Origin: Gigantopelta aegis
Taxonomy: Eukaryota; Mollusca; Gastropoda; Neomphalida; Peltospiridae
Length of the DNA stretch: 64,000 bases
Assembly (NCBI RefSeq): GCF_016097555.1
Contig: NC_054712.1
Coordinates: 37,752,454 to 37,816,453 of the forward strand
Direction: 5' to 3'
Part shown: piece by piece, positions 1-64,000 of the stretch
Numbering within the stretch: position 1 is the stretch's first letter
Layout: every line of letters begins with the position of its first letter
Position numbers and translations under genes: made by a program
Notes under the pieces: generated by a model
Told to the model about the DNA's origin: nothing
The model's database searches: none
What the model saw: the letters and a program-made list of their open reading frames with translations, nothing else

Positions 1-71
1 AATAAAAGTGGAAGATCCCATGGAGACGGACCAAATTCAGAACAAGTCTGTTCCGTATGGAGTCTCTCCAG
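1..71 (+). CDS. Unrecognised nuclear-type gene, partial, internal exon
   Basis: This is the 3' part of an exon cut by the left window edge. Reading from base 2 gives IKVEDPMETDQIQNKSVPYG and then VSP, followed by a clean donor (CCAG|GTAATT). IKVE fits the SUMO-acceptor consensus (hydrophobic-K-x-E), and the following acidic/Pro stretch suits a nuclear regulatory protein. The exon ends in phase 1, which matches the acceptor at 643. The DNA-binding or catalytic part of the protein must lie upstream of the window, so I cannot name the family. Confidence 0.65.
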
Positions 72-244
72 GTAATTTACTAGTTACTAAAGGTAGTATT
101 AAACCATATAACTTCCGGCTGGGTCAAAGTTCGAGATGCACCCAACTTTTGATAGAGAAGTGAACACCACAAGTTCTGTGATTGGTGATAAATGTGTGTT
201 GGTTGTAAAAAAAAAAAATCACATGTCCAGGGCTTGAACATAAA

Positions 245-521
245 GTTAAAGTTTGTTTTGTTTAATGACACCACTAGAGCACATTGATTTATTAATTATC
301 GGTTATTGGATGTCAAGCATTTGTTACATTTTCCCATTAGTAGCAATGGATGTTTTACATGCACTTTCCCACAGACAGAAAATCACATACCATGGCCTTT
401 GACCAGCTGTGGTGCACTGGTTGGAACGAGAACAAATCCAATCAGTTGAATGGATTCACCGAGGTGGTTCGATCCTGGAATGCAAGCACCTCAACCAACT
501 GAGCTAAATCCCGCCCCTTAC
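245..521 (-). mobile_element. tRNA-derived SINE, complete or nearly so
   Basis: On the minus strand it starts with a tRNA-like head (GGCGGGATTTAGCTCAGTTG, then a GGTTCGA-like B-box region in degenerate form). The shared middle with GATTAATAAATC-type sequence follows. It ends in the tail CACCACTAGAGC on the + strand, leading to AAACAAACTTTA on the minus strand. This head differs from that of most copies here. It lies in the first intron seen. Confidence 0.75.
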
Positions 522-642
522 TGTTAGATTTATACAAATAAGACTTTCATAGCCTTGATTGTTGATATATTAAAAAATCACTCTTTTTCTTCTTCTGTTT
601 TTAAAAGCCTGAATTTATATACATTTTTTTTTTTTTTTTAAG

Positions 643-957
643 TTGCAATGGATTTGATCCGTCAAGTGGAGCAGCATCAAACAGTCTCGACCACGTCGCT
701 GTTTCAACTTCCCCCTGGAACCGTTAAAGGCATCTCCAGTACTGGGACGACCCCCGTCCTGTATCCAGACCTGAACGTCCAAATGAACACCACGCCTCCC
801 AGTTCGTATCAGATTCCTCCCCCTGCAGCGGCCGCTATGCCGGTCAGTGGCGTCGTGACGACCAACGTCCAGACCCCACCCACTGCACAGCACACAGTGA
901 CCGGATCAGAGTCGGCTGCAACGATAAAAACTGTATTTATGAATCCTCCGCCACCAA
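643..957 (+). CDS. Same unrecognised gene, Pro/Thr/Gln-rich exon
   Basis: The acceptor follows a long T tract (TTTTTTAAG|TT) and the donor is CCAA|GTAGGT. Entry is in phase 1 (G from the previous exon plus TT makes Val) and exit in phase 1. The 105 residues start VAMDLIRQVEQHQTVSTTSL and are rich in Pro, Thr, Val and Ala, with a PPPAAAA run and no predicted fold. This looks like a low-complexity activation or scaffold region. GC-rich codon use contrasts with the AT-rich flanking introns, which supports real coding sequence. The ORF on the opposite strand is a shadow. Confidence 0.75.
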
Positions 958-1009
958 GTAGGTTCATTGGAAAATGATTTGGCAATTAACTGTTCTTTAA
1001 ATGTAAAAA

Positions 1010-1330
1010 GGGCGGGACGTAGCCCAGTGGTATAGCTCTCACTCGATGCGTGGTCGGTCTGGGTTCGATCCCTGTCAGTGGGCCCATTGGGCCATTTCTC
1101 GCTCGAGCCAGTGCACCACGACTGGTATATCAAAGGCTGTGGTTAGTACTACCCTGTCTGGGATGATGCATATAAAAGATCCCTTGCTGCTAATCAAAAA
1201 GAGCAGCCCATGAAGTGGCGACAGCGTGTTTCCTCTCTCATTATCTGTGTGGTCCTTAACCATATGTTTGACGCCATATAACCGTAAATAAAATGTGTTG
1301 AGTGCGTCGTTAAATAAAAATAAAACATCT
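1010..1330 (+). mobile_element. tRNA-derived SINE, full length, tail A
   Basis: The head GGGCGGGACGTAGCCCAGTG contains an A-box-like segment, and GGGTTCGATCCC is a canonical B box. The common middle (TATAAAAGATCCCTTGCTGC) and the tail GCGTCGTTAAATAAAA follow. It is the best-preserved tail A copy in the window and sits in the second intron of the left-hand gene. Confidence 0.85.
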
Positions 1331-1719
1331 TTTTTAAACGTGAAACCATATGCATTTAGTTCATCTTGGGATGGGACAAAATATTTCGTGTGGGATCTAG
1401 TAATCTTTCTAGGCTTCTAGTCTCCCAGGTTAGAGGATTAGCTGATATTTCTCAAATCGCAAAGACAGTTAAGTTTGATAAGCTTGACATAAAAGAAAAT
1501 AAAAAAAAACTTTTGAAGTTTTCAACATTGCAAATTTGCACATAATTAGTTTATTAAAAAATATATTTTTCACAAACTATTCATTTTGTATTTATTGTAT
1601 TTAAGCTAGTCACATGACTTACATTTTTGGTAACTGGATAAAAATAAACATAAAAATCTTGACAACATATCTTGCCAAAATGTACATAACAAATAAAATA
1701 TAATTTTTTTAATTTTCAG

Positions 1720-1893
1720 CGAGTAACATTCAGACGTCGTCCCCGATGGTGTCAAGTAGTAACATGACAACAGTTCCGCAGCACGCACCCCCCGTCATGA
1801 GCCCGGCCCCCCTACAGACTCCAATGATCCTCATTCTTCCAGGGACCACCAGCACGAACTCACTCATACAGCCGTTGCAAGATATTAATAATG
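1720..1893 (+). CDS. Same unrecognised gene, Ser/Thr/Pro-rich exon
   Basis: The acceptor is AATTTTCAG|CG and the donor is AATG|GTGGGT. Phase 1 in and phase 1 out, continuous with the exon ending at 957. It codes for TSNIQTSSPMVSSSNMTTVP, then a Pro-rich segment and a hydrophobic PMILILPG patch, ending QPLQDINNG. The composition matches the previous exon. Its function cannot be deduced without the upstream domains. Confidence 0.72.
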
Positions 1894-2117
1894 GTGGGTG
1901 TTATACACAGCCGTGTGTTTGCTTTCCAATTAACCTTTAGACTACTGGATTAATTTTTAACAAAAACCACGTTGAGTGGGTACAAGTTTATAATTTTTAC
2001 TCACATATATTCACTTAAATGTTTCATAAATACATGAAATAAAGTTCATATATGAATCAGTAAGTATTATTTTCGTGTCTTTTTTTTGTAATTTTTATTA
2101 TTTTAGATCGGCTAATG

Positions 2118-5100
2118 CAGGCCTGGAAATAATTATTTGGACCGTGCCTGTCAAGCTGTCCTATATCAGTCAGTTTGTGCCTGTCACAAATTAAAATGTA
2201 CCTGTCACCAAATTGCATGCCAGTGTGTAAATATCGAAAGCAATTATTACAAATTTTAGAATGTTATTTATCTTTTATTAATCCTGTAATATTAATAAAT
2301 GCATGAAATTATAGTATGACTGATAAATTACTTATATGGTCATTGTTATTGTATTCAGATCAACAACTGCCAATATCACTTTGGTAAGAAACCTTCAAAT
2401 CTTAAGCAGCCACTGTTGTCAGAATCAGATAAGAAACAATGTTGTCAGCATAACTTTGACTTGTATCTGATTTCGGTTTCTAGTTTCTAGTTTATGATAT
2501 CGTTCATGTTATATATCCGTAGGCAGGAAACCTTCAAATGTTGAACTGTCACTACTGTCAGATAAACAGAATACATTTTCATTATCACTAAAACTTTCAC
2601 TTGTGTCACCAGACTCCGAATCAGATCCACTAATCTCCTTTCTTTCAGTTTCTAGTTTCTGGTATTTTACTTTTGGGGGTCTCTTTTTGTACATTTGCCT
2701 TTTCTTCTGATTTGGTCTCCTCCTTTTCACCTGGTTCCACAGATGAACTACAGGGCTTACATCAAATGATCCCAGTGGGGGACCTTCCTCAACAATTCGT
2801 AGGATATTTGTTAACCTGTCCTCACCTAAAGAACACCTGCTATGACTCTTTGTTCTTTTTAAGCGAGAAAACATTCTCTCAAGTTTTGCATTACAAACTG
2901 GTACAGAAAACAAAGTTCAATGAAAGTCAGTATATTCTTCCACTTAGTGGACTTAGAGCAGTTAAACAAAATTTTCCAGGTTTTTTTGTAACAACTTTTA
3001 TGTGGCTGTAAAAAGTCCAGTGTGTACCTGACCATGTCGTGCCATTCCTCTAGAATATTTTGAGGAGAGGCATCTGGAGAAAATCCTTGTTTCAGCAATA
3101 CAGGCTGAAAGTTCTCTATCAGTTCAGTAACATTGACATCCGTAAAGTCTACACCTGCCACATCAACATTTGATTTCCAGTGTTCAGTGTTTAATATAGT
3201 GGCAACATTATTCAGCTGTATACTGCTGGCACCCTTTAGTCTGGAATCCATGGCACGGTGTACAGCATTTATAATGGTATTCTTTGCTGATTTTACATCT
3301 TCAGTGGCCTTCAGAAAACTTGTTTTAGTGAATTCTATCCCCTGATAAGTGTACACTGAATCAGTCTTTTGTAACTTTCCAAACAGAAATTTAACAGCAG
3401 GAAGATCCTCAAAAGACCTAGTTAACAATTGATCAAGAGATTCTTCAGAACACTTGATATTATGTAGAACTCCAACACTGTCAATAACATCTTCTTGAAA
3501 TGCTTTGGACAATATAGCTGCTGGGTTCAGGACATCAATAAAGAATGCAACATACAAAAGCATGCGACTAGAATTCCACTCACACAGATAACCACATATC
3601 TTTTTATGATCTTTACATTTTTTGTCACCAGCTAAGTGCTGTAGATGTTGCATGTAAACACCATATTTATCCAGGACCATCCGCAGTGCTGACAACTTGA
3701 AAGAAATCCACCTTGTACCACAAGCACGTTTTGGTTTCAGAGAGCCCTCTTCAAATTCAAATGTATCTTTGACTAAATTGTGCAAAGTTTTCAGTTCCTG
3801 TAGTTTTTTGGGAGATTTATGGTAAAGGTAATACAACCTCAGCAGCATATTGTCCACCTTTTGAAATACGGTAGTATTTAAGGCATCTTTCAGGGCCAAT
3901 TCTAATTTGTGAGCCACACACCATGTATATATTAGCCATGGTGCTTTTTGTTCCAGAAGTGCTTTTACTCCACTTTTATTACCACTGTTGACTGATGCAC
4001 CATCAGCACCAAAACCAATAAGCTTTGAATAAGTTCACTTGGCATGATACCCAGTGAGTGAAAACTCTCCTCAATTGCACCAAGTATTCCAGGTGCATCT
4101 CCCTTTTTTGACATCTTTTAGGTAAAGAAATGAAAGCTTCACTTCAATTTCATCATTTTAGAATAAGGATCAAAATACAGTACATATACAACTTCCTTTT
4201 CTGTAACAGACTTGTCTGTGCTCCCATCAGTTAAAACACTATAGAATTTGGCTTTTGAAAGATCATCATGCAGCTTTGATGCTATAAACTGTCCATGAAT
4301 GTCCACAAATTCTGCACATTGTTTACGGTTAGTGTAAGCTTGAACACCTATATCTACACCATGGTAAGTTTCCAGTTTAATCAAATCTTCATACACAGAG
4401 AATGGGAGCTCTTTTTTGGCAATAAAATATGCTATTTCAAATTTTTTTATTTGTTGAAGTTCTTGTACTTTAGTCATACTACAAAAGCTGTCACCAAGCG
4501 TTTGTTGTTGGGGGTCTGGTTCAAATACATTGTGAAGATGTTCAACACATTCACCCCTAGCGTTCATGTCCTTGACGTAAAGTTTGTATGCATGTTTATG
4601 GTAGTTTGTTGAAGAATGGTCTCTAGCATTTGATAAGCGCATGTTTGTAGACCCTCTTATCCAAACGTCAGTGAAATCTCTACTACACCGTATCTCTTTC
4701 TCAAACTGTGTGCAGACGACACACCTCATTACGGTCACCTCACCTTTAGAATTTGTTTCGTGTTTTAACCAAACGGATGCATTAGTTTTTACCAAGTCGT
4801 CATTTATCCATTTTTGCAACGTTGTTGATCGTAGAGTTCTAACCTGCTTCTTTGTAATGCTGGTAATTTGTGGGGATGAATCTGATGTTTCGCTACCGAC
4901 ATTAGTATCACACATACTACTACTTGTACTTGCTACACTTGTAGTTTTATCCAAAAAAGATGTTATCTTTTTCGACATTCTAAATTCTTTACCTTTACGG
5001 ACACCACGTGATATCCGTTGTGCATGCACGGGCGATGACGTCACTATATTCTCGGTTTCACGTTTTATTGTTATTATTTTTAAATATATATTGACCCGTA

Positions 5101-6048
5101 TAAAGTATAAGACGTGTTCTGTTGATTTGTTATTTTATGTTATTTACTGACATAATTAACTTCGCTCGGGGGGGGGGGGGGGGGGGGGGGCAAAAATTTC
5201 GTGCTGTCGGCTATTCGGGTCACTCGGAACACATTTGCCGATTAACGACTTTCTGATCGGACCCGCGTTCCGTATAAGCAGCGTAAGTGCAGCAGACATA
5301 TTTCGCGAGACGCGATTTCTGCCAATTCGTCAAGGAAATAAAAGTTATAAATTTTTTAGTAGTACGTTTGGGTGTTTTCTTCCTTGTATTTAAATATGTT
5401 TGCGTGCAGATCTATTCGTTGTGCATAGTTGAGCAGAAATGCGTAGCGTTCACAGTGGGTTTTTTGGTGTGCAACGCGGCCCCGCTCTATTAATAGACAC
5501 CAGCTGTAGTAATCGGTTGAGGTGTCTCTTCCCCCAAAATAATATTAATAATGACCGATGTGTGACCGTTCCGTTTTAGAGGTACAATAACATTCCATTA
5601 AATAATTATAATCGGAATCAATTAATTGTCAGTTAATTTTAAAGGTAAACTTTAGTGTTAAAAGACGCTTATAATTATCACGCCGTTTGTGTCAACCATT
5701 GAACCAATGATTCGCCGAGGTGAGGTCATTAGGCGTGTCTATTAATAGACAAAAACAATTTGTGTGTTGTTTTTTCTCGTGGAAAACGTAAATGCCTTCT
5801 CGTTTGTATTTAGTTACCATAAAAACTAATGTAAGCTTCGTGCACGTGCACACTAGTCGGAAAATATTCAAAATATGCCTCTCTTTTTTTTCTCAAAATA
5901 TAGAGAAATCGGCTAAGACAAAATAAAAATAGCAGTTTTTGTGCCGGACAAGATGACCGCTAATATTAAATACGCGACTGTCAAATCGTGACAAATCACA
6001 AATACGTACCGGACAATGACCGTGACCGGACACTTATTTCCAGGCTTG
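2118..6048 (-). mobile_element. hAT DNA transposon, decayed autonomous copy
   Basis: The ends are CAGGCCTGGAAATAAT at 2118 and its imperfect inverse ending at 6048 (ATTTCCAGGCTTG), with 12 of the first 13 bases inverted-matching. TAATG directly abuts both ends (2113-2117 and 6049-6053), a 5-bp target duplication. Inside, on the minus strand, is a broken hAT transposase (2509-5044). About 1 kb of non-coding sequence with a G homopolymer at about 5168-5190 follows. It sits antisense in an intron of the left-hand gene. Confidence 0.88.
2509..5044 (-). pseudogene. hAT transposase (ZNF862/DUF4371-like group), frame-disrupted
   Basis: The reading begins at an ATG at 5044. The first segment (5044-4139, 301 codons) holds a Cys-containing N-terminal zinc-finger-like region (RCVVCTQFEKEIRCSRDF) and the start of the catalytic core (FYSVLTDGSTDKS). 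A second segment (about 3917-2859) continues with WCVAHKLELALKDA, typical of the hAT RNase H-like core. The third (2913-2509) is the C-terminal dimerisation region (CNAKLERMFSRLKRTKSHSR). The bridging stretch 3918-4138 contains FGADGASVNSG in yet another frame, so there are at least three frame changes and the copy should be inactive. It is a plain DNA transposon gene, not a host gene. Confidence 0.88.
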
Positions 6049-6555
6049 TAATGGTGATTAAAATTAGGCAAAAAATCAAAAAAGTTGCGTTTACTTACGG
6101 GCATTTGTGGCCAGCTGTCCAGTATTTATGTCCATTATTCCCGATAACAGTGGTTTTCTGACCAGAATTTTTTTTTAAACCCGAACTACGATTCATATTG
6201 CAATATTTGGTAATTTTCGTTGTTGGTAAAACGATCAAATTTATTATCAAATTAGCTGTTACAATCAGCTATCGATCCCTGAAAATTACCGTGACATGCC
6301 GCCATTGTTGTCAAGCGAAAATACTTGCCGAAAACCACTTTTTGAACTCAACATTTCAAGGTATTTTCAATTGAAAAAATCAAAACAAAAACCATCATTT
6401 TGAAAAAAAATCTTTTTTCTTTAATTATATTTCCGTTTCCGGTGAGTGTCGTGTGCAAAACGGCGGGAAATATGAATTGGGGAATGCACTGTATACAGTT
6501 TACAGTATATCGACTGACGTGACGTCGCGCCTGCAGTAGTCAGAAGGTTAAGAGG

Positions 6556-6890
6556 CAGGGCTTCTAGATTATGGTAGCCCCACTCCCATGGCTAGTGGTA
6601 AATAACTATTATTGCCATGCCTGACGGCTAGTGAATTGGTTTTGGTCATATGTTTCAGTTAAGACTTATTTTGAAATATAAATATCCTACCCGCACCGCA
6701 CTCCCAAATGTTAATGTTTTTAAGCTCTATCTCTCTTTAGATGACATATCTGATTATTAGGCCCCTACTATTAGTTAGTAAAACTGTATTAAAGTAAAGT
6801 AGGTCTAGTGAATTTTGAATTGTGGCTAGTGAATTTTAAAAATCGCTGATCCCATGACTAGTGGATTTTATAAAAATTGTAGAAGCACCG
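6556..6890. mobile_element. hAT-like MITE, family CAGGGCTTCTA, diverged
   Basis: It starts CAGGGCTTCTAGATTATGG and ends AATTGTAGAAGCACC, an imperfect inverted terminal repeat. The body is the same as in the larger copy at 56630-57170 (shared GATCCCATGACTAGTGGATT-like end). No ORF. Confidence 0.65.
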
Positions 6891-7035
6891 AGTTAGAGGT
6901 GTTAGGTTATAGTCGTATAATATTGACGTTTAGTACTGAGGACTGAAAGAAGAGAAAAAACTCATTGCTCATAAAATATTGTCCCCAGACACAATTTGTG
7001 TTATTAATTCACTACCGGTTCAACTGGAGAGGACT

Positions 7036-7507
7036 ATAGGTGTAGCAGGGGTGTAGAAAGTACTCGCCCGCTCGCTGAATGTGAGTAAAATTTCTGACGG
7101 ATGAGTTAAACAATACAACTACTAGTCTGACGGGCGATCTGGTTTTGTTAATCAAGGTTTCGGGGGTGGGTGAGGGTGAGCGTCTTTTTTATTTCGTTTG
7201 CCATGTGATGTTGATCACTTGGTCAGCCAAGTTATTAATAATGTTTTTGTCAAATTTATATCTATCATTTGAAGGAAGGAAATGTTTTATTTAACAACAC
7301 ACTCAACACATTTTTTTGTGTGTTGTATTTACAGTTATATGGCATCAGACATATGGTTAAGACTATCATTTGAAGTGTATATTTATAATATTGTTAAACA
7401 ATTTTGATCTATGAGCTGGCAGACTAGTAGAAATACTGGTGGGCTAGTACATTTTAGTTAATTCTGGTCAGGAGGGCTAGTGAAATATTTTCCATTTCTG
7501 CACCCCT
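7036..7507. mobile_element. hAT-like MITE, family CAGGGGTG, with SINE tail inside
   Basis: The ends are CAGGGGTGTAGAAAGT and TTTCTGCACCCCTG, good inverted repeats. The element interrupts a dispersed repeat whose left piece ends at about 7034 and whose right piece (GTCTGTCTG and on) continues at 7508. Flanking pentamers TGTAG and TATAG would be a one-mismatch 5-bp duplication. A minus-strand SINE tail fragment (about 7266-7362) lies inside it, so three layers of insertion are readable. Confidence 0.7.
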
Positions 7508-7725
7508 GTATAGTTACTGTCTGTCTGTCTGTCTGTCTGTCTGTCCCACATATAATTTTCCAGACTTTATTTTCTCAACGTCTTTAATATATGCAGCTGA
7601 AATTTTGTGATTAGCCTTATCATGTATTGTTACAGATCAAGTTTGACATTTATGACAATTTACCCATTTCTGACAGAGTTATGGCACTTGAACTTTAGAG
7701 ATATAATTTTTTTTTTTAAATCCTG
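7508..7725 (+). repeat. Dispersed repeat with (GTCT)n start
   Basis: A GTCT tetranucleotide run leads into CCCACATATAATTTTCCAGAC and a 200-bp body that recurs at 22175-22445 (TTATCATGTA-TTGTTACA, TTATGGC, GAGATAT in the same order). No coding capacity is evident. Class unknown; probably a non-autonomous DNA element. Confidence 0.55.
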
Positions 7726-7754
7726 ACTTTTCGCATTGCCTCAAGATATTACTG

Positions 7755-7925
7755 GTGTCACAAAGGCTGTGGTATGTACTATCCTGTCTGTGGGATGGTG
7801 CATATAAAAGATCCCTTGCTGCTAATTGAAAAGATTAGACTATGAAGTGGTGGCAAAGGGTTTCCTCTCTCAATATCTGTGTGGTCCTTAACCCTGTGTC
7901 ATTAAATAAAAAACATTTCCTTCCT
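7755..7925 (+). mobile_element. SINE, 5'-truncated, tail A
   Basis: It carries the common SINE middle (GCATATAAAAGATCCCTTGC) and an eroded tail A (GTCATTAAATAAAAAACATT). The tRNA-like head is absent. It lies directly before the terminal exon's polypyrimidine tract at 7925-7952, which immediately follows the SINE's 3' tail. Confidence 0.7.
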
Positions 7926-7952
7926 TTCATATTTTTCTACTTTTTTTTTCAG

Positions 7953-8002
7953 TTGAAGCTTTGTTGAAGAGCTTGCTTGGACATCAGAATGGGATGAGGT
8001 AG
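7953..8002 (+). CDS. Same unrecognised gene, candidate terminal exon with stop
   Basis: A long pyrimidine tract and CAG acceptor are followed, in exactly the phase left open at 1893, by VEALLKSLLGHQNGMR and a TAG stop at 8000-8002. A short Leu-rich C-terminal helix after a disordered tail is plausible. The intron would be 6.06 kb and contains the hAT element and several MITEs. An exon missed in between cannot be excluded. Transcript evidence would settle it. Confidence 0.5.
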
Positions 8003-9900
8003 CAATGGATCAGGTGACGTCATTGTCACTTTAAACCAGACATTTGTGTTGTGCGTGTGAGTGCGTGTCGGACCACAGTCCCCTGGTGATCGCAGTATTA
8101 AGATCTCCGTGCCGTGTGCTCTAGCAGCAAGGACCAGACTGAGTAGCCTAACCGAGGATGGTCTTGTTTTAAAGACATTTACTGTGATTGGTAACCCCAT
8201 TACCACCAATCCTCACGTTATGGACGTCTCTTGAGTCGTACTCGTAGCAGTTTAACACGTCCTCTTAGATTCCAGGGGCTAGTTTTTTTGGTGGCAACAT
8301 GTTTACCAGGAGCCCTCTTTTTACCACTTGTCTTCTTGTGGTATTAATTTTTTTTACAGGAGTCTGGTTGGTAGCATGGTACCAGAAGTCATTAAATTAC
8401 CAAAGATCTGTTGCATGGTAGTGTATTTAAAAGAAGAAAGGCGACAAGGACCAAAAAGAAAAAAAGAACATCTAGTTCCTGTGGTCATGTGATGTGGTCT
8501 TGGTATGCAAGAGAAACTGTGGTGTAAGGAGAAATCATTTGTAGCTTCACAAAGGCAGCTAAATTGTGTTTTAGACACTCTTCTTCTTTTTTTTCTTTTG
8601 TAGCAGTCTACGTATGCTGTTAAACATGTATGTTTGAGCGGTTGTACATTTGAAACCTCCCATCACTCCTGTTTTTCCACGTGTAATGGTCAAACCTGTG
8701 AATCACGACCATCAGTTGTGGATGCTGGAGAAAGAAGGGATTGGTTATGTGCTACATTGATTATTATAACTGTTATTGGCTTTTTGTACATTTTTCTACT
8801 GGGTGTATTGTTAAAGCAAAAGATTTCACTGCAGAGGCTGTTGTGTCGAATCATCTCTTGAAACCTGGGTGTCCACTTCAAAAAATAATCTGATTTCAAT
8901 TCAGCCATGTCTTTTGGGGATTAGGTTTCATCAGTCATTTAGACTCAGTGGCAGATCCAGAAAATCCATTTAGGGTAGGGGGCAATGACATGAGACAGAA
9001 TGCCATGGGAACTTTGGTGGAGGTTTGGAGTGGGATGAAAATTAATATATAATAAAATTATAACTGTCGCAAAATTTAGGCCCCCTAGATCTGCCTTTCA
9101 AAGACCTGACTACGGATAATCAAAGCTATCTTAGCGGTATGGTATCGTAAAACCGTCACAGGCTATGACTTCACTGTGTGAGACATGATAGTTCCTGATG
9201 TCGTAGCGCTAACATAGCTTCGAAAATCTGGGCCGTGTTCAATTGTTCTGCATATAACTGTTTCGGTGCCATTTCCCCATTAGGGCTGTCCAGAATTGAT
9301 TGCATTAAAGAGGAGCGAGATGGTAAGAGGCATTTACTTCTTTGATTACCACAAATGAAGTAAAATTGTATTTAAAGCAAAGTGTGCATAGGGGAAAACA
9401 ACAGCAGATTCACCAGGCATAAAAGTGATAATTTCTGTACTTCAAGCCTCCGCCTTAATGTTGTCATTTCTGGAACAGTCCTTGGAACAATAGATGGAGT
9501 ATTGCACTTCTGGGGAATTCCAAACTTTAGTCCTTTATTGAAAGTTCAGTAATCAGTTTTAGTATGTCTAAATCATTGATGAAATCCAAACATGTTTTTA
9601 ACTGTAATTTATCAATGTATCAAATTCAGACTACTAGAACTATTGTCTTTTTTTCTTCAGAAAATTAGTTAACTTTTTTTTTTTTTTAATCTGAAAAATG
9701 AGAAGCGTCAGCAATTTTATTTTATTTAATAATGAAATAGTTTAGCTTTTGATCACTTCTATGCCATACTCCTCCACCAAACCCCCCTCTCTTCCCCCCC
9801 CCAAAAAAAAAAACCCCACAAAACAACACCCATGTAAAACAAATTTAAAAAAGCTATCTACATTTAAATGAATAAAAGCCAAATAGTCGAATTATTCATT
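8003..9900. other. Possible 3' UTR and intergenic DNA, no gene seen
   Basis: This follows the candidate stop at 8002. It holds only short ORFs without recognisable motifs. About 9095-9240 resembles 24397-24535 (CTTAG/GCGCTA/GATTTTCGAA-like ends), a foldback-type dispersed repeat. No convincing AATAAA cleavage signal close to the stop could be chosen. Confidence 0.4.
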
Positions 9901-9907
9901 TTTGCAA

Positions 9908-10075
9908 AGTGTCAGGCTGTAGCTCAATTGGTAGTACCAACCTAATGAATTCATTGTAGGATCAATCCACTAAAGCGGACCCATAGCTTTTTGTCCCATT
10001 CCAACCAGTGCCCGACAACTGGGGTATGTGCTGCCCTGTCTGTAAGAAAGTACATCTAGAAGATTCCATGCTGCT
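9908..10075 (+). mobile_element. Old SINE fragment
   Basis: The tRNA-like head is degenerate (GGCTGTAGCTCAATTGGTAG). The middle still shows CCAGTGCCCGACAACTGG and AGATTCCATGCTGCT. It is much more diverged than the copies at 1010 or 19514. Confidence 0.55.
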
Positions 10076-10085
10076 AAAAATAATT

Positions 10086-10273
10086 GAATTATGGCAGTGG
10101 TCCATAATTCAAAAACTAAAATTGCCGAGAGGGATGACATGGATTTTACTCCATCATGGTTCAGTTAAGGTGATCCGATAGCTAGATTTGGTTTCCAACA
10201 ATTAATGTAATTTTTATTTATTATCAATTATTAGAGAAATACGGGTCCTTAAATCTGTGACAGTATGCCTTTA
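10086..10273. mobile_element. MITE fragment, AGGCATA family
   Basis: This is the right half of the family seen complete at 17692-18033 and 28761-29098. It shares TCCATAATTCAAAAACTAAA, the CCATCATGGTTCAGTTA block and the terminal CTGTGACAGTATGCCTTT. The left half is missing. Confidence 0.7.
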
Positions 10274-10625
10274 ACCAAAGGAAACTTTCTTCATTTTTGC
10301 AAAACGTCTACTTGATTGATTGTTGACCCGCATCTTTATAGAAGGTTTTTGGGTTTTTTTTTAAACTATGATAACAACATAGCCAGTCTCTGCAGTAAGT
10401 CGTAATGCTCTTTATATGTTTTTCATTTCACCATTTCATACTAAAAACAAGTTTTATGTGTTTTTATGGCAGTTCACCCAAATGTAGTAGCTTTATTCAT
10501 CAGTATCACAATATTTGACTTCATACACATCTATCGTAATGTCCTATCGTAATTATCAACATTTTCACATTCGTGCAAAACCAGGACTTGCACCAAAGTC
10601 AAGGTGATAAACATTGTTCCCAAAA

Positions 10626-10677
10626 TACATATATCTCTCTCTCTCTCTCCCCCCCCCCCCCCCCCCCCCCCCCCCCA
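10626..10677. repeat. (CT)n(C)n microsatellite
   Basis: A short TCTC run passes into a homopolymer of C of about 30 bases. It is the same compound type as the run at 16101-16170. Confidence 0.9.
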
Positions 10678-10869
10678 AAAGTACAAATATGCTGACCTCA
10701 AAAATTTCATCTCAAAACCAATGATGTTATGTTTAGATTGAAATAACTAAATCTATTTCAGGATACCCACAGCTCTTTGTCTGCTGTTGACAATATCATT
10801 GTTCTAAAGAATAGACAACAAAACCTGTTGTGCCCAAATTAATGAGATCTAGAGCTTTGAAGACATTAA

Positions 10870-11238
10870 AGGGACAGACCCTAGTTTTTAAACACTACGG
10901 CATATTTTTACAATTAGAGCCATTTTTGATCACTGAAATCAAACATTACTTGTATTTTATTGTGTAGATTATCCATTTCCGTACAACCGAAGTGTTTCTG
11001 GTAATTTTGATGTTTCTAATATAACAAAATGCATTTTTCGTATTTTAAAAAACACCCATGCGTCTAAGAAGTAACAGTTATCGAGTGGCATTTTAGTCTA
11101 TTTTTAAGGGTATTTCAACGTCACAGACTCTTGTTTCACTGTGTTGTATTCAAATTTGTTATAGGTTGGTAAATTAACCAAACATAGGGTCTAGGTAAAA
11201 AAATAATGCCTTGTGTTTAAAAACTAAGGGCTGTTCCT
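10870..11238. mobile_element. TTAA-flanked MITE, AGGGACAGACC family
   Basis: The termini AGGGACAGACCCTAGTTTTT and AAAAACTAAGGGCTGTTCCT are inverted repeats of about 27 bp, flanked on each side by TTAA (10866-10869 and 11239-11242). It has no ORF. Relatives are at 32408-32782 and 55760-56119. TTAA targets point to a Kolobok or piggyBac-type transposase supplied in trans. Confidence 0.8.
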
Positions 11239-11242
11239 TTAA

Positions 11243-13200
11243 ATATAATATTTTAAGACCGTATAGAAATAATACTGTATGTTATGTATTTATGAAAACA
11301 AAATACATAGTCATGTCAGCATGTTTTTTTATATGATAACTGAAAATGTTGATAATTGTGCGTTTTTACCCTTAAAAGTTTGAAAAATAGTAGTTTGACA
11401 ATCAAGTTATCCTGACCGTAATTGTCTGTTTAAACTAGATTTTCTTTGCTATGAATTGTGGTTTACAATCAAGTGATTTATCTTAAGAAAAATGTAATAA
11501 TGATAGTTTTAAAATTCTTTTGGAAGTCGACTACTCTGTTGGTTTTTATTCAGGGAATAATGATACAAATTATTTTAATAGAGGAATATTTATTTTGTAA
11601 GAAAATCATTATTTTCAGATGTGTATATATTTTATTTCATATTCTTAAATACTCACATTTCCGATCAATGGGAAGCTGGGTAAATAAATATGAAATGTTT
11701 TTAAAAAATGGTTTTCAGTGTTAATTGGATTTAAGTTTTTAAAATTGTATACACTTTACTGCGTGCGGTCCATGCAATTAAAAATATGTGTATTGTGCAA
11801 AGTAAAAAGAAAACTGAGGAGAGAAAATTAGTTTTCCTCAGCTTTTGGTGGGTTTTTTTTTTTTAAATATACTTTATCTTAGCATTTTGTTTTAGTATCT
11901 AGTTGCATCAAAAAAAATATATAAAAAAATACAGATGTTAATAAAATTTTCTTCAGCTTTTCCATCGGCATTACTGAATCGGCATTACTGAATATTAATG
12001 CAAACTGAGGGCTGGTGTGTTTATAAATCTTTCTGATCATACTATGCATGTCGGCATTGTAGCACGCTAATCATGAAAACTGAAATTGACATTCCAGTGG
12101 CACAAGCTAGTATGCTGGTTGTCGTGGATGCAGACTGGACCATATTTGGTGTGCACACACTCATAATCAAGAAATAGTCTTAAGACATTTTGTAACTGAA
12201 TTAATTTAATTGCACAAAACATTAGAAATCTGTTAACAAAATACCAGACATTTGGCACATGTGCATGATTTAGGAAGAGGGGGGAAAGAGTGAAGATGAT
12301 GGGGGGGGGGGGGGGATAGTTTTTAAAATTTTATTTATGAAGTTAATTGTTTTTATGTGCAATTGGGATGCACTGCCATAATTGTACATTGCCAGATATG
12401 AAATAATTTTTCTGTTTTAAGAAGACGACTACATGTGGTCCTATTATTTTTTTATTATTATATTTTTTTTTTTTAGAAGGCAACTACCGGTAGTCGTAAA
12501 TAATAAATATAGTTCTTTTTACAAGAAAATAAAACAATTTGTTTTACAAGAAAATACAACAATTTGAATAAACAACATTGCAGTAAAGGTAATTTCAAGG
12601 ATTCTATGGGCCACAATATTTTATGAGTTTTATTATAAACAAAACGTGGCATCTATTACCGTGATACCATTTAATACACATGCAGCGTTAATGTACATGC
12701 CTAATTTGCTTCCACATGATCTATTTTAGTGCAGATTTGTTTTATTGCAACAGAAATAAAATGTGTCATTATTTTAATAAATAGAAAGACTAGTACAGAT
12801 CTGTAAAACTTGCTTTGACCGGAGTATACCATATCCTAGTCACCTTGCAGCGCTTAATTATTTTACTTGTTAGTGATTTATAATCTGGAATCGTACATTT
12901 GTATGTCATAGTTCCACACAGTGAACTGTTAATAGTTGTCATTTTAGCTGTGTATATTATACAGTGTTATACTCAAGAGGATATAAAGTAAAATGCTTGA
13001 ATTGAAGAATAGAGGTAAAACATTTCGTCGGAAACTCTGAAATGTTACTGGATTACAATATAATCAGTATTTTTACGAGCATACAAACTATAAGCTAGAT
13101 GATGAGGGGGTCAATGTCAACATGCTTTCTTCTTTTTTAAATGTTTGTAAAATATTCCTTACAAAATCACAATTTTTATTATATGCCTGTCTTTGATGGG
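11243..13200. other. AT-rich spacer, no gene seen
   Basis: Only short lineage-free ORFs are present. A G homopolymer lies at 12300-12315, and 12481-12500 has a small palindrome (CTACCGGTAG). Nothing else supports a feature. Confidence 0.4.
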
Positions 13201-13205
13201 TCATA

Positions 13206-13306
13206 GGGCTGGGATGTGGCCCAGTAGTAAAACCCTCGGTCTGATGCACGGTCGATCTAGGATTGATCCCCAATCTAGTGCTGTCGTTAAACAAAACAAA
13301 CTTTTT
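13206..13306 (+). mobile_element. SINE with internal deletion (head joined to tail B)
   Basis: The head GGCTGGGATGTGGCCCAGTA and B box GGATTGATCCCC run almost directly into the tail GTCGTTAAACAAAACAAACT. The common middle of about 200 bp is missing. The result is a roughly 100-bp mini-SINE. Confidence 0.75.
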
Positions 13307-16080
13307 TATGGGTCGTATTTAGTAAGGTGTTGTCCGTCGGTAAAGTCTTTGTTTCCGGAGCATAACTTTCTTAACAATTTAAATAGGGTCATCAAACCTT
13401 GCATGCAAGTCAACTTAGAATGGCGGAGTGTTGTGTACTATAACTAGGTCACTTCACGCATTACTGCTCATTAAAAGAAATACGTGTGCAGGCCATATCT
13501 TCTTCATTACTTCATATAGGATCATCAGACCGTGTATGCTTTTGATGGACCCATCATGTACCTCACTGGTAATCTTGTTTTACTTATACTTTTTGGAAGA
13601 GTGGTGGGGTACTAAAAAAAATAGTTAACATTTTGTATGCTTGTGAAAATATTTTTTAGAAATGTTATGCTTGTGAAAATATTGATAACTGAACATCTCC
13701 GAACTAAAGCATTTTTATCAGATACTACTGCTGTTTATTGTTCAGGTTTTAAATATACCTGATATAAGGTGTATTCTTGCTGAAAGTTGGACTTTTAAAA
13801 TTCCAACATGTTCTGTATTGCCACTTAAACCAAATCTTCACAAATTTAAATAATAAAAGAATCCTGTACCACCATTACTTCAGTCATTTTCATGACAGGT
13901 TTGTTTTTTAAACTTTTACCAATTTTATTCTTCATCTCCATTGTAATTTGTATTTCCCACCTAGACTATTCCGTATTTAAAAATATATACAAAGAAACAA
14001 TTTGTGCCAAGTTCATTTCAGAGTGTGTTTCTTGCCAAAACCATTGTTTGTATTACAATCGGAATCCATTTTTTACCATGTCCCCATTGCACATGACTAT
14101 CTTAACGTTTTGTATATTCTTACACCGAATAACGGTAGAATCTTTTTTTTCTTCTATTTTGTTTTCTAACAATGATTTTTCAAGTATAAAACAAAAAGTA
14201 CTGTTTTAAATGTCTTAAAATATTTAAATAATTGAATATATCTACTGACTACTTTAGTTTGGTTGGGCAATATAGGCATAAGTTAAATATGCCAGTTGCT
14301 TTAGCTTCCTTTAAACTTGTAGCATGTCGATTTAGATTTGTTGAGATCTTGATGATCTCACTGGGTCTGTATTGAATTCCAAGTTGTGCTGTGATATGCT
14401 TAAATTAAGTATTGAAGTATTATATGATGGAGTTAACCTAAAACTGCGATCTGTGGTATACTTTGTATGCAATTAGAATAGACGTGCAATACATGTATAC
14501 ATATTTCTTTTCTTCCCATGAATCACCATTCTTCGATTTCTTTTAATTACTATCTGCAATTTAGGTCACATTCAAAAGATTCAGACACTTGAAAGCTATT
14601 ACTTACAATGTGCTGATGTGTCATTAAACAAACTTACCTTCCTTTTTCTTCCCTTTTTCAAACATTTTCTTAACTAAATTGAGATGTATTTACACTTATG
14701 CCGTAATCTATGGCTTATGGGGATAATTAAATACAGTAACCCATATAATTCTTACAAGATGGTGGGTGCACATTAAGTTGATGTACAAAAATACACAATA
14801 TACAAAAACTTGTAGCACTTCTCTTCCAGTGATGTGGATTTGTTTAACCACAGAATATCCCAATAATGAGTACACACATGTACAGAAGGAAAAATCTTTT
14901 TTTAAAATTAATTAAATATTGTTGAAAAACATTACTTCTCTGCCATCTTGTTACATAACTGTTTGGGAACATTTCTTTTTGATAAGAATTGTTATTGTGT
15001 GTAAGGCAGTTAATAATACACATTGATTGTGATTCACAAGTTTAAAACTAGTTGAGTTTTTTCCTCTTTCTATTTTACTTCTTTTCTGTTTTTTTTTCTA
15101 TGAGTAAACTATTACATATTGGAGAGGCGAGATTTGCAGCTATAGCTGCAATGACTTTGACTGCTTCTGATGTTTCAGACCATATTGACATAAAAATTAT
15201 AGCTTTTGAAATGATGTACAAAATGTATGTTTTTACAACATCTAGTTTTGTTCAGGCTGAGGATTATCTTTACCAGAAATCTTATATCAGTTTTGAAATT
15301 TCTGAAACAAAATTTTGATATTTCAAGCATAAATGTAAAAACTGATGTGCAGTTCGGTGATTTTTTTTTTGTTTTGTATATAGACATTAATATATATATT
15401 AATAAATTTGATATTATAGATTGAAATAAGCTAGTAGTACAGTGTAATTATTCCAGTGGCTAAATTTCGGTTTTGGTTGTGTGAGTAAAAGTAAATGTTA
15501 ATATTAAAGCCTATTGGATATTTGAAATTCTAGATGGCTGACATTTTTTCTTTACTTCTATCAGCATCTTTATAATTAAAATCTGGAACACAGTATTTCA
15601 TGTGAAAGCTTAGTCCACATCATATCTTTTAAGATTTAGAAATCCAAATGTCAGACTTTTCAACTTGTTAAAAAAGCTGAGCATGGCAATTTTAGCTGCA
15701 TGTTTTTAACATGGGTTTTTTTTCCTTCTTTTCTTTTTCCCTTCAGTTATTGCTCCCTTCAGTTATTGCAAAGTTAAGATGGTTAGAAAGACCCTACTGA
15801 CAAAACAAAAACAGTATCTGTCTTCTTGAAAACTGAACACAAACTAAAATCTTACTTCTCTCATTTGTCTCCACCCACCCAAACACATTCAAGTAGAGTA
15901 TTTCACACTTTTGATGTGTATAAAATATTCATACATGTTTGTTGATTTTGATGAATTCTTTAAAAATAAATTGTTGCTATCACCAATTGAAAAACAAAAA
16001 TGTTTCTTTCTTGTTTTTTTTGATTTTGTTTAGTTAAAGGGAATAACTGGCCAATATTTTGATGTTTTTGTTTTTGTTTT
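13307..16080. other. AT-rich spacer, no gene seen
   Basis: No ORF has recognisable domains or splice-supported structure. A weak SINE-tail remnant is visible at about 14620 (TCATTAAACAAACTTACCTT). The rest is unassigned. Confidence 0.4.
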
Positions 16081-16098
16081 CTTTTCTTTTTTATTATT

Positions 16099-16101
16099 AC
16101 A

Positions 16102-16145
<44 letters not shown>

Positions 16146-16170
16146 CCCCCCCCCCCCCCCCCCCCCCCTC
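16099..16170. repeat. (CT)n(C)n compound microsatellite
   Basis: About 40 bases of CT dinucleotides are followed by about 25 C. Both strands give low-complexity ORFs (Leu/Ser/Pro or Arg/Glu/Gly) that are artefacts. Confidence 0.92.
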
Positions 16171-16454
16171 CCAGTAGCATTGACAATAACTATTATTACA
16201 AACACTTAAATGTATTGGAAGGAATGGTTGATTTGTTTATCAAATAATGATTATTTATAGCTATTTTTAAAATGTTCTTTAAATTTTTGGAATTTTTCCT
16301 ATTTTTTAAAAACATACTGTGCTAAATACTCTTAATAAAAGACTACATAAAACTAAGTTAAAATGTATTGTTTTTAATTGATACACACATAATGTTCACT
16401 AGCATGTATCAAGTAATTACTGAAGCCTTAGCCTTTCTGATTGGGGGTTTTCTG

Positions 16455-16545
16455 CATCCCAACCAGTGTCTGGTACATCAAAGGCTGTGGTATGTGCTGT
16501 CCCATCTAAAAAAAAATGCATATAAAAGATCCCTTGCTGCCAAAT
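16455..16545 (+). mobile_element. SINE middle fragment
   Basis: It keeps only ACATCAAAGGCTGTGGTATG and TATAAAAGATCCCTTGCTGC, with an A-rich insertion between them. Head and tail are gone. Confidence 0.65.
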
Positions 16546-16599
16546 TGCGAAAATTGCTCAATCTTTTAATTTTTTTACTTAATCCTATGGGACGTTCAA

Positions 16600-16830
16600 A
16601 ATTCAATAGCACCAACATTGCTCCCACCCGCTACCGACCCCGGTCGGGCTGCTGGTTCTCTCTTGCATCTACCAGTGCAGACAGTTCCTTCTCCCTCCCA
16701 CCCCAACCCTTTGCTGTCCTGGACGGATGATCCGGTGTGGGCTGAGACCAGTGCCCATGACAGGCATGCGTTACAACAGTTTGCTCTGAATGTGCATGTT
16801 AAACCCTTTGACCTGACCCTAATGATGTTA
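16600..16830 (+). mobile_element. Possible 3' end of a non-LTR retrotransposon
   Basis: A GC-rich island with short broken reading frames ends CATGTTAAACCCTTTGACCT-GACCC. From memory this resembles the non-coding 3' ends of molluscan LINEs that finish in short GACCT-type repeats. Only the tail is here, with no reverse transcriptase motif, so the assignment is tentative. Confidence 0.35.
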
Positions 16831-16931
16831 AAACCTTTTTTTAGCTGAGGTCGCTTGGTTTAAAAGTCACTGAATATTTGCTCAACAGTCTTATGACTGA
16901 CTTTCAAGGCATTGGAACACCCAAAGACCAA

Positions 16932-16941
16932 TGGGTTTTTT

Positions 16942-16981
<40 letters not shown>

Positions 16982-16982
16982 T
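16932..16982. repeat. T homopolymer
   Basis: About 45 T with one G interruption near the left end. Length is probably polymorphic or an assembly estimate. Confidence 0.9.
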
Positions 16983-17329
16983 ACAATATTTGTATATTTT
17001 ATAATTTTATAAGTCGCATCACATATACACTACACATTTTAATAGAAAACTGTCTCTACATAAATGCATACTATTGTATGACTATATTGCTTCTACTGTA
17101 TCCGGTATGCTATAATTTAAAAAAAAAAAAGACCAAAATCTACAACATAACTTTAATCTACTATTGTTCCAAGCCCCTTGGTTTGATTGGTTAAATATTC
17201 TTGAGTTTTGATTGGTTAACTGTTGTGAATCCAGGCTTTTAGACAGAAAATTGAGGGTACATAATACAAACAAAACTTAAGTGCACTTACTAGGTGGTCG
17301 TGGGTTTTAAAGTTTTGAAATTGGACACT

Positions 17330-18075
17330 TTGTTTCATGCGCTATAACAAATTTTAAACAGCAGTTATCTTACTAAAAAAGTAATCTATCAAAGAATTGT
17401 GAATATATATGCATTAATTTCCAATATTTTTGTGGTACGTAATTCTACCCTTCATACCCTCTGGCAGAAACCCTGGAATCTAATGTGACACTATTAACTA
17501 ATAAAAGCTATGGCATTTCAACACATTATTGATTATCATGTGCTTTGACAGATTTTAAACAGCAAGTTTCTGTATTATATCATCTATCGAAGAATGTTTT
17601 GGGAACTTGGATTAATTTGTAATATTATATGGTACATAATTTTAGCTCTATACCATCTGGCAGAAACCCAGGAATCTCTTGAAACTATTAAAGGCATATT
17701 GTCACAAACCACTGACCTATTTAATGCTCTAACAAAGTATTACGTAAACAAAAATAATTACAAAATGTCTATAAATGAACATTTTGTATATTATTCAACT
17801 ATCTTCATAACCACCATACTCCATTTTTTAATGATATTTTGTAACAATAATTGAATTATGGCAATGGTCCATAATTCAAAAACTAAAATTGCTGAGAGGG
17901 TTGACATGGATTTCACTCCATCATGGTTCAGTTAAGGTAATGCAATAACTAGATTTGGTTTCCAACAATTAATGTAATTTTTAGTTATTATCCATTTTTA
18001 GAGAAGGTCCTTGAATCTGTGACAGTATGCCTTTTAACTAAAACAAGTTTTGGCATTTCAGCACAATTACTGTAA
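17330..18075. repeat. Tandem duplication (~215-bp unit), second unit split by a MITE
   Basis: Unit 1 (about 17335-17530) and unit 2 (about 17545-17690 plus 18034-18075) share TTTTAAACAGCA, CATCTATC/AATCTATC, TGGTAC(G/A)TAATT, CTGGCAGAAACCC and TGGCATTTCA in the same order. Unit 2 is broken at a TTAA by the MITE 17692-18033, which dates the MITE after the duplication. Confidence 0.7.
17692..18033. mobile_element. TTAA-flanked MITE, AGGCATA family, full length
   Basis: The termini AGGCATATTGTCAC and GTGACAGTATGCCT are inverted repeats. TTAA borders both ends (17688-17691 and 18034-18037). The matching pre-insertion sequence CTATTAACTAA exists in the neighbouring tandem unit at about 17490, which confirms the insertion point. 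Confidence 0.82.
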
Positions 18076-18359
18076 GTATTTTGTTGTACTCTGATGTTCA
18101 TTTCCTTTCCCATAAATTGTAATGTCAAGCTTAATGTCAACATTGTAATACTGCTTCAGATGTTTCCACATACCAACTCAGGAATGAATACCAAAAACGG
18201 TTTTTCCATTTTTTGATCCACTCTTGGTCGCTTTGATATTTTTAAAACTGATTTTATTCTGAGACTTGCAAATTCATCTGTTCTTTGTATATACTAAGTA
18301 GTTTAAAGTTGTAGTTAGTTATGTAATCATATTCTAGTCTTTGATGTGTATCACATTCA

Positions 18360-19260
18360 TCAGTTTTCATTTTGGATTTACATGTTTTGCCATGGTAACG
18401 GCTTCAGAAGGGAGTATGATAAGTGTTGGATAATTTGAAGAACATTTACTATACACCTGTGACGTCACTGTATTGTCTCAACGCTCCGTTATTTTTCAGT
18501 AATGGAGTGATGATTCCATAACTCTCCATTACTAAGAGTAATATAAATAAGATATAGATATATATAGATAGATAGACATAAAGTCATTATCTATTAAGTG
18601 TATTTTAAGTAGGGGAATAGCCTCATAACTCTCCATTCTCTGAAAAATAATTGAGACGAGGCCTGCTAGGGAGAGTTATTCGAACATTCCCCTATACGTA
18701 AACTGGATCAGTTGAATACTTTAAGTGTTTGACTTGTGGATCATTGAAGGTATCCATGTGACTAATATGTTAATGATGCCACAACTGGAACTGGTATAGA
18801 ACCAACAAAAATACTTAACAGAATAGCAAAGCTATTAATAGCATCGAGTGGATTTTGATATCTTTTTCTAATCTTGAGATCACAACCTGGTTTTGGTTAG
18901 GAATGTTATTGTCGTTAAATTTTTATGAAAAAGAATAAATTTTTAATTTTCAAGTTTCATTTTGGAATTACATGTACATGTTTTGCCATGGTAACGACTT
19001 CAGAAGGGATAATGATAAGTGTAATATAATCTGGAAGAGCTGTAATTGGATCATTTGAATATTTTAAGTGTTTGACTTGTAGATCATTGGAGGTCTCCAT
19101 GTGACTAATATGTTAATAATGCCACAACTAGAACTGGTATAGAATAACAAAAATAGCTATTAATAGCATTGAGTTGATTTTGGTATCTTTTTCTAATGAG
19201 ATCACAACCTGTTTTTGGTTATGAATGCTATCGTCATTAAATTTTTATAAAAAAAAAATA
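18360..19260. repeat. Tandem duplication (~310-bp unit), first unit split
   Basis: Unit 1 (about 18365-18948) and unit 2 (about 18955-19255) share TTTTGCCATGGTAACG, CTTCAGAAGGGA, TAAGTGTTTGACTTGT and CATGTGACTAATATGTTAAT in order. Unit 1 carries an additional 200-250 bp foldback (see 18475-18657). Confidence 0.75.
18475..18657. mobile_element. Foldback/MITE in unit 1 of the tandem repeat
   Basis: GTCTCAACGCTCCGTTATTT is inverted at CTGAAAAATAATTGAGAC, and CATAACTCTCCATT occurs in both halves. It is absent from unit 2, so it inserted after the duplication. No ORF. Confidence 0.6.
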
Positions 19261-19513
19261 TATATATACTTGATGAAAACCAGTCGAGAGAGCGGTTGTG
19301 GTAATGCACTGGCACGCAAACTGCTACACTAGACCATACTAACAATTGTACGACTTTTTCAGTGAAATGAGCATACTAGTTTCATGTTTTATTATTTTTT
19401 CGGTCCTATATCATTTAAAAAATCAGAAACTGTCACATTGCAATTTCGGTCAGTGTTTTCACTATAAATACTCCACATATTTCTTGCTGTTACGTTCCTA
19501 TTAGTTGACCATA

Positions 19514-19838
19514 CACTACTAAATAGCCCAGTGGTACAGCGCTCGCTTGATGCGCGGTTGGTGTGAGATTGATCTCCGTTGGTGGCCCCCATTGTGCAAT
19601 TTCTCATTCCAGCCAGTGCACCACGACTGGTATATCAAAGGCAGTGGTATGTACTACCCTTTCTGTGGGATGGTGCATATAAATGATCCCTTGCTGCTAA
19701 TCGAAAAGAGTAGCCCATGAAGTGGCGACAGTGGGTTTCCTCTCAATATCTGTATGGTGCTTAACCATGTCTGACGCCATATAACCGTAAATAAAATGTG
19801 TTGAGTGCATCGTTAAATAAAATATTTCTTTCTTTCTT
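19514..19838 (+). mobile_element. tRNA-derived SINE, full length, tail A
   Basis: The head TAGCCCAGTGGTACAGCGCT is followed by the degenerate B box GAGATTGATCTCC, the middle CATATAAATGATCCCTTGCT and the tail GCATCGTTAAATAAAATATT with a TTTC-rich end. Confidence 0.82.
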
Positions 19839-19949
19839 TTACGAAGTACTTCTGTTGCAGATAACTCACCACTATTGTTTTTACATGGTCAAGCATACAA
19901 ACATTACCCTATGTAGCAAGTAAACCTTAAGAAGAGAAGATCTCTTGCT

Positions 19950-20168
19950 ATTTCTCATTCCAGCCAGTGCACCATGACTGGTATATCAAAGGTTGTGGTA
20001 TGTGCTATCTTGTCTGTGGGAAGGTGCATATAAAAGATCCCTAGCTACTGTAAACATGTATCGCCATTCCCATTTAAAACTGTGTCAAAATTACCAAATG
20101 TTTGATATCCCAATAGCCGATGATTAATAAATCAATGTGCTCTAGTGGTGGTGTTAAACAACACAAAC
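19950..20168 (+). mobile_element. SINE, head-less, tail B
   Basis: The middle AAAGATCCCTAGCTACTG joins tail B: CCAATAGCCGATGATTAATA, GTGCTCTAGTGGTGGTG and AAACAACACAAACT. Confidence 0.75.
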
Positions 20169-20209
20169 TATAACTTTAGAAGACCTCATGTGACTATTCT
20201 ACTTATAAC

Positions 20210-20335
20210 CCCACAACACAACACAACACAACAACACACACACAACACCACAACACAATACAACACAACACAGACACACACCACACACACACACAACACA
20301 ACACACAACACACACCACACACACACACACACAAA
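20210..20335. repeat. CA/CACAA-rich low-complexity tract
   Basis: Interleaved ACACAACA and CACACA units run for about 120 bp directly after a SINE tail. It probably expanded from the SINE's AAACAACACAAAC end. Confidence 0.85.
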
Positions 20336-20587
20336 ATGTTTACAAAAATTCCACCTAAAGTTTGAAATATTACCTATTTACTTCAAGGGATCCGAGAGGA
20401 GAAGCATGTTATTCAACCTCTGTGTACATGATATCGTATGCCATTCAGTTCTAGATGCAGAAATCCGTCCTGTTTCTACACCATAATTATCGGAGTTGGC
20501 CCCACTTTAAACATAACCTAACCATGAAGTCCGTTCTGATTTCAAGAAAATAAAATAAAGAGGCACTCTTTTGAGTGGTATTTTTCC

Positions 20588-20806
20588 TTTCAGCCCGTGC
20601 TTCACGGCTGATATGTACTACCTTGTCTATGGGATGGTGCATATAAAAGATCCCTTGCTGCTAATCGAAAAGAGTAGCCCATGAAGTAACAGTAGGTTTC
20701 CTCTCAATATTTGTGTGGTCCATACCCATATGTCCAACAACATATAACCGTTAATAAAATGTGTTGAATGCGTCGTTAATAAAACATTTTCTTCCTTTTC
20801 AGTGTA
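20588..20806 (+). mobile_element. SINE, 5'-truncated, tail A
   Basis: It contains GCATATAAAAGATCCCTTGC, GAAAAGAGTAGCCCATGAAG and the tail GCGTCGTTAATAAAACATTT. A second, much older SINE begins right after it. Confidence 0.78.
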
Positions 20807-20811
20807 TAGTG

Positions 20812-20997
20812 GGGTATCTAGCTCAGTTGAAATGCTTGTTTCGGATGCTTCGATGGAAGGATCAAATTGGTATTCCAGGCATCATGTCTGGGTAGGTCCA
20901 TATAAAAGATCCTTGCTGCTAATGGGGAAAATGTAGCAGAGTTTTCTCTGAAGATGGTGTTTCAGAATTATCATATGTTTTATATCTAATAACTAAA
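20812..20997 (+). mobile_element. Old SINE with TAGCTCAG head
   Basis: The head GGGGTATCTAGCTCAGTTGA and middle CATATAAAAGATCCTTGCTG are visible. The 3' part is eroded (TATGTTTTATATCTAATAAC). Confidence 0.55.
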
Positions 20998-22174
20998 CAA
21001 GTAAACTAACTTTTCTTTTCAGTGGAACTACAGTGTCACCTATATACCACTGATTGGCTGCAATAGTAGTGAAATGCATCCAACTACCCTAAGGGTTTTT
21101 TAATTTAACTGACCATCACTGATTTTTAAAGAATGTAAAGTTTTATAGAATTGGCTGTCGGCAATTAAATAGCCATTCAAGTTTACAAACTAGTCTGAAT
21201 GTTTTATAACCGCAGCAAGTAGCTTACCATTAACTGATATGAACCTAACAGCAAGAAATAATTGGATACATATTTAGTGACCAAAATGCAGGTATTTGAA
21301 ATTTAAAAATCAACTGAAAATTTGTCATTGGTCAATATGACTTGCCCAAATGCATGGGGGCAAAATAATTTTCACATTTGTATTGTCAGTAAAATAATTG
21401 GTAAAACACCCGTCTGAAGCACTACACTCCCTGACTGTGTTTTTCCCATTCCAACCAAGACTGGTTTGTTGAAAGAGTATAAATAAAAAATCCTTTCTTG
21501 TTAATTGGCTGTAGCTAAAAATGAGCTGGGGTGTTAAATATTCCTTTACTTCACTACCTACTACTGTTAAAACAATGTGGTGAAGATGTTTATGATTTTG
21601 TTTGTTCTTACCAGTGGATGACGCCCAATAGCCAGTGTATTTTTCGTGCTCGGGTGTCGTTAAACATCTATTCTGTCTGTTCTATTACCAGTGGATGACA
21701 AGTCCCATTACTCGCAGTGTTGTAAAGTCACAGTGCTTTTCTTATCCACTCTTGTACCCACTTTCTTGTCGATGGTTTAACCTCGATTCATGATTGAAAA
21801 TTAGTTTGAGAGAAGATCAGATGCACTTTGCATTTCACATTAACAATTTAGTTTTGATTGTCATCTCCACTTAAAATCTTATTGAAACTGAATGTTTTTG
21901 TATTATGAAATTATTTCTGACATGACAGACGATTCGTTGTATAACTAACTTTATTGCAGCGTAGTTCAGAGATTGATCATCAAATATTTGAACCATCAAT
22001 GAGTAATTGGGCCTTACTGGTACACAGCTACCATGATATTATTTGGGAGGGGGTGGGGAATGGGGTTGGTGGGAGGGGAGTTGTTTTTATTTGCAAGGTG
22101 AGGGGACAAGTTGTGAGTATACCTTGACAAACAAGATCACATTATTGGTTTTTGTTAGTCCTTTTCCGGTCCAA

Positions 22175-22445
22175 ACAGAGGGGACTACAGATTTGGTCTC
22201 TGTCCATCTGTCTGTCTGTGTGTCTGTCCCACATCTAGTTTTCCAGACATTCTTTTCACAGTTCCTCAAGATACTGAGCCGAAATTTTGTATATAGCTTT
22301 ATCATGTACTGTTACATATAAGTTTTTGACTTTCATGACGATTTACTAAGTTTTCACAGCGTTATGGCCCGTGAACTTAGGAGATATGAAAATATGTTGG
22401 GTCCGGTAAGGGGACATGTATGCTTTAGTATGACTCTCGGAATTC
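22175..22445 (+). repeat. Second copy of the GTCTGTCTG dispersed repeat
   Basis: It begins near GAGGGGACTACAGATTTGG, passes a short GTCTGTCTG run and shares ordered blocks with 7508-7725. It ends near CTCGGAATTCTTGTTTAT. No coding sequence is apparent. This copy lacks the MITE that splits the other. Confidence 0.55.
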
Positions 22446-22860
22446 TTGTTTATCTGCAGTCCCAAGTTGTAATGTTTATATTCTCCCATCCCTAGCGATG
22501 CAAGACATACCCATTCCATGACATCAGCCCATGCAGAATTAATCTGTCTTGGATGGGTTATGACGTCACTGAATTTAACATGCGAAGTATTACGGCATTG
22601 GTAATATATGACGTCATATCAATGCAAGTTGCTTAGTTTTAGATCAATATTTTATTGTTAAAACCTTCATTATAAAAGCTATCTTGTTAATTTGTAGTGT
22701 TAAATTTTATTTAACACATGAAAGAGACACAACAAATATGGTAATGTAGTTTATTTATGATAAAACAGTCAAATAAAGAAGTTACTTTTTCAGCCATCTT
22801 TGTTTGTTCGTGTAAAATAATGGTTTATTTATCGAATGGATGGGAGAAAAAGACTCCATC

Positions 22861-22990
22861 ATATGCGGCCATGTGATATAGAAAAAGTATATCCTCGGTA
22901 GTGGAAATTTTGAAGCTTCGTCCCAGGGTCAAAATTTGGAAATTTCCACCAATGCGGGTGTACTCTTTCTATCCCACATGACCACATATG
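22861..22990. repeat. Foldback sequence (imperfect ~55-bp arms)
   Basis: ATATGCGGCCATGTGATATA is inverted at CCCACATGACCACATATG, and GTGGAAATTTTGAAGC pairs with the inner GGTCAAAATTTGGAAATTTC. It resembles a palindromic MITE. Confidence 0.65.
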
Positions 22991-23609
22991 GAGATGGAGT
23001 CTGTTAGTATCACTTGGTGTGGACATGGTTGTTAGTGGCAGGATGATTGCTTTGTGGAACTGAAAGGCTTTTATACACGTAATCTTCATTCAATAGGGCA
23101 GCAGTGATTGACATTTTTTGTCATTTTCATACATTTACTGCTTAGCATTTTGTAAAATGTAACCATATAATGTTTTGTACATTTTTGTATCATACTTGTA
23201 CCTGTAAATTAATTTTTGAAATGGAATCAATTTGTGTAGTGTAATGGTGCCTATAAATGTTTTTAAAACATGAATACTATACATAGTTAAATTTAATATA
23301 TTTCAAAATGTTTGCTTCTTCTATAAGCATCATAAGTACCGAATATGATTGATATGCATTTGTTGGATACTATCCATTCTTACGGATAAGGGCAACAGAA
23401 ATGGTAGATTTAAGTTCACCATTTCTGCTAATGATTCCAGAAGGCACCAGTCTTTTTGGTTTTGGTTTGGTTGACAAAAAGTCTGGATACAAAAAAAACA
23501 GTTTGAAAATGTCACAACATTCAGAGGTCTTCTCATTTTCTGCCAAAACATAATTTTTTGTTGCCCTTGTCTATTAAACTATATTAAAGAAATATCCATT
23601 TACGGTGAC

Positions 23610-23638
23610 TACAAAAAAAAAAAAAAAAAAAAAAAAAT
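23610..23638. repeat. A homopolymer
   Basis: A run of about 26 A. No associated element was identified. Confidence 0.85.
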
Positions 23639-24154
23639 TGTTTGTACATGTAAATATGTATAGATTTTAATGTTTTAATTCATAAACCCCTTTGACACAC
23701 ACACACTAAATAGAGCATTCACAGGTATTGAAACGTGTTTTTTTTTTCTTTTGTGAGGAGTATTCACTCCAAAATCAAATGAGATGGGCTTAATTAATTA
23801 CCCGATAGTGTCGTTATTCTTTGAAGATAGTTCAATTTCTAATATTGGTTTACTTTTCACAGGGGTGGCACAGTGTAAAAAATAGTGGTATGGCTCGTGG
23901 TTGCCAGACTCTCCTTTCAAATTACTTTGTAAGGACATTTTCCCAGATATAACAAATATAACCCACACGCGCACACACAAAAGTGGTAAGGCCATGGCCG
24001 TACCAACCGTACCATCTGCGCCGCCCCTGTTTCAGGTTCAACTAAAATTGTCTTTTTACTGGGATATTAATAGCTATTAATTTTAAATGTAGTAATTGAC
24101 CCGTATTTATCATATTAATACCTTGTAGATATAACTAGGGATCTAATGGAGGTT

Positions 24155-24400
24155 TGATCTGCATGTAGCTCAGTGTGGTGGCTGCGTGCTTTGACAATGT
24201 GCGATATAGGTCACACGATTACTGGTAATTCAAAAGCCATGGTATGTAATGTCCTGTCTATGGAAAAGTACATATCAAAGAACCCTTGCTACTGTTTAGG
24301 AATATCCTGCCTGGCTTGTCATCATTTAAAATGAGCTTCGGTATAATTGAACAAATATTCCCTTCCATTAACTGTACAATATAGTTCCGGTCCTGGGCTC
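24155..24400 (+). mobile_element. Old SINE remnant
   Basis: TCTGCATGTAGCTCAGTG with a later AAAGAACCCTTGCTACTG block keeps head and middle in the right order and spacing. The rest is eroded. Confidence 0.4.
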
Positions 24401-25729
24401 ATATTTTCGAAACCGCCTTAGAGCCGAGATATTGTAAAGGCATCATAGCTATGGTGTGTGTCGTAGTGAAATCATAGCCTCCGATTATTTTAAGATACTG
24501 TAGTGCTAAGATAAGTTTGAAAATCTGTAGCCTGGTATTTTTTTGTCTATACTATATACCATTCAAAGATCCTGTCATTCTTAATTTGATACATCAATGA
24601 TATAAATTATTGCCACGATAGAATGAGTTTTTTTTTTTTTTTTATTTTTATTAATTCACCAAAAACGTACATGTATCTATAAATGTTGCAGAAAAAGCAT
24701 CCCTTCAGATGTGTGGTACTTTTTATTCAAGATTTTTCATTATCTGAAGTAGTAGTACCTATTCGTAGAGTTCTTACATTGTGAATGAATTGGTTTTGTT
24801 GATGTACTGGATGCTGGTTAGTTTAGTGTGTGTGTGTGTATCTTTGAGGCTTGTATTTTTTTTTTTTTGTATATAATGTAACAATGTTGAACATTGTACA
24901 TCATTGATTGTTGTGCTATCTTTATCAGTATTGTTTTTTTCATTTTTGTGTTTTGATCAGGATGAAACAACTTGCTTGTGTGGCTGATTAAAATTATCTC
25001 TACTGGTCTACCAGTAGATCTAACAGCATTGCGTGGACTCACCATGTCCAGGTGACCTTTCATCTATAAATAACAATTTAAATATCGATCAATTACATTT
25101 CGCCTTTTGTAGCGTTATTCGGGAGCATACAAATTCTAAAAATATTGGGCGAGACTATTTATGCAAAAGGTGAACTTGTTGGTCTATTTCAACTTTGAAA
25201 AAACATGGGGAAAAGTGCAGTAATAAATTCTGGATTGTATACTAGTATAAACAGATTTTATGGCTATACCATCACGTTTGGGGGTTTTTTCGTCTTGAAA
25301 CAAATTTTATATAAACTTTTATATTTAAATTAATTTCCGGCATACTTCGTAATTCACCCGAATCATTTCGTATACCCTCGGCATAATCCCGAATGTTTTC
25401 AAATCACTGGCATGATTTTGCAAGTAAGGTTTACATTGGTCGAAAGAAAGGTCAACTGGACATGAGCTCCAAGGAGCTGCTGTTAGATCCATATGTAATA
25501 GTGGAGCTCATTTTAATTAGATTGTTGTGTAGACAGACCATCCATGCTAGCTGTGTTTCAGGCTGCTGGGGACCTCTTGCTGTGTTTTATTCGTCAAACC
25601 GTGACATTATTTAACTGAAACTGAGACGACTACCACCAGTTTTACACATTGCCAACATACTTCAAAAACATATTATTATTTCTTTTTATGACATCGTAAG
25701 AGTACATAGATTACTGAATTATCTATTAA

Positions 25730-26058
25730 AGGAAGGAAATATTTTATTTCATGACACACTCACATTTTATTTACGGTTATATGGTATCAGACATATGGTT
25801 AAGGACCACACAGATGTTGAGAGGAAACCCGCTGTCGCTACTTTTGGGCTACTCTTTTCGATTAGCAGCAAGGGTTCTTTTATATGCACCATCCCACAGA
25901 CAGGATAGTACATACATGTACCACGGCCTTTGTTACACCAGTTGTGGTGCACTGGCTGGAACAAGAAATAGCCCAGTGGGTCCACCGATGGGGATTGATC
26001 CTAGACCGACAGCACGTCAAGCGAACACTTTACCACTGGGCTACATCTCGCCTGTATC
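25730..26058 (-). mobile_element. tRNA-derived SINE, full length, tail A
   Basis: On the minus strand it opens with AGGCGAGATGTAGCCCAGTG, has a B box near GGATCAATCCCC and the common middle CATATAAAAGAACCCTTGCT. It ends in the tail AAATAAAATATTTCCTTCCT. It is one of the better copies. Confidence 0.82.
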
Positions 26059-26952
26059 TTTTAAATGTCAATATTTAGTCATTCTGACAGTCTTCAGAAA
26101 CGAAATGCTACGTTTTTCCAGTAGTAGCAAGGGATCATCTATATGCATTGTTTTTCCACAGATAGGACAACACATACCTTGGCCCTTGATATACCAGTTG
26201 TAGAGAACTGGTTGGAATGGGTAAAAAACACTTTAAATGCTGATTTCAGCTATATGCAATGTATATATTAAATTTTGGTGACTAAGGTCACTAGTGAAAA
26301 TTTGGTGATGGTTTTATAGTTGCATAACGGGCAACATTTTGTTTTCAAAATCTTGACTTTCAATGTCTAGTCAATTGGAAATTGATTAGCAACTACTGTT
26401 TAATGTTTTAAAATTGAATAGCGATCTCTGAAACTGGCATTCCCTACATAAGACTGCACTTTCATGAGAGCAATGGTCTTCTCGGAATTATTCAAACAAT
26501 TTGTCAACAAATGTCCGATTTTCATTTGAGCTCACTTGTTTGACACCAGTGATCTCTGAATCAACTATACTCGACAACGAAAGTTTAGCAAATATTTTAA
26601 TGATATCTAAATTTGCCATGGTTAAATAAACTTAAAAGAAAACCAGGTCGTCCTGTTGTGTTACGGCAAAGGTTGATGAGTTTATGTTGTTTGTAAATGG
26701 TAAACATTTCAGATGTGAATACTAATTAATAAAAATAGGTTAATTTATACGTTATGCCATTTCTTGCAACATTAGCTAACTTTCGTTGTTGAGTATAATT
26801 TAACATCTCCTTCCCCAAAGGTGCGAAACAGCTTGCATTGTTGGTGTGATTATGCCCGTTTTGGACAATTTGTGAAAATGTTTGGCTAAGCCAATTTTGG
26901 TTTGTTTTGTTACTGAAATAAAGTGTCACCAAGTAGATTGGTGGTGAAAAGA

Positions 26953-27148
26953 AAGTTTAAAAGTTTGTTTTGTTTAAGGACACCACTAGAGCATGTTGAT
27001 TTATTAATCAACAGCTGTTGGATGTCAAACATTTGATAATTTTTGACATGGAAAACATCATGGATGAAACTTGCTATATTTTTCCATTAGTAACATTCAT
27101 TTTCTTGCAGACAGGATAACACATACCACAGCCTTTGTGGTATGTGTT
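26953..27148 (-). mobile_element. SINE, 5'-truncated, tail B
   Basis: On the + strand it reads AGTTTGTTTTGTTTAAGGAC, CACTAGAGCATGTTGATTTA and TTCCATTAGTAACATT, then stops near CACAGCCTTTG. Confidence 0.7.
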
Positions 27149-27149
27149 A

Positions 27150-27957
27150 TATCATTAACGAGATTTAAGCGTACAATTGAAAGGAATGCTATTCTCAAAT
27201 CAAATGGATTTGCAAGCATCTGAAAATTGTAAAAATGTGGTCCACAAGCCCAGTTTTCCAGAATCTATTTTTCGCTTTCATGGTTAAAATATAGAAAATA
27301 GATATAATAAGTGATTTATGCAAATTTTAAATGCTCGGATGCCTGTTTTCGGTGGGAGCCAATATAAATAAACACTGGAAACCATTTTGTGTATTAATTT
27401 TCTCATTTATTACATCATTGTGACATTAAATGTTTGTAAATCAATGTTTTTAAAATAATTTACATATCTGACATCACATCAAGAAAATGCTGTAAATATT
27501 GGACCTTTTATCACATTAAATATACCACAAACAAAAACACAACAATACCCACAAAATGATACAGACAAAAACACATAAATATTGTTCACATATATTGTAT
27601 TTTACCCATCTGACAAAACACATATTAACCAAAAGGGGGGAAATATTACAAGTAGCAAAAATAAGGTTGGTACGAAATTGTTGGTAGTCTGAATGAACTT
27701 CAAATGTGTGCCAAAAAATACACTGACAAAATAGATAGTACGCCATTGAAAATGGATGTAAATCTACAATTAACACACGATTCCAGTGCTTTAGAATTTG
27801 TCAAGAAAGAAAGCCAAGTGAAAGATTCAATTTATAATTAAACTGTACCAAAATAAATTATATATAAAATTAAAATATTAAGAAGACATGGATCCAAGGC
27901 AAAGCTGTAGGGTAAATTAAAACACAAACAAAATTTTCATTCATTCGTCTTAAATAA
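27150..27957. other. AT-rich spacer, no gene seen
   Basis: No supported feature. Short ORFs have no recognisable motifs. Confidence 0.35.
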
Positions 27958-27958
27958 C

Positions 27959-28212
27959 CAGGGTTTCTGCCAGAGGGTAAACTGGGTATGGCGCCATACC
28001 CAATTAAATGTTTTGCAGATTTTATTTGTTCAATTTGACCTTTTGACAAAATTAATGACTCTTTATCATTACTGTATGATTTTCTTAACCCAAACCCCAA
28101 ACCGAACCCAATGTCTTTCTAGGGGAGACCCCAATACCCCCTATCACATTCAGCACACAAATTGTAAATATTCAATTTTATAGCGCCATACCCAAAAATT
28201 TCAGAAACACTG
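27959..28212. mobile_element. hAT-like MITE, family CAGGGTTTCTGCC
   Basis: It starts CAGGGTTTCTGCCAGAGGG and ends TTCAGAAACACTG. Inside, GGTATGGCGCCATACCC is a near-perfect palindrome. The same family occurs at 45788-46037 and from 56315. Confidence 0.7.
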
Positions 28213-28760
28213 ATATAACTATTCCATGTATTTAACGGGTGCATAAACCATTATATACATGTCATACGCAATTTAGAGTGCATTGTAACATAATATTTAC
28301 AACTTACTCCAACAATGGCTTCCAATTTATGTACAAACTTGTTGAAAATGCACACCAAGCCGAGATCAATAAGTTTTCTCAAATGGATTGAATTCCAAAC
28401 AAACAATATCATGGTAAAATAATTAGAATTGCGAGATGGTTTGCGTGCTACATACTGGAAACAATACTGGGCTGTTTCTAAACCAGTGGGTAGGAAACTT
28501 TATGTTTCAAATAAAATTACATTCTCCATTTAAAAAAAAGGAAAACCAGTTATTTTATATACATATATATATATATATTAGAAATAAGCTTACATTATTA
28601 ACAGAAACACCAATTTATAAACACTTAATTTTTTGTAGACCATAAATTGCACCAAAATTGCCTTTAAAGGACAAAATAATGAGGGTACTTACCCTCTTCA
28701 TATGCCATATCCTACATGTATATACATTTTAATAAAATATGTCACAAAGACTCGTTTTAA

Positions 28761-29098
28761 AGGCATATTGTTACAGACCACTGACCTGTTTAATGCTCAA
28801 ACAAAGTATTACCTGAACAAATATAATTTGATTTGTCCCTAAATGTACTTTATTCAACCATCTTCATAACCACTATACTCCATCTATTAATGACATTTTT
28901 TTGTAAAAATAATTTAATTATGGCAATGGTCCATAATTCAAAAACTAAAATTGCCCAGAGGGATGACATGGATTTCACTCCATCATGGTTCAGTTACGGT
29001 GATGCAATAGCTAGATTTGGTTTCCAACAATTACTGTAATTTTTATTTATTATCCATTTTTAGAGAAATAAGGTCCTTAAATCTGTGACAGTATGCCT
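28761..29098. mobile_element. TTAA-flanked MITE, AGGCATA family, full length
   Basis: The termini AGGCATATTGTTACAG and CTGTGACAGTATGCCT have TTAA on both sides (28757-28760, 29099-29102). The body is close to that of 17692-18033. Confidence 0.82.
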
Positions 29099-29365
29099 TT
29101 AAGGATCTTACTGTGACCAGTTGTCTATATCACATTGTAGAATGCATCCCATAACCTACACATTGTAGAGCATATGACACAATTACTGAATAACATCAAT
29201 TTCCCAAGCTGTTTAATATAATATGGTCACGATCAGATTTAAATGGGGGGAGAAGGAGGGAAGGGGGTATCCACACCAGCTTCCACACATTATCCATCAT
29301 ACTGAAATCAACTGGTGTGAAAAGAACTATCCACTTCCACACATTTTAATACAGTAGCTTAACTA

Positions 29366-29550
29366 ATTGATGGTAAAGTAAAGTTTGTTCTGATTAACGA
29401 CACCATTAGAGCACATTGATTTATTAAGTATCGGCTATTGGGTGTCAAACATTTGGTAATTCCGACATATAGTCTTAGAAAATCCGCTACATCTTTCCAT
29501 TAGTAGCAAGGGGATCTGTTATATGCACCATCCCATAGACAGGATTTCAG
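29366..29550 (-). mobile_element. SINE, 5'-truncated, tail B
   Basis: Reads TAAAGTTTGTTCTGATTAAC, GAGCACATTGATTTATTAAG and ATATGCACCATCCC on the + strand. It ends where the next copy begins, giving two SINEs head to tail. Confidence 0.72.
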
Positions 29551-29551
29551 A

Positions 29552-29878
29552 AGTAAAAGGTTTGTTTTGTTTAACAACACCACTAGAGCACACTGATTAA
29601 TCAATCATCGGCTATTGGATGTCAAACATTTAGTAATTGCAACATATAGTCTTAGAGAGAAAACCTGCTTAATTTTTCCCCATTAGTAGCAAGGGATCTT
29701 TTAAATACAACATCCCTTAGACAGGACAGCACATACCCTACATACCATGGCCTTTGATATACCAGTCGTGGTGCACTGGCTGGAATGAGAAATAGCTCAA
29801 TGAGACGCCAATGGGGATCGATTCTAGGCCGACCGCGCATCAAGCGAGTGCTTTATGACTGGGCTATGTCCTGCCCGT
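29552..29878 (-). mobile_element. tRNA-derived SINE, full length, tail B
   Basis: Its minus strand starts GGGCAGGACATAGCCCAGTC, has a GGTCGGCC-type head and GATCGATCCCC-like B region. It ends through CTCTAGTGGTGTTGTTAAAC. It abuts the truncated copy to its left. Confidence 0.8.
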
Positions 29879-30170
29879 TGATAGATGGAAACGGAGAGGA
29901 TACAAGCTTCTATAGGTCCTTTTGTTATTTTCCTAATACACGTCACATGCGTTCCTATAAAACATACAATAGATGATGAATAAGGTGTGCAAGTGAGTGT
30001 GGATCAAATAAAACTGATCTATAATATGGTTATGGCTAAGGTTCCTTTCTATCTATTAAATACTGATTCAGTCTGAGGGCCAGACTGAAAACATCATTCT
30101 ACTAAAATGCATTAAATATGCGTTGCATGTGTCGGTGCAAAATTAGTCTTTGTAAAGCTACAGTTCATAT

Positions 30171-30171
<1 letters not shown>

Positions 30172-30202
<31 letters not shown>
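30172..30202. repeat. (TA)n microsatellite
   Basis: About 14 TA dinucleotides, directly left of a foldback. Confidence 0.9.
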
Positions 30203-30204
<2 letters not shown>

Positions 30205-30207
30205 ATT

Positions 30208-30290
30208 ATTTGTCTGTTTTATATTTATATCTTATGTTCAGTTTGTAAAGCCATTGAACATAAGATATAATAATAATAAAATAGACAAAT
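30208..30290. repeat. Foldback hairpin, ~33-bp arms
   Basis: ATTTGTCTGTTTTATATTTA is mirrored by AATAAAATAGACAAAT, and ATATCTTATGTTCA by TGAACATAAGATAT, around a 14-base loop. The sequence is very AT-rich. A transcribed hairpin or a MITE remnant are both possible. Confidence 0.6.
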
Positions 30291-30291
30291 A

Positions 30292-30460
30292 CAGTTGAAT
30301 CCCGTTGGCTCGAACCTCATCAAGAAAGTGTTTGACACATCGGGTAGTTTGACCCAACCATTCAATCAACAATGTGTAAGTGTAACCTGGGATTTTGTTT
30401 TTGGTTTCAGCGTTGCAGTGTATTCGACCCTTATGAGTTCGACCCAACGAGATTCTACTG
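30292..30460. mobile_element. pogo/Tigger-like MITE with TA target duplication
   Basis: The ends CAGTTGAATCCCGTTGGCTC and GACCCAACGAGATTCTACTG are inverted repeats of about 24 bp with TA on each side (30290-30291 and 30461-30462). The terminal motif matches what I recall of pogo/Tigger elements of the Tc1-mariner superfamily. No transposase ORF. Confidence 0.75.
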
Positions 30461-30728
30461 TAATTAAGAAATAAATATAAAATATGAAATCTAGCTTACA
30501 CAGAGACAATAATATTCGATCTAGTGCAAAATAAGCTGATAGCAGTACCGGGGTAACAATATGTGATCACAATATAAACGGGTAATAGAACGGGGTAACT
30601 ATAATATATAACATGAAAATAAAAGCTATATGCTGCAGTATACAAAATAACTTGTATTCATTCTAATGTATAGTCCATGTTGTAAAGGACAAGCTCTGAA
30701 TATTGGTTTAATGACAACTCAGCTACAA

Positions 30729-30730
<2 letters not shown>

Positions 30731-30793
<63 letters not shown>

Positions 30794-30859
30794 AACAGAC
30801 AGATGAAAACAGACAGACAGACTCCCACACACAGAGAGAAACAGACAGACAGAGAGAGA

Positions 30860-30929
<70 letters not shown>

Positions 30930-30981
30930 CAGAGAGAGAGAGAAACAGACAGACAGAGAGAGAAACAGACAGACAGAGAGA

Positions 30982-31031
<50 letters not shown>

Positions 31032-31110
31032 CAGACAGAGACAGAGAGCAAGAAAGAGGTGGACAGAGAAAGAGACAGAGAATGAGAGAGATGGACAGAG
31101 GGAGAGAGAG
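30731..31110. repeat. Large (GA)n array with CAGACA interruptions
   Basis: About 380 bp of GA repeats are broken by ACAGACAGACAG and CAGAGAC units. All overlapping reading frames (Ser/Leu, or Arg/Glu/Thr) are low-complexity artefacts. Confidence 0.95.
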
Positions 31111-31229
31111 AAAAAAAAGAGAAAGTGAGGGAGGAGAGAAGAGTGCAGAGATAGGAGAAACCACTGCTGATGTTACGTCTGCCGAAAAGTAGTAAGTAAT
31201 ATTTCACAAAGAACAGTTCATACATACTA

Positions 31230-32400
31230 CTTTCATGTACTATTCATGAAGCACTGGTTAGGACTGGGAGGGTGGGGGGGGGTGGGGGTGGGTAGCAATG
31301 GAACAGTCCGTCAGGGACAATCAATCCCACTACCCACGACACCTCAGATGAGCACTCTATCAGATTTTTTTTATGTACACTATAGTATAACATGTAAGAT
31401 TATATGAACCCCTGAAAATGGAAGGTAAAAATCTAAAGAATTAACTGTTGAAACACATGCAAGCTCTGCAAAAAGTTTTAAACATATTAAGAAATATGCG
31501 TAGTGTAAAATACAGTTAATGAAGGTATTAATGAAAGAATTCAAACAACGTTTTCACACTGTAGGACAGTATTACATAACATCATGTATTTAGCAGTCAG
31601 ACGTTTAGAATCTCTGTGTACATCCAATGTAATAAGCACTATAGTGTGAAGAAAGGAGTATCCACATACAAAACACAAACCTGTTTGATGGCTGTTCAAA
31701 CAGATAATGATTCAACTAATTTGTAACAATCTATCTAATTAGATCTTTACTTTGGGGTAAAAAAAAAACCCCATTATATTGGCACAAATTTCCACAAGTC
31801 AAATGTTTTATTAGCATAAGTGAAATGCTTGTTTTGTAATAACGTTATCAAGATAGTTCCACCAATATACATAATTATTGGGAATTCATGATAGAAATGA
31901 ACAGTAAAATGATCTTTTATTTAGAATTTATTCATACAAGGCTAATGAAATATCACTATTTATACAACCCACATGAATGTCCCAAACAACTAATATAATG
32001 CTTTGGACAACCAGATTTTGTTACAAAATTTCTGAATAACATTAGTAATGGTTATTCTTAATCAACCCAGTTCAAGTTAGAATTTGGATAACCCCACTGT
32101 GTTTGCAATATGTCTACATATATAACATTGTGTGATTTTGGCATACTGAAAAATACAGAAGGTGTATCCAATAAATTGTGATGTATTTCGAAGTTGTTAC
32201 TCTCTTCAAAACATTTGGCATGCTCGATTGGCAATTGTAGAAATTCGAATAATTAGAATCTCAAACGAACTACACAAAATCTGACCAGATTTCGGCGATT
32301 CTCAATTCAGAGATGGTTTAAGTAGAATCAAATATGGCAGATGTTAATATTTACCTGTGTGCCCAATATCATGTTCACTTTTCTGAGTTGACACAATTCA
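31230..32400. other. AT-rich spacer, no gene seen
   Basis: Apart from a GGTGGGGG tract at about 31268-31295 nothing stands out. Confidence 0.35.
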
Positions 32401-32407
32401 ATATTCT

Positions 32408-32782
32408 TGAACTTATAGTTTTTAAACACTATGGCATATGTTTTACTATTATAGCCGTTGTTGATAACTGAAATCATACTTTACTTAGATTTTATGGTTT
32501 AAATTATGAATTTCTGTACATTCAAAGTTTTTTGGGGTCATCCTGGTGTTTTTAACATCACACAAAATACATTTATCATATTTTTAAAAACACACATGCG
32601 TCTGAGGACTAACAGTTATGGAGTCGAGTTTTAGTTTATTTTTAGAGGGTATATATTTCACCATTTCAAAGTCACAGACTCATGTGTCACTCAATTGTAA
32701 CTTTATCCAAATGTGTCACAGGTTTGTAGATTAACTAAACTTAGTGTTAAGCTTCACAGGTTGAAACTAGGATATGTCCCTT
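32408..32782. mobile_element. MITE, AGGGACAGACC family, left end eroded
   Basis: TTATAGTTTTTAAACACTAT at the left and GAAACTAGGATATGTCCCTT at the right correspond to both ends of 55760-56119. The internal AAAACACACATGCGTCTGAG block is shared too. The outer TTAA sites are no longer intact. Confidence 0.72.
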
Positions 32783-33269
32783 CAAAAGTTTATAAATCAT
32801 AACTTTAAAGCACAACAATTCTTAGACGAGTTATTATGGACAAGTTATCAATAATTATATCCATTCAGTGTTATATGCAAAATATGCAGTGCTCCAAAAC
32901 AATGGTGGATAAATTTTAACCTACCAATCTAGGGCTTTTGTTTTAATTTAGTTTGAAAGGTGAAATTTTAAGAATAGTTTTCAGTGAATTTCAAAGTCAC
33001 AATCAAACACTCCCAGTGATAAAAAATATCCGTGGACATGGAAAATCCTAAAAACTTTAGTCCTGAAAAGTAGGATTACCGTAAAAGAACAAGAACAGTT
33101 TTGGGGCACTGCTAAAATGTGGAATTCCAGAAATATTACCATCATGATTTTCATCTCATTACAAAATAAACTACAGCCAAAACGGCTCAAGTACTTTTGT
33201 CATCTAGGCCGTAAATAAAACACTTTGTATTGACATTGTAAACATTTAGGGAGAGGTCTTAACATTGGC

Positions 33270-33515
33270 ATACCAGCCTCGGTGGTGTTGTTGTTAAGCC
33301 ATTAGACATAAGGCTGGTAGGTACAGGGTTCGCAGCCCGGTACCGGCTCCCACCCAGAACGAGTTTTAACGACTCAGTGGGTAGGTGCAAGACCACCACA
33401 CCCTCTTCTCTCTCACTAACAACTAACCCACGGTCCTATACAGACAACCCAAATAGCTGAGATGTGTGCCCAGGACAACATGCTTGAACCTTAAATGGAT
33501 ATAAGCATGAAAATA
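33270..33515 (+). mobile_element. SINE with a distinct tRNA-like head (type C)
   Basis: The head CCAGCCTCGGTGGTGTTGTT is followed by a B-box-like CAGGGTTCGCAGCCCG. The body (AACGAGTTTTAACGACTCAG, GTGTGCCCAGGACAACATGC) ends TATAAGCATGAAAATAAGTT. It is related to 43299-43625 and to the heads of the composites at 41886 and 53404. Confidence 0.75.
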
Positions 33516-33799
33516 AGTTAAAGTAGAAGAATAGAGCCGGATCCCAAAACCGATAATATGGTGGTGATAATATTGTTTAAACCAAGTAGCATGGTACACT
33601 ACTTTAAAATCTTAGGCAATGGATCTTGGTTTAAATTATTTTTTATGTACTAGGTAACACGAATCTTTAGTTAGGATACATTTATTTAATAGTATTTGCA
33701 TGCCAATCAGTTCTGATGTTGTTTGTAACTTTTAATTTTAGAATGCACAGTGGTTCACCATGTAACTAATTGGTAGTTCACATGAATTTAAAGTTGTGT

Positions 33800-33965
33800 C
33801 ACCCAGCAGCATAGCGTGGGTTGCCAGCGCCCGGGGCAAGGCAAGTATTGTGCCCCCTAACCAGTGGACCATTAGCACTTCCCGAGTCCCTTCCCCAGTC
33901 CAGAATTTTGCATCCAGGGCAACCATCCCAGTGGCCCTGCCTGTGCTACGCCACCCATGTCACCC
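33800..33965. repeat. GC-rich dispersed-type sequence, unassigned
   Basis: CAGCATAGCGTGGGTTGCCA begins a GC-rich block with overlapping short ORFs and no protein motif. Probably an old repeat, but a second copy is not visible here. Confidence 0.3.
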
Positions 33966-34810
33966 ACATGCAGAAAAAAATGACAGTTTGCAGAAAATAT
34001 TGTCCCCTGAAGTAGCTAACTGTATTAACAGACCACCGTAATACATTGTGTATTATATACAGTACATAAATGACCTGGCTCCACATTTATAAAACGTGTA
34101 GAATCTGACTGAAAGACTCGAATAAGAGTCTGAGAAATTAATGTCATGATCATGCCCTACACAGCCGTACATGATTAGAGAATCGAGTCTAACACTCTAA
34201 AAGTTTTATAAGCACGAGTCCTGTTCTGAGCTACTCCCTATTGTAAAAGGTTGTTATGAGACACTCCCTTAAACAGATGACTGGGCCTAACCTAGCAGGG
34301 AGGGGAGGGAGTGAATACAAAAAAAAACATCCCCTTTTTATATAGCTGGAGAAATCCCTATATTAAAGCCAAGCTTTAGATCTCAATAATTTAGGTGCAA
34401 CAAAATAAAAAAAATTGTATTCTGAGCACTCAAGGTTTTGTTTTTTTCACACAGTAATGTTATTAACATTTGTTAAAAAGAGTTGTAGATATTCAAAAAT
34501 GCAGTTCAAGTTATGTTATCTAATTAAAGCTGAACATTTCAATGGTTTTGAGTGAAATGTTTCGAGGTTGGCACATTTCTATTTAATTTCGGCGTGATTA
34601 TTTAGGACACATATATATACATTGTATATTGGGCATATATATTTCATGGCACAATGTTTATCACCTTGACTTCTGTACAGTCAGAAGACCTGCCCCAAGT
34701 TCAGGTAGCAAACGTATTGCTAACGTTCGCAAACTATTTGATTGGTTCCAAAAGTGGTAATTGTAGAAAACTTAAGGTGTTTTCTTTTTTAAGAATACTT
34801 CACTTGTACT

Positions 34811-35143
34811 CAAACAAATGCATATTCCCCTAAGGATAGTAGTCTGGTTTGAACATTCCAACAGCCGATGGGATGGCCTAAAATTCTTCTATTGTGTACT
34901 CCTTCCTGTTCTAGTCACGCGACTGTAATTTCCTTCTTTTTCCCTCGCTGTTGTGATGCGGAAGTCTTTCCGTTTTTGCTCTGTCTTAATCTGAGCAATC
35001 TGTCCTTTTCTCTTGATTTAATTAAGAGTTTATTGCATGACCAGAACAAGGAGTACCCAGTAGAAGAATTTTAGGCCATCCCATTGGCTGTTGAGATGTT
35101 GGAATCAAAGACTACTATCTTTAGGGGAATATGCATTTGTTTG
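34811..35143. mobile_element. Palindromic MITE, ~90-bp arms
   Basis: CAAACAAATGCATATTCCCC is inverted at GGGGAATATGCATTTGTTTG. The pairing continues through GGGATGGCCTAAAATTCTTC and its inverse GAAGAATTTTAGGCCATCCC. The central 130 bp is unique. It lies 179 bp beyond the DENND11 stop codon. Confidence 0.8.
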
Positions 35144-35321
35144 AAGATAGTTGAAAAGAAATCAATTTACTGTGTAGTGTAAAAGTCAGTCTAGCAAACG
35201 TTAGTGACAAGCGGTTAACTGAACTTACACCTGATTTATGCCTTTTAAGCTGCCCCATGCTATTTTGCACTAGGTGTGGCTCTGTGTGGTTACTGCATGT
35301 TCGACTGGATGCACATCACAA

Positions 35322-35520
35322 CTATTTGGGACAGCATGGATTATCGACCATGAGAACGACATCTATTCCGTAGTGCTCGACAAGCTCCATGAGAAAGCTG
35401 CGGTCACCGATGGGGTCAAGGCCCATGCTTTTCATGTGGTCCGAGGTCAGCTGGCGATCTTGAGAACACGAAATATCCAGGAGTGTTTGGAATAAGCGAT
35501 CATTCAGCTCCGTGAAGAAA
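35322..35520 (-). CDS. DENND11: DENND11 exon 9 (stop codon)
   Basis: Acceptor TTCTTTCAG|TTTCT. Codes [40 protein letters not shown] and the strongly conserved end [13 protein letters not shown] before TAG (35324-35322). Confidence 0.94.
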
Positions 35521-38500
35521 CTGAAAGAAAGAATTTATTTATTTTAAAATTATTATTTTCAATAAATATAATGAAATGTAATCATTCCCCTCTCCCCAAA
35601 TTTTTTTTTAAAGATAAACAAATTGGAGAAAACTTGGAGTGTTTTCTCTTTTATAGATACATTACCTGTCCTCACAAGTGTACCTCCCCCCCCCCCCCCC
35701 CCCCCCCCACGCAAGTGGTCTAGTCCGAACAGGTAATGTGAAAAGAAATAATTTATTATAATTTGAAGGAAAATTTAATTTCTGCTAAAACAATTGTTAA
35801 ACTGTAAAGAAAACTATTTGCCATCAAAATTTAAAATAACTATACTACTATATTATGGGCTACTTAACTTTCAAATTGACAAACTACCTATCAATCCTGT
35901 ACCTTTGCTTACTGGTCACCCTCCTAATTTCATTTTATTAATCCATTTATACATCAACACATGAAAACTATTTAAAGTATTTTGGGTGGGTTTAACAGTA
36001 TGAATTGTGATTGGTTTATGTGTGCAATAGTATAAATGTCTTACTGAGATTTCTCTGACACTGTACGAACATGAAATCTAAATTTCCTAACAGCATGAAA
36101 TAAGAAACTGACTCACTTTGTGAAAAACTCTTCCTCATCAATCGCTTGCTGACTGTAGCCAAGTTCTTCCATGGAAAATAAATGTGCTGACCTGTAAGAT
36201 AAAGTATAATAAGTCAGCTACTTGTTAATTACAGGCATGTTTTAGCAGGACAGTACTTCCGAGAACAAACCATGTCAATGTTACACTGCACAGCAAATAC
36301 ACTTTTAATTTATTGAGAATAGTTAATCGTTAATACCCGGTAGCTAATGATATCTGAAATGGGGGGGGGGGGGGAGACACAGCCTCTAGTCGGGGGACAC
36401 AAGCCATATTTTTATTTCTATTTGCTTCTGGACCAAGCAAACACATTTTTATCTTCGAGTGGGGGAACACATCCCCCCCCCCCCCCAAAAAACCCCAGTT
36501 CATACAGGCCTGAAATTACATGTTAATTATTATATAGTGATCACAAAGCGTTTTAGCCATATTTGGGTTCTGTTTTTATGTTCTAATGTTATGGTACAAT
36601 TGTACTAGTAGTAGGACTAGTAGTTTTTTAACTATGGCTAGCCCATTTTGAAAATTAATGATCCCATATCTAGTGGATTTTTTGAAAATTCTTGCAGCCA
36701 TGTAATAACAAAAAGAGAAGTAATAAAAACCTTTGGTTGTTGAGTCTGGCAAACTTTTCGTGGTCGGCGTTGCTGAGTTTAATTAGACCACAGAGGGCAG
36801 GACTGTGTGCGTGAATAATCTGGTTGTCAACGTAAACATCAAATAGATGAGTCTTGCATTCAAATATTTTCTCTGTCGTACCTACAAGCAAGGAATTTGA
36901 AAGGTGAAAATGCATAAGAAAAAGTAAATAAAAATGGATGAATAAAAAAGATCATTTGTTTTGTTTAACAACACCACTAGAGCACATTTATTTATTAATC
37001 ATTGGCTATTGGTTGTCAAACATTTTGTAATTTTGACATATAGTTTTAGAGAGGAAACCCGTTATATTTTTCCATTAGTAGAAACATCTCTTTTATATGC
37101 ACCATCCCACAGAAAGGACAGTACATACCACAGCCTTTGATATACCAGTCATTGTACAGTGGCTGGAAATAGCCCAATAGGCCTACTGACAGGGATCAAT
37201 CCTAGACCGATTGTGCTTCAAGCAAGAACTTTAACACTGGGCTACATCCCACCCAATGAATGGATGGATGGATGAATGAATGAATGAATGAATGAATGAA
37301 TGAATGAATGAATGAATGAATGGATGAATGAATGAATGGATGAATGGATGGATGAATGAATGAATGAATGAATGGATGAATGGATGAATGGATGAATGAA
37401 TGAATGAATGAATGAATGAATGAATGAATGGATGAATGGATGGATGGATGGATGGATGGATGAATGGATGAATGGATGGATGAATGGATGAATAGATGAA
37501 TGAATGAATGATTGAATGAATGGACAGATGGTCGGATAAACAAACGAACAAACAAATGAATGAATGACTAACCAAAACAAATGAGAACAAACAAATGATA
37601 GAATAAATTAATATAATGTTTAATGACACCGTGAAAAGATAAAAGAAAACCATCTGTTAATGACTAACAGACTAGGATGGCAAAGGCATGATGGCATCAA
37701 TGTAATATGTCCTGGTTAGTGAAAATACTGAATATGATTAGTGTTAGATATAAATAAACTGGATTATAATACATTCTTACATGCAATGTATGCAATTTCA
37801 CTTTCTAAAGACTCAATGTCTGCCACATTCACGTAGAAGTGTGGTCGAAGGTCAAAGCTGGTTAACCCTTGGATATTATGGTTACCAAGACAACAGGCAC
37901 AGTATACTGAAAAACAAATTTAGAACCTGGCATTTTAGCAATCATCAGTGCTACTTCTAACTAAAACCACTTTCAGTTTAAACACCCACCTCACCATATT
38001 ATGACATCCTTTACTAAATAAATGCAAAATACAAACAAAACTAGTTTTAATAAACTCACAATCTCGCCTCACCATATTATAACATCATTTATCCTAAATG
38101 TTACCCACAATACCCATGTCATAAACTCATTTAATATTTTTTTGCTGTCTGTTTTTTGTTTGTTCAAGCCAACAAGACCTATATACATGAGTGTAACATT
38201 TTGATATCATTTAGTTAATGTACATAAAGTCAAACTATATGGTGATGATGTTATATTACCGATGAAGGTGACTTTAGAAGTGTGTTTTACTAAATATTGA
38301 ATTAAAATGTTATTTCAGAAGTGTTATTGGATAAATAGAATTCGCTACTCGTAGTTTTTTTATAATAAAATATCAACTTTGTCGCAATAAAGACTCGACA
38401 AATACCGATTAACATAAACTCCCTTGATATGTTCCATATTTAAAAACCTTTGCGACAAATTCTCTATTTACTAATGCAAAATACATGTGTACAAACACAC

Positions 38501-41500
38501 CTACAGTTTTAATAAACTTACAATCTCACCCAAAATACCTAAAATGTTCTATCTGTATGTTCAATTGGTAAAAACATTGGTCAAAATATAAACAAATAAA
38601 ACAACAATACTTACCCAAATCGAAGAACGGTGTCTACTCCAAAAGGATGAAATTACATTTGTCTTAATTAGTTTATCCTACTAGACTCTATATTTGATTA
38701 TTCTTTTGTTAATCGGTCTCTAAATTTTGTAGTAGGAGATCTGAGCTCATGAAGCAATCTTAGCACTAAGATCACCTTAAGTGCATGTGGTAGTTATGCA
38801 CTTCCCGCAAATGTTTTATTTTTGACCTCAGGCTAACGCTTTCGGTCAAAAATGACATTTGCGGGATCAAATAGACAATAACACCCGCAAATCTAAAAAC
38901 TCCATATGGTTATCTCCTAATTATGTGGTCTTAAAGTGCTGTTCCAGATGTATGATGTATTGAGCTATATCAATCAATATATTATTTAATATGATTAGAA
39001 AATTAAAAAAAATTATATACCGGTATATTTTCCATTTAAAAATATTCCCCTGAAAAACAGAACCAGCTGAATTCGTTTCGAGAATTTCCGTAAGATTTGA
39101 TCCGTGACGTCACGAAGGGAACCCCTTTCGATAGTCGGCGCCATTGTTCATTGCTTCTTTTGTGTTTATTATGGTTAAACGGAGTGTTGTTGGCGGCTGT
39201 AGCAATACAAAAGCCGATAAATTTAGTCTTCACACATTTCCTAGTAATGTTGCTGTGAGAAAGCTGTGTGTGAATTTGATTAAAACAACGTGGAAATACT
39301 GGACAGGAAGAAAATGCCGGAGACCGTTGCGACAGAAGACACTTTAGTTTCGATTCGTTGTCGGCTTAAGCGAGATATGGGAATACCATGTGTTATGGCT
39401 TTTAAAAAAAGATGCCGTACCAACAGTTTTTCTGCGACACAAAACAAATGACAACAAGCCGACGCCATCCACACCGAAACGACCTTGGGGTGCATATCGT
39501 CAATGTCCCAAATTGCGTTATGCTTTCAACTCCGGTCAGTTTATTTTCTCATGCACGGTTCGTGCAATCATCGAGATCCGATTTGTTGTTGTTTGCATCT
39601 CGTTCATTTGTGAGATTTTTCTTTACAGTTCGAGAACATTAAAACAATAAAGTACAGACAAGTAAGTATCTATAGCCTACAAAAATGTAGGGTTTTTTGG
39701 TAAAAAGAAAAAAGAAAAAAAAGAAGCTAATTTTGTATGCATCTTAGAAAACAATCGGATCAGAAATAAATGACTTGTAAATTCCATAGTATGAAAAAAG
39801 GCATTCCCTGTTAAACAGACTATAAATACATTAAATTAATTTTACTATACCTTCCCACAGAGAAAACCTTTTTTCATACTATGGAATGTGCTATAAGTTA
39901 TTTATTTCTGAGCAGACTGTTTTCACAACTGCACACAAAAAATAGTATTGTTTTGTTATTTCCAAAACACTTTTACTCTTCTTTTTTTTTTTACGTCAAA
40001 CTAAACTGAAATTATTCACACAAAAAAAACATCTTCATAGATGGATGGGACGGACTAAAAGTCGTTTTTGTTTATTTCTTAAAATTAAAATAAGTTATGT
40101 ATTTCTGAGCAGACTGTTTTCACAACTGCACACACAAAATAGTATTGTTTTGTTATTTCCAAAACACTTTTACTCTTTTTTTTACGTCAAACTAAACTGA
40201 AATTATTCACACAAAAAAACATCTTCATAGAGGGATGGGACGGACTAAAAGTCGTTTTTGTTTATTTCTTAAAATTATCGATATCGGGTCCATTTGACTC
40301 GTAGAATTCAAGAGTTATTTATCGTCTTTTCTACTACATCACAAGTATTAGAACATACAGTGTAGCAAAATAATTCGCACGAAAAGCTAAAGAACAAAAC
40401 AATAATAAAAGTTGTAAATTAGTGGTAAGCTGTCTCCACGACCATTTTCATCGTCAACTGTCAGGCCGGTGGTTCGTCGGAAGATGTTCCAGGTTCAAAC
40501 TGATAAGGCATTATTTGTTGTGTTGCACAAATATTAGTCCAGTCGTCATTACTACACTATTCATCATCGAAAGAAGAATCGCATGATCATTGAGCTTGGC
40601 AATCGCTGTCGATCCCATCTCGTGGTTGGTTTCTGTGAAGCGCGTTCCCTTCGTGACGTCACGGCTATTTACAGGCAAAAAAATTTTACCGAGAATTTTA
40701 CTCGGTCGTTTCCGGCAGTGTTCTACGGGAGTGATGTTTTAATACTTTTATGGGGCATTTTCGTAATTATTGATTTACATATGGGTGTAAAATATTATTG
40801 CAATGAATTAAGAAAGCATTTAATTGTGGAATTTGAAATTTTAGTGTATAGTCTGGCACAGCACTTTAATCTTGCACAACCAAATTAAATTTTAAGGTTT
40901 TGAAATGGGACTGAAGAATAAGGTTACTAAACAAATACGAATCCACCTCCAAAATGTAGAAAACATGAATCAATTTCTCTTTTCATGAACATCTAACCTG
41001 ACCTTAGAACCTATGGCTTCTTTCTCCCTAATCCTTATTGGACTAACCCAAATATCTCAACAGCCAATCAATTGAAAATAATCATCATTCATATCCTGGG
41101 TTCAGAGGTCAGGTTACATGTAAAAGGAAATTAAATTTTAAGAAAAAGGAGGAGAGAAATGTATAATTAGTTTTTAAAAAAGGGGTAAAAACAAGACTTG
41201 CCTCTGTAACAGACAACCCCAATAGGTGGCGGGGAAAAGAATAAAATGCGTTTCTGTAACAAAGCAAACTTCCAAAGAGTAAATATATGAGTTGAGAAGA
41301 ACTTGATGAACTGATTGAAACAGCCAGCGGGGTGGGTAATCTGGTAAATGAGAAACAAATAAAGTTTAGATTTTAATAAATAAATTAAACACTAATAAAA
41401 TTTCTAAACTTGGCTAGTACAGATTATGATTGTTACTTCACGAGGATATATAAAAATCACAAATAAAGTATAAACAAATGACATTTTGATTTTTAAAAAT

Positions 41501-44500
41501 AAATTAAACACAAATAAAATTTCTAAACTTGGCTAGTACAGATTATGATTGTTACTTCACGAGGATATATAAAAATCACAAATAAAGTAGAAACAACTGA
41601 CATTTGGATTTTTAGAAATAAATAAAACACTAATAAATTTTTAAACGTGACTTGTAAAGATTATGACTTTAACAGGTTATGACTGTTACTTCTCGAGGAA
41701 ATTAATAACAGACATATAAAATAAAGAATTTAAAGTTAATAATTGAGATCTACAAAACCAACACCATGGAAACAAATGTCACAATATAAAATTTCATTTT
41801 GCTGTAAGTTGTAAATAAAGTATGGTGTTTGATTTTTTTATCAAAAGAATTTAATGCAAAGAATTTCTTATTTTGTACCAGTTGAGAAAGTAAAGTTTGT
41901 TTTTATTTAACGACGCCACTAGAGCACATTGATTTTTTATCTTATCATCGGCTATTGGACGTCAAACATATGGTCATTTTGACACTGTTTTGAAGAGGAA
42001 ACCCGCTGTCGCCACATAGGCTACTCTTTTTTCGACAGGCAGCAAGGGATCTTTTATTTGCGCTTCCCACAGGCAGGATAGCACAAACCATGGCCTTTGT
42101 TGAACCAGTTATGGATCACTGGTCGGTGCAAGTGGTTTACACCTACCCATTGAGCCTTGCGGAGCACTCACTCAGGGTTTGGAGTCGGTATCTGGATTAA
42201 AAATTCCATGCCTCGACTGGGATTCGAACCCAGTACCTACCAGCCTGTAGACCGATGGCCTACCACGACGCCACCGAGGCCGGTATACCAGTTGAGAAAA
42301 TATATGAACTAAACAAATTATTCATCTCATCAATACAAAGAATCTCTCAAATCAGATCATGATGCTGAGAATACAGTAAAGTTTAAAACAATTCAATTCT
42401 AAACTTTTCACTATGTTTTCCAAAATATGTACCTGTTGTATAGATGGTCAATGCTTACATTTATCAGCTACTAAGGCTTCTTAAAAGTACAAAATATAAA
42501 TGATATCGAAATATACGAAGCTTCTGACAGAAATATGGGAATAATAAAGGTAAATCTCTAAGAAAGAAATTTATGGGGGAAATGGAATAAGAAAAAGAGT
42601 AAATTCAAAATTAATTTCTGTTTCACTGCGGTGTACCTTCATCTCTGGAAGAAGTTCATGACTTGGAGTAGAGGGGGTGGAGGCAACAGATGGAATAGTC
42701 AGACTGTCAGCAGTTCCATTCATGGGCAGCATTCCCTTCTTGTCCTCGTAAAATGCTTTCAGCGGCACATAGTTCCCAGGAATCTCCAACTGATGTCTGG
42801 AAACAGAGATAACATAACAACTAGTTTTGAATTCAAAACAATGTCGGCATAATTATTGAAGCAGAACAAACTTCATAATTGTTTTATTTAATTAACAAAA
42901 ATAGAGGTGAAATGAAGGCTTTTAAAAATATATCTACATAGTATAGTGTAAACAATAATGATAATGGTATTTTAAGATGTACGTGTATTATTTCTATATT
43001 CATGTTTTAATCAAATATTTTATGATACCCCACCAGACCTGTCAACCCTCCCAGATTTCGCGGGAGTCTCCCGCTATTTGATCAAATCTCCCCCAAACTT
43101 GTGCAGGAGACAATTTCTCCTGTTAAATGACCATGTGTCAAAATTACCAAATGTATGAAATCCAATAGACTATGGTTGATTAACCAATGTGCTCTAGTGC
43201 TCAAAAGAAAGGTGAAAACAATAAAAAAAATTATCTATGAAAGTGACAACTAGGTAACATGTACTTTCTGCACACATTTTCATTTTTTTCAACTTATTTT
43301 CGTGCTTATATCCAATTAAGGTTCAAGCACACTGTCCTGGGCACACACCTCAGCTATCTAGGCTGTCTGTCCAGGACAGTGGGTTAGTTGTTAGTGGTGA
43401 GTGGTTAGTGAGAGAGAAGAGGGTGTAGTGGCCTTACACCTACCCACTGGGAACCCTGTACCTACCAGCCTTATGTTCGATGGCTCAACCACAATGCCAC
43501 AGAGGCCGGTATTGAGAGTCGTTAAAACTCGCTCTGGGTGGGAGCTGGTACCAGGCTGCAAACCCTGTACCTACCAGCCTTATGTCCAATGGCTTAACCA
43601 CGATGCTACCACCGAGGCCGGTTCTGCACACAAATCTGGGTAAAGTAAAGTTAGCTGCGCACCTGACTTGTGTTTCTAGGAAGAGCATGTGTCTGTAGAG
43701 GGAGGTGTACGACGTCGACAGGATCCCGACAGACTTCATGCGCGCTCCTCGCTCGATCTCACTCTCCACCTTCATGTTCTCAAAACACGCCAGGCCGAAC
43801 ACACCGTCCTTCTTGAAGTATCTGCAGAGGGGTAGGAAGAAAGGAAGGAAATGGTTTATTTAACAACGCACTCAACACATTTTATTTACGGTTATACAGG
43901 CCCCTCCATGCGAGGTGAGCAGAGCCTCGCACTTGCCTCATACTCACCTAAAACTTAAAACTGGCGAGCAGTTTATTGCTCGCCTCAATCGTTTTGCTAT
44001 AGGCTATTGCTGAAAAAAGTCATGACTTGGAGACTTGTTTCAAATTGTAAACCCATTAAGGCAATATCCTAAAAACAGCCGTTTCGTTCTTTAACACTAA
44101 ACTATCACTGCAAAAGAATGCATAAACGTTGGTAACGGGTTATTATTATTATTAGCATTACTTACTGCCTCTACATCATGTCCACCAGTGAAAGATTTAG
44201 AAAATACCTCTTGAAAAATAACCCTAGTTTTAAAAATCAAAACGGTTTGGACACAAATAATTAGTTATTCAACCACTGAATATATTTCAATATGTGAGTT
44301 GGGTAATCTGTCAACTGTTTCAAATTATTAAATAGAAACATTTTGCATGCTTGCGTGAGAAATCTGTTTTCAATATGGGTACATTTTCATCATACACCGG
44401 TGGACGTTAGATCGTAGCTGAAAGGGGTTTCCGGTCTTTTGCCGAGATGGCGAAAGGAAAATTTGTAGAACTATCAACCTGATACATTCTAAATAAAGCT

Positions 44501-47500
44501 ATACACAATTTGTTTGTTGTTTATTTTTAATTTTTGAAATTGCTCTCCTTATTTGGTATTTTTCGCCTGGGATCACATTCAGGAGAGCAGTGGATTGCTC
44601 TCCTGCTATTTTTAAACGGAGAGGCCTGATTATATGGTGTAGGACATATGGTTAAGGAAACCTGCTGTCACCAGTTCATGGCCTACTCTTTTAGATTAGC
44701 AGCAAGGGTTCTTTTATATGCACCATCCCACAGACAGGGTAGTATATAAGACAGCCTTTAATATACCAGTCGTGGTGCACTGGCTGGAGCGAGAAATAGC
44801 CCAAATGGCCCACTGACAGGGATCGATCACAGACTGACTGTGCATCAAGCGAATGCTTTACCACTGGGCTAAGTCCCACCCCGCAGAGGAGAAGGAGAAC
44901 AGTAGATTAAATACACACCCACTAAGACATATATTTCTTATTTCTTCCAATAGCCAAATGAAATTTCAAGCATTTATCTACATAATGCTTTATATTTAAT
45001 TCATGTTACGGTAAAAGAGTTTTAAAAAACCATGAAAAAGCAGGATGTATATAATTATATTTTGTTGGGGTGGGGGGGGGGGGAAAAAATGGAAGTCTTG
45101 CGGGGGCTGAAAACTCAGAACAGTCCCTTTAAGTTTAACTGTATGACAGAGGCCAATAAGACAAGAGTTAAGGATTGTAACTTACACAAAGTCTTTACTG
45201 AGTGTGTGTGACCCACTAGCCATGGCCTTGAACTCCACCCCATCAAGGTCAATATCTTCCGGCATACACCATTCAATAACATTACCTAAAGGAAAGAATC
45301 AAAACAAAAATTTACAAAAAACAATGAACAAAATTCAGTGAATAAAGAATGAAGTTTTTCTCAGTTATACTGTGAATCATTTTTTGTATTATTTGCTGAT
45401 TAGTGTATCTAGACCAAATTAACCCTAGACAATCTGAAATTCATGATCCTTAGCAAATTTTGAGAGGTATACACAGATATGAAATATATGTTCTAAATTA
45501 CAGTATTTTATATATGGACCTGAAAATTAGTGCTACATTTATTAACTGCACCCCTGTTTTCAAACGAACATTCTTCATATAACATGATGTTTTTTATTTT
45601 GTTTTTGAGATGGATAGAAAAAAGTTAAAATTTTCCACTAGCTGGTCCATCCGACAAGTACACCTACAAATCTACATGTCCATAAATATTTTAACTTGTC
45701 AAAATAAGTGATTTGTTGTATTTATATGTGTGATGTTTCCGACTGATCAAAGTAAAATAGTTTTGTCAACTTTTACTTATCTACCACCAGTGTTTCTGCC
45801 AAAAAGAACTTTTTGGGTATGGCGGTATGGAATTAAATATTTACAATGTGTGTGCTGAATGCAACTGTAGTCGATAGAAAGAAAATGGGTTATGTGTTTA
45901 GGGTTAGGGTTAAGAAAATCATACAGTAATGATAAAAGTCATTAATTCTGTCAAAAGGTTAACTTAAAATAATAAAATCTATAAAAAGAAACTTGCGTAT
46001 GACGCCATACCCATTTTACCCTTTGGCAGAAACCCTGACCACCCCAGGGGCCTAATTCACTAAAGTCTTGCAACTTTGCAATCTCACACTGCAATGCTAA
46101 AAAGACTTGTAAAGAGGATGCCTTGTTGTCTAGCAGAGCCTAAGAGACCTTTGCACTGAGAGATCACAAAGTTGCGAGAGTTTAGTGAATTAGGCCTCTG
46201 ATCTAAATGTAAAACTTTAACGCAAACATTGACATCGTTGTCACCCCCACCCCCAACTGCCATCGAAAAAGTAATACCTAAATCTCACCTTCACAAAACA
46301 AAAAGGCGAGATAAACAATGATAATTTATTCATGACCTCGATACTTAACATGTCTGACACTTTCATTTTAATTGTTCAGATGTTTTACTATCTGATAAAA
46401 TATCACTCAGGGCTACCTCTGGCACTCGCCAAATTCGCCAGTTGTAAATTTTGAAAGCAGTTGGCGAATTTTGTTTTAGTTTAGCGAAATAATTTCATGT
46501 AATAATTGACTTTTTTTTTAGAAAATAACTAACAATTTCTGCAATTTTTGGAGTTTAATAGACAATTTGGCAAATTGTTTTGCTCACCCAAAGCTAGCAC
46601 TGTCATTAAGCTATTAGTTGGCTTTTTTTGACAGAAATATTCAGGTGGAACAAAGAAGGAAGGAAATGGTTTATTTAACGACGCACTCAACACATTTTAT
46701 TTATGATTATGTGGCGTTGAACATATGCTTAAGGACCACACATACATTGAGGGAGGAAACCCGCTGTCATCACTTCATGCGCTATTCTTTTCGATCAGCA
46801 GCAAGGGATCTTTTATATGCACCATCCCTTAGACAGGATAGCACTCAGGTGGAACAAGTACATTTCTGATGGCACAGGTAAAATAGCAAGGCCTTTGTTG
46901 TACAGGACAAGTGGGTGTTAAGAGTTAATGTAGAGCCCTTATACATTCCTTATCTGTATGGGTCTTCACTTGGGATCACCTTTCAGTTGCCAGACCACAG
47001 CACAATATTTGTTTTTCTCGTTCCAACCAGTGCACCACAACTGGTCAAAAGCAGTGGCATATGTGCTTTCCTGTCTGTAAGAAAGTGCATATAAAAGATC
47101 CCTTACTACATTAGGAAAAATGTAGCGGGTTTCCTCCGATGACTACATTGTATATGTCACAATTATTAAATGTTTGACATTCAATAGCCAATGATTAATA
47201 AATCAATATGCTCTAGTAGTGGTGTTGTTAAACAAAACAAACTTTAAAATTTATATCTTTAAATTCATGCGAACTGCCAATTGGATACACTGTTAACCTT
47301 TACAAATTTTCTAAAATTAAAAGTTATATTTCAGGATTATCAGAATTTTATTCACCATAAAGTACCTACACTCTGATGAGGGAGGGGTCATTCGGGCATT
47401 ATGAAAGGGTGGTTCACCAACAGACATACACCACCCTCTTAATTATATTGATCCTGCCTGTGAGAAGTGCAAATAAAAGATCCCTTGCAGCCTGTCGGAA

Positions 47501-50171
47501 AAGAGTAGCCTATGTGGTGACAGCGGCTTTCCTCTAACAAACAGTGTCAGAATGACCATATGTTTGATGTCCAATAGTGGATAAGAAAAAAACATCAATG
47601 TGCTCTAGTGGTGTCGTTAAATAAAACAAACTTTACTTTTTACTTAATTGTGTTGAACAGTATAATTTTCAGTGTGAAAGAACGATGCACAATTGTACAT
47701 GGGAGAGGGGATAATGATCAAATGTACAAAAGATGTACAGGGGGGAAGGGAGGTAAAAAAAAACCCCAGATTTTGAGCTTTTGTACTATGAATGGTCCAG
47801 GTGTAATTATAATTTGTGTAACCAACAATTGGTTACTTAGGTAAAATTCACAGATAGAAGTTCTGCTTACCTCAAATCTTGGAATATTATCCCCTGCCAG
47901 ACATTCTATGTACCTAATGATATCATCACTAGTTAAAAATTATGTTGTGTAAAATTTATGCTAGGAGACTAATTAAAATGAATGTAACATGTTTTGTTGG
48001 GGGTGGGGTCAACTTTTTTCTTGTTCGATTAAAATTTAATTGATAATATTCTTAAAGGGACATTCCCGAGTTTGCTGTATTATAAGATGTTTCCAACTAA
48101 TAAAACATTTCTATGATTAAACTTACAATATCAGTGTCTGTATATTCAATGTGTTTCTGGTCGTCTTAATATTTATAAGAAGCCAAACTGGATTTTGTCT
48201 TCAAATAATTTAATACGTACGAAAAAAAATAAAAAATTGAAATAAAATGAAATTTAACCTAGTACAAATATTAGAACGATTAGAAACGCATTTAATATAC
48301 AGCCACTAATATTTTGTGGAGAAAAATATATTTGATATGTAATTACAATCGTTAAAGTCTTTGTTAGTCGATAACATCTTAACGGTAGGGTCAACTCCAA
48401 CAAGAGCCGTATGTGTTGGAAAGATGCATACCCAGACCACCAACACATACTGATACTTTAGCAAATGAAAAATGCGTAATTTTAGAGTTAATAAAAAACC
48501 ATGATTATTCCTGCTAACTGGGGGCAGCCATTTTGTTTCGTTTTTGTGACGTCCAGTGGGATAGTTTGGGGTGAAGTGACGTCAGCTCCTGACCATCTCC
48601 TGCATGTACAGTGTAAACAAAAGCAGTAATTTTCGACAAAGCGCTTCTCTTTGATCAACCTGACTTGTAAAACAGCATAAATGACGTAATAATATAATAA
48701 ACTATTTAACTAAATATTTATATTTCAAGTTGCAGTAACAGAACAAAATGGGGTTATAGTATTTTTCTCTGTTAAATAATCCAAAGGAAAAATGTACACT
48801 ATTAGGCCTATTGATATGCTACATTGGAGCAAAATCGACAACCCACGATACCCAAGTGATAATTTTCTTTTCTTTGGGACTACGTAATTGGTCAGTTCTG
48901 TGGTTTTAGATGGAAAAGTCTATTTAATCAGTAGTTTTACAGAACTATTTCCAGTAATAAACCATGTCCATTACAATTTTAGGGGTGACAGGTAATATTC
49001 CACAATACCGGTATGTATTTTTGTGTCTAGACAGCTTCAATTAATTGGCTCGTCTGGTTACCAATCAAATACACACCTGCCAATCAGGAATCACAGGTAA
49101 AATCAACTAACAGCATAGACCAATTAACTGAGAAAACACTCCGTGTATCATTTCAGTACGTAGGTTAATGCAAGGGCAAAACATTGTTAATTGTTTCGAC
49201 TTGTAGTGTAGCCACTTTGACAATGGTATTTTATTTTGTATTGAAATATAATATATACCGTATAGTGCTGGATATACTTATTGCTGGCTTACTGGGATGT
49301 GTATTATTACAGAACATTGCAATGTATGACTATTTATCATCCCGTAAAAACCAGGTAGATTGTGTTTCTCTAGTTCTAAGGCTCATTCCAGACGTTACGC
49401 GTTAAGTATTACATAACCACCAGCTCGCCAGAGGGCGTACTCACTGAAATGGTACAAAATGTCTGCACCCATTATATATAATAGCCGTCACATTTAACCG
49501 TTTTATTAACTACTATACGATTATACGTGTTGATATTAAGCAATAATGTGCATTATATATCATTGAATATGCATACCAGGCCAAATACCTTAAATTGGCT
49601 TAATTGTCCTCTCCTTTAAAAAGTGCAGCAAACTCAGGAATGTCCCTTTAATGTTTTTGCGATTCATATATGAAAAATAAATTTTTGACCGACAGACAGA
49701 ATTATGTTTATTAGAATTTAGTTGTATTAGTTAATAATGTTATAAGATGATTCTAGAGACCATTTTTAATTTTTGTCAAAATATTTTCATTTTCATATTT
49801 ACTGTGGCTCATTCTGAATAGTTTATTTGCTCATTTTACCCCGACCAAAACCGAGCTCGCTAGTTATATTTCTAATACTTTTTAATGATACTTATTATTG
49901 TGTTTCATTTTTTAAATTAAAATATTATACATCAGAGGTAAACACGAAAACACAAACCTGATCTTGTATCGAAAGCGACCACAAAAATCGCTACAATATT
50001 GTCGAATTCAGTTGTCGGTGACACGGAAGTGCTTCCGCTTATGTTAATAACATCTTTGATTGGACTTGTACTGCCATGTTCTGAACATAAATTTCTAACT
50101 TTTTGTCTCTGGATTTCATATTCATCTTCTTCTTCAAATGTCAAGAGAGGCCTTTGATCATCTTCGGCCAT
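35322..50171 (-). CDS. DENND11: DENN domain-containing protein 11 (LCHN/KIAA1147), nine coding exons, complete
   Basis: Joined from nine minus-strand exons (50171-49958, 45285-45186, 43821-43663, 42796-42637, 41340-41202, 37906-37781, 36881-36731, 36191-36117, 35520-35322), all phases agreeing, 1323 bp or 440 codons plus stop. Human DENND11 is about 455. Order: N-terminal longin-like start ([17 protein letters not shown], residues about 56-72), [60 protein letters not shown], the core [16 protein letters not shown] (about 240-256), then TTEKIF, a D/E-rich helix and the C-terminal [24 protein letters not shown] proteins typically act as Rab exchange factors; for LCHN this is inferred and a neuronal role has been reported. 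The start at 50171 is the first in-frame ATG, giving [10 protein letters not shown]. All splice sites are GT-AG except intron 5 (GC-AG). Confidence 0.95.
36117..36191 (-). CDS. DENND11: DENND11 exon 8
   Basis: Acceptor TCTTACAG|GTCAG, donor ACAAA|GTGAGT. Codes [20 protein letters not shown] then EFFTK, corresponding to the acidic segment before the C-terminal helices. Confidence 0.9.
36360..36488. repeat. G-run/C-run bounded segment in DENND11 intron 7
   Basis: A G homopolymer (36361-36374) and a C homopolymer (about 36474-36486) flank 100 bp. Segment 50784-50967 is similarly bounded by G and C runs. Possibly a MITE relic. Confidence 0.4.
36731..36881 (-). CDS. DENND11: DENND11 exon 7
   Basis: Acceptor CTTGTAG|GTACG, donor CAAAG|GTTTTT (weak). 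Codes [20 protein letters not shown], a divergent stretch, and [15 protein letters not shown]. Confidence 0.93.
36953..37253 (-). mobile_element. tRNA-derived SINE, nearly full length, tail B
   Basis: Its minus strand begins GGGTGGGATGTAGCCCAGTG and ends in the tail B block (GTGCTCTAGTGGTGTTG, AAACAAAACAAATG). The tetranucleotide array 37254-37565 starts exactly at its head end. Confidence 0.8.
37254..37565. repeat. (ATGA/ATGG)n tetranucleotide array
   Basis: About 310 bp of GAATGAATGGATG-type units, with patches of ATGA and ATGG alternating. Three overlapping Ser/Ile/His-rich ORFs on the minus strand are translations of the repeat, not genes. Confidence 0.95.
37781..37906 (-). CDS. DENND11: DENND11 exon 6
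   Basis: Acceptor GTTTTTCAG|TATAC, donor TTGCAT|GTAAG. Codes [20 protein letters not shown] and [19 protein letters not shown]. The split Cys codon (T|GT) is completed by exon 7. Confidence 0.93.
38745..38920. repeat. Inverted-repeat sequence left of the TTAA element
   Basis: CCCGCAAATGTTTTATTTTTGACC is opposed by GGTCAAAAATGACATTTGCGGG, with a CTCAGGCTAACGCTTT loop. Another CCCGCAAAT lies at about 38884. It is probably a short foldback element. Confidence 0.55.
39171..39480 (+). pseudogene. THAP-domain coding remnant
   Basis: From ATG at 39171: [20 protein letters not shown], then [16 protein letters not shown] and WKYWTG, the pattern of an N-terminal THAP zinc finger (GCSN, hydrophobic-FP, KLC-V). 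The frame is lost near 39310. The C-terminal THAP signature continues in a different frame from about 39390 ([12 protein letters not shown]). The usual first Cys before VVGGC is Ser. It cannot code for a working protein. Confidence 0.7.
39893..40277. repeat. Two-copy tandem repeat (~195 bp) inside the TTAA element
   Basis: 39893-40090 and 40092-40277 share TTTCTGAGCAGACTGTTTTC, CACTTTTACTCTTCTTTTTT-like and GGATGGGACGGACTAAAAGT, differing mainly in T-run length. Recent duplication. Confidence 0.85.
41202..41340 (-). CDS. DENND11: DENND11 exon 5 (followed by a GC donor)
   Basis: Acceptor ATTTACCAG|ATTAC. Codes [20 protein letters not shown] and [17 protein letters not shown]. The exon must end CAGAG and the intron begins GCAAGT: no GT donor keeps the frame, while AG|GCAAGT is the classic strong GC donor. 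It joins in phase 1 to VYCACCLG of exon 6. Confidence 0.92.
41383..41690. repeat. ~120-bp tandem repeat, 2.5 copies, DENND11 intron 4
   Basis: TTCTAAACTTGGCTAGTACA, GATTGTTACTTCACGAGGAT and AAAAATCACAAATAAAGTA recur at about 120-bp spacing, with a third, more diverged copy from about 41620. Confidence 0.85.
41886..42284 (-). mobile_element. Composite SINE: type C head with tail B
   Basis: The minus strand starts CCGGCCTCGGTGGCGTCGTG, with the B box GGGTTCGAATCCC. It then has a body ending near GTGCAAACC-type sequence, the common middle AAAAGATCCCTTGCTGCC, and finishes in tail B (CACTAGAGC on +). The head and body are almost identical to 53404-53765, but the tail differs. Confidence 0.82.
42637..42796 (-). 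CDS. DENND11: DENND11 exon 4
   Basis: Acceptor GTTTCCAG|ACATC, donor ATGAAG|GTACAC. Codes [20 protein letters not shown], then a less conserved Ser/Thr/Pro linker ([14 protein letters not shown]) and PEMK. Ends in phase 0. Confidence 0.93.
43299..43625 (-). mobile_element. Type C SINE with duplicated head
   Basis: Two type C heads (each ending ACCGAGGCCGG or ACAGAGGCCGG on the + strand, at 43625 and 43510) lie in tandem before one body ending TGAAAATAAGTTG-like on the minus strand. It corresponds to 33270-33515 in opposite orientation. Confidence 0.72.
43663..43821 (-). CDS. DENND11: DENND11 exon 3
   Basis: Acceptor CTCTGCAG|ATACT, donor GTCAG|GTGCG. Codes [20 protein letters not shown] and [21 protein letters not shown] type C SINE head ends only about 38 bp into the following intron. 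Confidence 0.95.
43851..44886 (-). mobile_element. tRNA-derived SINE split by a hAT-like MITE
   Basis: Tail A lies at 43851-43896 (AAGGAAGGAAATGGTTTATT on +) and the rest of the SINE resumes at 44630 (TTATATGGTGTAGGACATAT) and runs to its head at 44886. Removing 43897-44629 restores an uninterrupted family consensus (ACGGTTATATGG), so the insertion boundaries are unusually certain. Confidence 0.82.
43897..44629. mobile_element. hAT-like MITE, CAGGCCCCTCC ends
   Basis: It begins CAGGCCCCTCCATGCGAG and ends GGAGAGGCCTG, with TTATA repeated on both sides (one additional A on the right). Internal paired motifs such as GGCGAGCAG..TTGCTCGCC and GGAGAGCAG..TTGCTCTCC are present. No ORF. Confidence 0.75.
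45186..45285 (-). CDS. DENND11: DENND11 exon 2
   Basis: Acceptor TCCTTTAG|GTAAT, donor TTTGT|GTAAG. Codes [20 protein letters not shown] then [12 protein letters not shown], a hallmark segment of the family. Confidence 0.94.
45788..46037. mobile_element. hAT-like MITE, CAGGGTTTCTGCC family, with exact 5-bp duplication
   Basis: The ends CAGTGTTTCTGCC and GGCAGAAACCCTG are inverted repeats. ACCAC stands immediately outside both (45783-45787 and 46038-46042). It lies in DENND11 intron 1. It is a good template for defining this family's length (250 bp). Confidence 0.82.
46045..46200. mobile_element. Short MITE, CAGGGGCCTAATTCAC ends
   Basis: CAGGGGCCTAATTCACTAAA is inverted at TTTAGTGAATTAGGCCTCTG. 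The 156-bp element starts 8 bp after the end of its neighbour. The outer duplication is not clear. Confidence 0.78.
46648..46850 (-). mobile_element. SINE, head-truncated, tail A
   Basis: The + strand reads AAGGAAGGAAATGGTTTATT, AACGACGCACTCAACACATT, GCAGCAAGGGATCTTTTATA and stops near GATAGCACTCAGG. Confidence 0.78.
46983..47257 (+). mobile_element. SINE, partial head, tail B
   Basis: CCAGTGCACCACAACTGG, CATATAAAAGATCCCTTACT, GATTAATAAATCAATATGCT and AAACAAAACAAACTTTAAA appear in order. Confidence 0.75.
47452..47642 (+). mobile_element. SINE, 5'-truncated, tail B
   Basis: GCAAATAAAAGATCCCTTGC with GTCGGAAAAGAGTAGCCTAT matches the middle of the composite SINE at 41886. It ends AATAAAACAAACTTTACTTT. 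Confidence 0.75.
48056..49647. mobile_element. TTAA-flanked non-autonomous element, 1.6 kb
   Basis: The termini AGGGACATTCCCGAGTTTGC and GCAAACTCAGGAATGTCCCT are inverted repeats of about 25 bp, with TTAA outside each (48052-48055, 49648-49651). The interior has only short ORFs. It fills a third of DENND11 intron 1. The AGGGACA start is shared with the 10870 family, suggesting mobilisation by the same type of transposase. Confidence 0.82.
49958..50171 (-). CDS. DENND11: DENND11 exon 1 (start codon)
   Basis: Starts at ATG (50171-50169) with an A-rich upstream context (TTGAAAATGG). The first 50 residues are acidic and probably disordered, then [17 protein letters not shown] begins the conserved domain. 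The donor is ATCAG|GTTTGTG and it ends in phase 1. Confidence 0.94.
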
Positions 50172-50293
50172 TTTCAATGTTTATATTATAATATTTTTAT
50201 TTGGACTTTAAACGCAAAAGAGTGCTTTCTCAACACAATCTGTCGTCTGTACCACAAAAACGATAAAATTAAGCTCCATGTTAATACGTCTCT

Positions 50294-50294
<1 letters not shown>

Positions 50295-50306
<12 letters not shown>
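50295..50306 (+). promoter_or_regulatory. Pol III A box of tRNA-Asn
   Basis: TGGCGCAATCGG fits the TRGYNNARNNG consensus, at the expected D-arm position. Confidence 0.9.
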
Positions 50307-50339
<33 letters not shown>

Positions 50340-50344
<5 letters not shown>

Positions 50345-50350
50345 GAGCCC
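50340..50350 (+). promoter_or_regulatory. Pol III B box of tRNA-Asn
   Basis: GGTTCGAGCCC is an exact B box (GGTTCGANNCC), 34 bp after the A box. Confidence 0.95.
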
Positions 50351-50365
50351 ACCCAGGGACGTTCA

Positions 50366-50372
50366 TTTTTTT
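50366..50372 (+). terminator. Pol III oligo-T terminator
   Basis: Seven T begin 4 bp after the mature tRNA-Asn 3' end, enough for Pol III release. Confidence 0.9.
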
Positions 50373-50578
50373 CCCCAGCTTTTAATTTTATTATTTTCCC
50401 ATTTGTTTTTCTTATTTATTTATATGTGCAGATAGGTCTATGGGTTTATTTTTTTTATATAAAATTTAAAAACATAAAGTGTCAGTTGGCAGGATTTTAA
50501 CGTACTGCACCGATTCGCATGGCATTTTCAAGGCTAACCCGAGTAGACCTACTCAAACGGTAAGAGAGCTAGACGGCC

Positions 50579-50618
50579 CATTTGGACAGTTATAAACACT
50601 CTGATAACTGTCCAAATG
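50579..50618. repeat. Perfect 15-bp inverted repeat downstream of tRNA-Asn
   Basis: CATTTGGACAGTTAT and ATAACTGTCCAAATG are exact complements around a 10-base loop (AAACACTCTG). Arms are too short for a microRNA precursor. Function unknown. Confidence 0.8.
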
Positions 50619-50783
50619 TCACATTCAGAGATAGCTCTGTTGTTGCACACGCCTGTTATGGGCGCAGGTGTCGACTTATGCCGGCTCCTGCGTCCAGGAC
50701 ACAAACATACCATTATTATTTATTTATTTACATAGAGTATGAACAAAAAAATCTATATTTATAAATAAAAAAGAGAAAGAAAA

Positions 50784-50967
50784 TGAGCCGTAGCTAGCGG
50801 AGGGGGGGGGGGGGGGGGGGGGGGGCAGAAAAAATCCGGAAAGCATTATAGAAACTTAAAGAAAATTCTCTTCTTAACTGTTTAAGGAGTTTTAGACTAT
50901 GAAGTACTCAGTTGCCCCCCCCCCCCCCACACACACACACAAACAAAAAATCCTAGCTACGGCCCTG
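50784..50967. mobile_element. MITE with GCCGTAGCTAG ends
   Basis: GCCGTAGCTAGCGG near the left and TCCTAGCTACGGCCCTG at the right are inverted. A long G run (50803-50825) and a C run (about 50916-50928) lie inside the ends. The left CAGG start is eroded. Confidence 0.6.
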
Positions 50968-51240
50968 TAACATACAGTGTGAGCAACAAATTATTTGATT
51001 CTGTGAAGCGGGTGGGGATGGGGATGGGGGTGGATGCGCGGATCCCAAACAATACAATCTTTATTTCTCTATATATGCATAATACAAAGAACACGGCACA
51101 TTTTAAAACATAAGCATGGAAATGTAAATAAGAACATTTATACAGTCATGTATGGAATAAAGGCATGTTGTGTACCGATAGATAAACATAAGTGAATAAA
51201 GGCACGATTGTACATAGCCAAATATAATTATAGATATTAA

Positions 51241-51545
51241 TAAAGTAAAGTTTGTTTTGTTTAACGTCAACACTGGAGCACATTAATTAATCAACGGCTA
51301 TTGGATGTCAAACATTTGATTATTCTGACTCGTGTGGTCGTCAGAGGAAACCCGCTAATTTTTCCTAATGCAGCGAGGGATCTTTTATATGCACTTTCCC
51401 ACAGACAGGAAATCACATACCACGGACTTTGACCAGTTGTGGTGCACTGGCTGGAACGAGAAAAAAAAGTCAGTTGAATGGATCCACTGAGGTGATTTGA
51501 TCCTGCGACACAAGCACCTCAGGCAAGCACTCAACCAACTGATGA
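51241..51545 (-). mobile_element. tRNA-derived SINE, full length, TAGCTCAG-type head, tail B
   Basis: It is the same head type as the copy at 245-521 (AAGCACTCAACCAACTGA on the + strand) with the standard tail B at its left end. The next SINE starts about 50 bp further on. Confidence 0.75.
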
Positions 51546-51595
51546 GGCAGAGGATCTCGACCAATCTGCTAGTCTGTGTGAAAACATTTCGTAAC

Positions 51596-51908
51596 AAAAC
51601 GTTTGTTTTGTTTAACGACACCACAAGAGCACATTGATTTATTAATCATCGGCTATTGGATGTCAAACATTTGGTAATTTTGACATACGAGTCTTAGAGA
51701 GGAAACCCGCTACATTTTTCCATTAGTAGCAAGGAAATCTTTTATATGCACCATCCCATAAGCAGGATAGCACATACCACGACCTTTGATATACCAGTCG
51801 GGGTTCACTGGCTGGAACGAGAAATAGCCCAATGGGCCCGCCGATGGGGATCTATCCTAGACCGACAGCGCGTCAAGTGAGCGCTTTACCACTTGGCTAC
51901 GTCCCCCC
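51596..51908 (-). mobile_element. tRNA-derived SINE, full length, tail B
   Basis: AAACGTTTGTTTTGTTTAAC starts the tail on the + strand. It ends at the head GTAGCCAAGTGG (minus) beside a C homopolymer at 51905-51927. Low divergence. Confidence 0.82.
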
Positions 51909-52091
51909 CCCCCCCCCCCCCCCCCCACGGGAAAAAAGGCACATGGGCCAACTCGTCAAAAGGGATCATTCACACACACACACACACCTAAAAGAAAAAG
52001 AAGGAAAAAAGGCACATGCATAGCCTATTTTTGGGAGGATAGGTCCTATGCCCCCCCCCCCCCCCCTCCCCCAACACACATTTTTGATCCA

Positions 52092-52350
52092 CCCACGTGG
52101 GCGGGACGTAACCTAGTGGTGGGCTCATTTGGGCTATTTCTCGTTCCAGCCAATGCTCCACAACTGGTGTTACAAAGGTCATGGTATGTACTATATAGTA
52201 GACAAATAAATTCTGTCTGTGGGATTGTGCATATAAAGGATTCCTTAATGCTAGTTTTTAAACAAAAGTATCCATGGGGTGGCTGCAAGGGCTTTTCGTT
52301 TCATTTTTTATTTATTTTTTTATGAGCGTCAACTCGTTAAATAAAACACG
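52092..52350 (+). mobile_element. SINE, internally rearranged
   Basis: The head GGGCGGGACGTAACCTAGTG goes straight to GGGCTCATTTGGGCTATTTC, skipping the B-box part. It ends AACTCGTTAAATAAAACACG. Confidence 0.7.
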
Positions 52351-52371
52351 TGTATTTTCCCCTCCTTTAGG

Positions 52372-52620
52372 AGTGGGGCCAGGACGTAACCCAGTGGTAA
52401 AGCACTTGCCTGATGCGTGGTCGGGCTAGGATTGATCCCCGTCGGTGGGCCTATTGGGCTATTTCTTGGAGGGTTAGTTGTTAGTGAGAGAGGAGGGTGT
52501 AGCGGTCTTACACCAACCCACTGATAACTCGCTCTGGGTTTGAGCCGGTACAGAGCTGCGAATCCTGTACCTACCAGCCTTATGTCTGATGGCCTAACCA
52601 CAACACCACACTAATTGTAT
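52372..52620 (+). mobile_element. SINE head joined to an inverted type C SINE piece
   Basis: 52372-52465 is a + strand head (AGGACGTAACCCAGTGGTAA, B box GGATTGATCCCC). From about 52470 the sequence is a minus-strand type C fragment (TTACACCAACCCACTGATAA, CTACCAGCCTTATGTCTGAT). Two SINEs are fused head to body. Confidence 0.65.
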
Positions 52621-52764
52621 TGGGACTGGGTACGAGCCTGCCTTAGTGCACACCCCATGATCCAGTCACTGTTACACAATTATTTTAACGGTCACCCAGG
52701 CCCGTAAGAATATCTGGGGTTGCGCGCTCTTTATTGGGGTTGGAGCCATATGTATTTTTTTTCT

Positions 52765-52945
52765 TTCTAGCCACGACTGGTATATCAAAAGCCATGGTAT
52801 GTGCTCTTCTGTCTGTGGAATGTTGCATATTAAAGATCCCTTGCTACTAATGCACAAATGTAGCAGGCTTCCTCTCTGAGACTATGTCAACATTACTAAA
52901 TATTTTATATCCAACAGCCGATGATTAATAAACAAACTTCTTTAT
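52765..52945 (+). mobile_element. SINE, 5'-truncated, tail B
   Basis: CCACGACTGGTATATCAAAA, CATATTAAAGATCCCTTGCT and AACAGCCGATGATTAATAAA are visible. The end is cut at ACAAACTTC. Confidence 0.72.
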
Positions 52946-53119
52946 GTAAAGTACGCTATAGGACCCCCCTCCCCCCGCAAAAAATCAAAATCAAATCAAA
53001 TCAAATCTTGATTTTCGTCTTCACGAGCCTGCAGGCATATTTGAAACTGAGATGACAAAAACCAAAATTAAAAAAAAAAATCAAAAATATCTTTATAGTG
53101 TTAAGCCAAAATACGTACA

Positions 53120-53372
53120 TTACAGTAACCGATGTCAAACATTTGGAAACTTTAATATTAATCTTTTGGAGGAAACCTACTACATTTCCCCATTGGTAGC
53201 AAGGGATCTTTTATATGCACCATCAAAGATAGGATAACACGTACCACAGCCGTAGATACACCAATCGTGGAGCATTTGCCGGAACGAAAATGTGCCCACC
53301 GACTAGGATTGACCCTAAACCGACCGTGCACCTTGAGCACTTTACCACTGAACTACGTCCCACCCCTTATTC
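53120..53372 (-). mobile_element. SINE, tail-truncated
   Basis: Reads GATGTCAAACATTTGG through the middle to the minus-strand head GGGGTGGGACGTAGTTCAGT. Confidence 0.72.
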
Positions 53373-53403
53373 CCAATTTAAAAAAACAAACCAGTTTGTT
53401 AGT

Positions 53404-53765
53404 TTTGTTTAGAAAGAAAGAAATATTTTATTTACGGTTATATGGCGTCAGACATATGGTTAAGGACCACACAGATTTTGAGAGGAAACCCGCTGTCGCC
53501 ACTACATGGGCTACTCTTCCGATTAGCAGCAAGGGATCTTTTATTTGCGCTTCCCACAGGCAGGATAGCACAAACCATGGCCTTTGTTGAACCAGTTATG
53601 GATCACTGGTCGGTGCAAGTGGTTTACACCTACCCATTGAGCCTTGCGGAGCACTCACTCAGGGTTTGGAATTGGTATCTGGATTAAAAATCCCATGCCT
53701 CTCAACTGGGATCTGAACCCAGTACCTACCAGCCTGTAGACCGATGGCCTACCACGACGCCAGTA
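53404..53765 (-). mobile_element. Composite SINE: type C head with tail A
   Basis: Tail A is on the left (ATATTTTATTTACGGTTATA, CAGACATATGGTTAAGGACC). The centre and head are nearly the same as 41886-42284 (TTATTTGCGCTTCCCACAGG, GGTCGGTGCAAGTGGTTTAC, CTGTAGACCGATGGCCTACC). The last head bases are missing at 53765. Confidence 0.82.
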
Positions 53766-54065
53766 GTTTTGTTTAGAGCAAACTGATTTATTAATCATCC
53801 ACTATCAAACATTTGGTACTTCTGACAGTCCGAGAGGAAACCCGCTACATTTTTCCATTAGTAGCAAGGGATCTTATAATATATATATATGCACCATCCC
53901 ACAGACAAGATAGCACATACCATGGCCTTTGATACACCAGTCGTGGAGACGTAGCTAGCAAGAGGAGATCTGGTAAACTTCTTAGCTACAACCTCAACTT
54001 GACAGATTGACCTTAGACAAACCGTGCATCGTGCGAGTGCTCTACCACATGGCTACGTCCCACCC
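53766..54065 (-). mobile_element. tRNA-derived SINE, tail partly lost
   Basis: TTTTGTTTAGAGCAAACTGA starts a damaged tail B, joined directly to the previous SINE's head. The minus-strand head GGGGTGGGACGTAGCCATGT ends it. A TA run (53877-53892) is inserted in the middle. Confidence 0.7.
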
Positions 54066-54209
54066 CTTATGCTCAATTAAGTCTGGTAAAAAAACTACTC
54101 GTCAATTATCATAAAACAAAGTTTTAAAATGTATCAAACTCGCTTTTGCAGGTACGTACATGCTTTGTCTTTGTTGGACCATCATTGAAAATTCACTTTG
54201 TAAAAAGTA

Positions 54210-54470
54210 GTCTTGTTTTAACACTACCACGAGAGCACATTTTTATTAATCATCGGCTATTGAATGTCACATTTGGCAATTATGAGTCAGAGGCATGAGA
54301 CTTATATGCACCATCTCACAGACAGGATAACACATACCACAGCCTTTTATATAGGCTACCAGTCATAGTGCACTGGCTAGAACCAGAAATAACCCAATGG
54401 GCCACCGACAACGATCTATCCAAGACTAACGGTATACTAAACAAGGTTTTTACCACTGGGCTAACTCCTG
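54210..54470 (-). mobile_element. SINE, diverged, tail B
   Basis: CACTACCACGAGAGCACATT, TTATTAATCATCGGCTATTG and TATGCACCATCTCACAGACA are visible. The head is eroded (GTTAGCCCAGTGG on the minus strand). Confidence 0.65.
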
Positions 54471-54852
54471 TTCCAATTCAATTTGTAAGCCAGTTTTTAC
54501 TAGTATATGTATGTATGGAAGTTATGATAATGGGAAGGGGCATGCTGGTAGATTTTAAAATATTTTCTGAGCACATTTCACATTTCTATCTGGTGGTGGG
54601 GCGTGTGTGTGTGTGTGTGTGTTGTTTAGTTTCTAATAGTTGAATAAAAAGATGGAACTTAATACCCACAAAATATGCAACTATAATTTGAGAGGGGGGT
54701 TTGAGGTGGCATGCTGGCATATTTAAAATATTTTCTTAGTGCATTTCACATTTCTATCCGAGGTTGAATAAAAATAATAGAACAGGAAGGCAACTCCATA
54801 CCCACAAAATGTGTAAACAATGCAAAAACTACTTTGTTCCGAATTGGAGCAC

Positions 54853-54858
54853 TTTATT
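54853..54858 (-). terminator. RPL14 polyadenylation signal
   Basis: AATAAA on the minus strand, 25 bp after the RPL14 stop codon. The very short 3' UTR this implies is usual for ribosomal protein mRNAs. Confidence 0.8.
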
Positions 54859-54883
54859 ACATAGCAACCAATGTCAATCACAT

Positions 54884-55081
54884 TTATTTCTTCGATTTTT
54901 TTTCAGATTTCTCCTGTTTCTTAGATTTCTGCGATTTCTCTGGTTTCGCAGATTTTTGTGATTTCTCTGGTTTCGCAGATTTTCCTGCTTTCTTGGCAAG
55001 CTTCTTTGTTTTTGGCTTTGGAGGGTTTTTCCTTGCCGTTTTTCTCAGCTTCCCATACTCAATGTTAATCATACGGTTTCT
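54884..55081 (-). CDS. RPL14: RPL14 terminal exon
   Basis: Acceptor TACTTGCAG|AGAAA; TAA at 54886-54884. 65 codons: NRMINIEYGKLRKTARKNPP, then Lys-rich repeats. Three 27-bp units occupy 54982-54956, 54955-54929 and 54928-54902. The first two differ only at synonymous third positions; the third is diverged (KSKKQEKSE). Confidence 0.95.
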   Translation of the reverse strand, partial: RNRMINIEYGKLRKTARKNPPKPKTKKLAKKAGKSAKPEKSQKSAKPEKSQKSKKQEKSEKKSKK

Positions 55082-56358
55082 CTGCAAGTAATATATTAAA
55101 TATATCAATCACACACAAAAATAGAAAAAAAGTAAACATACAATTATAATTTTTAATCTATCTTAACAATACTGATAAATTTGATGCAATAATTTCTTTA
55201 TACAACTGATTTAGGGTTTTTCTCTTCCATCTGCAATTTCATTGTTTTAGTTACTGAATGCAAATTAAATGTATAAATCACAAGGTCATTTGCTTTAAAG
55301 TATTTGGAAATTTAAATTTTTTGAAAATAACATTTAATTATAGCTAACATAACTAACTGCATTATCATTTCTAAAAACATTAAAACCTATCAATTTAAAA
55401 CTGGAATTTAATTAATATACAAACTTAGTTTTAAATTAGTGAAGTCAGAAAGCAAAGCAAAAAAAAAAAAATAATAATAATAATTTAATACTAAAAAATC
55501 CCACCATTAGGGGTCAAATAAACAGTTGTTACTTTACACAAAAATGACAATATGAAGACTGGTTCTGCATATTTCTAAAGTAGATGTCCCATAATACGCA
55601 CATTTTAAAAAGCTGTTGGCCCCAGTTATTAGATTATTTTTACTGTTTATGTTTTAACGTATCTCAAATTCAGCATGCAGATGTTTATAATAGCTTAAAC
55701 ATAATTTTCTGTTAAACCAAAAATGAATGTACCTCTAAAACGGAGGTCAGCAATTTTAAAGGGACATACTCTAGTTTTTAGACACCAATGTATATTTTTG
55801 ACAATTATAGCCGTTTTTGGAAACTGAAATCATACTTTAGTTAACATTTTATGGTTTAGATGATCAATTTCCATACATTGTAAGTTTTTTTGGTCATCCT
55901 GGTGTTTTTAATATAAACAAAATTCATTTCTCATATTTTTAAAAATGCACGTACGTCTGAGAGGTAACAGTTATGGAGTCGAGTTTTAGTCTATTTTACC
56001 ATTTCAAAGTCACAGACTCATGTTTCACTCAATTGTAACTTTATCCAAATGTGTTTCAGGTTTGTAGATTAATTAAACTTAGTGTTAATTTTCACAGGTT
56101 GAAACTAGGATCTGTCCCTTTAAGAATGTGATAGTAATTCTTTTTAAAATAAGAAAAGCCACAGGATGTCACCGAAACAATGGTTTCCAGTAGTGTGTTA
56201 GTAGCATATTGTCAAAATCACTGACATAATGATTATTAATTCCCTGGTGATTTCACATATTTGTAACATAATCCAACATTACAATGATTTAACTGAAAAA
56301 CAATTTCCAATGCAGGGTTTCTGCCAGAGGGTAAAACGGGTATGGCGCCATACCCACA

Positions 56359-56390
<32 letters not shown>

Positions 56391-56949
56391 AGTTAACCTT
56401 TTGATAAAATTAATTACTCTCCTCATTACTATATGATTTTCTTGACCCAAACCCTAAACCTAACCCATTTTCTTTCTGGGGTTTTTTCTTTGGCATGACT
56501 AGCATTACATTTTACGTAATATTTTTAAATGGCCATCTTATCCATGCAATTTATTTTTATCAGAACATGTTTCTCAACTCGTCAAATACTGATAATCTGT
56601 CAAACACTTTATCCGTTAATGACTTGGATCAGGGCTTCTAGATTATGGTAGCCCCACTCCCATGGCTAGTGATATTCAATGTTGGGCTAGTAAATAACTA
56701 CTATTGCCTTGCCTGACAGGGCTTCTAGATTATGGTAGCCCCACTCCCATGGCTAGTGATATTCAATGTTGGGCTAGTAAACAACTACTACTGCCATGCC
56801 AGACAGGGCTTCTAGATTATGGTAGCCCCACTCCCATGGCTAGTGATATTCAGCTAGTGGGCTAAAAACTACTACTCCATCCGAACAAAAAAAAATGCTG
56901 CAGTTAAGTCTATTTTGTAAATATATCTATATCTTGCCCGCCCCCTCTC

Positions 56950-56982
<33 letters not shown>

Positions 56983-59900
56983 ATATATGTTAGTTTTTTA
57001 AAGCTCTATCTCCATCTTTAGGTGACATATCCAATTATTACTATTAATTAGTAAAATTGTATTAACTTAAAGTAAAGTAGGGCTAGTGAAATTTTAATCA
57101 TGGCAAGTAATTATTTTTAAATCACTGATTCCCATGGCTAGTGGATTTTATAAAAATTGTAGAAGCCCTGCTTGGATGTACTATTTTGCGTTATATCGGT
57201 GCACCACTTGGTAAACCTGAACATCTGAAATACTTACCGCTTGTTTAGCTTTCATCAGCTTGAAACGATCGAAGTCTGTCATGGCAGCCTTCTGCAAAAA
57301 ATAAATTGGATGCAAATTAAGAAATAGCTTACAAGTATCACCAGAGTAGAAAATATCACTTACCTTTTATCCTAGTTCCTAGTTGAGTTTACAAACACAA
57401 CGTTGGGTACCTGTAAACAGGGGTGCAGAAAGTACTCGCTAACTTGCCAAATGCAAGTAAAAGTTCTCATGGACAGTTGAAAAATGCAACTATCAGTCCA
57501 ACTGGCAATCTGTCTTTTTCTGACCGACGGTATTTTGTTTCATTATATAAATTTTGAAATAATGTAAATCTATATGTATGAAAGAACTGTAAAAAAAACC
57601 CCGTCTTTATTAGAATATTTCAAAATATATATATATATATCATTTGATGCGAAGACTGCATATTATTATTGAACATTAATATATTGTTCTATAAGCTGGT
57701 GGACTAGTATACATAAATTCGGGCAGGCTAGTAAATTTTAGTTGGTTCTAGTCCAGCAGGCTAGTGAAATATTTTTCATTTCTGTACCCCAGTGTACAAT
57801 TTAAAAGATGCTAGTCCCCCAGGCCAGTTACATTCCAATGTGATTACTACATGGTTTTTTGTTCAATATCGATCATAAGTTAAAGTCAGTTTTTTAAAGA
57901 TACCACTATAGCACATTGATTTATTGGATGTCAATAACCTACTCACAGGTTGTGGCCATATCTCAGATCATAAACTGTCAGCAGTAATAATCTGACGGCA
58001 ATTCCTATCATGAAAGGTTCATCATTAATATGGCCGCTATGTTACTTAAAATCAACTCGGGTTATAGCCCAGTGATGCGTGGTGGTCGGTCTAGGAGTGA
58101 TCCTCGTCATGGGCCCATTTAGCTATTTCTCCTTCCAGCCAGTGCACCGTCACCGCTATATTAAAGGCTGTGATATACATGTGTGCTATCCTGTATGTGG
58201 TATGGGTGCATACAAAAAGATCCCTTGCTATTAATGACAAAATGTAGCGGGTTTGCTCTTTAAGTAAAGTAGTGTTTCTTTTATTTAACGACGCCTCTAG
58301 AGCACGCTGATTTTTATCTTATCATCGGACATCAAACATATGGTCATTATGGCATATTTCTTTAGAGGAAACCCGCTGCCACCACATAGGATACTCTTTC
58401 CGATAAGCAGCAAGGGATCTTTTATATGCACTTTCCCAGACAGGACAGCACATACCACATACTTTAATGAATCAGTTGTGGACCACTGGTTGGAACGGTT
58501 GCTCTTTAAGATTATACGTGAAAATTACCAAATGTTTGACATCCAATAGCCGATGATTAATAAATCATTGTCCTCTACTGGTGTAGTTAAACAAAATAAC
58601 CTTTAAAAATCCCTTGGGTTAAAGGAAATTTCCCTTAATTTGTAGCCCATATGACATATTTACTCATATCTTGCTGTTAAAATAAACAAAAACCATCCAG
58701 TCTTTTTTTTTTCTCTGTTTCAATGCACACCATTGATGACAACACTATATCCCCCCCCCCCCCCCCCCCCACCACACACACACACCTTCAAAGTGTCAAG
58801 CCTAAGTATGGTTTTCCATGACCACCCTACATTCTGGAATGTTTAACCCACTCACAGATTATGGCCATATTTCAGATTTTAAAATTGTCAGCAGTAATAA
58901 TATGACGGCAATTCCTATCATGAAAGGTTCATCATTAATATGGCCGCTATGTTACTTACAATCGATGGTCATGGGCCCAATGGGCTATTTCTCGTTCCAG
59001 CCAGTGCACCATGATTACTATATTAAAGGCTGCGATATATATATACATGTGTGCTATCATGTGCACACAAAAAATCACTTGTTACTAGTGGTGGGAATTG
59101 GGTTGGATTTTCATGTTTGTTATGGCAGACAAAGCACTTTGGGGGCACTTTTGACAATTTTCAGGGCACTTTTTTTGCATTAAAGACAAAAACAACAATT
59201 GAAATGAACATAAATATAATTAATGTTCTTGCTTTAATAAATGAATGGCAAAATATATTTATAACGGATATTTTTATTAATTAATAATATATTTTTTTAG
59301 TGTTTTATCAAGGCAATTTTAGAATTAATTATTGAAAAAGGCTCGTTTAATCTCAGGGCAGCATGGTGCTGATTAAGGCATGATGGTGCTAGACTATTGA
59401 GGCATGGTGCTGCACCATGCTAAAATAAGCTAGGGAAAACACTATTGATTGGTTAGTTGAACCAACCAACCGACCATCAGTTATAATCAGTTGTTGACAT
59501 TTTAAACCTTTTTTTTTTTTTACTAGACGTTAAAAATATTTAAGTTTGTTTGATTACTGACAGCGTATTGTTACTCGGGATATCTAATGGATACAAAAAA
59601 TAAGAATAAAAGTACTATACTATATATGTAAAATTGTCAATTTTATTTTTTATCCGAAAATAAACTTTCTTTTCAAGTTTTCAAAGAACTTCTTGTTCTT
59701 TTTTTTTTCTCTTTCTTTTTTAAAATCATCATGTTCACATGCTCAGGCGAAAGTTGCGACCTTTTCTTGCCGACGAGGTTTCAGCCATGCTGAAAACTCA
59801 ATCAATAAATAGTATTGAGGAAACACACGGATCTCGCAAGTTGAAAACAGAACGCTCAATTACCCAACTCGACTTTATCCTTCGTTAAATAAATATAAAA

Positions 59901-62900
59901 TAAATTAGCACAAAATTTATTTAAATAAATTTATTGTAGGGTATAATGTAATGCAAAATGGTAACGCCTCATAAACATTATTATTTCACAGATCAATTCA
60001 CAAATAATACAGAGTTGAAATTTGTAGTTGATGTTTTTATAGATACTATTCGGGTCATTTCAACAATTTCCATAGCATAAAGTACATATATGTTTGGTTA
60101 TATCAATTACCAGAAATTGTAATCGATTAGTCAGAATTTAGATTCCACCAACCAATCTTTGATTATTCCAATTAATCGTATCCTCACTACTTGTTACTAA
60201 TGATAAAATGTAGTGGGTTCCTCTTTAAGACTATACATCAAAATTATTAAATATCTGACATCCAATAGCTGATAATTAATAAATCCATGTGCTCTAGTGG
60301 TGTCATTAAACAAAACAAACCAACTTTTAACAAGTCCCCTGTGTCAAAGGAAATTTTCATTAATTTGTATTAACGATGTATTCATTCTTATCTTGCTTTA
60401 AAAAACCCATAAAACATTCAGTCTTATTTGTTTTCTCCACATCGGTTGATAGCACTATTTATTACCCATATGGGCTCAAATATACGGGGTAATATTTTTT
60501 CGATCTCTGCACAGTGTGCAGATTGCTTCTATAGTCACTGATTGGCTGGCTTTAAAAAGACAAGATTTGATTGGCAATTACATACTGCATTTGTCAAACT
60601 ATTACTACGAACTTCAAATATTTTTTTACGATACGAACATTTACGGATTTAAAAATCAAAATATATGTACAACTGTTTAAAAAAAAAATTTTTTTATTAT
60701 TTTGACTGGTTTTTTTGGGAACTATTCTTTGGTGGATACTGTTGGGTGTGCACCGGTAACGGCGCATATGAATATATTGTTATGGCTGGTAGAGCTTGTT
60801 AGTTGTTACAGCAGCGAGGAGAAAGTAAATATACTTTTAAAATCGTTAAAGATTGACAATGGGTAATAAAGAGAATAACCAACTCACTACGAGGAATTAC
60901 GGATTATCTGTCCCTCGTGAATTAATGCTGTAAAACCCTCGCCAGAGGCTCGGGTTTACAACATTAATTCACTCGGGACAGATAATCCGTAATATCTCGT
61001 AGCTCGTTAGTTATTCTCTAAATATTCCCTCCCCCACCACCATCAGCGTGTAAAATCTCAGTATGATTTTTTATGACCACCCTAGGTCCAGGAATGTTTA
61101 ATCCAACATTACCACCTACATGAATTATGGCCACATTTCAGATTTAAAATAATTATCAGCAGTAATAATCTGACGGCAATTCCTATCATGAAAGGGTTCA
61201 TCATTAATATGGCCGCTGTCACTTATAATCAACTTGGAACCTCCTATGGAGCAACAGCAAGCTGTGTATGGATACAATGTCTGGTAGAAGATTGTTAAAA
61301 GTCTGTTTTTGTTTAACACCGCTAGAGCACATATATTTATTAATCGTCAGCTACTGGGTGTCAAACATTTTGTAATTTTGACATACAGTCTTAGAAAGGA
61401 AACCCGCTACATTTTTTCATTAGTAGCAAGGAATCTTTTGTATGCACCATCCCAAACAGGAATGCACATACCACAGCCTTTGACCAGTTGTGGTGTACTG
61501 GTTGGAACAAGAAAAAAATTAAATAAACAAGCTTGTTTAAAAAAAGAAAAGAAAAAAAGTTGATTTGTTCAACACCACCACTAGAGCACATTGATCTTTT
61601 ATTAATCATCGGCTATTGGATGTCAAACATATGGTCATTTTGACAGTCAGAGAGAGGAAACCCGCTACATTTTCCCATTAGTAGCAAGGAATCTTTTATA
61701 TGCACCATCCCACAGACAGGAAAGCACATACCACAGTCTTTGACCAGTTGTAGTGTACTGGTTGGAACGAGAGAAAAAATAAAAAAATAAAAAATAAACA
61801 AGCTTGTTAAAAAGCTGTTTGGATTAGAGCTGCCTTGTACAGATATGAGAGCTGGAATAGGTTTGGTTTTGTGTTGATTTATTAATCATCAGCTATTGGA
61901 TGTTTAAAAACATTTTAATATTCTGACTTCAGGGGAAAACCACTCCATTTTCCCCATTTATTTAGCAGCATAGGATCTTTTATATCACACCCAAATTCAC
62001 CAGGGGTAATTAAGTGCACTACTATGCATATCAAGATGTATATATTTACATTGTAAGCCATATCTCAGATTAAGAATTATCAACAGCAGTGGTCTGACGG
62101 CAATTCCTATCATGAAAGGTTCATCATTAATATGGCTAACAAGCTAATACCAGGAGTTGGAAATTGGTGAACTGTAAAAAAAAAGAGAGGAAATTTAGAG
62201 AGGTCCCGGAAATTCTTGAAATCCTAGGTTAAAATCTGTGCCATCCAACACATTTTGGAGGAAAGGACAATTAAAATGCGAGGAAACGCAATGTTCCATG
62301 AGAGGAAAACAGCTGATCCGAGGAGAATTACCATCCCTGTTATATGCACTTTCCCACAGACAGGATAGCACAAACCACTGCCTTTTATATACCAGCCATG
62401 GAGTATTGGCTGTAACGAGAAATAGCCCAATGGGCCCACCGACAGGGATCGATCCCAAACCGATGGCGCATCAGGCGAGCACTTTACCACTGGACTACAT
62501 CCCGACCCTACTGTGATGTAAAGCCAGGGCTAGCACTGGAAAGATATTTTGCTTAGCCATTTTTAACATATGTAGAATGAATGAATGAATGTTTAACGAC
62601 ATCCCAGCACAAAAATAACAGATCGGCTATTGGGGGTCAAATACGTTAAATACATCAAGATAATTTTCATTTAAAATAAATACACACACACAATTATTTC
62701 CTTAAAAAAAAATTCTGAAGTAGCTAATTTAAAGAAAATTTTATTAGCCAAATACTAAATGTTGTAGCCACATTGTATGAAAATCAGGGGCCTAGCTTGG
62801 ATTTTCAGGTGGTATGCAGACTTTTTCAGTGATGGAATAAAACAGAGCATACACGCATTTTACATCATATATTTTAATAATAAATACAAATATTTATTAT

Positions 62901-63228
62901 CTGAGGTGGTACGCAGCTGCGTACTTGCATATATGGAAGCTAGGCCCCTGAAAATTAACAAAAGGCTAATTTGGCAATAAGCCGGGCGAGCCCTGAAAGC
63001 TGGCAAGTCGTGTTATTATACAAGCAGCCAAACCTTGTTTTTGTTTTCTATCTTCTTGGCCCATGTGGTCTGCGCCCACTTCTCACTGATCTGGTTCTTG
63101 TCCCAGGCTTTCTTCACGGTCCTCGTGCGTGACCCTGGCCCAAGTCTCAGTGTGAACTGGGTCAGGTGCAGAGCCTTGAAGTTGATGTCTTTACGGTGCA
63201 CGTTAGTGCATGGTCCATCTACAAGAGC
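54884..63228 (-). CDS. RPL14: 60S ribosomal protein L14 (eL14), C-terminal three exons
   Basis: Exons 63228-63034, 57291-57238 and 55081-54884 join in phase 0 to give 148 residues. The first exon is ALVDGPCTNVHRKDINFKAL and KWAQTTWAKKIENKNK; the second is KAAMTDFDRFKLMKAKQA; the third is RNRMINIEYGKLRK, then a Lys-rich tail. These are the conserved core and basic C terminus of eukaryotic eL14, a large-subunit protein. The N-terminal KOW-like part (about 35 residues) is not in the window, so the gene continues past 64000. The intron 57292-63033 hosts four box C/D snoRNA-like units. The tail has a 9-residue tandem repeat (KSAKPEKSQ). Confidence 0.95.
54902..54982 (-). repeat. RPL14: 27-bp coding tandem repeat in the RPL14 tail
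   Basis: Three in-frame units coding KSAKPEKSQ, KSAKPEKSQ and KSKKQEKSE. Tail length variation of eL14 is known between animals (alanine repeats in mammals). Confidence 0.9.
55760..56119. mobile_element. TTAA-flanked MITE, AGGGACAGACC family
   Basis: AGGGACATACTCTAGTTTTT and GAAACTAGGATCTGTCCCT terminate it, with TTAA on both sides (55756-55759, 56120-56123). It lies in the last RPL14 intron. Confidence 0.8.
56315..56500. mobile_element. MITE fragment, CAGGGTTTCTGCC family, T-run expanded
   Basis: CAGGGTTTCTGCCAGAGGG and GGTATGGCGCCATACCC match the left end at 27959. A T homopolymer (56361-56386) is inserted. The right end is missing. Confidence 0.65.
56630..57170. mobile_element. hAT-like MITE, CAGGGCTTCTA family, with internal triplication
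   Basis: CAGGGCTTCTAGATTATGG and AATTGTAGAAGCCCTG are the ends. CTTGGAT stands directly outside both (56623-56629, 57171-57177), a 7-bp match. The left end region is repeated in tandem three times (about 56634, 56719, 56815). A C homopolymer (about 56949-56982) lies inside. The right end lies 68 bp from the RPL14 exon at 57238. Confidence 0.78.
57238..57291 (-). CDS. RPL14: RPL14 internal exon
   Basis: Acceptor TTTTTGCAG|AAGGC, donor CAAGCG|GTAAGT (near-perfect). 18 codons, KAAMTDFDRFKLMKAKQA, strongly conserved with vertebrate eL14 (MTDFDRFKVMKAKK). Confidence 0.96.
57418..57792. mobile_element. hAT-like MITE, CAGGGGTG family
   Basis: CAGGGGTGCAGAAAGTACTC to TTTCTGTACCCCAG. Same family as 7036-7507, without its SINE insert. 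As at the left locus, it lies right beside a CAGGGCTTCTA element. Confidence 0.72.
57954..58035 (-). ncRNA. Box C/D snoRNA candidate, copy 1
   Basis: Oriented with its host RPL14. From the minus strand 5' end: stem GGCCATAT, box C ATGATGA (58025-58019), guide region ending GATAGGAATTGCCGT, D' CAGA (57994-57991), C' TGCTGA (57983-57978), box D CTGA (57966-57963), stem ATATGGCC. The stem is perfect over 8 bp. The guide pairs over 11 contiguous bases, two of them G-U, with GCGGUAAUUCC of 18S rRNA. The base 5 nt upstream of D' faces the U that is 2'-O-methylated in human (Um627, SNORD65) and yeast (Um578, snR77). The pairing is seen directly. The function is inferred. Confidence 0.8.
58058..58262 (+). 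mobile_element. SINE, tail lost
   Basis: CTCGGGTTATAGCCCAGTGA, CCAGCCAGTGCACCGTCACC and AAAAAGATCCCTTGCTATTA. It ends where a minus-strand SINE begins. Confidence 0.65.
58263..58510 (-). mobile_element. SINE, tail B, inserted in another SINE
   Basis: TAAAGTAGTGTTTCTTTTAT starts tail B on +, running through GCAGCAAGGGATCTTTTATA to TTGGAACGG. TTGCTCTTTAAG occurs on each side (58253, 58499), so this copy appears to have inserted into the SINE that starts at 58058, whose 3' end resumes at 58511. Confidence 0.7.
58511..58602 (+). mobile_element. 3' end of the interrupted SINE (tail B)
   Basis: AATTACCAAATGTTTGACAT, CGATGATTAATAAATCATTG and AAACAAAATAACCTTT: continuation of the SINE split by 58263-58510. 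Confidence 0.7.
58748..58792. repeat. C homopolymer with CA repeat
   Basis: About 20 C followed by CACACACACAC. Lies just left of snoRNA copy 2. Confidence 0.88.
58795..59080. repeat. Segment duplicated together with the snoRNA
   Basis: GACCACCCTACATTCTGGAATGTTTAA upstream of copy 2 (in pieces: GACCACCCTA, GGAATGTTTAA) recurs at 61074-61105 upstream of copy 3. The snoRNA copies therefore arose by duplication of larger intron segments. Confidence 0.65.
58863..58945 (-). ncRNA. Box C/D snoRNA candidate, copy 2
   Basis: Same architecture and perfect stem GGCCATAT/ATATGGCC. Box C ATGATGA, C' TGCTGA and D CTGA are kept, and the guide GGAATTGCCGT is unchanged. D' is CATA here rather than CAGA, which may weaken it. 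The D-proximal loop differs from copy 1. Confidence 0.72.
60185..60330 (+). mobile_element. SINE 3' end, tail B
   Basis: ACTAATGATAAAATGTAGTG, TCCAATAGCTGATAATTAAT and ATTAAACAAAACAAACCAAC. It resembles the 58220-58602 SINE, consistent with segment duplication. Confidence 0.68.
60871..61018. mobile_element. Palindromic MITE, ~65-bp arms
   Basis: GAGAATAACCAACTCACTAC opposes GTAGCTCGTTAGTTATTCTC. The arms continue through GGATTATCTGTCCC/GGGACAGATAATCC and AATTAATG/CATTAATT. A short AGAGGCTCGGG loop lies at the centre. Confidence 0.8.
61129..61214 (-). ncRNA. Box C/D snoRNA candidate, copy 3
   Basis: Stem GGCCATAT with ATGTGGCC (one G-U pair). Box C ATGATGA, guide GGAATTGCCGT, D' CAGA, C' TGCTGA and D CTGA are all present. 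One additional base after box C and a longer AT-rich loop before D make it 86 nt. Confidence 0.75.
61290..61535 (-). mobile_element. SINE, tail B, head truncated
   Basis: GTCTGTTTTTGTTTAACACC, CTAGAGCACATATATTTATT and GTAGCAAGGAATCTTTTGTA, ending GGTTGGAACAAG plus an A-rich run. Confidence 0.72.
61556..61795 (-). mobile_element. SINE, tail B, head truncated
   Basis: Nearly the same layout as the preceding copy, including the abrupt stop at GGTTGGAACGAGAGAAAAAA and AAACAAGCTTGTT after it. The two were probably duplicated in tandem rather than inserted separately. Confidence 0.75.
62056..62137 (-). ncRNA. Box C/D snoRNA candidate, copy 4
   Basis: The stem is AGCCATAT/ATATGGCT: both partners of the first pair changed relative to the other copies, so pairing is retained. 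Box C ATGATGA, guide GGAATTGCCGT, D' CAGA, C' TGTTGA, D CTGA. The most diverged copy overall, yet boxes and guide are intact. Confidence 0.78.
62335..62512 (-). mobile_element. SINE head and middle, tail lost
   Basis: CTGTTATATGCACTTTCCCA through CCGACAGGGATCGATCCCAA to the head GGGTCGGGATGTAGTCCAGT (minus). The B box GGGATCGATCCC is intact. Confidence 0.72.
62785..62950. mobile_element. hAT-like MITE, CAGGGGCCTAGCTT ends, exact 5-bp duplication
   Basis: CAGGGGCCTAGCTTGG and GGAAGCTAGGCCCCTG... the ends CAGGGGCCTAGCTT and AAGCTAGGCCCCTG are perfect inverses. AAAAT flanks both sides exactly (62780-62784, 62951-62955). The 166-bp element ends 83 bp from an RPL14 exon. Confidence 0.85.
63034..63228 (-). 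CDS. RPL14: RPL14 internal exon
   Basis: Acceptor TTTTTCACAG|GCTCT, donor AACAAG|GTTTGG. Exactly 65 codons, phase 0 at both ends. It contains ALVDGPC and KWAQTTWAKKIE, diagnostic for eL14. Confidence 0.96.
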
Positions 63229-63318
63229 CTGTGAAAAAAAACAAAAACAAGAGTATTGGTGAGGTACATAAGCTGGTAAAAAGTAGGTCACCGTGACCTA
63301 GTTATAGAGGAATTTCAT

Positions 63319-63434
63319 GTTTTTTGTCAAATATGATTTATATCTCACCAAGTGAAGTTTGCAATCACATCTCACAAGTGTGATATGATCGCAAAACTTC
63401 ACCAGATGAAATATAAATCAATTTGACAAAAAAC
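63319..63434. repeat. Foldback sequence, ~50-bp arms
   Basis: GTTTTTTGTCAAAT opposes ATTTGACAAAAAAC. TGATTTATAT, GTGAAGTTT and the central CACAAGTGTG also pair. Confidence 0.72.
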
Positions 63435-63519
63435 TTGAAATTATCTATTTATTATATAACTTTTGGCAATTTACCTTTATTTTTAAGATGCCAGCAGCAA
63501 AATAGTTTCGGCTTTCTTA

Positions 63520-63632
63520 CAGTGAAGATAACACTTTCTACAGTGACGATAACACATTTTAGAGTGAAAGAGTGAAATTTTCACTCTAAAATGTGTTATT
63601 GTCACTGAATGACTGATAACACTTTTATTTCA
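63520..63632. repeat. Foldback sequence around TTTTAGAGTGAAA
   Basis: CAGTGACGATAACACATTTT opposes AAAATGTGTTATTGTCACTG, with GAGTGAAA/TTTCACTC at the centre. Separate from the foldback 90 bp to the left. Confidence 0.72.
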
Positions 63633-63634
63633 CT

Positions 63635-64000
63635 GATATTTTAAGATTATTTCACTAAATGTTATATAATAATGTGCAATACACCGCCATCCCAAGTTGA
63701 ACATGAATGCAAGGTTTGATGATTTTATATGAATTGATGAGAAAGATATGCTCTAGAAATGGAAGTTTATGGATAGACAGATGGACGGACAACACCATAC
63801 CAGAATACGATCCAGAAGAGATCAGTCATTACGTTTTACATTTTATAAGTGATGGTAAACTTTTTTTTATTCAAGGACACCACTAGAGCGCATTGATTTA
63901 TTAACCATCAGTTTTTTTTTTTTTTTGTTTTTTTTTTCTCTTTCACAATTTAGACCAATAGTCCAGTCTGTAAGATAAAATGAGCTGTTTTTTCCAGTTC
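63635..64000. other. RPL14 intron, right edge
   Basis: A SINE tail B fragment (minus) is at about 63862-63910 (GGACACCACTAGAGCGCATT), followed by a T-rich run. No N-terminal RPL14 exon is recognisable. Confidence 0.4.

What the first reader, a model, noticed from the sequence alone, without database searches (positions are those of the whole stretch)
57954..62137. Four-copy intronic box C/D snoRNA family in RPL14
Four separate 82-86 nt units (57954-58035, 58863-58945, 61129-61214, 62056-62137) lie in one RPL14 intron, all in the host's orientation. Each has box C ATGATGA, a D'-like CAGA (CATA in copy 2), a C'-like TGCTGA or TGTTGA, box D CTGA and a terminal stem. Animal C/D snoRNAs are typically processed from introns of ribosomal protein genes, so position and orientation fit. 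I do not know of a snoRNA described in RPL14 of molluscs.
Basis: partly seen in the sequence, partly recalled or inferred. Interest (0 to 1): 0.88.

Follow-up and report, generated by a model that had tools for sequence, protein, structure and literature searches.

The report
SNORD49-like snoRNA copies in RPL14 introns
A ribosomal-protein gene of a large invertebrate (probably mollusc) genome carries, inside two neighbouring introns, seven copies of a small RNA that very probably directs one chemical mark on the ribosome, a known kind of RNA in an unusual number and place.

Summary
Four C/D-type units lie on the minus strand, in host orientation, in one RPL14 (eL14) intron. The family is larger than reported: the genome search found seven copies, four here and three in the preceding intron just beyond the window, and none elsewhere. 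In all seven the 17 nt upstream of box D' are invariant, while 20 of 29 other non-box loop columns vary. That fits a functional D'-guided methylation snoRNA. The guide's best rRNA site, in foreign rRNA and in this genome's own 28S, is the register of vertebrate SNORD49 (human 28S C4456, peptidyl-transferase region). Rfam SNORD49 has the lowest E-value for three of four copies but stays below its gathering score. Two mismatches lie beside the target, and exactly those two bases complete an 11-pair helix with the 18S site of snR77/SNORD65, so a two-target guide is possible; yet the genome has a separate 14-copy snR77-like array. I read this as an amplified SNORD49-type snoRNA in a new host: a new member of a known kind. 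Expression and methylation are untested.

The parts
57292..63033 (-). RPL14 (eL14) host intron, 5742 nt, GT..AG
   Evidence: splice ends and flanking exon translation
63034..63228 (-). RPL14 exon upstream of the intron (65 codons)
57238..57291 (-). RPL14 exon downstream of the intron (18 codons)
57954..58035 (-). copy 1, box C/D snoRNA, 82 nt
58863..58945 (-). copy 2, box C/D snoRNA, 83 nt, degenerate D' (CATA)
61129..61214 (-). copy 3, box C/D snoRNA, 86 nt
62056..62137 (-). copy 4, box C/D snoRNA, 82 nt; outer stem pair G-C changed to A-U
57995..58011 (-). copy 1 D' guide, 17 nt, invariant in the seven copies found
58905..58921 (-). copy 2 D' guide
61173..61189 (-). copy 3 D' guide
62097..62113 (-). 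copy 4 D' guide

Best explanation
A seven-copy family of intronic box C/D snoRNAs, released with the introns of RPL14 pre-mRNA and trimmed to their terminal stems (inferred). Each copy uses its D' guide to direct fibrillarin to 2'-O-methylate 28S rRNA at the cytidine equivalent to human C4456, as vertebrate SNORD49 does. The copies arose by duplication within the gene; the D guide is probably not used. Shown: anatomy, host, copy number, invariant guide, pairing with this genome's own 28S in the SNORD49 register. Inferred: expression, methylation, orthology with SNORD49.
For: Rfam: SNORD49 has the lowest E-value for copies 1, 3 and 4 (0.0058, 3.3e-4, 0.016; copies 1 and 4 searched alone 1.1e-4 and 2.9e-4). 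The best rRNA site of the guide is the 28S SNORD49 register in two foreign rRNAs and in this genome's own rDNA; predicted duplex -21.0 kcal/mol against -21.1 for the Rfam SNORD49 consensus guide, lengths 17 and 19 nt. Guide: 0 of 17 columns variable against 20 of 29 other non-box loop columns, p 1.9e-6; copy 1 against copy 4: box C through guide 33 of 33 identical, D' to D 18 of 28, p 1.5e-4. The invariant block ends where 28S pairing ends: copy 7 differs in the next base upstream. The only C/D-like units that a pattern of box C followed by TAGGAANNGCCG finds in the genome are these: 23 matches = 7 of this family, 15 of one dispersed repeat, 1 without a D' box.
Against: Rfam SNORD49 scores for the four window copies are 26.2, 22.1, 30.9 and 24.6 bits, under the gathering score of 37. 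For copy 2 snoR77Y (0.02) and sn3071 (0.024) have lower E-values than SNORD49 (0.073), and by bits other C/D families lead for copies 1, 2 and 4. Guide positions 6 and 7 are mismatched to 28S (SNORD49 consensus: only 6), which common guide rules disfavour (recalled). 10.8% of 3000 shuffled guides reach the same best score somewhere in 5111 nt of rRNA, so the site rests on register and conservation, not on the score. Copy 2's D region scores nearly as high (21.5) on an 18S stretch. No expression data.
Confidence: 0.66

Rival explanations
1. One D' guide with two targets: it methylates both the 28S cytidine (SNORD49 register) and the 18S uridine of the snR77/SNORD65 site, so the family merges two guides that vertebrates keep as separate snoRNAs of one host gene.
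For: Positions 6-7 (UU) mismatch 28S but complete an 11-pair helix with 18S (two of the pairs G.U) in foreign and own rRNA; predicted -17.5 kcal/mol on own 18S against -13.6 for the SNORD49 consensus; of the 16 dinucleotides at those positions only UU gives 18S pairing below -14 kcal/mol; UU is invariant in seven copies. SNORD49A, SNORD49B and SNORD65 share host SNHG29 (PMC13421336, passage read); chicken U49 and HBII-135 lie in introns 2 and 4 of one host mRNA (PMC2653536, table rows read).
Against: The 18S pairing has a G.U at the target nucleotide. The genome holds a separate 14-copy array with a canonical snR77-type guide, -18.9 kcal/mol on own 18S, so a second 18S guide is not needed. One substitution (G to U) separates the guide core from the SNORD49 consensus, so the 18S match could be chance.
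Confidence: 0.17
2. A C/D snoRNA whose real target is 18S only (SNORD65/snR77 type).
For: 11 contiguous pairs in the snR77 register; snoR77Y is the best Rfam match by bits for copies 1 and 2 and by E-value for copy 2.
Against: Guide positions 12-17, invariant in seven copies, pair fully with 28S and at most by two G.U with 18S; G instead of A opposite the 18S target uridine; a dedicated snR77-like array exists.
Confidence: 0.05
3. A C/D snoRNA with another target or a non-methylation role (orphan).
For: Tandem mismatches in the 28S duplex; no expression or methylation data; the score of the 28S site alone is within reach of shuffled guides.
Against: Best site in the rRNAs tested lies in the SNORD49 register. 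snRNAs, tRNAs and mRNAs were not scanned.
Confidence: 0.09
4. Decayed or retroposed snoRNA copies without function.
For: Copy 2 has a degenerate D' (CATA); copies 6 and 7 have imperfect stems; the intron is full of dispersed repeats.
Against: Invariant guide while most other loop columns vary; all seven copies in one gene in host orientation.
Confidence: 0.03

Closest known systems
SNORD49 / U49 (Rfam RF00277), 28S C4456
   Same: Box layout, D' CAGA, guide UAGGAA.UGCCGUCAGA, same 28S register; more than one copy in one intron (human SNORD49A and B in intron 2 of SNHG29: PMC11028025 and PMC9622897, passages read).
   Different: Below the Rfam gathering score; one more mismatch beside the target; guide pairs further upstream (AUGAUAGGAA); host is RPL14, seven copies.
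snR77 / snoR77Y / HBII-135 (SNORD65; human 18S U627 recalled)
   Same: Shares the GGAAUU.CCG guide core and can form 11 pairs with the 18S site.
   Different: G in place of A opposite the target; guide extension fits 28S, not 18S; this genome has a separate snR77-like array.
Plasmodium snoR28 (RF01604)
   Same: Consensus guide AGGAAGUGCCGUC, SNORD49-like.
   Different: Low score here (23.5-27.6 bits, gathering 63).
Drosophila RpL14 as a snoRNA host
   Same: Same host gene (PMC13228274, section 5 read).
   Different: Which snoRNA it hosts is not stated in the text read; homology unknown.

Membership tests
box C/D snoRNA | box C RUGAUGA and box D CUGA closed by a terminal stem | tested here: met
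   four of four window copies; copies 5-7 too, with one unpaired stem position in copy 6 and two in copy 7
box C/D snoRNA | D' and C' boxes | tested here: met
   CAGA in six of seven, CATA in copy 2; UGCUGA in four, UGUUGA in three
box C/D snoRNA | intronic, in host orientation | tested here: met
box C/D snoRNA | stable small RNA bound by fibrillarin, NOP56, NOP58 and 15.5K (recalled definition) | not testable with these tools
   no RNA data
SNORD49 | reaches the Rfam gathering score of 37 bits | tested here: not met
   22.1-30.9 bits for four of four window copies; the whole-genome run found none, but its 14 control genomes also rang in none, so it is uninformative
SNORD49 | D' guide pairs with 28S with its 5th base opposite the C4456 equivalent | tested here: inconclusive
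   register met in own 28S, but positions 6-7 mismatched
SNORD49 | guides Cm at that site | not testable with these tools
   no methylation data
snR77/SNORD65 | D' guide pairs with the 18S site with A opposite the target U (as in the snoR77Y consensus) | tested here: not met
   G opposite the U, wobble pair

The most novel reading that the evidence does not exclude
A single D' guide serves two methylation sites in two different rRNAs: the 28S site in the peptidyl-transferase region and the 18S snR77 site. It would be a living link between SNORD49 and SNORD65, which share one host gene in vertebrates and may descend from one ancestral guide.
Probability: 0.17. Interest if true: 0.6.

Novelty: new member of a known kind. 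Interest (0 to 1): 0.36.

Why it matters
It places a SNORD49-type guide in what is probably a mollusc, in a new host, with three and four copies per intron, against the mostly one-per-intron habit of animals (PMC11028025, passage). Side-by-side SNORD49-like and snR77-like families in one genome make the origin of two linked vertebrate guides testable. If the guide were two-target, one antisense element would tie together methylation of both ribosomal subunits.

Tried and rejected
Rfam at gathering threshold found only a tRNA-Asn in the window. Exact searches of viral contigs for two rRNA motifs and for the guide found nothing. A genome-wide Rfam SNORD49 search found nothing, but its controls also found nothing. 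A shared D guide was dropped: the D regions vary in 10 of 14 columns and have no rRNA site common to all copies, although copies 2 and 3 both score near 18S position 638 of the L044 stretch in registers one base apart, and copy 2 reaches 21.5 there. Reading the family as a dedicated 18S guide was set low when the snR77-like array was found. The mir-670 hit at 60900-60989 is an inverted repeat scoring 33.4 against a gathering score of 95. Whether the genome has further RPL14 copies is unknown: that search did not complete.

Limits: human U627, guide-pairing rules and the usual snoRNA-to-splice-site distance are recalled. The column test uses a 17-nt block whose borders I set from the 28S pairing after seeing the alignment, and the copies are related, so its p is only a guide. 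In one search the six copy pairs gave p from 7e-5 to 0.095; the flank comparison there also found similarity between the 5' flanks of copies 3 and 4 (score 54, highest shuffle 28), which I did not pursue, so 'copy 4 has unrelated flanks' is not claimed. Genome searches score only the best candidates and skip very common words, so 'none elsewhere' means none found. The own-rDNA contigs L044 and L045 look error-rich. The foreign rRNAs were partial for 28S.
Full report
WHAT IS THERE. The intron is 5742 nt with GT..AG ends. Every unit has box C ATGATGA, a D' box CAGA (CATA in copy 2), C' TGCTGA or TGTTGA, box D CTGA and a 9-bp terminal stem. A strict scan for that set found 3 of 4 and nothing else in 64 kb, against 0.025 per simulated window in 40 simulations; with G.U allowed in the stem, and D' not asked for, it found 4 of 4 and nothing else.

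THE FAMILY IS LARGER. When the genome search answered (1.149 Gb, 5216 contigs), it gave seven matches, all within 10.3 kb of one contig and all on the minus strand: the four in the window and three beyond its end. L013 (window coordinates 63001-73000) shows the preceding RPL14 exon at 68622-68723, so copies 5-7 (extended coordinates about 65230-65311, 66847-66929, 68157-68238) lie in the preceding intron, 63229-68621. Copies 4 and 5 are identical over the 81 nt compared although an exon lies between them. Copies 1-3 share flanks, so local duplication made at least these; copies 3 and 4 also show some similarity 5' of the unit (not pursued). Distances to the 3' splice site run from 662 to 4764 nt in this intron and 2001 to 4928 in the preceding one, far from the short distances usual for vertebrate C/D snoRNAs (recalled); the long terminal stem may compensate (inference).

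EVIDENCE FOR FUNCTION. In the seven-copy alignment the 17 nt upstream of D' vary in 0 of 17 columns, while spacer, D'-C' and D-guide columns vary in 20 of 29 (p 1.9e-6, borders chosen afterwards). Between copies 1 and 4, box C through the guide is 33 of 33 identical and D' to D 18 of 28 (p 1.5e-4; the six pairs range from 7e-5 to 0.095). The stem of the four window copies pairs in 36 of 36 cells, with one compensatory double change and two pairs varying between U-A and U.G; the shuffle control is weak (135 of 500 reach it), while slid versions pair in 33-47%. Copy 6 has one unpaired stem position and copy 7 two.

TARGET. Rfam gives no snoRNA hit over threshold. Below threshold SNORD49 has the lowest E-value for copies 1, 3 and 4, but for copy 2 snoR77Y and sn3071 are lower, and by bits snoR77Y leads for copies 1 and 2 and snoR38 for copy 4. 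I tested the guide against eukaryotic rRNA found as contamination in public contigs (28S partial) and against this genome's own rDNA contigs. In both, the best site is 28S TCGGCTCTTCCTATCAT, in the register of SNORD49, whose human target is C4456 in helix 90 of the peptidyl-transferase centre (PMC12288042, passages read). Pairing covers positions 2-5 and 8-17, with 6 and 7 mismatched. Nine places in the genome matched a 31-base probe of this stretch at up to two mismatches, and all nine keep the paired bases. Predicted energies: -21.0 on own 28S against -21.1 for the Rfam SNORD49 consensus. The score alone is not significant: 10.8% of 3000 shuffles reach it somewhere.

THE TWO-TARGET QUESTION. 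Positions 6-7 (UU) are wrong for 28S but right for the 18S site of snR77/HBII-135, where the guide forms 11 contiguous pairs including two G.U, one of them at the target (-17.5 kcal/mol). Among all 16 dinucleotides there, only UU does this. In vertebrates SNORD49 and SNORD65 share one host (PMC13421336 and PMC9622897, passages read; chicken table rows in PMC2653536). Against this, the genome holds a 14-copy array at C6:78537145-78550989 (copies with at most one mismatch in a 13-nt core) with a canonical snR77-type guide (snoR77Y 33.2-35.7 bits for four copies, below the gathering score of 52). No other unit with a SNORD49-type guide was found: AGGAAGTGCCG behind a C box matched 2 places, neither with a D' box, and the wider pattern gave 23, of which only the seven RPL14 copies qualify (of the 15 repeat matches I looked at 3). 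The snR77-type pattern gave 21 places, 10 of them in the C6 array; the other 11 showed no C/D layout on reading. So the RPL14 family is the best candidate for the 28S site, and double duty remains possible but unneeded.

WHAT IS KNOWN. RpL14 is named as a snoRNA host in Drosophila (PMC13228274, sections 5 and 6 and passages read); a Drosophila survey says introns of 27 cytoplasmic ribosomal-protein genes host snoRNAs (PMC2246290, passages read). Animals mostly follow one snoRNA per intron, yet human SNORD49B and SNORD49A share an intron (PMC11028025, passages read). C/D copies usually sit in different introns of one host (PMC8178906, passages of abstract and text read). Neurospora CD24 ties snR77, snoR77Y and HBII-135 to one 18S site (PMC2780460, passages read), while an Arabidopsis paper could not predict an rRNA target for its snR77 (PMC7464842, passages read). 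My paper searches joining snoRNA with mollusc, oyster, gastropod or RPL14 (20 of 317, 9 of 9 and 15 of 722 papers listed) showed no description of this family in the listings; most subscription papers are not held.

SPECIES. The eL14 exons match unnamed proteins at up to 65% identity over their full length, and Dreissena, a bryozoan and a hemichordate at 60-61%; other bivalves 55-59%, the snail Physella 57%. That fits a lophotrochozoan; 'mollusc' is plausible but not proven.

VERDICT. A real, very probably functional C/D snoRNA family, ordinary in mechanism, unusual in copy number and with an intriguing guide. New member of a known kind.

Noticed in passing
G000:C6:78537145-78550989 (L036, L037): 14 copies of a snR77/snoR77Y-like C/D snoRNA in about 14 kb, all on one strand, with an 18S guide and a second stretch before box D (AATCGAGCGGCATTTAATT in 10 of 14) for which no good site was found in the rRNA scanned; a few copies have changed boxes. 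Host not identified.
   Followed up: partly
L013:2230-2311, 3847-3929, 5157-5238: Copies 5-7 of the RPL14 family in the preceding RPL14 intron, outside the window.
   Followed up: yes
window 60870-61019: Inverted repeat with 68-nt arms, 85% complementary, 14 nt apart; sub-threshold mir-670 hit; may be a foldback element.
   Followed up: no
window 57292-63033: Many dispersed, partly inverted repeat copies; snoRNA copies 1 and 2 lie 910 nt apart and each has a similar repeat stretch nearby (58106-58180 and 58968-59042).
   Followed up: no
window 50288-50361: tRNA-Asn (GTT) gene, plus strand; ARAGORN also lists a tRNA of unclear anticodon at 42209-42280, minus, which Rfam does not.
   Followed up: no
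window 2509-5134, minus: Long open frames that look to me like a transposase (a guess); the frame at 4142-5134 has a C17orf113-type zinc finger (Pfam 2.7e-8), the frame at 2862-4034 no Pfam match.
   Followed up: no
G000:C5208 (L044), C416 (L045): rDNA on small contigs with apparent small insertions and deletions, as in an unpolished assembly.
   Followed up: no
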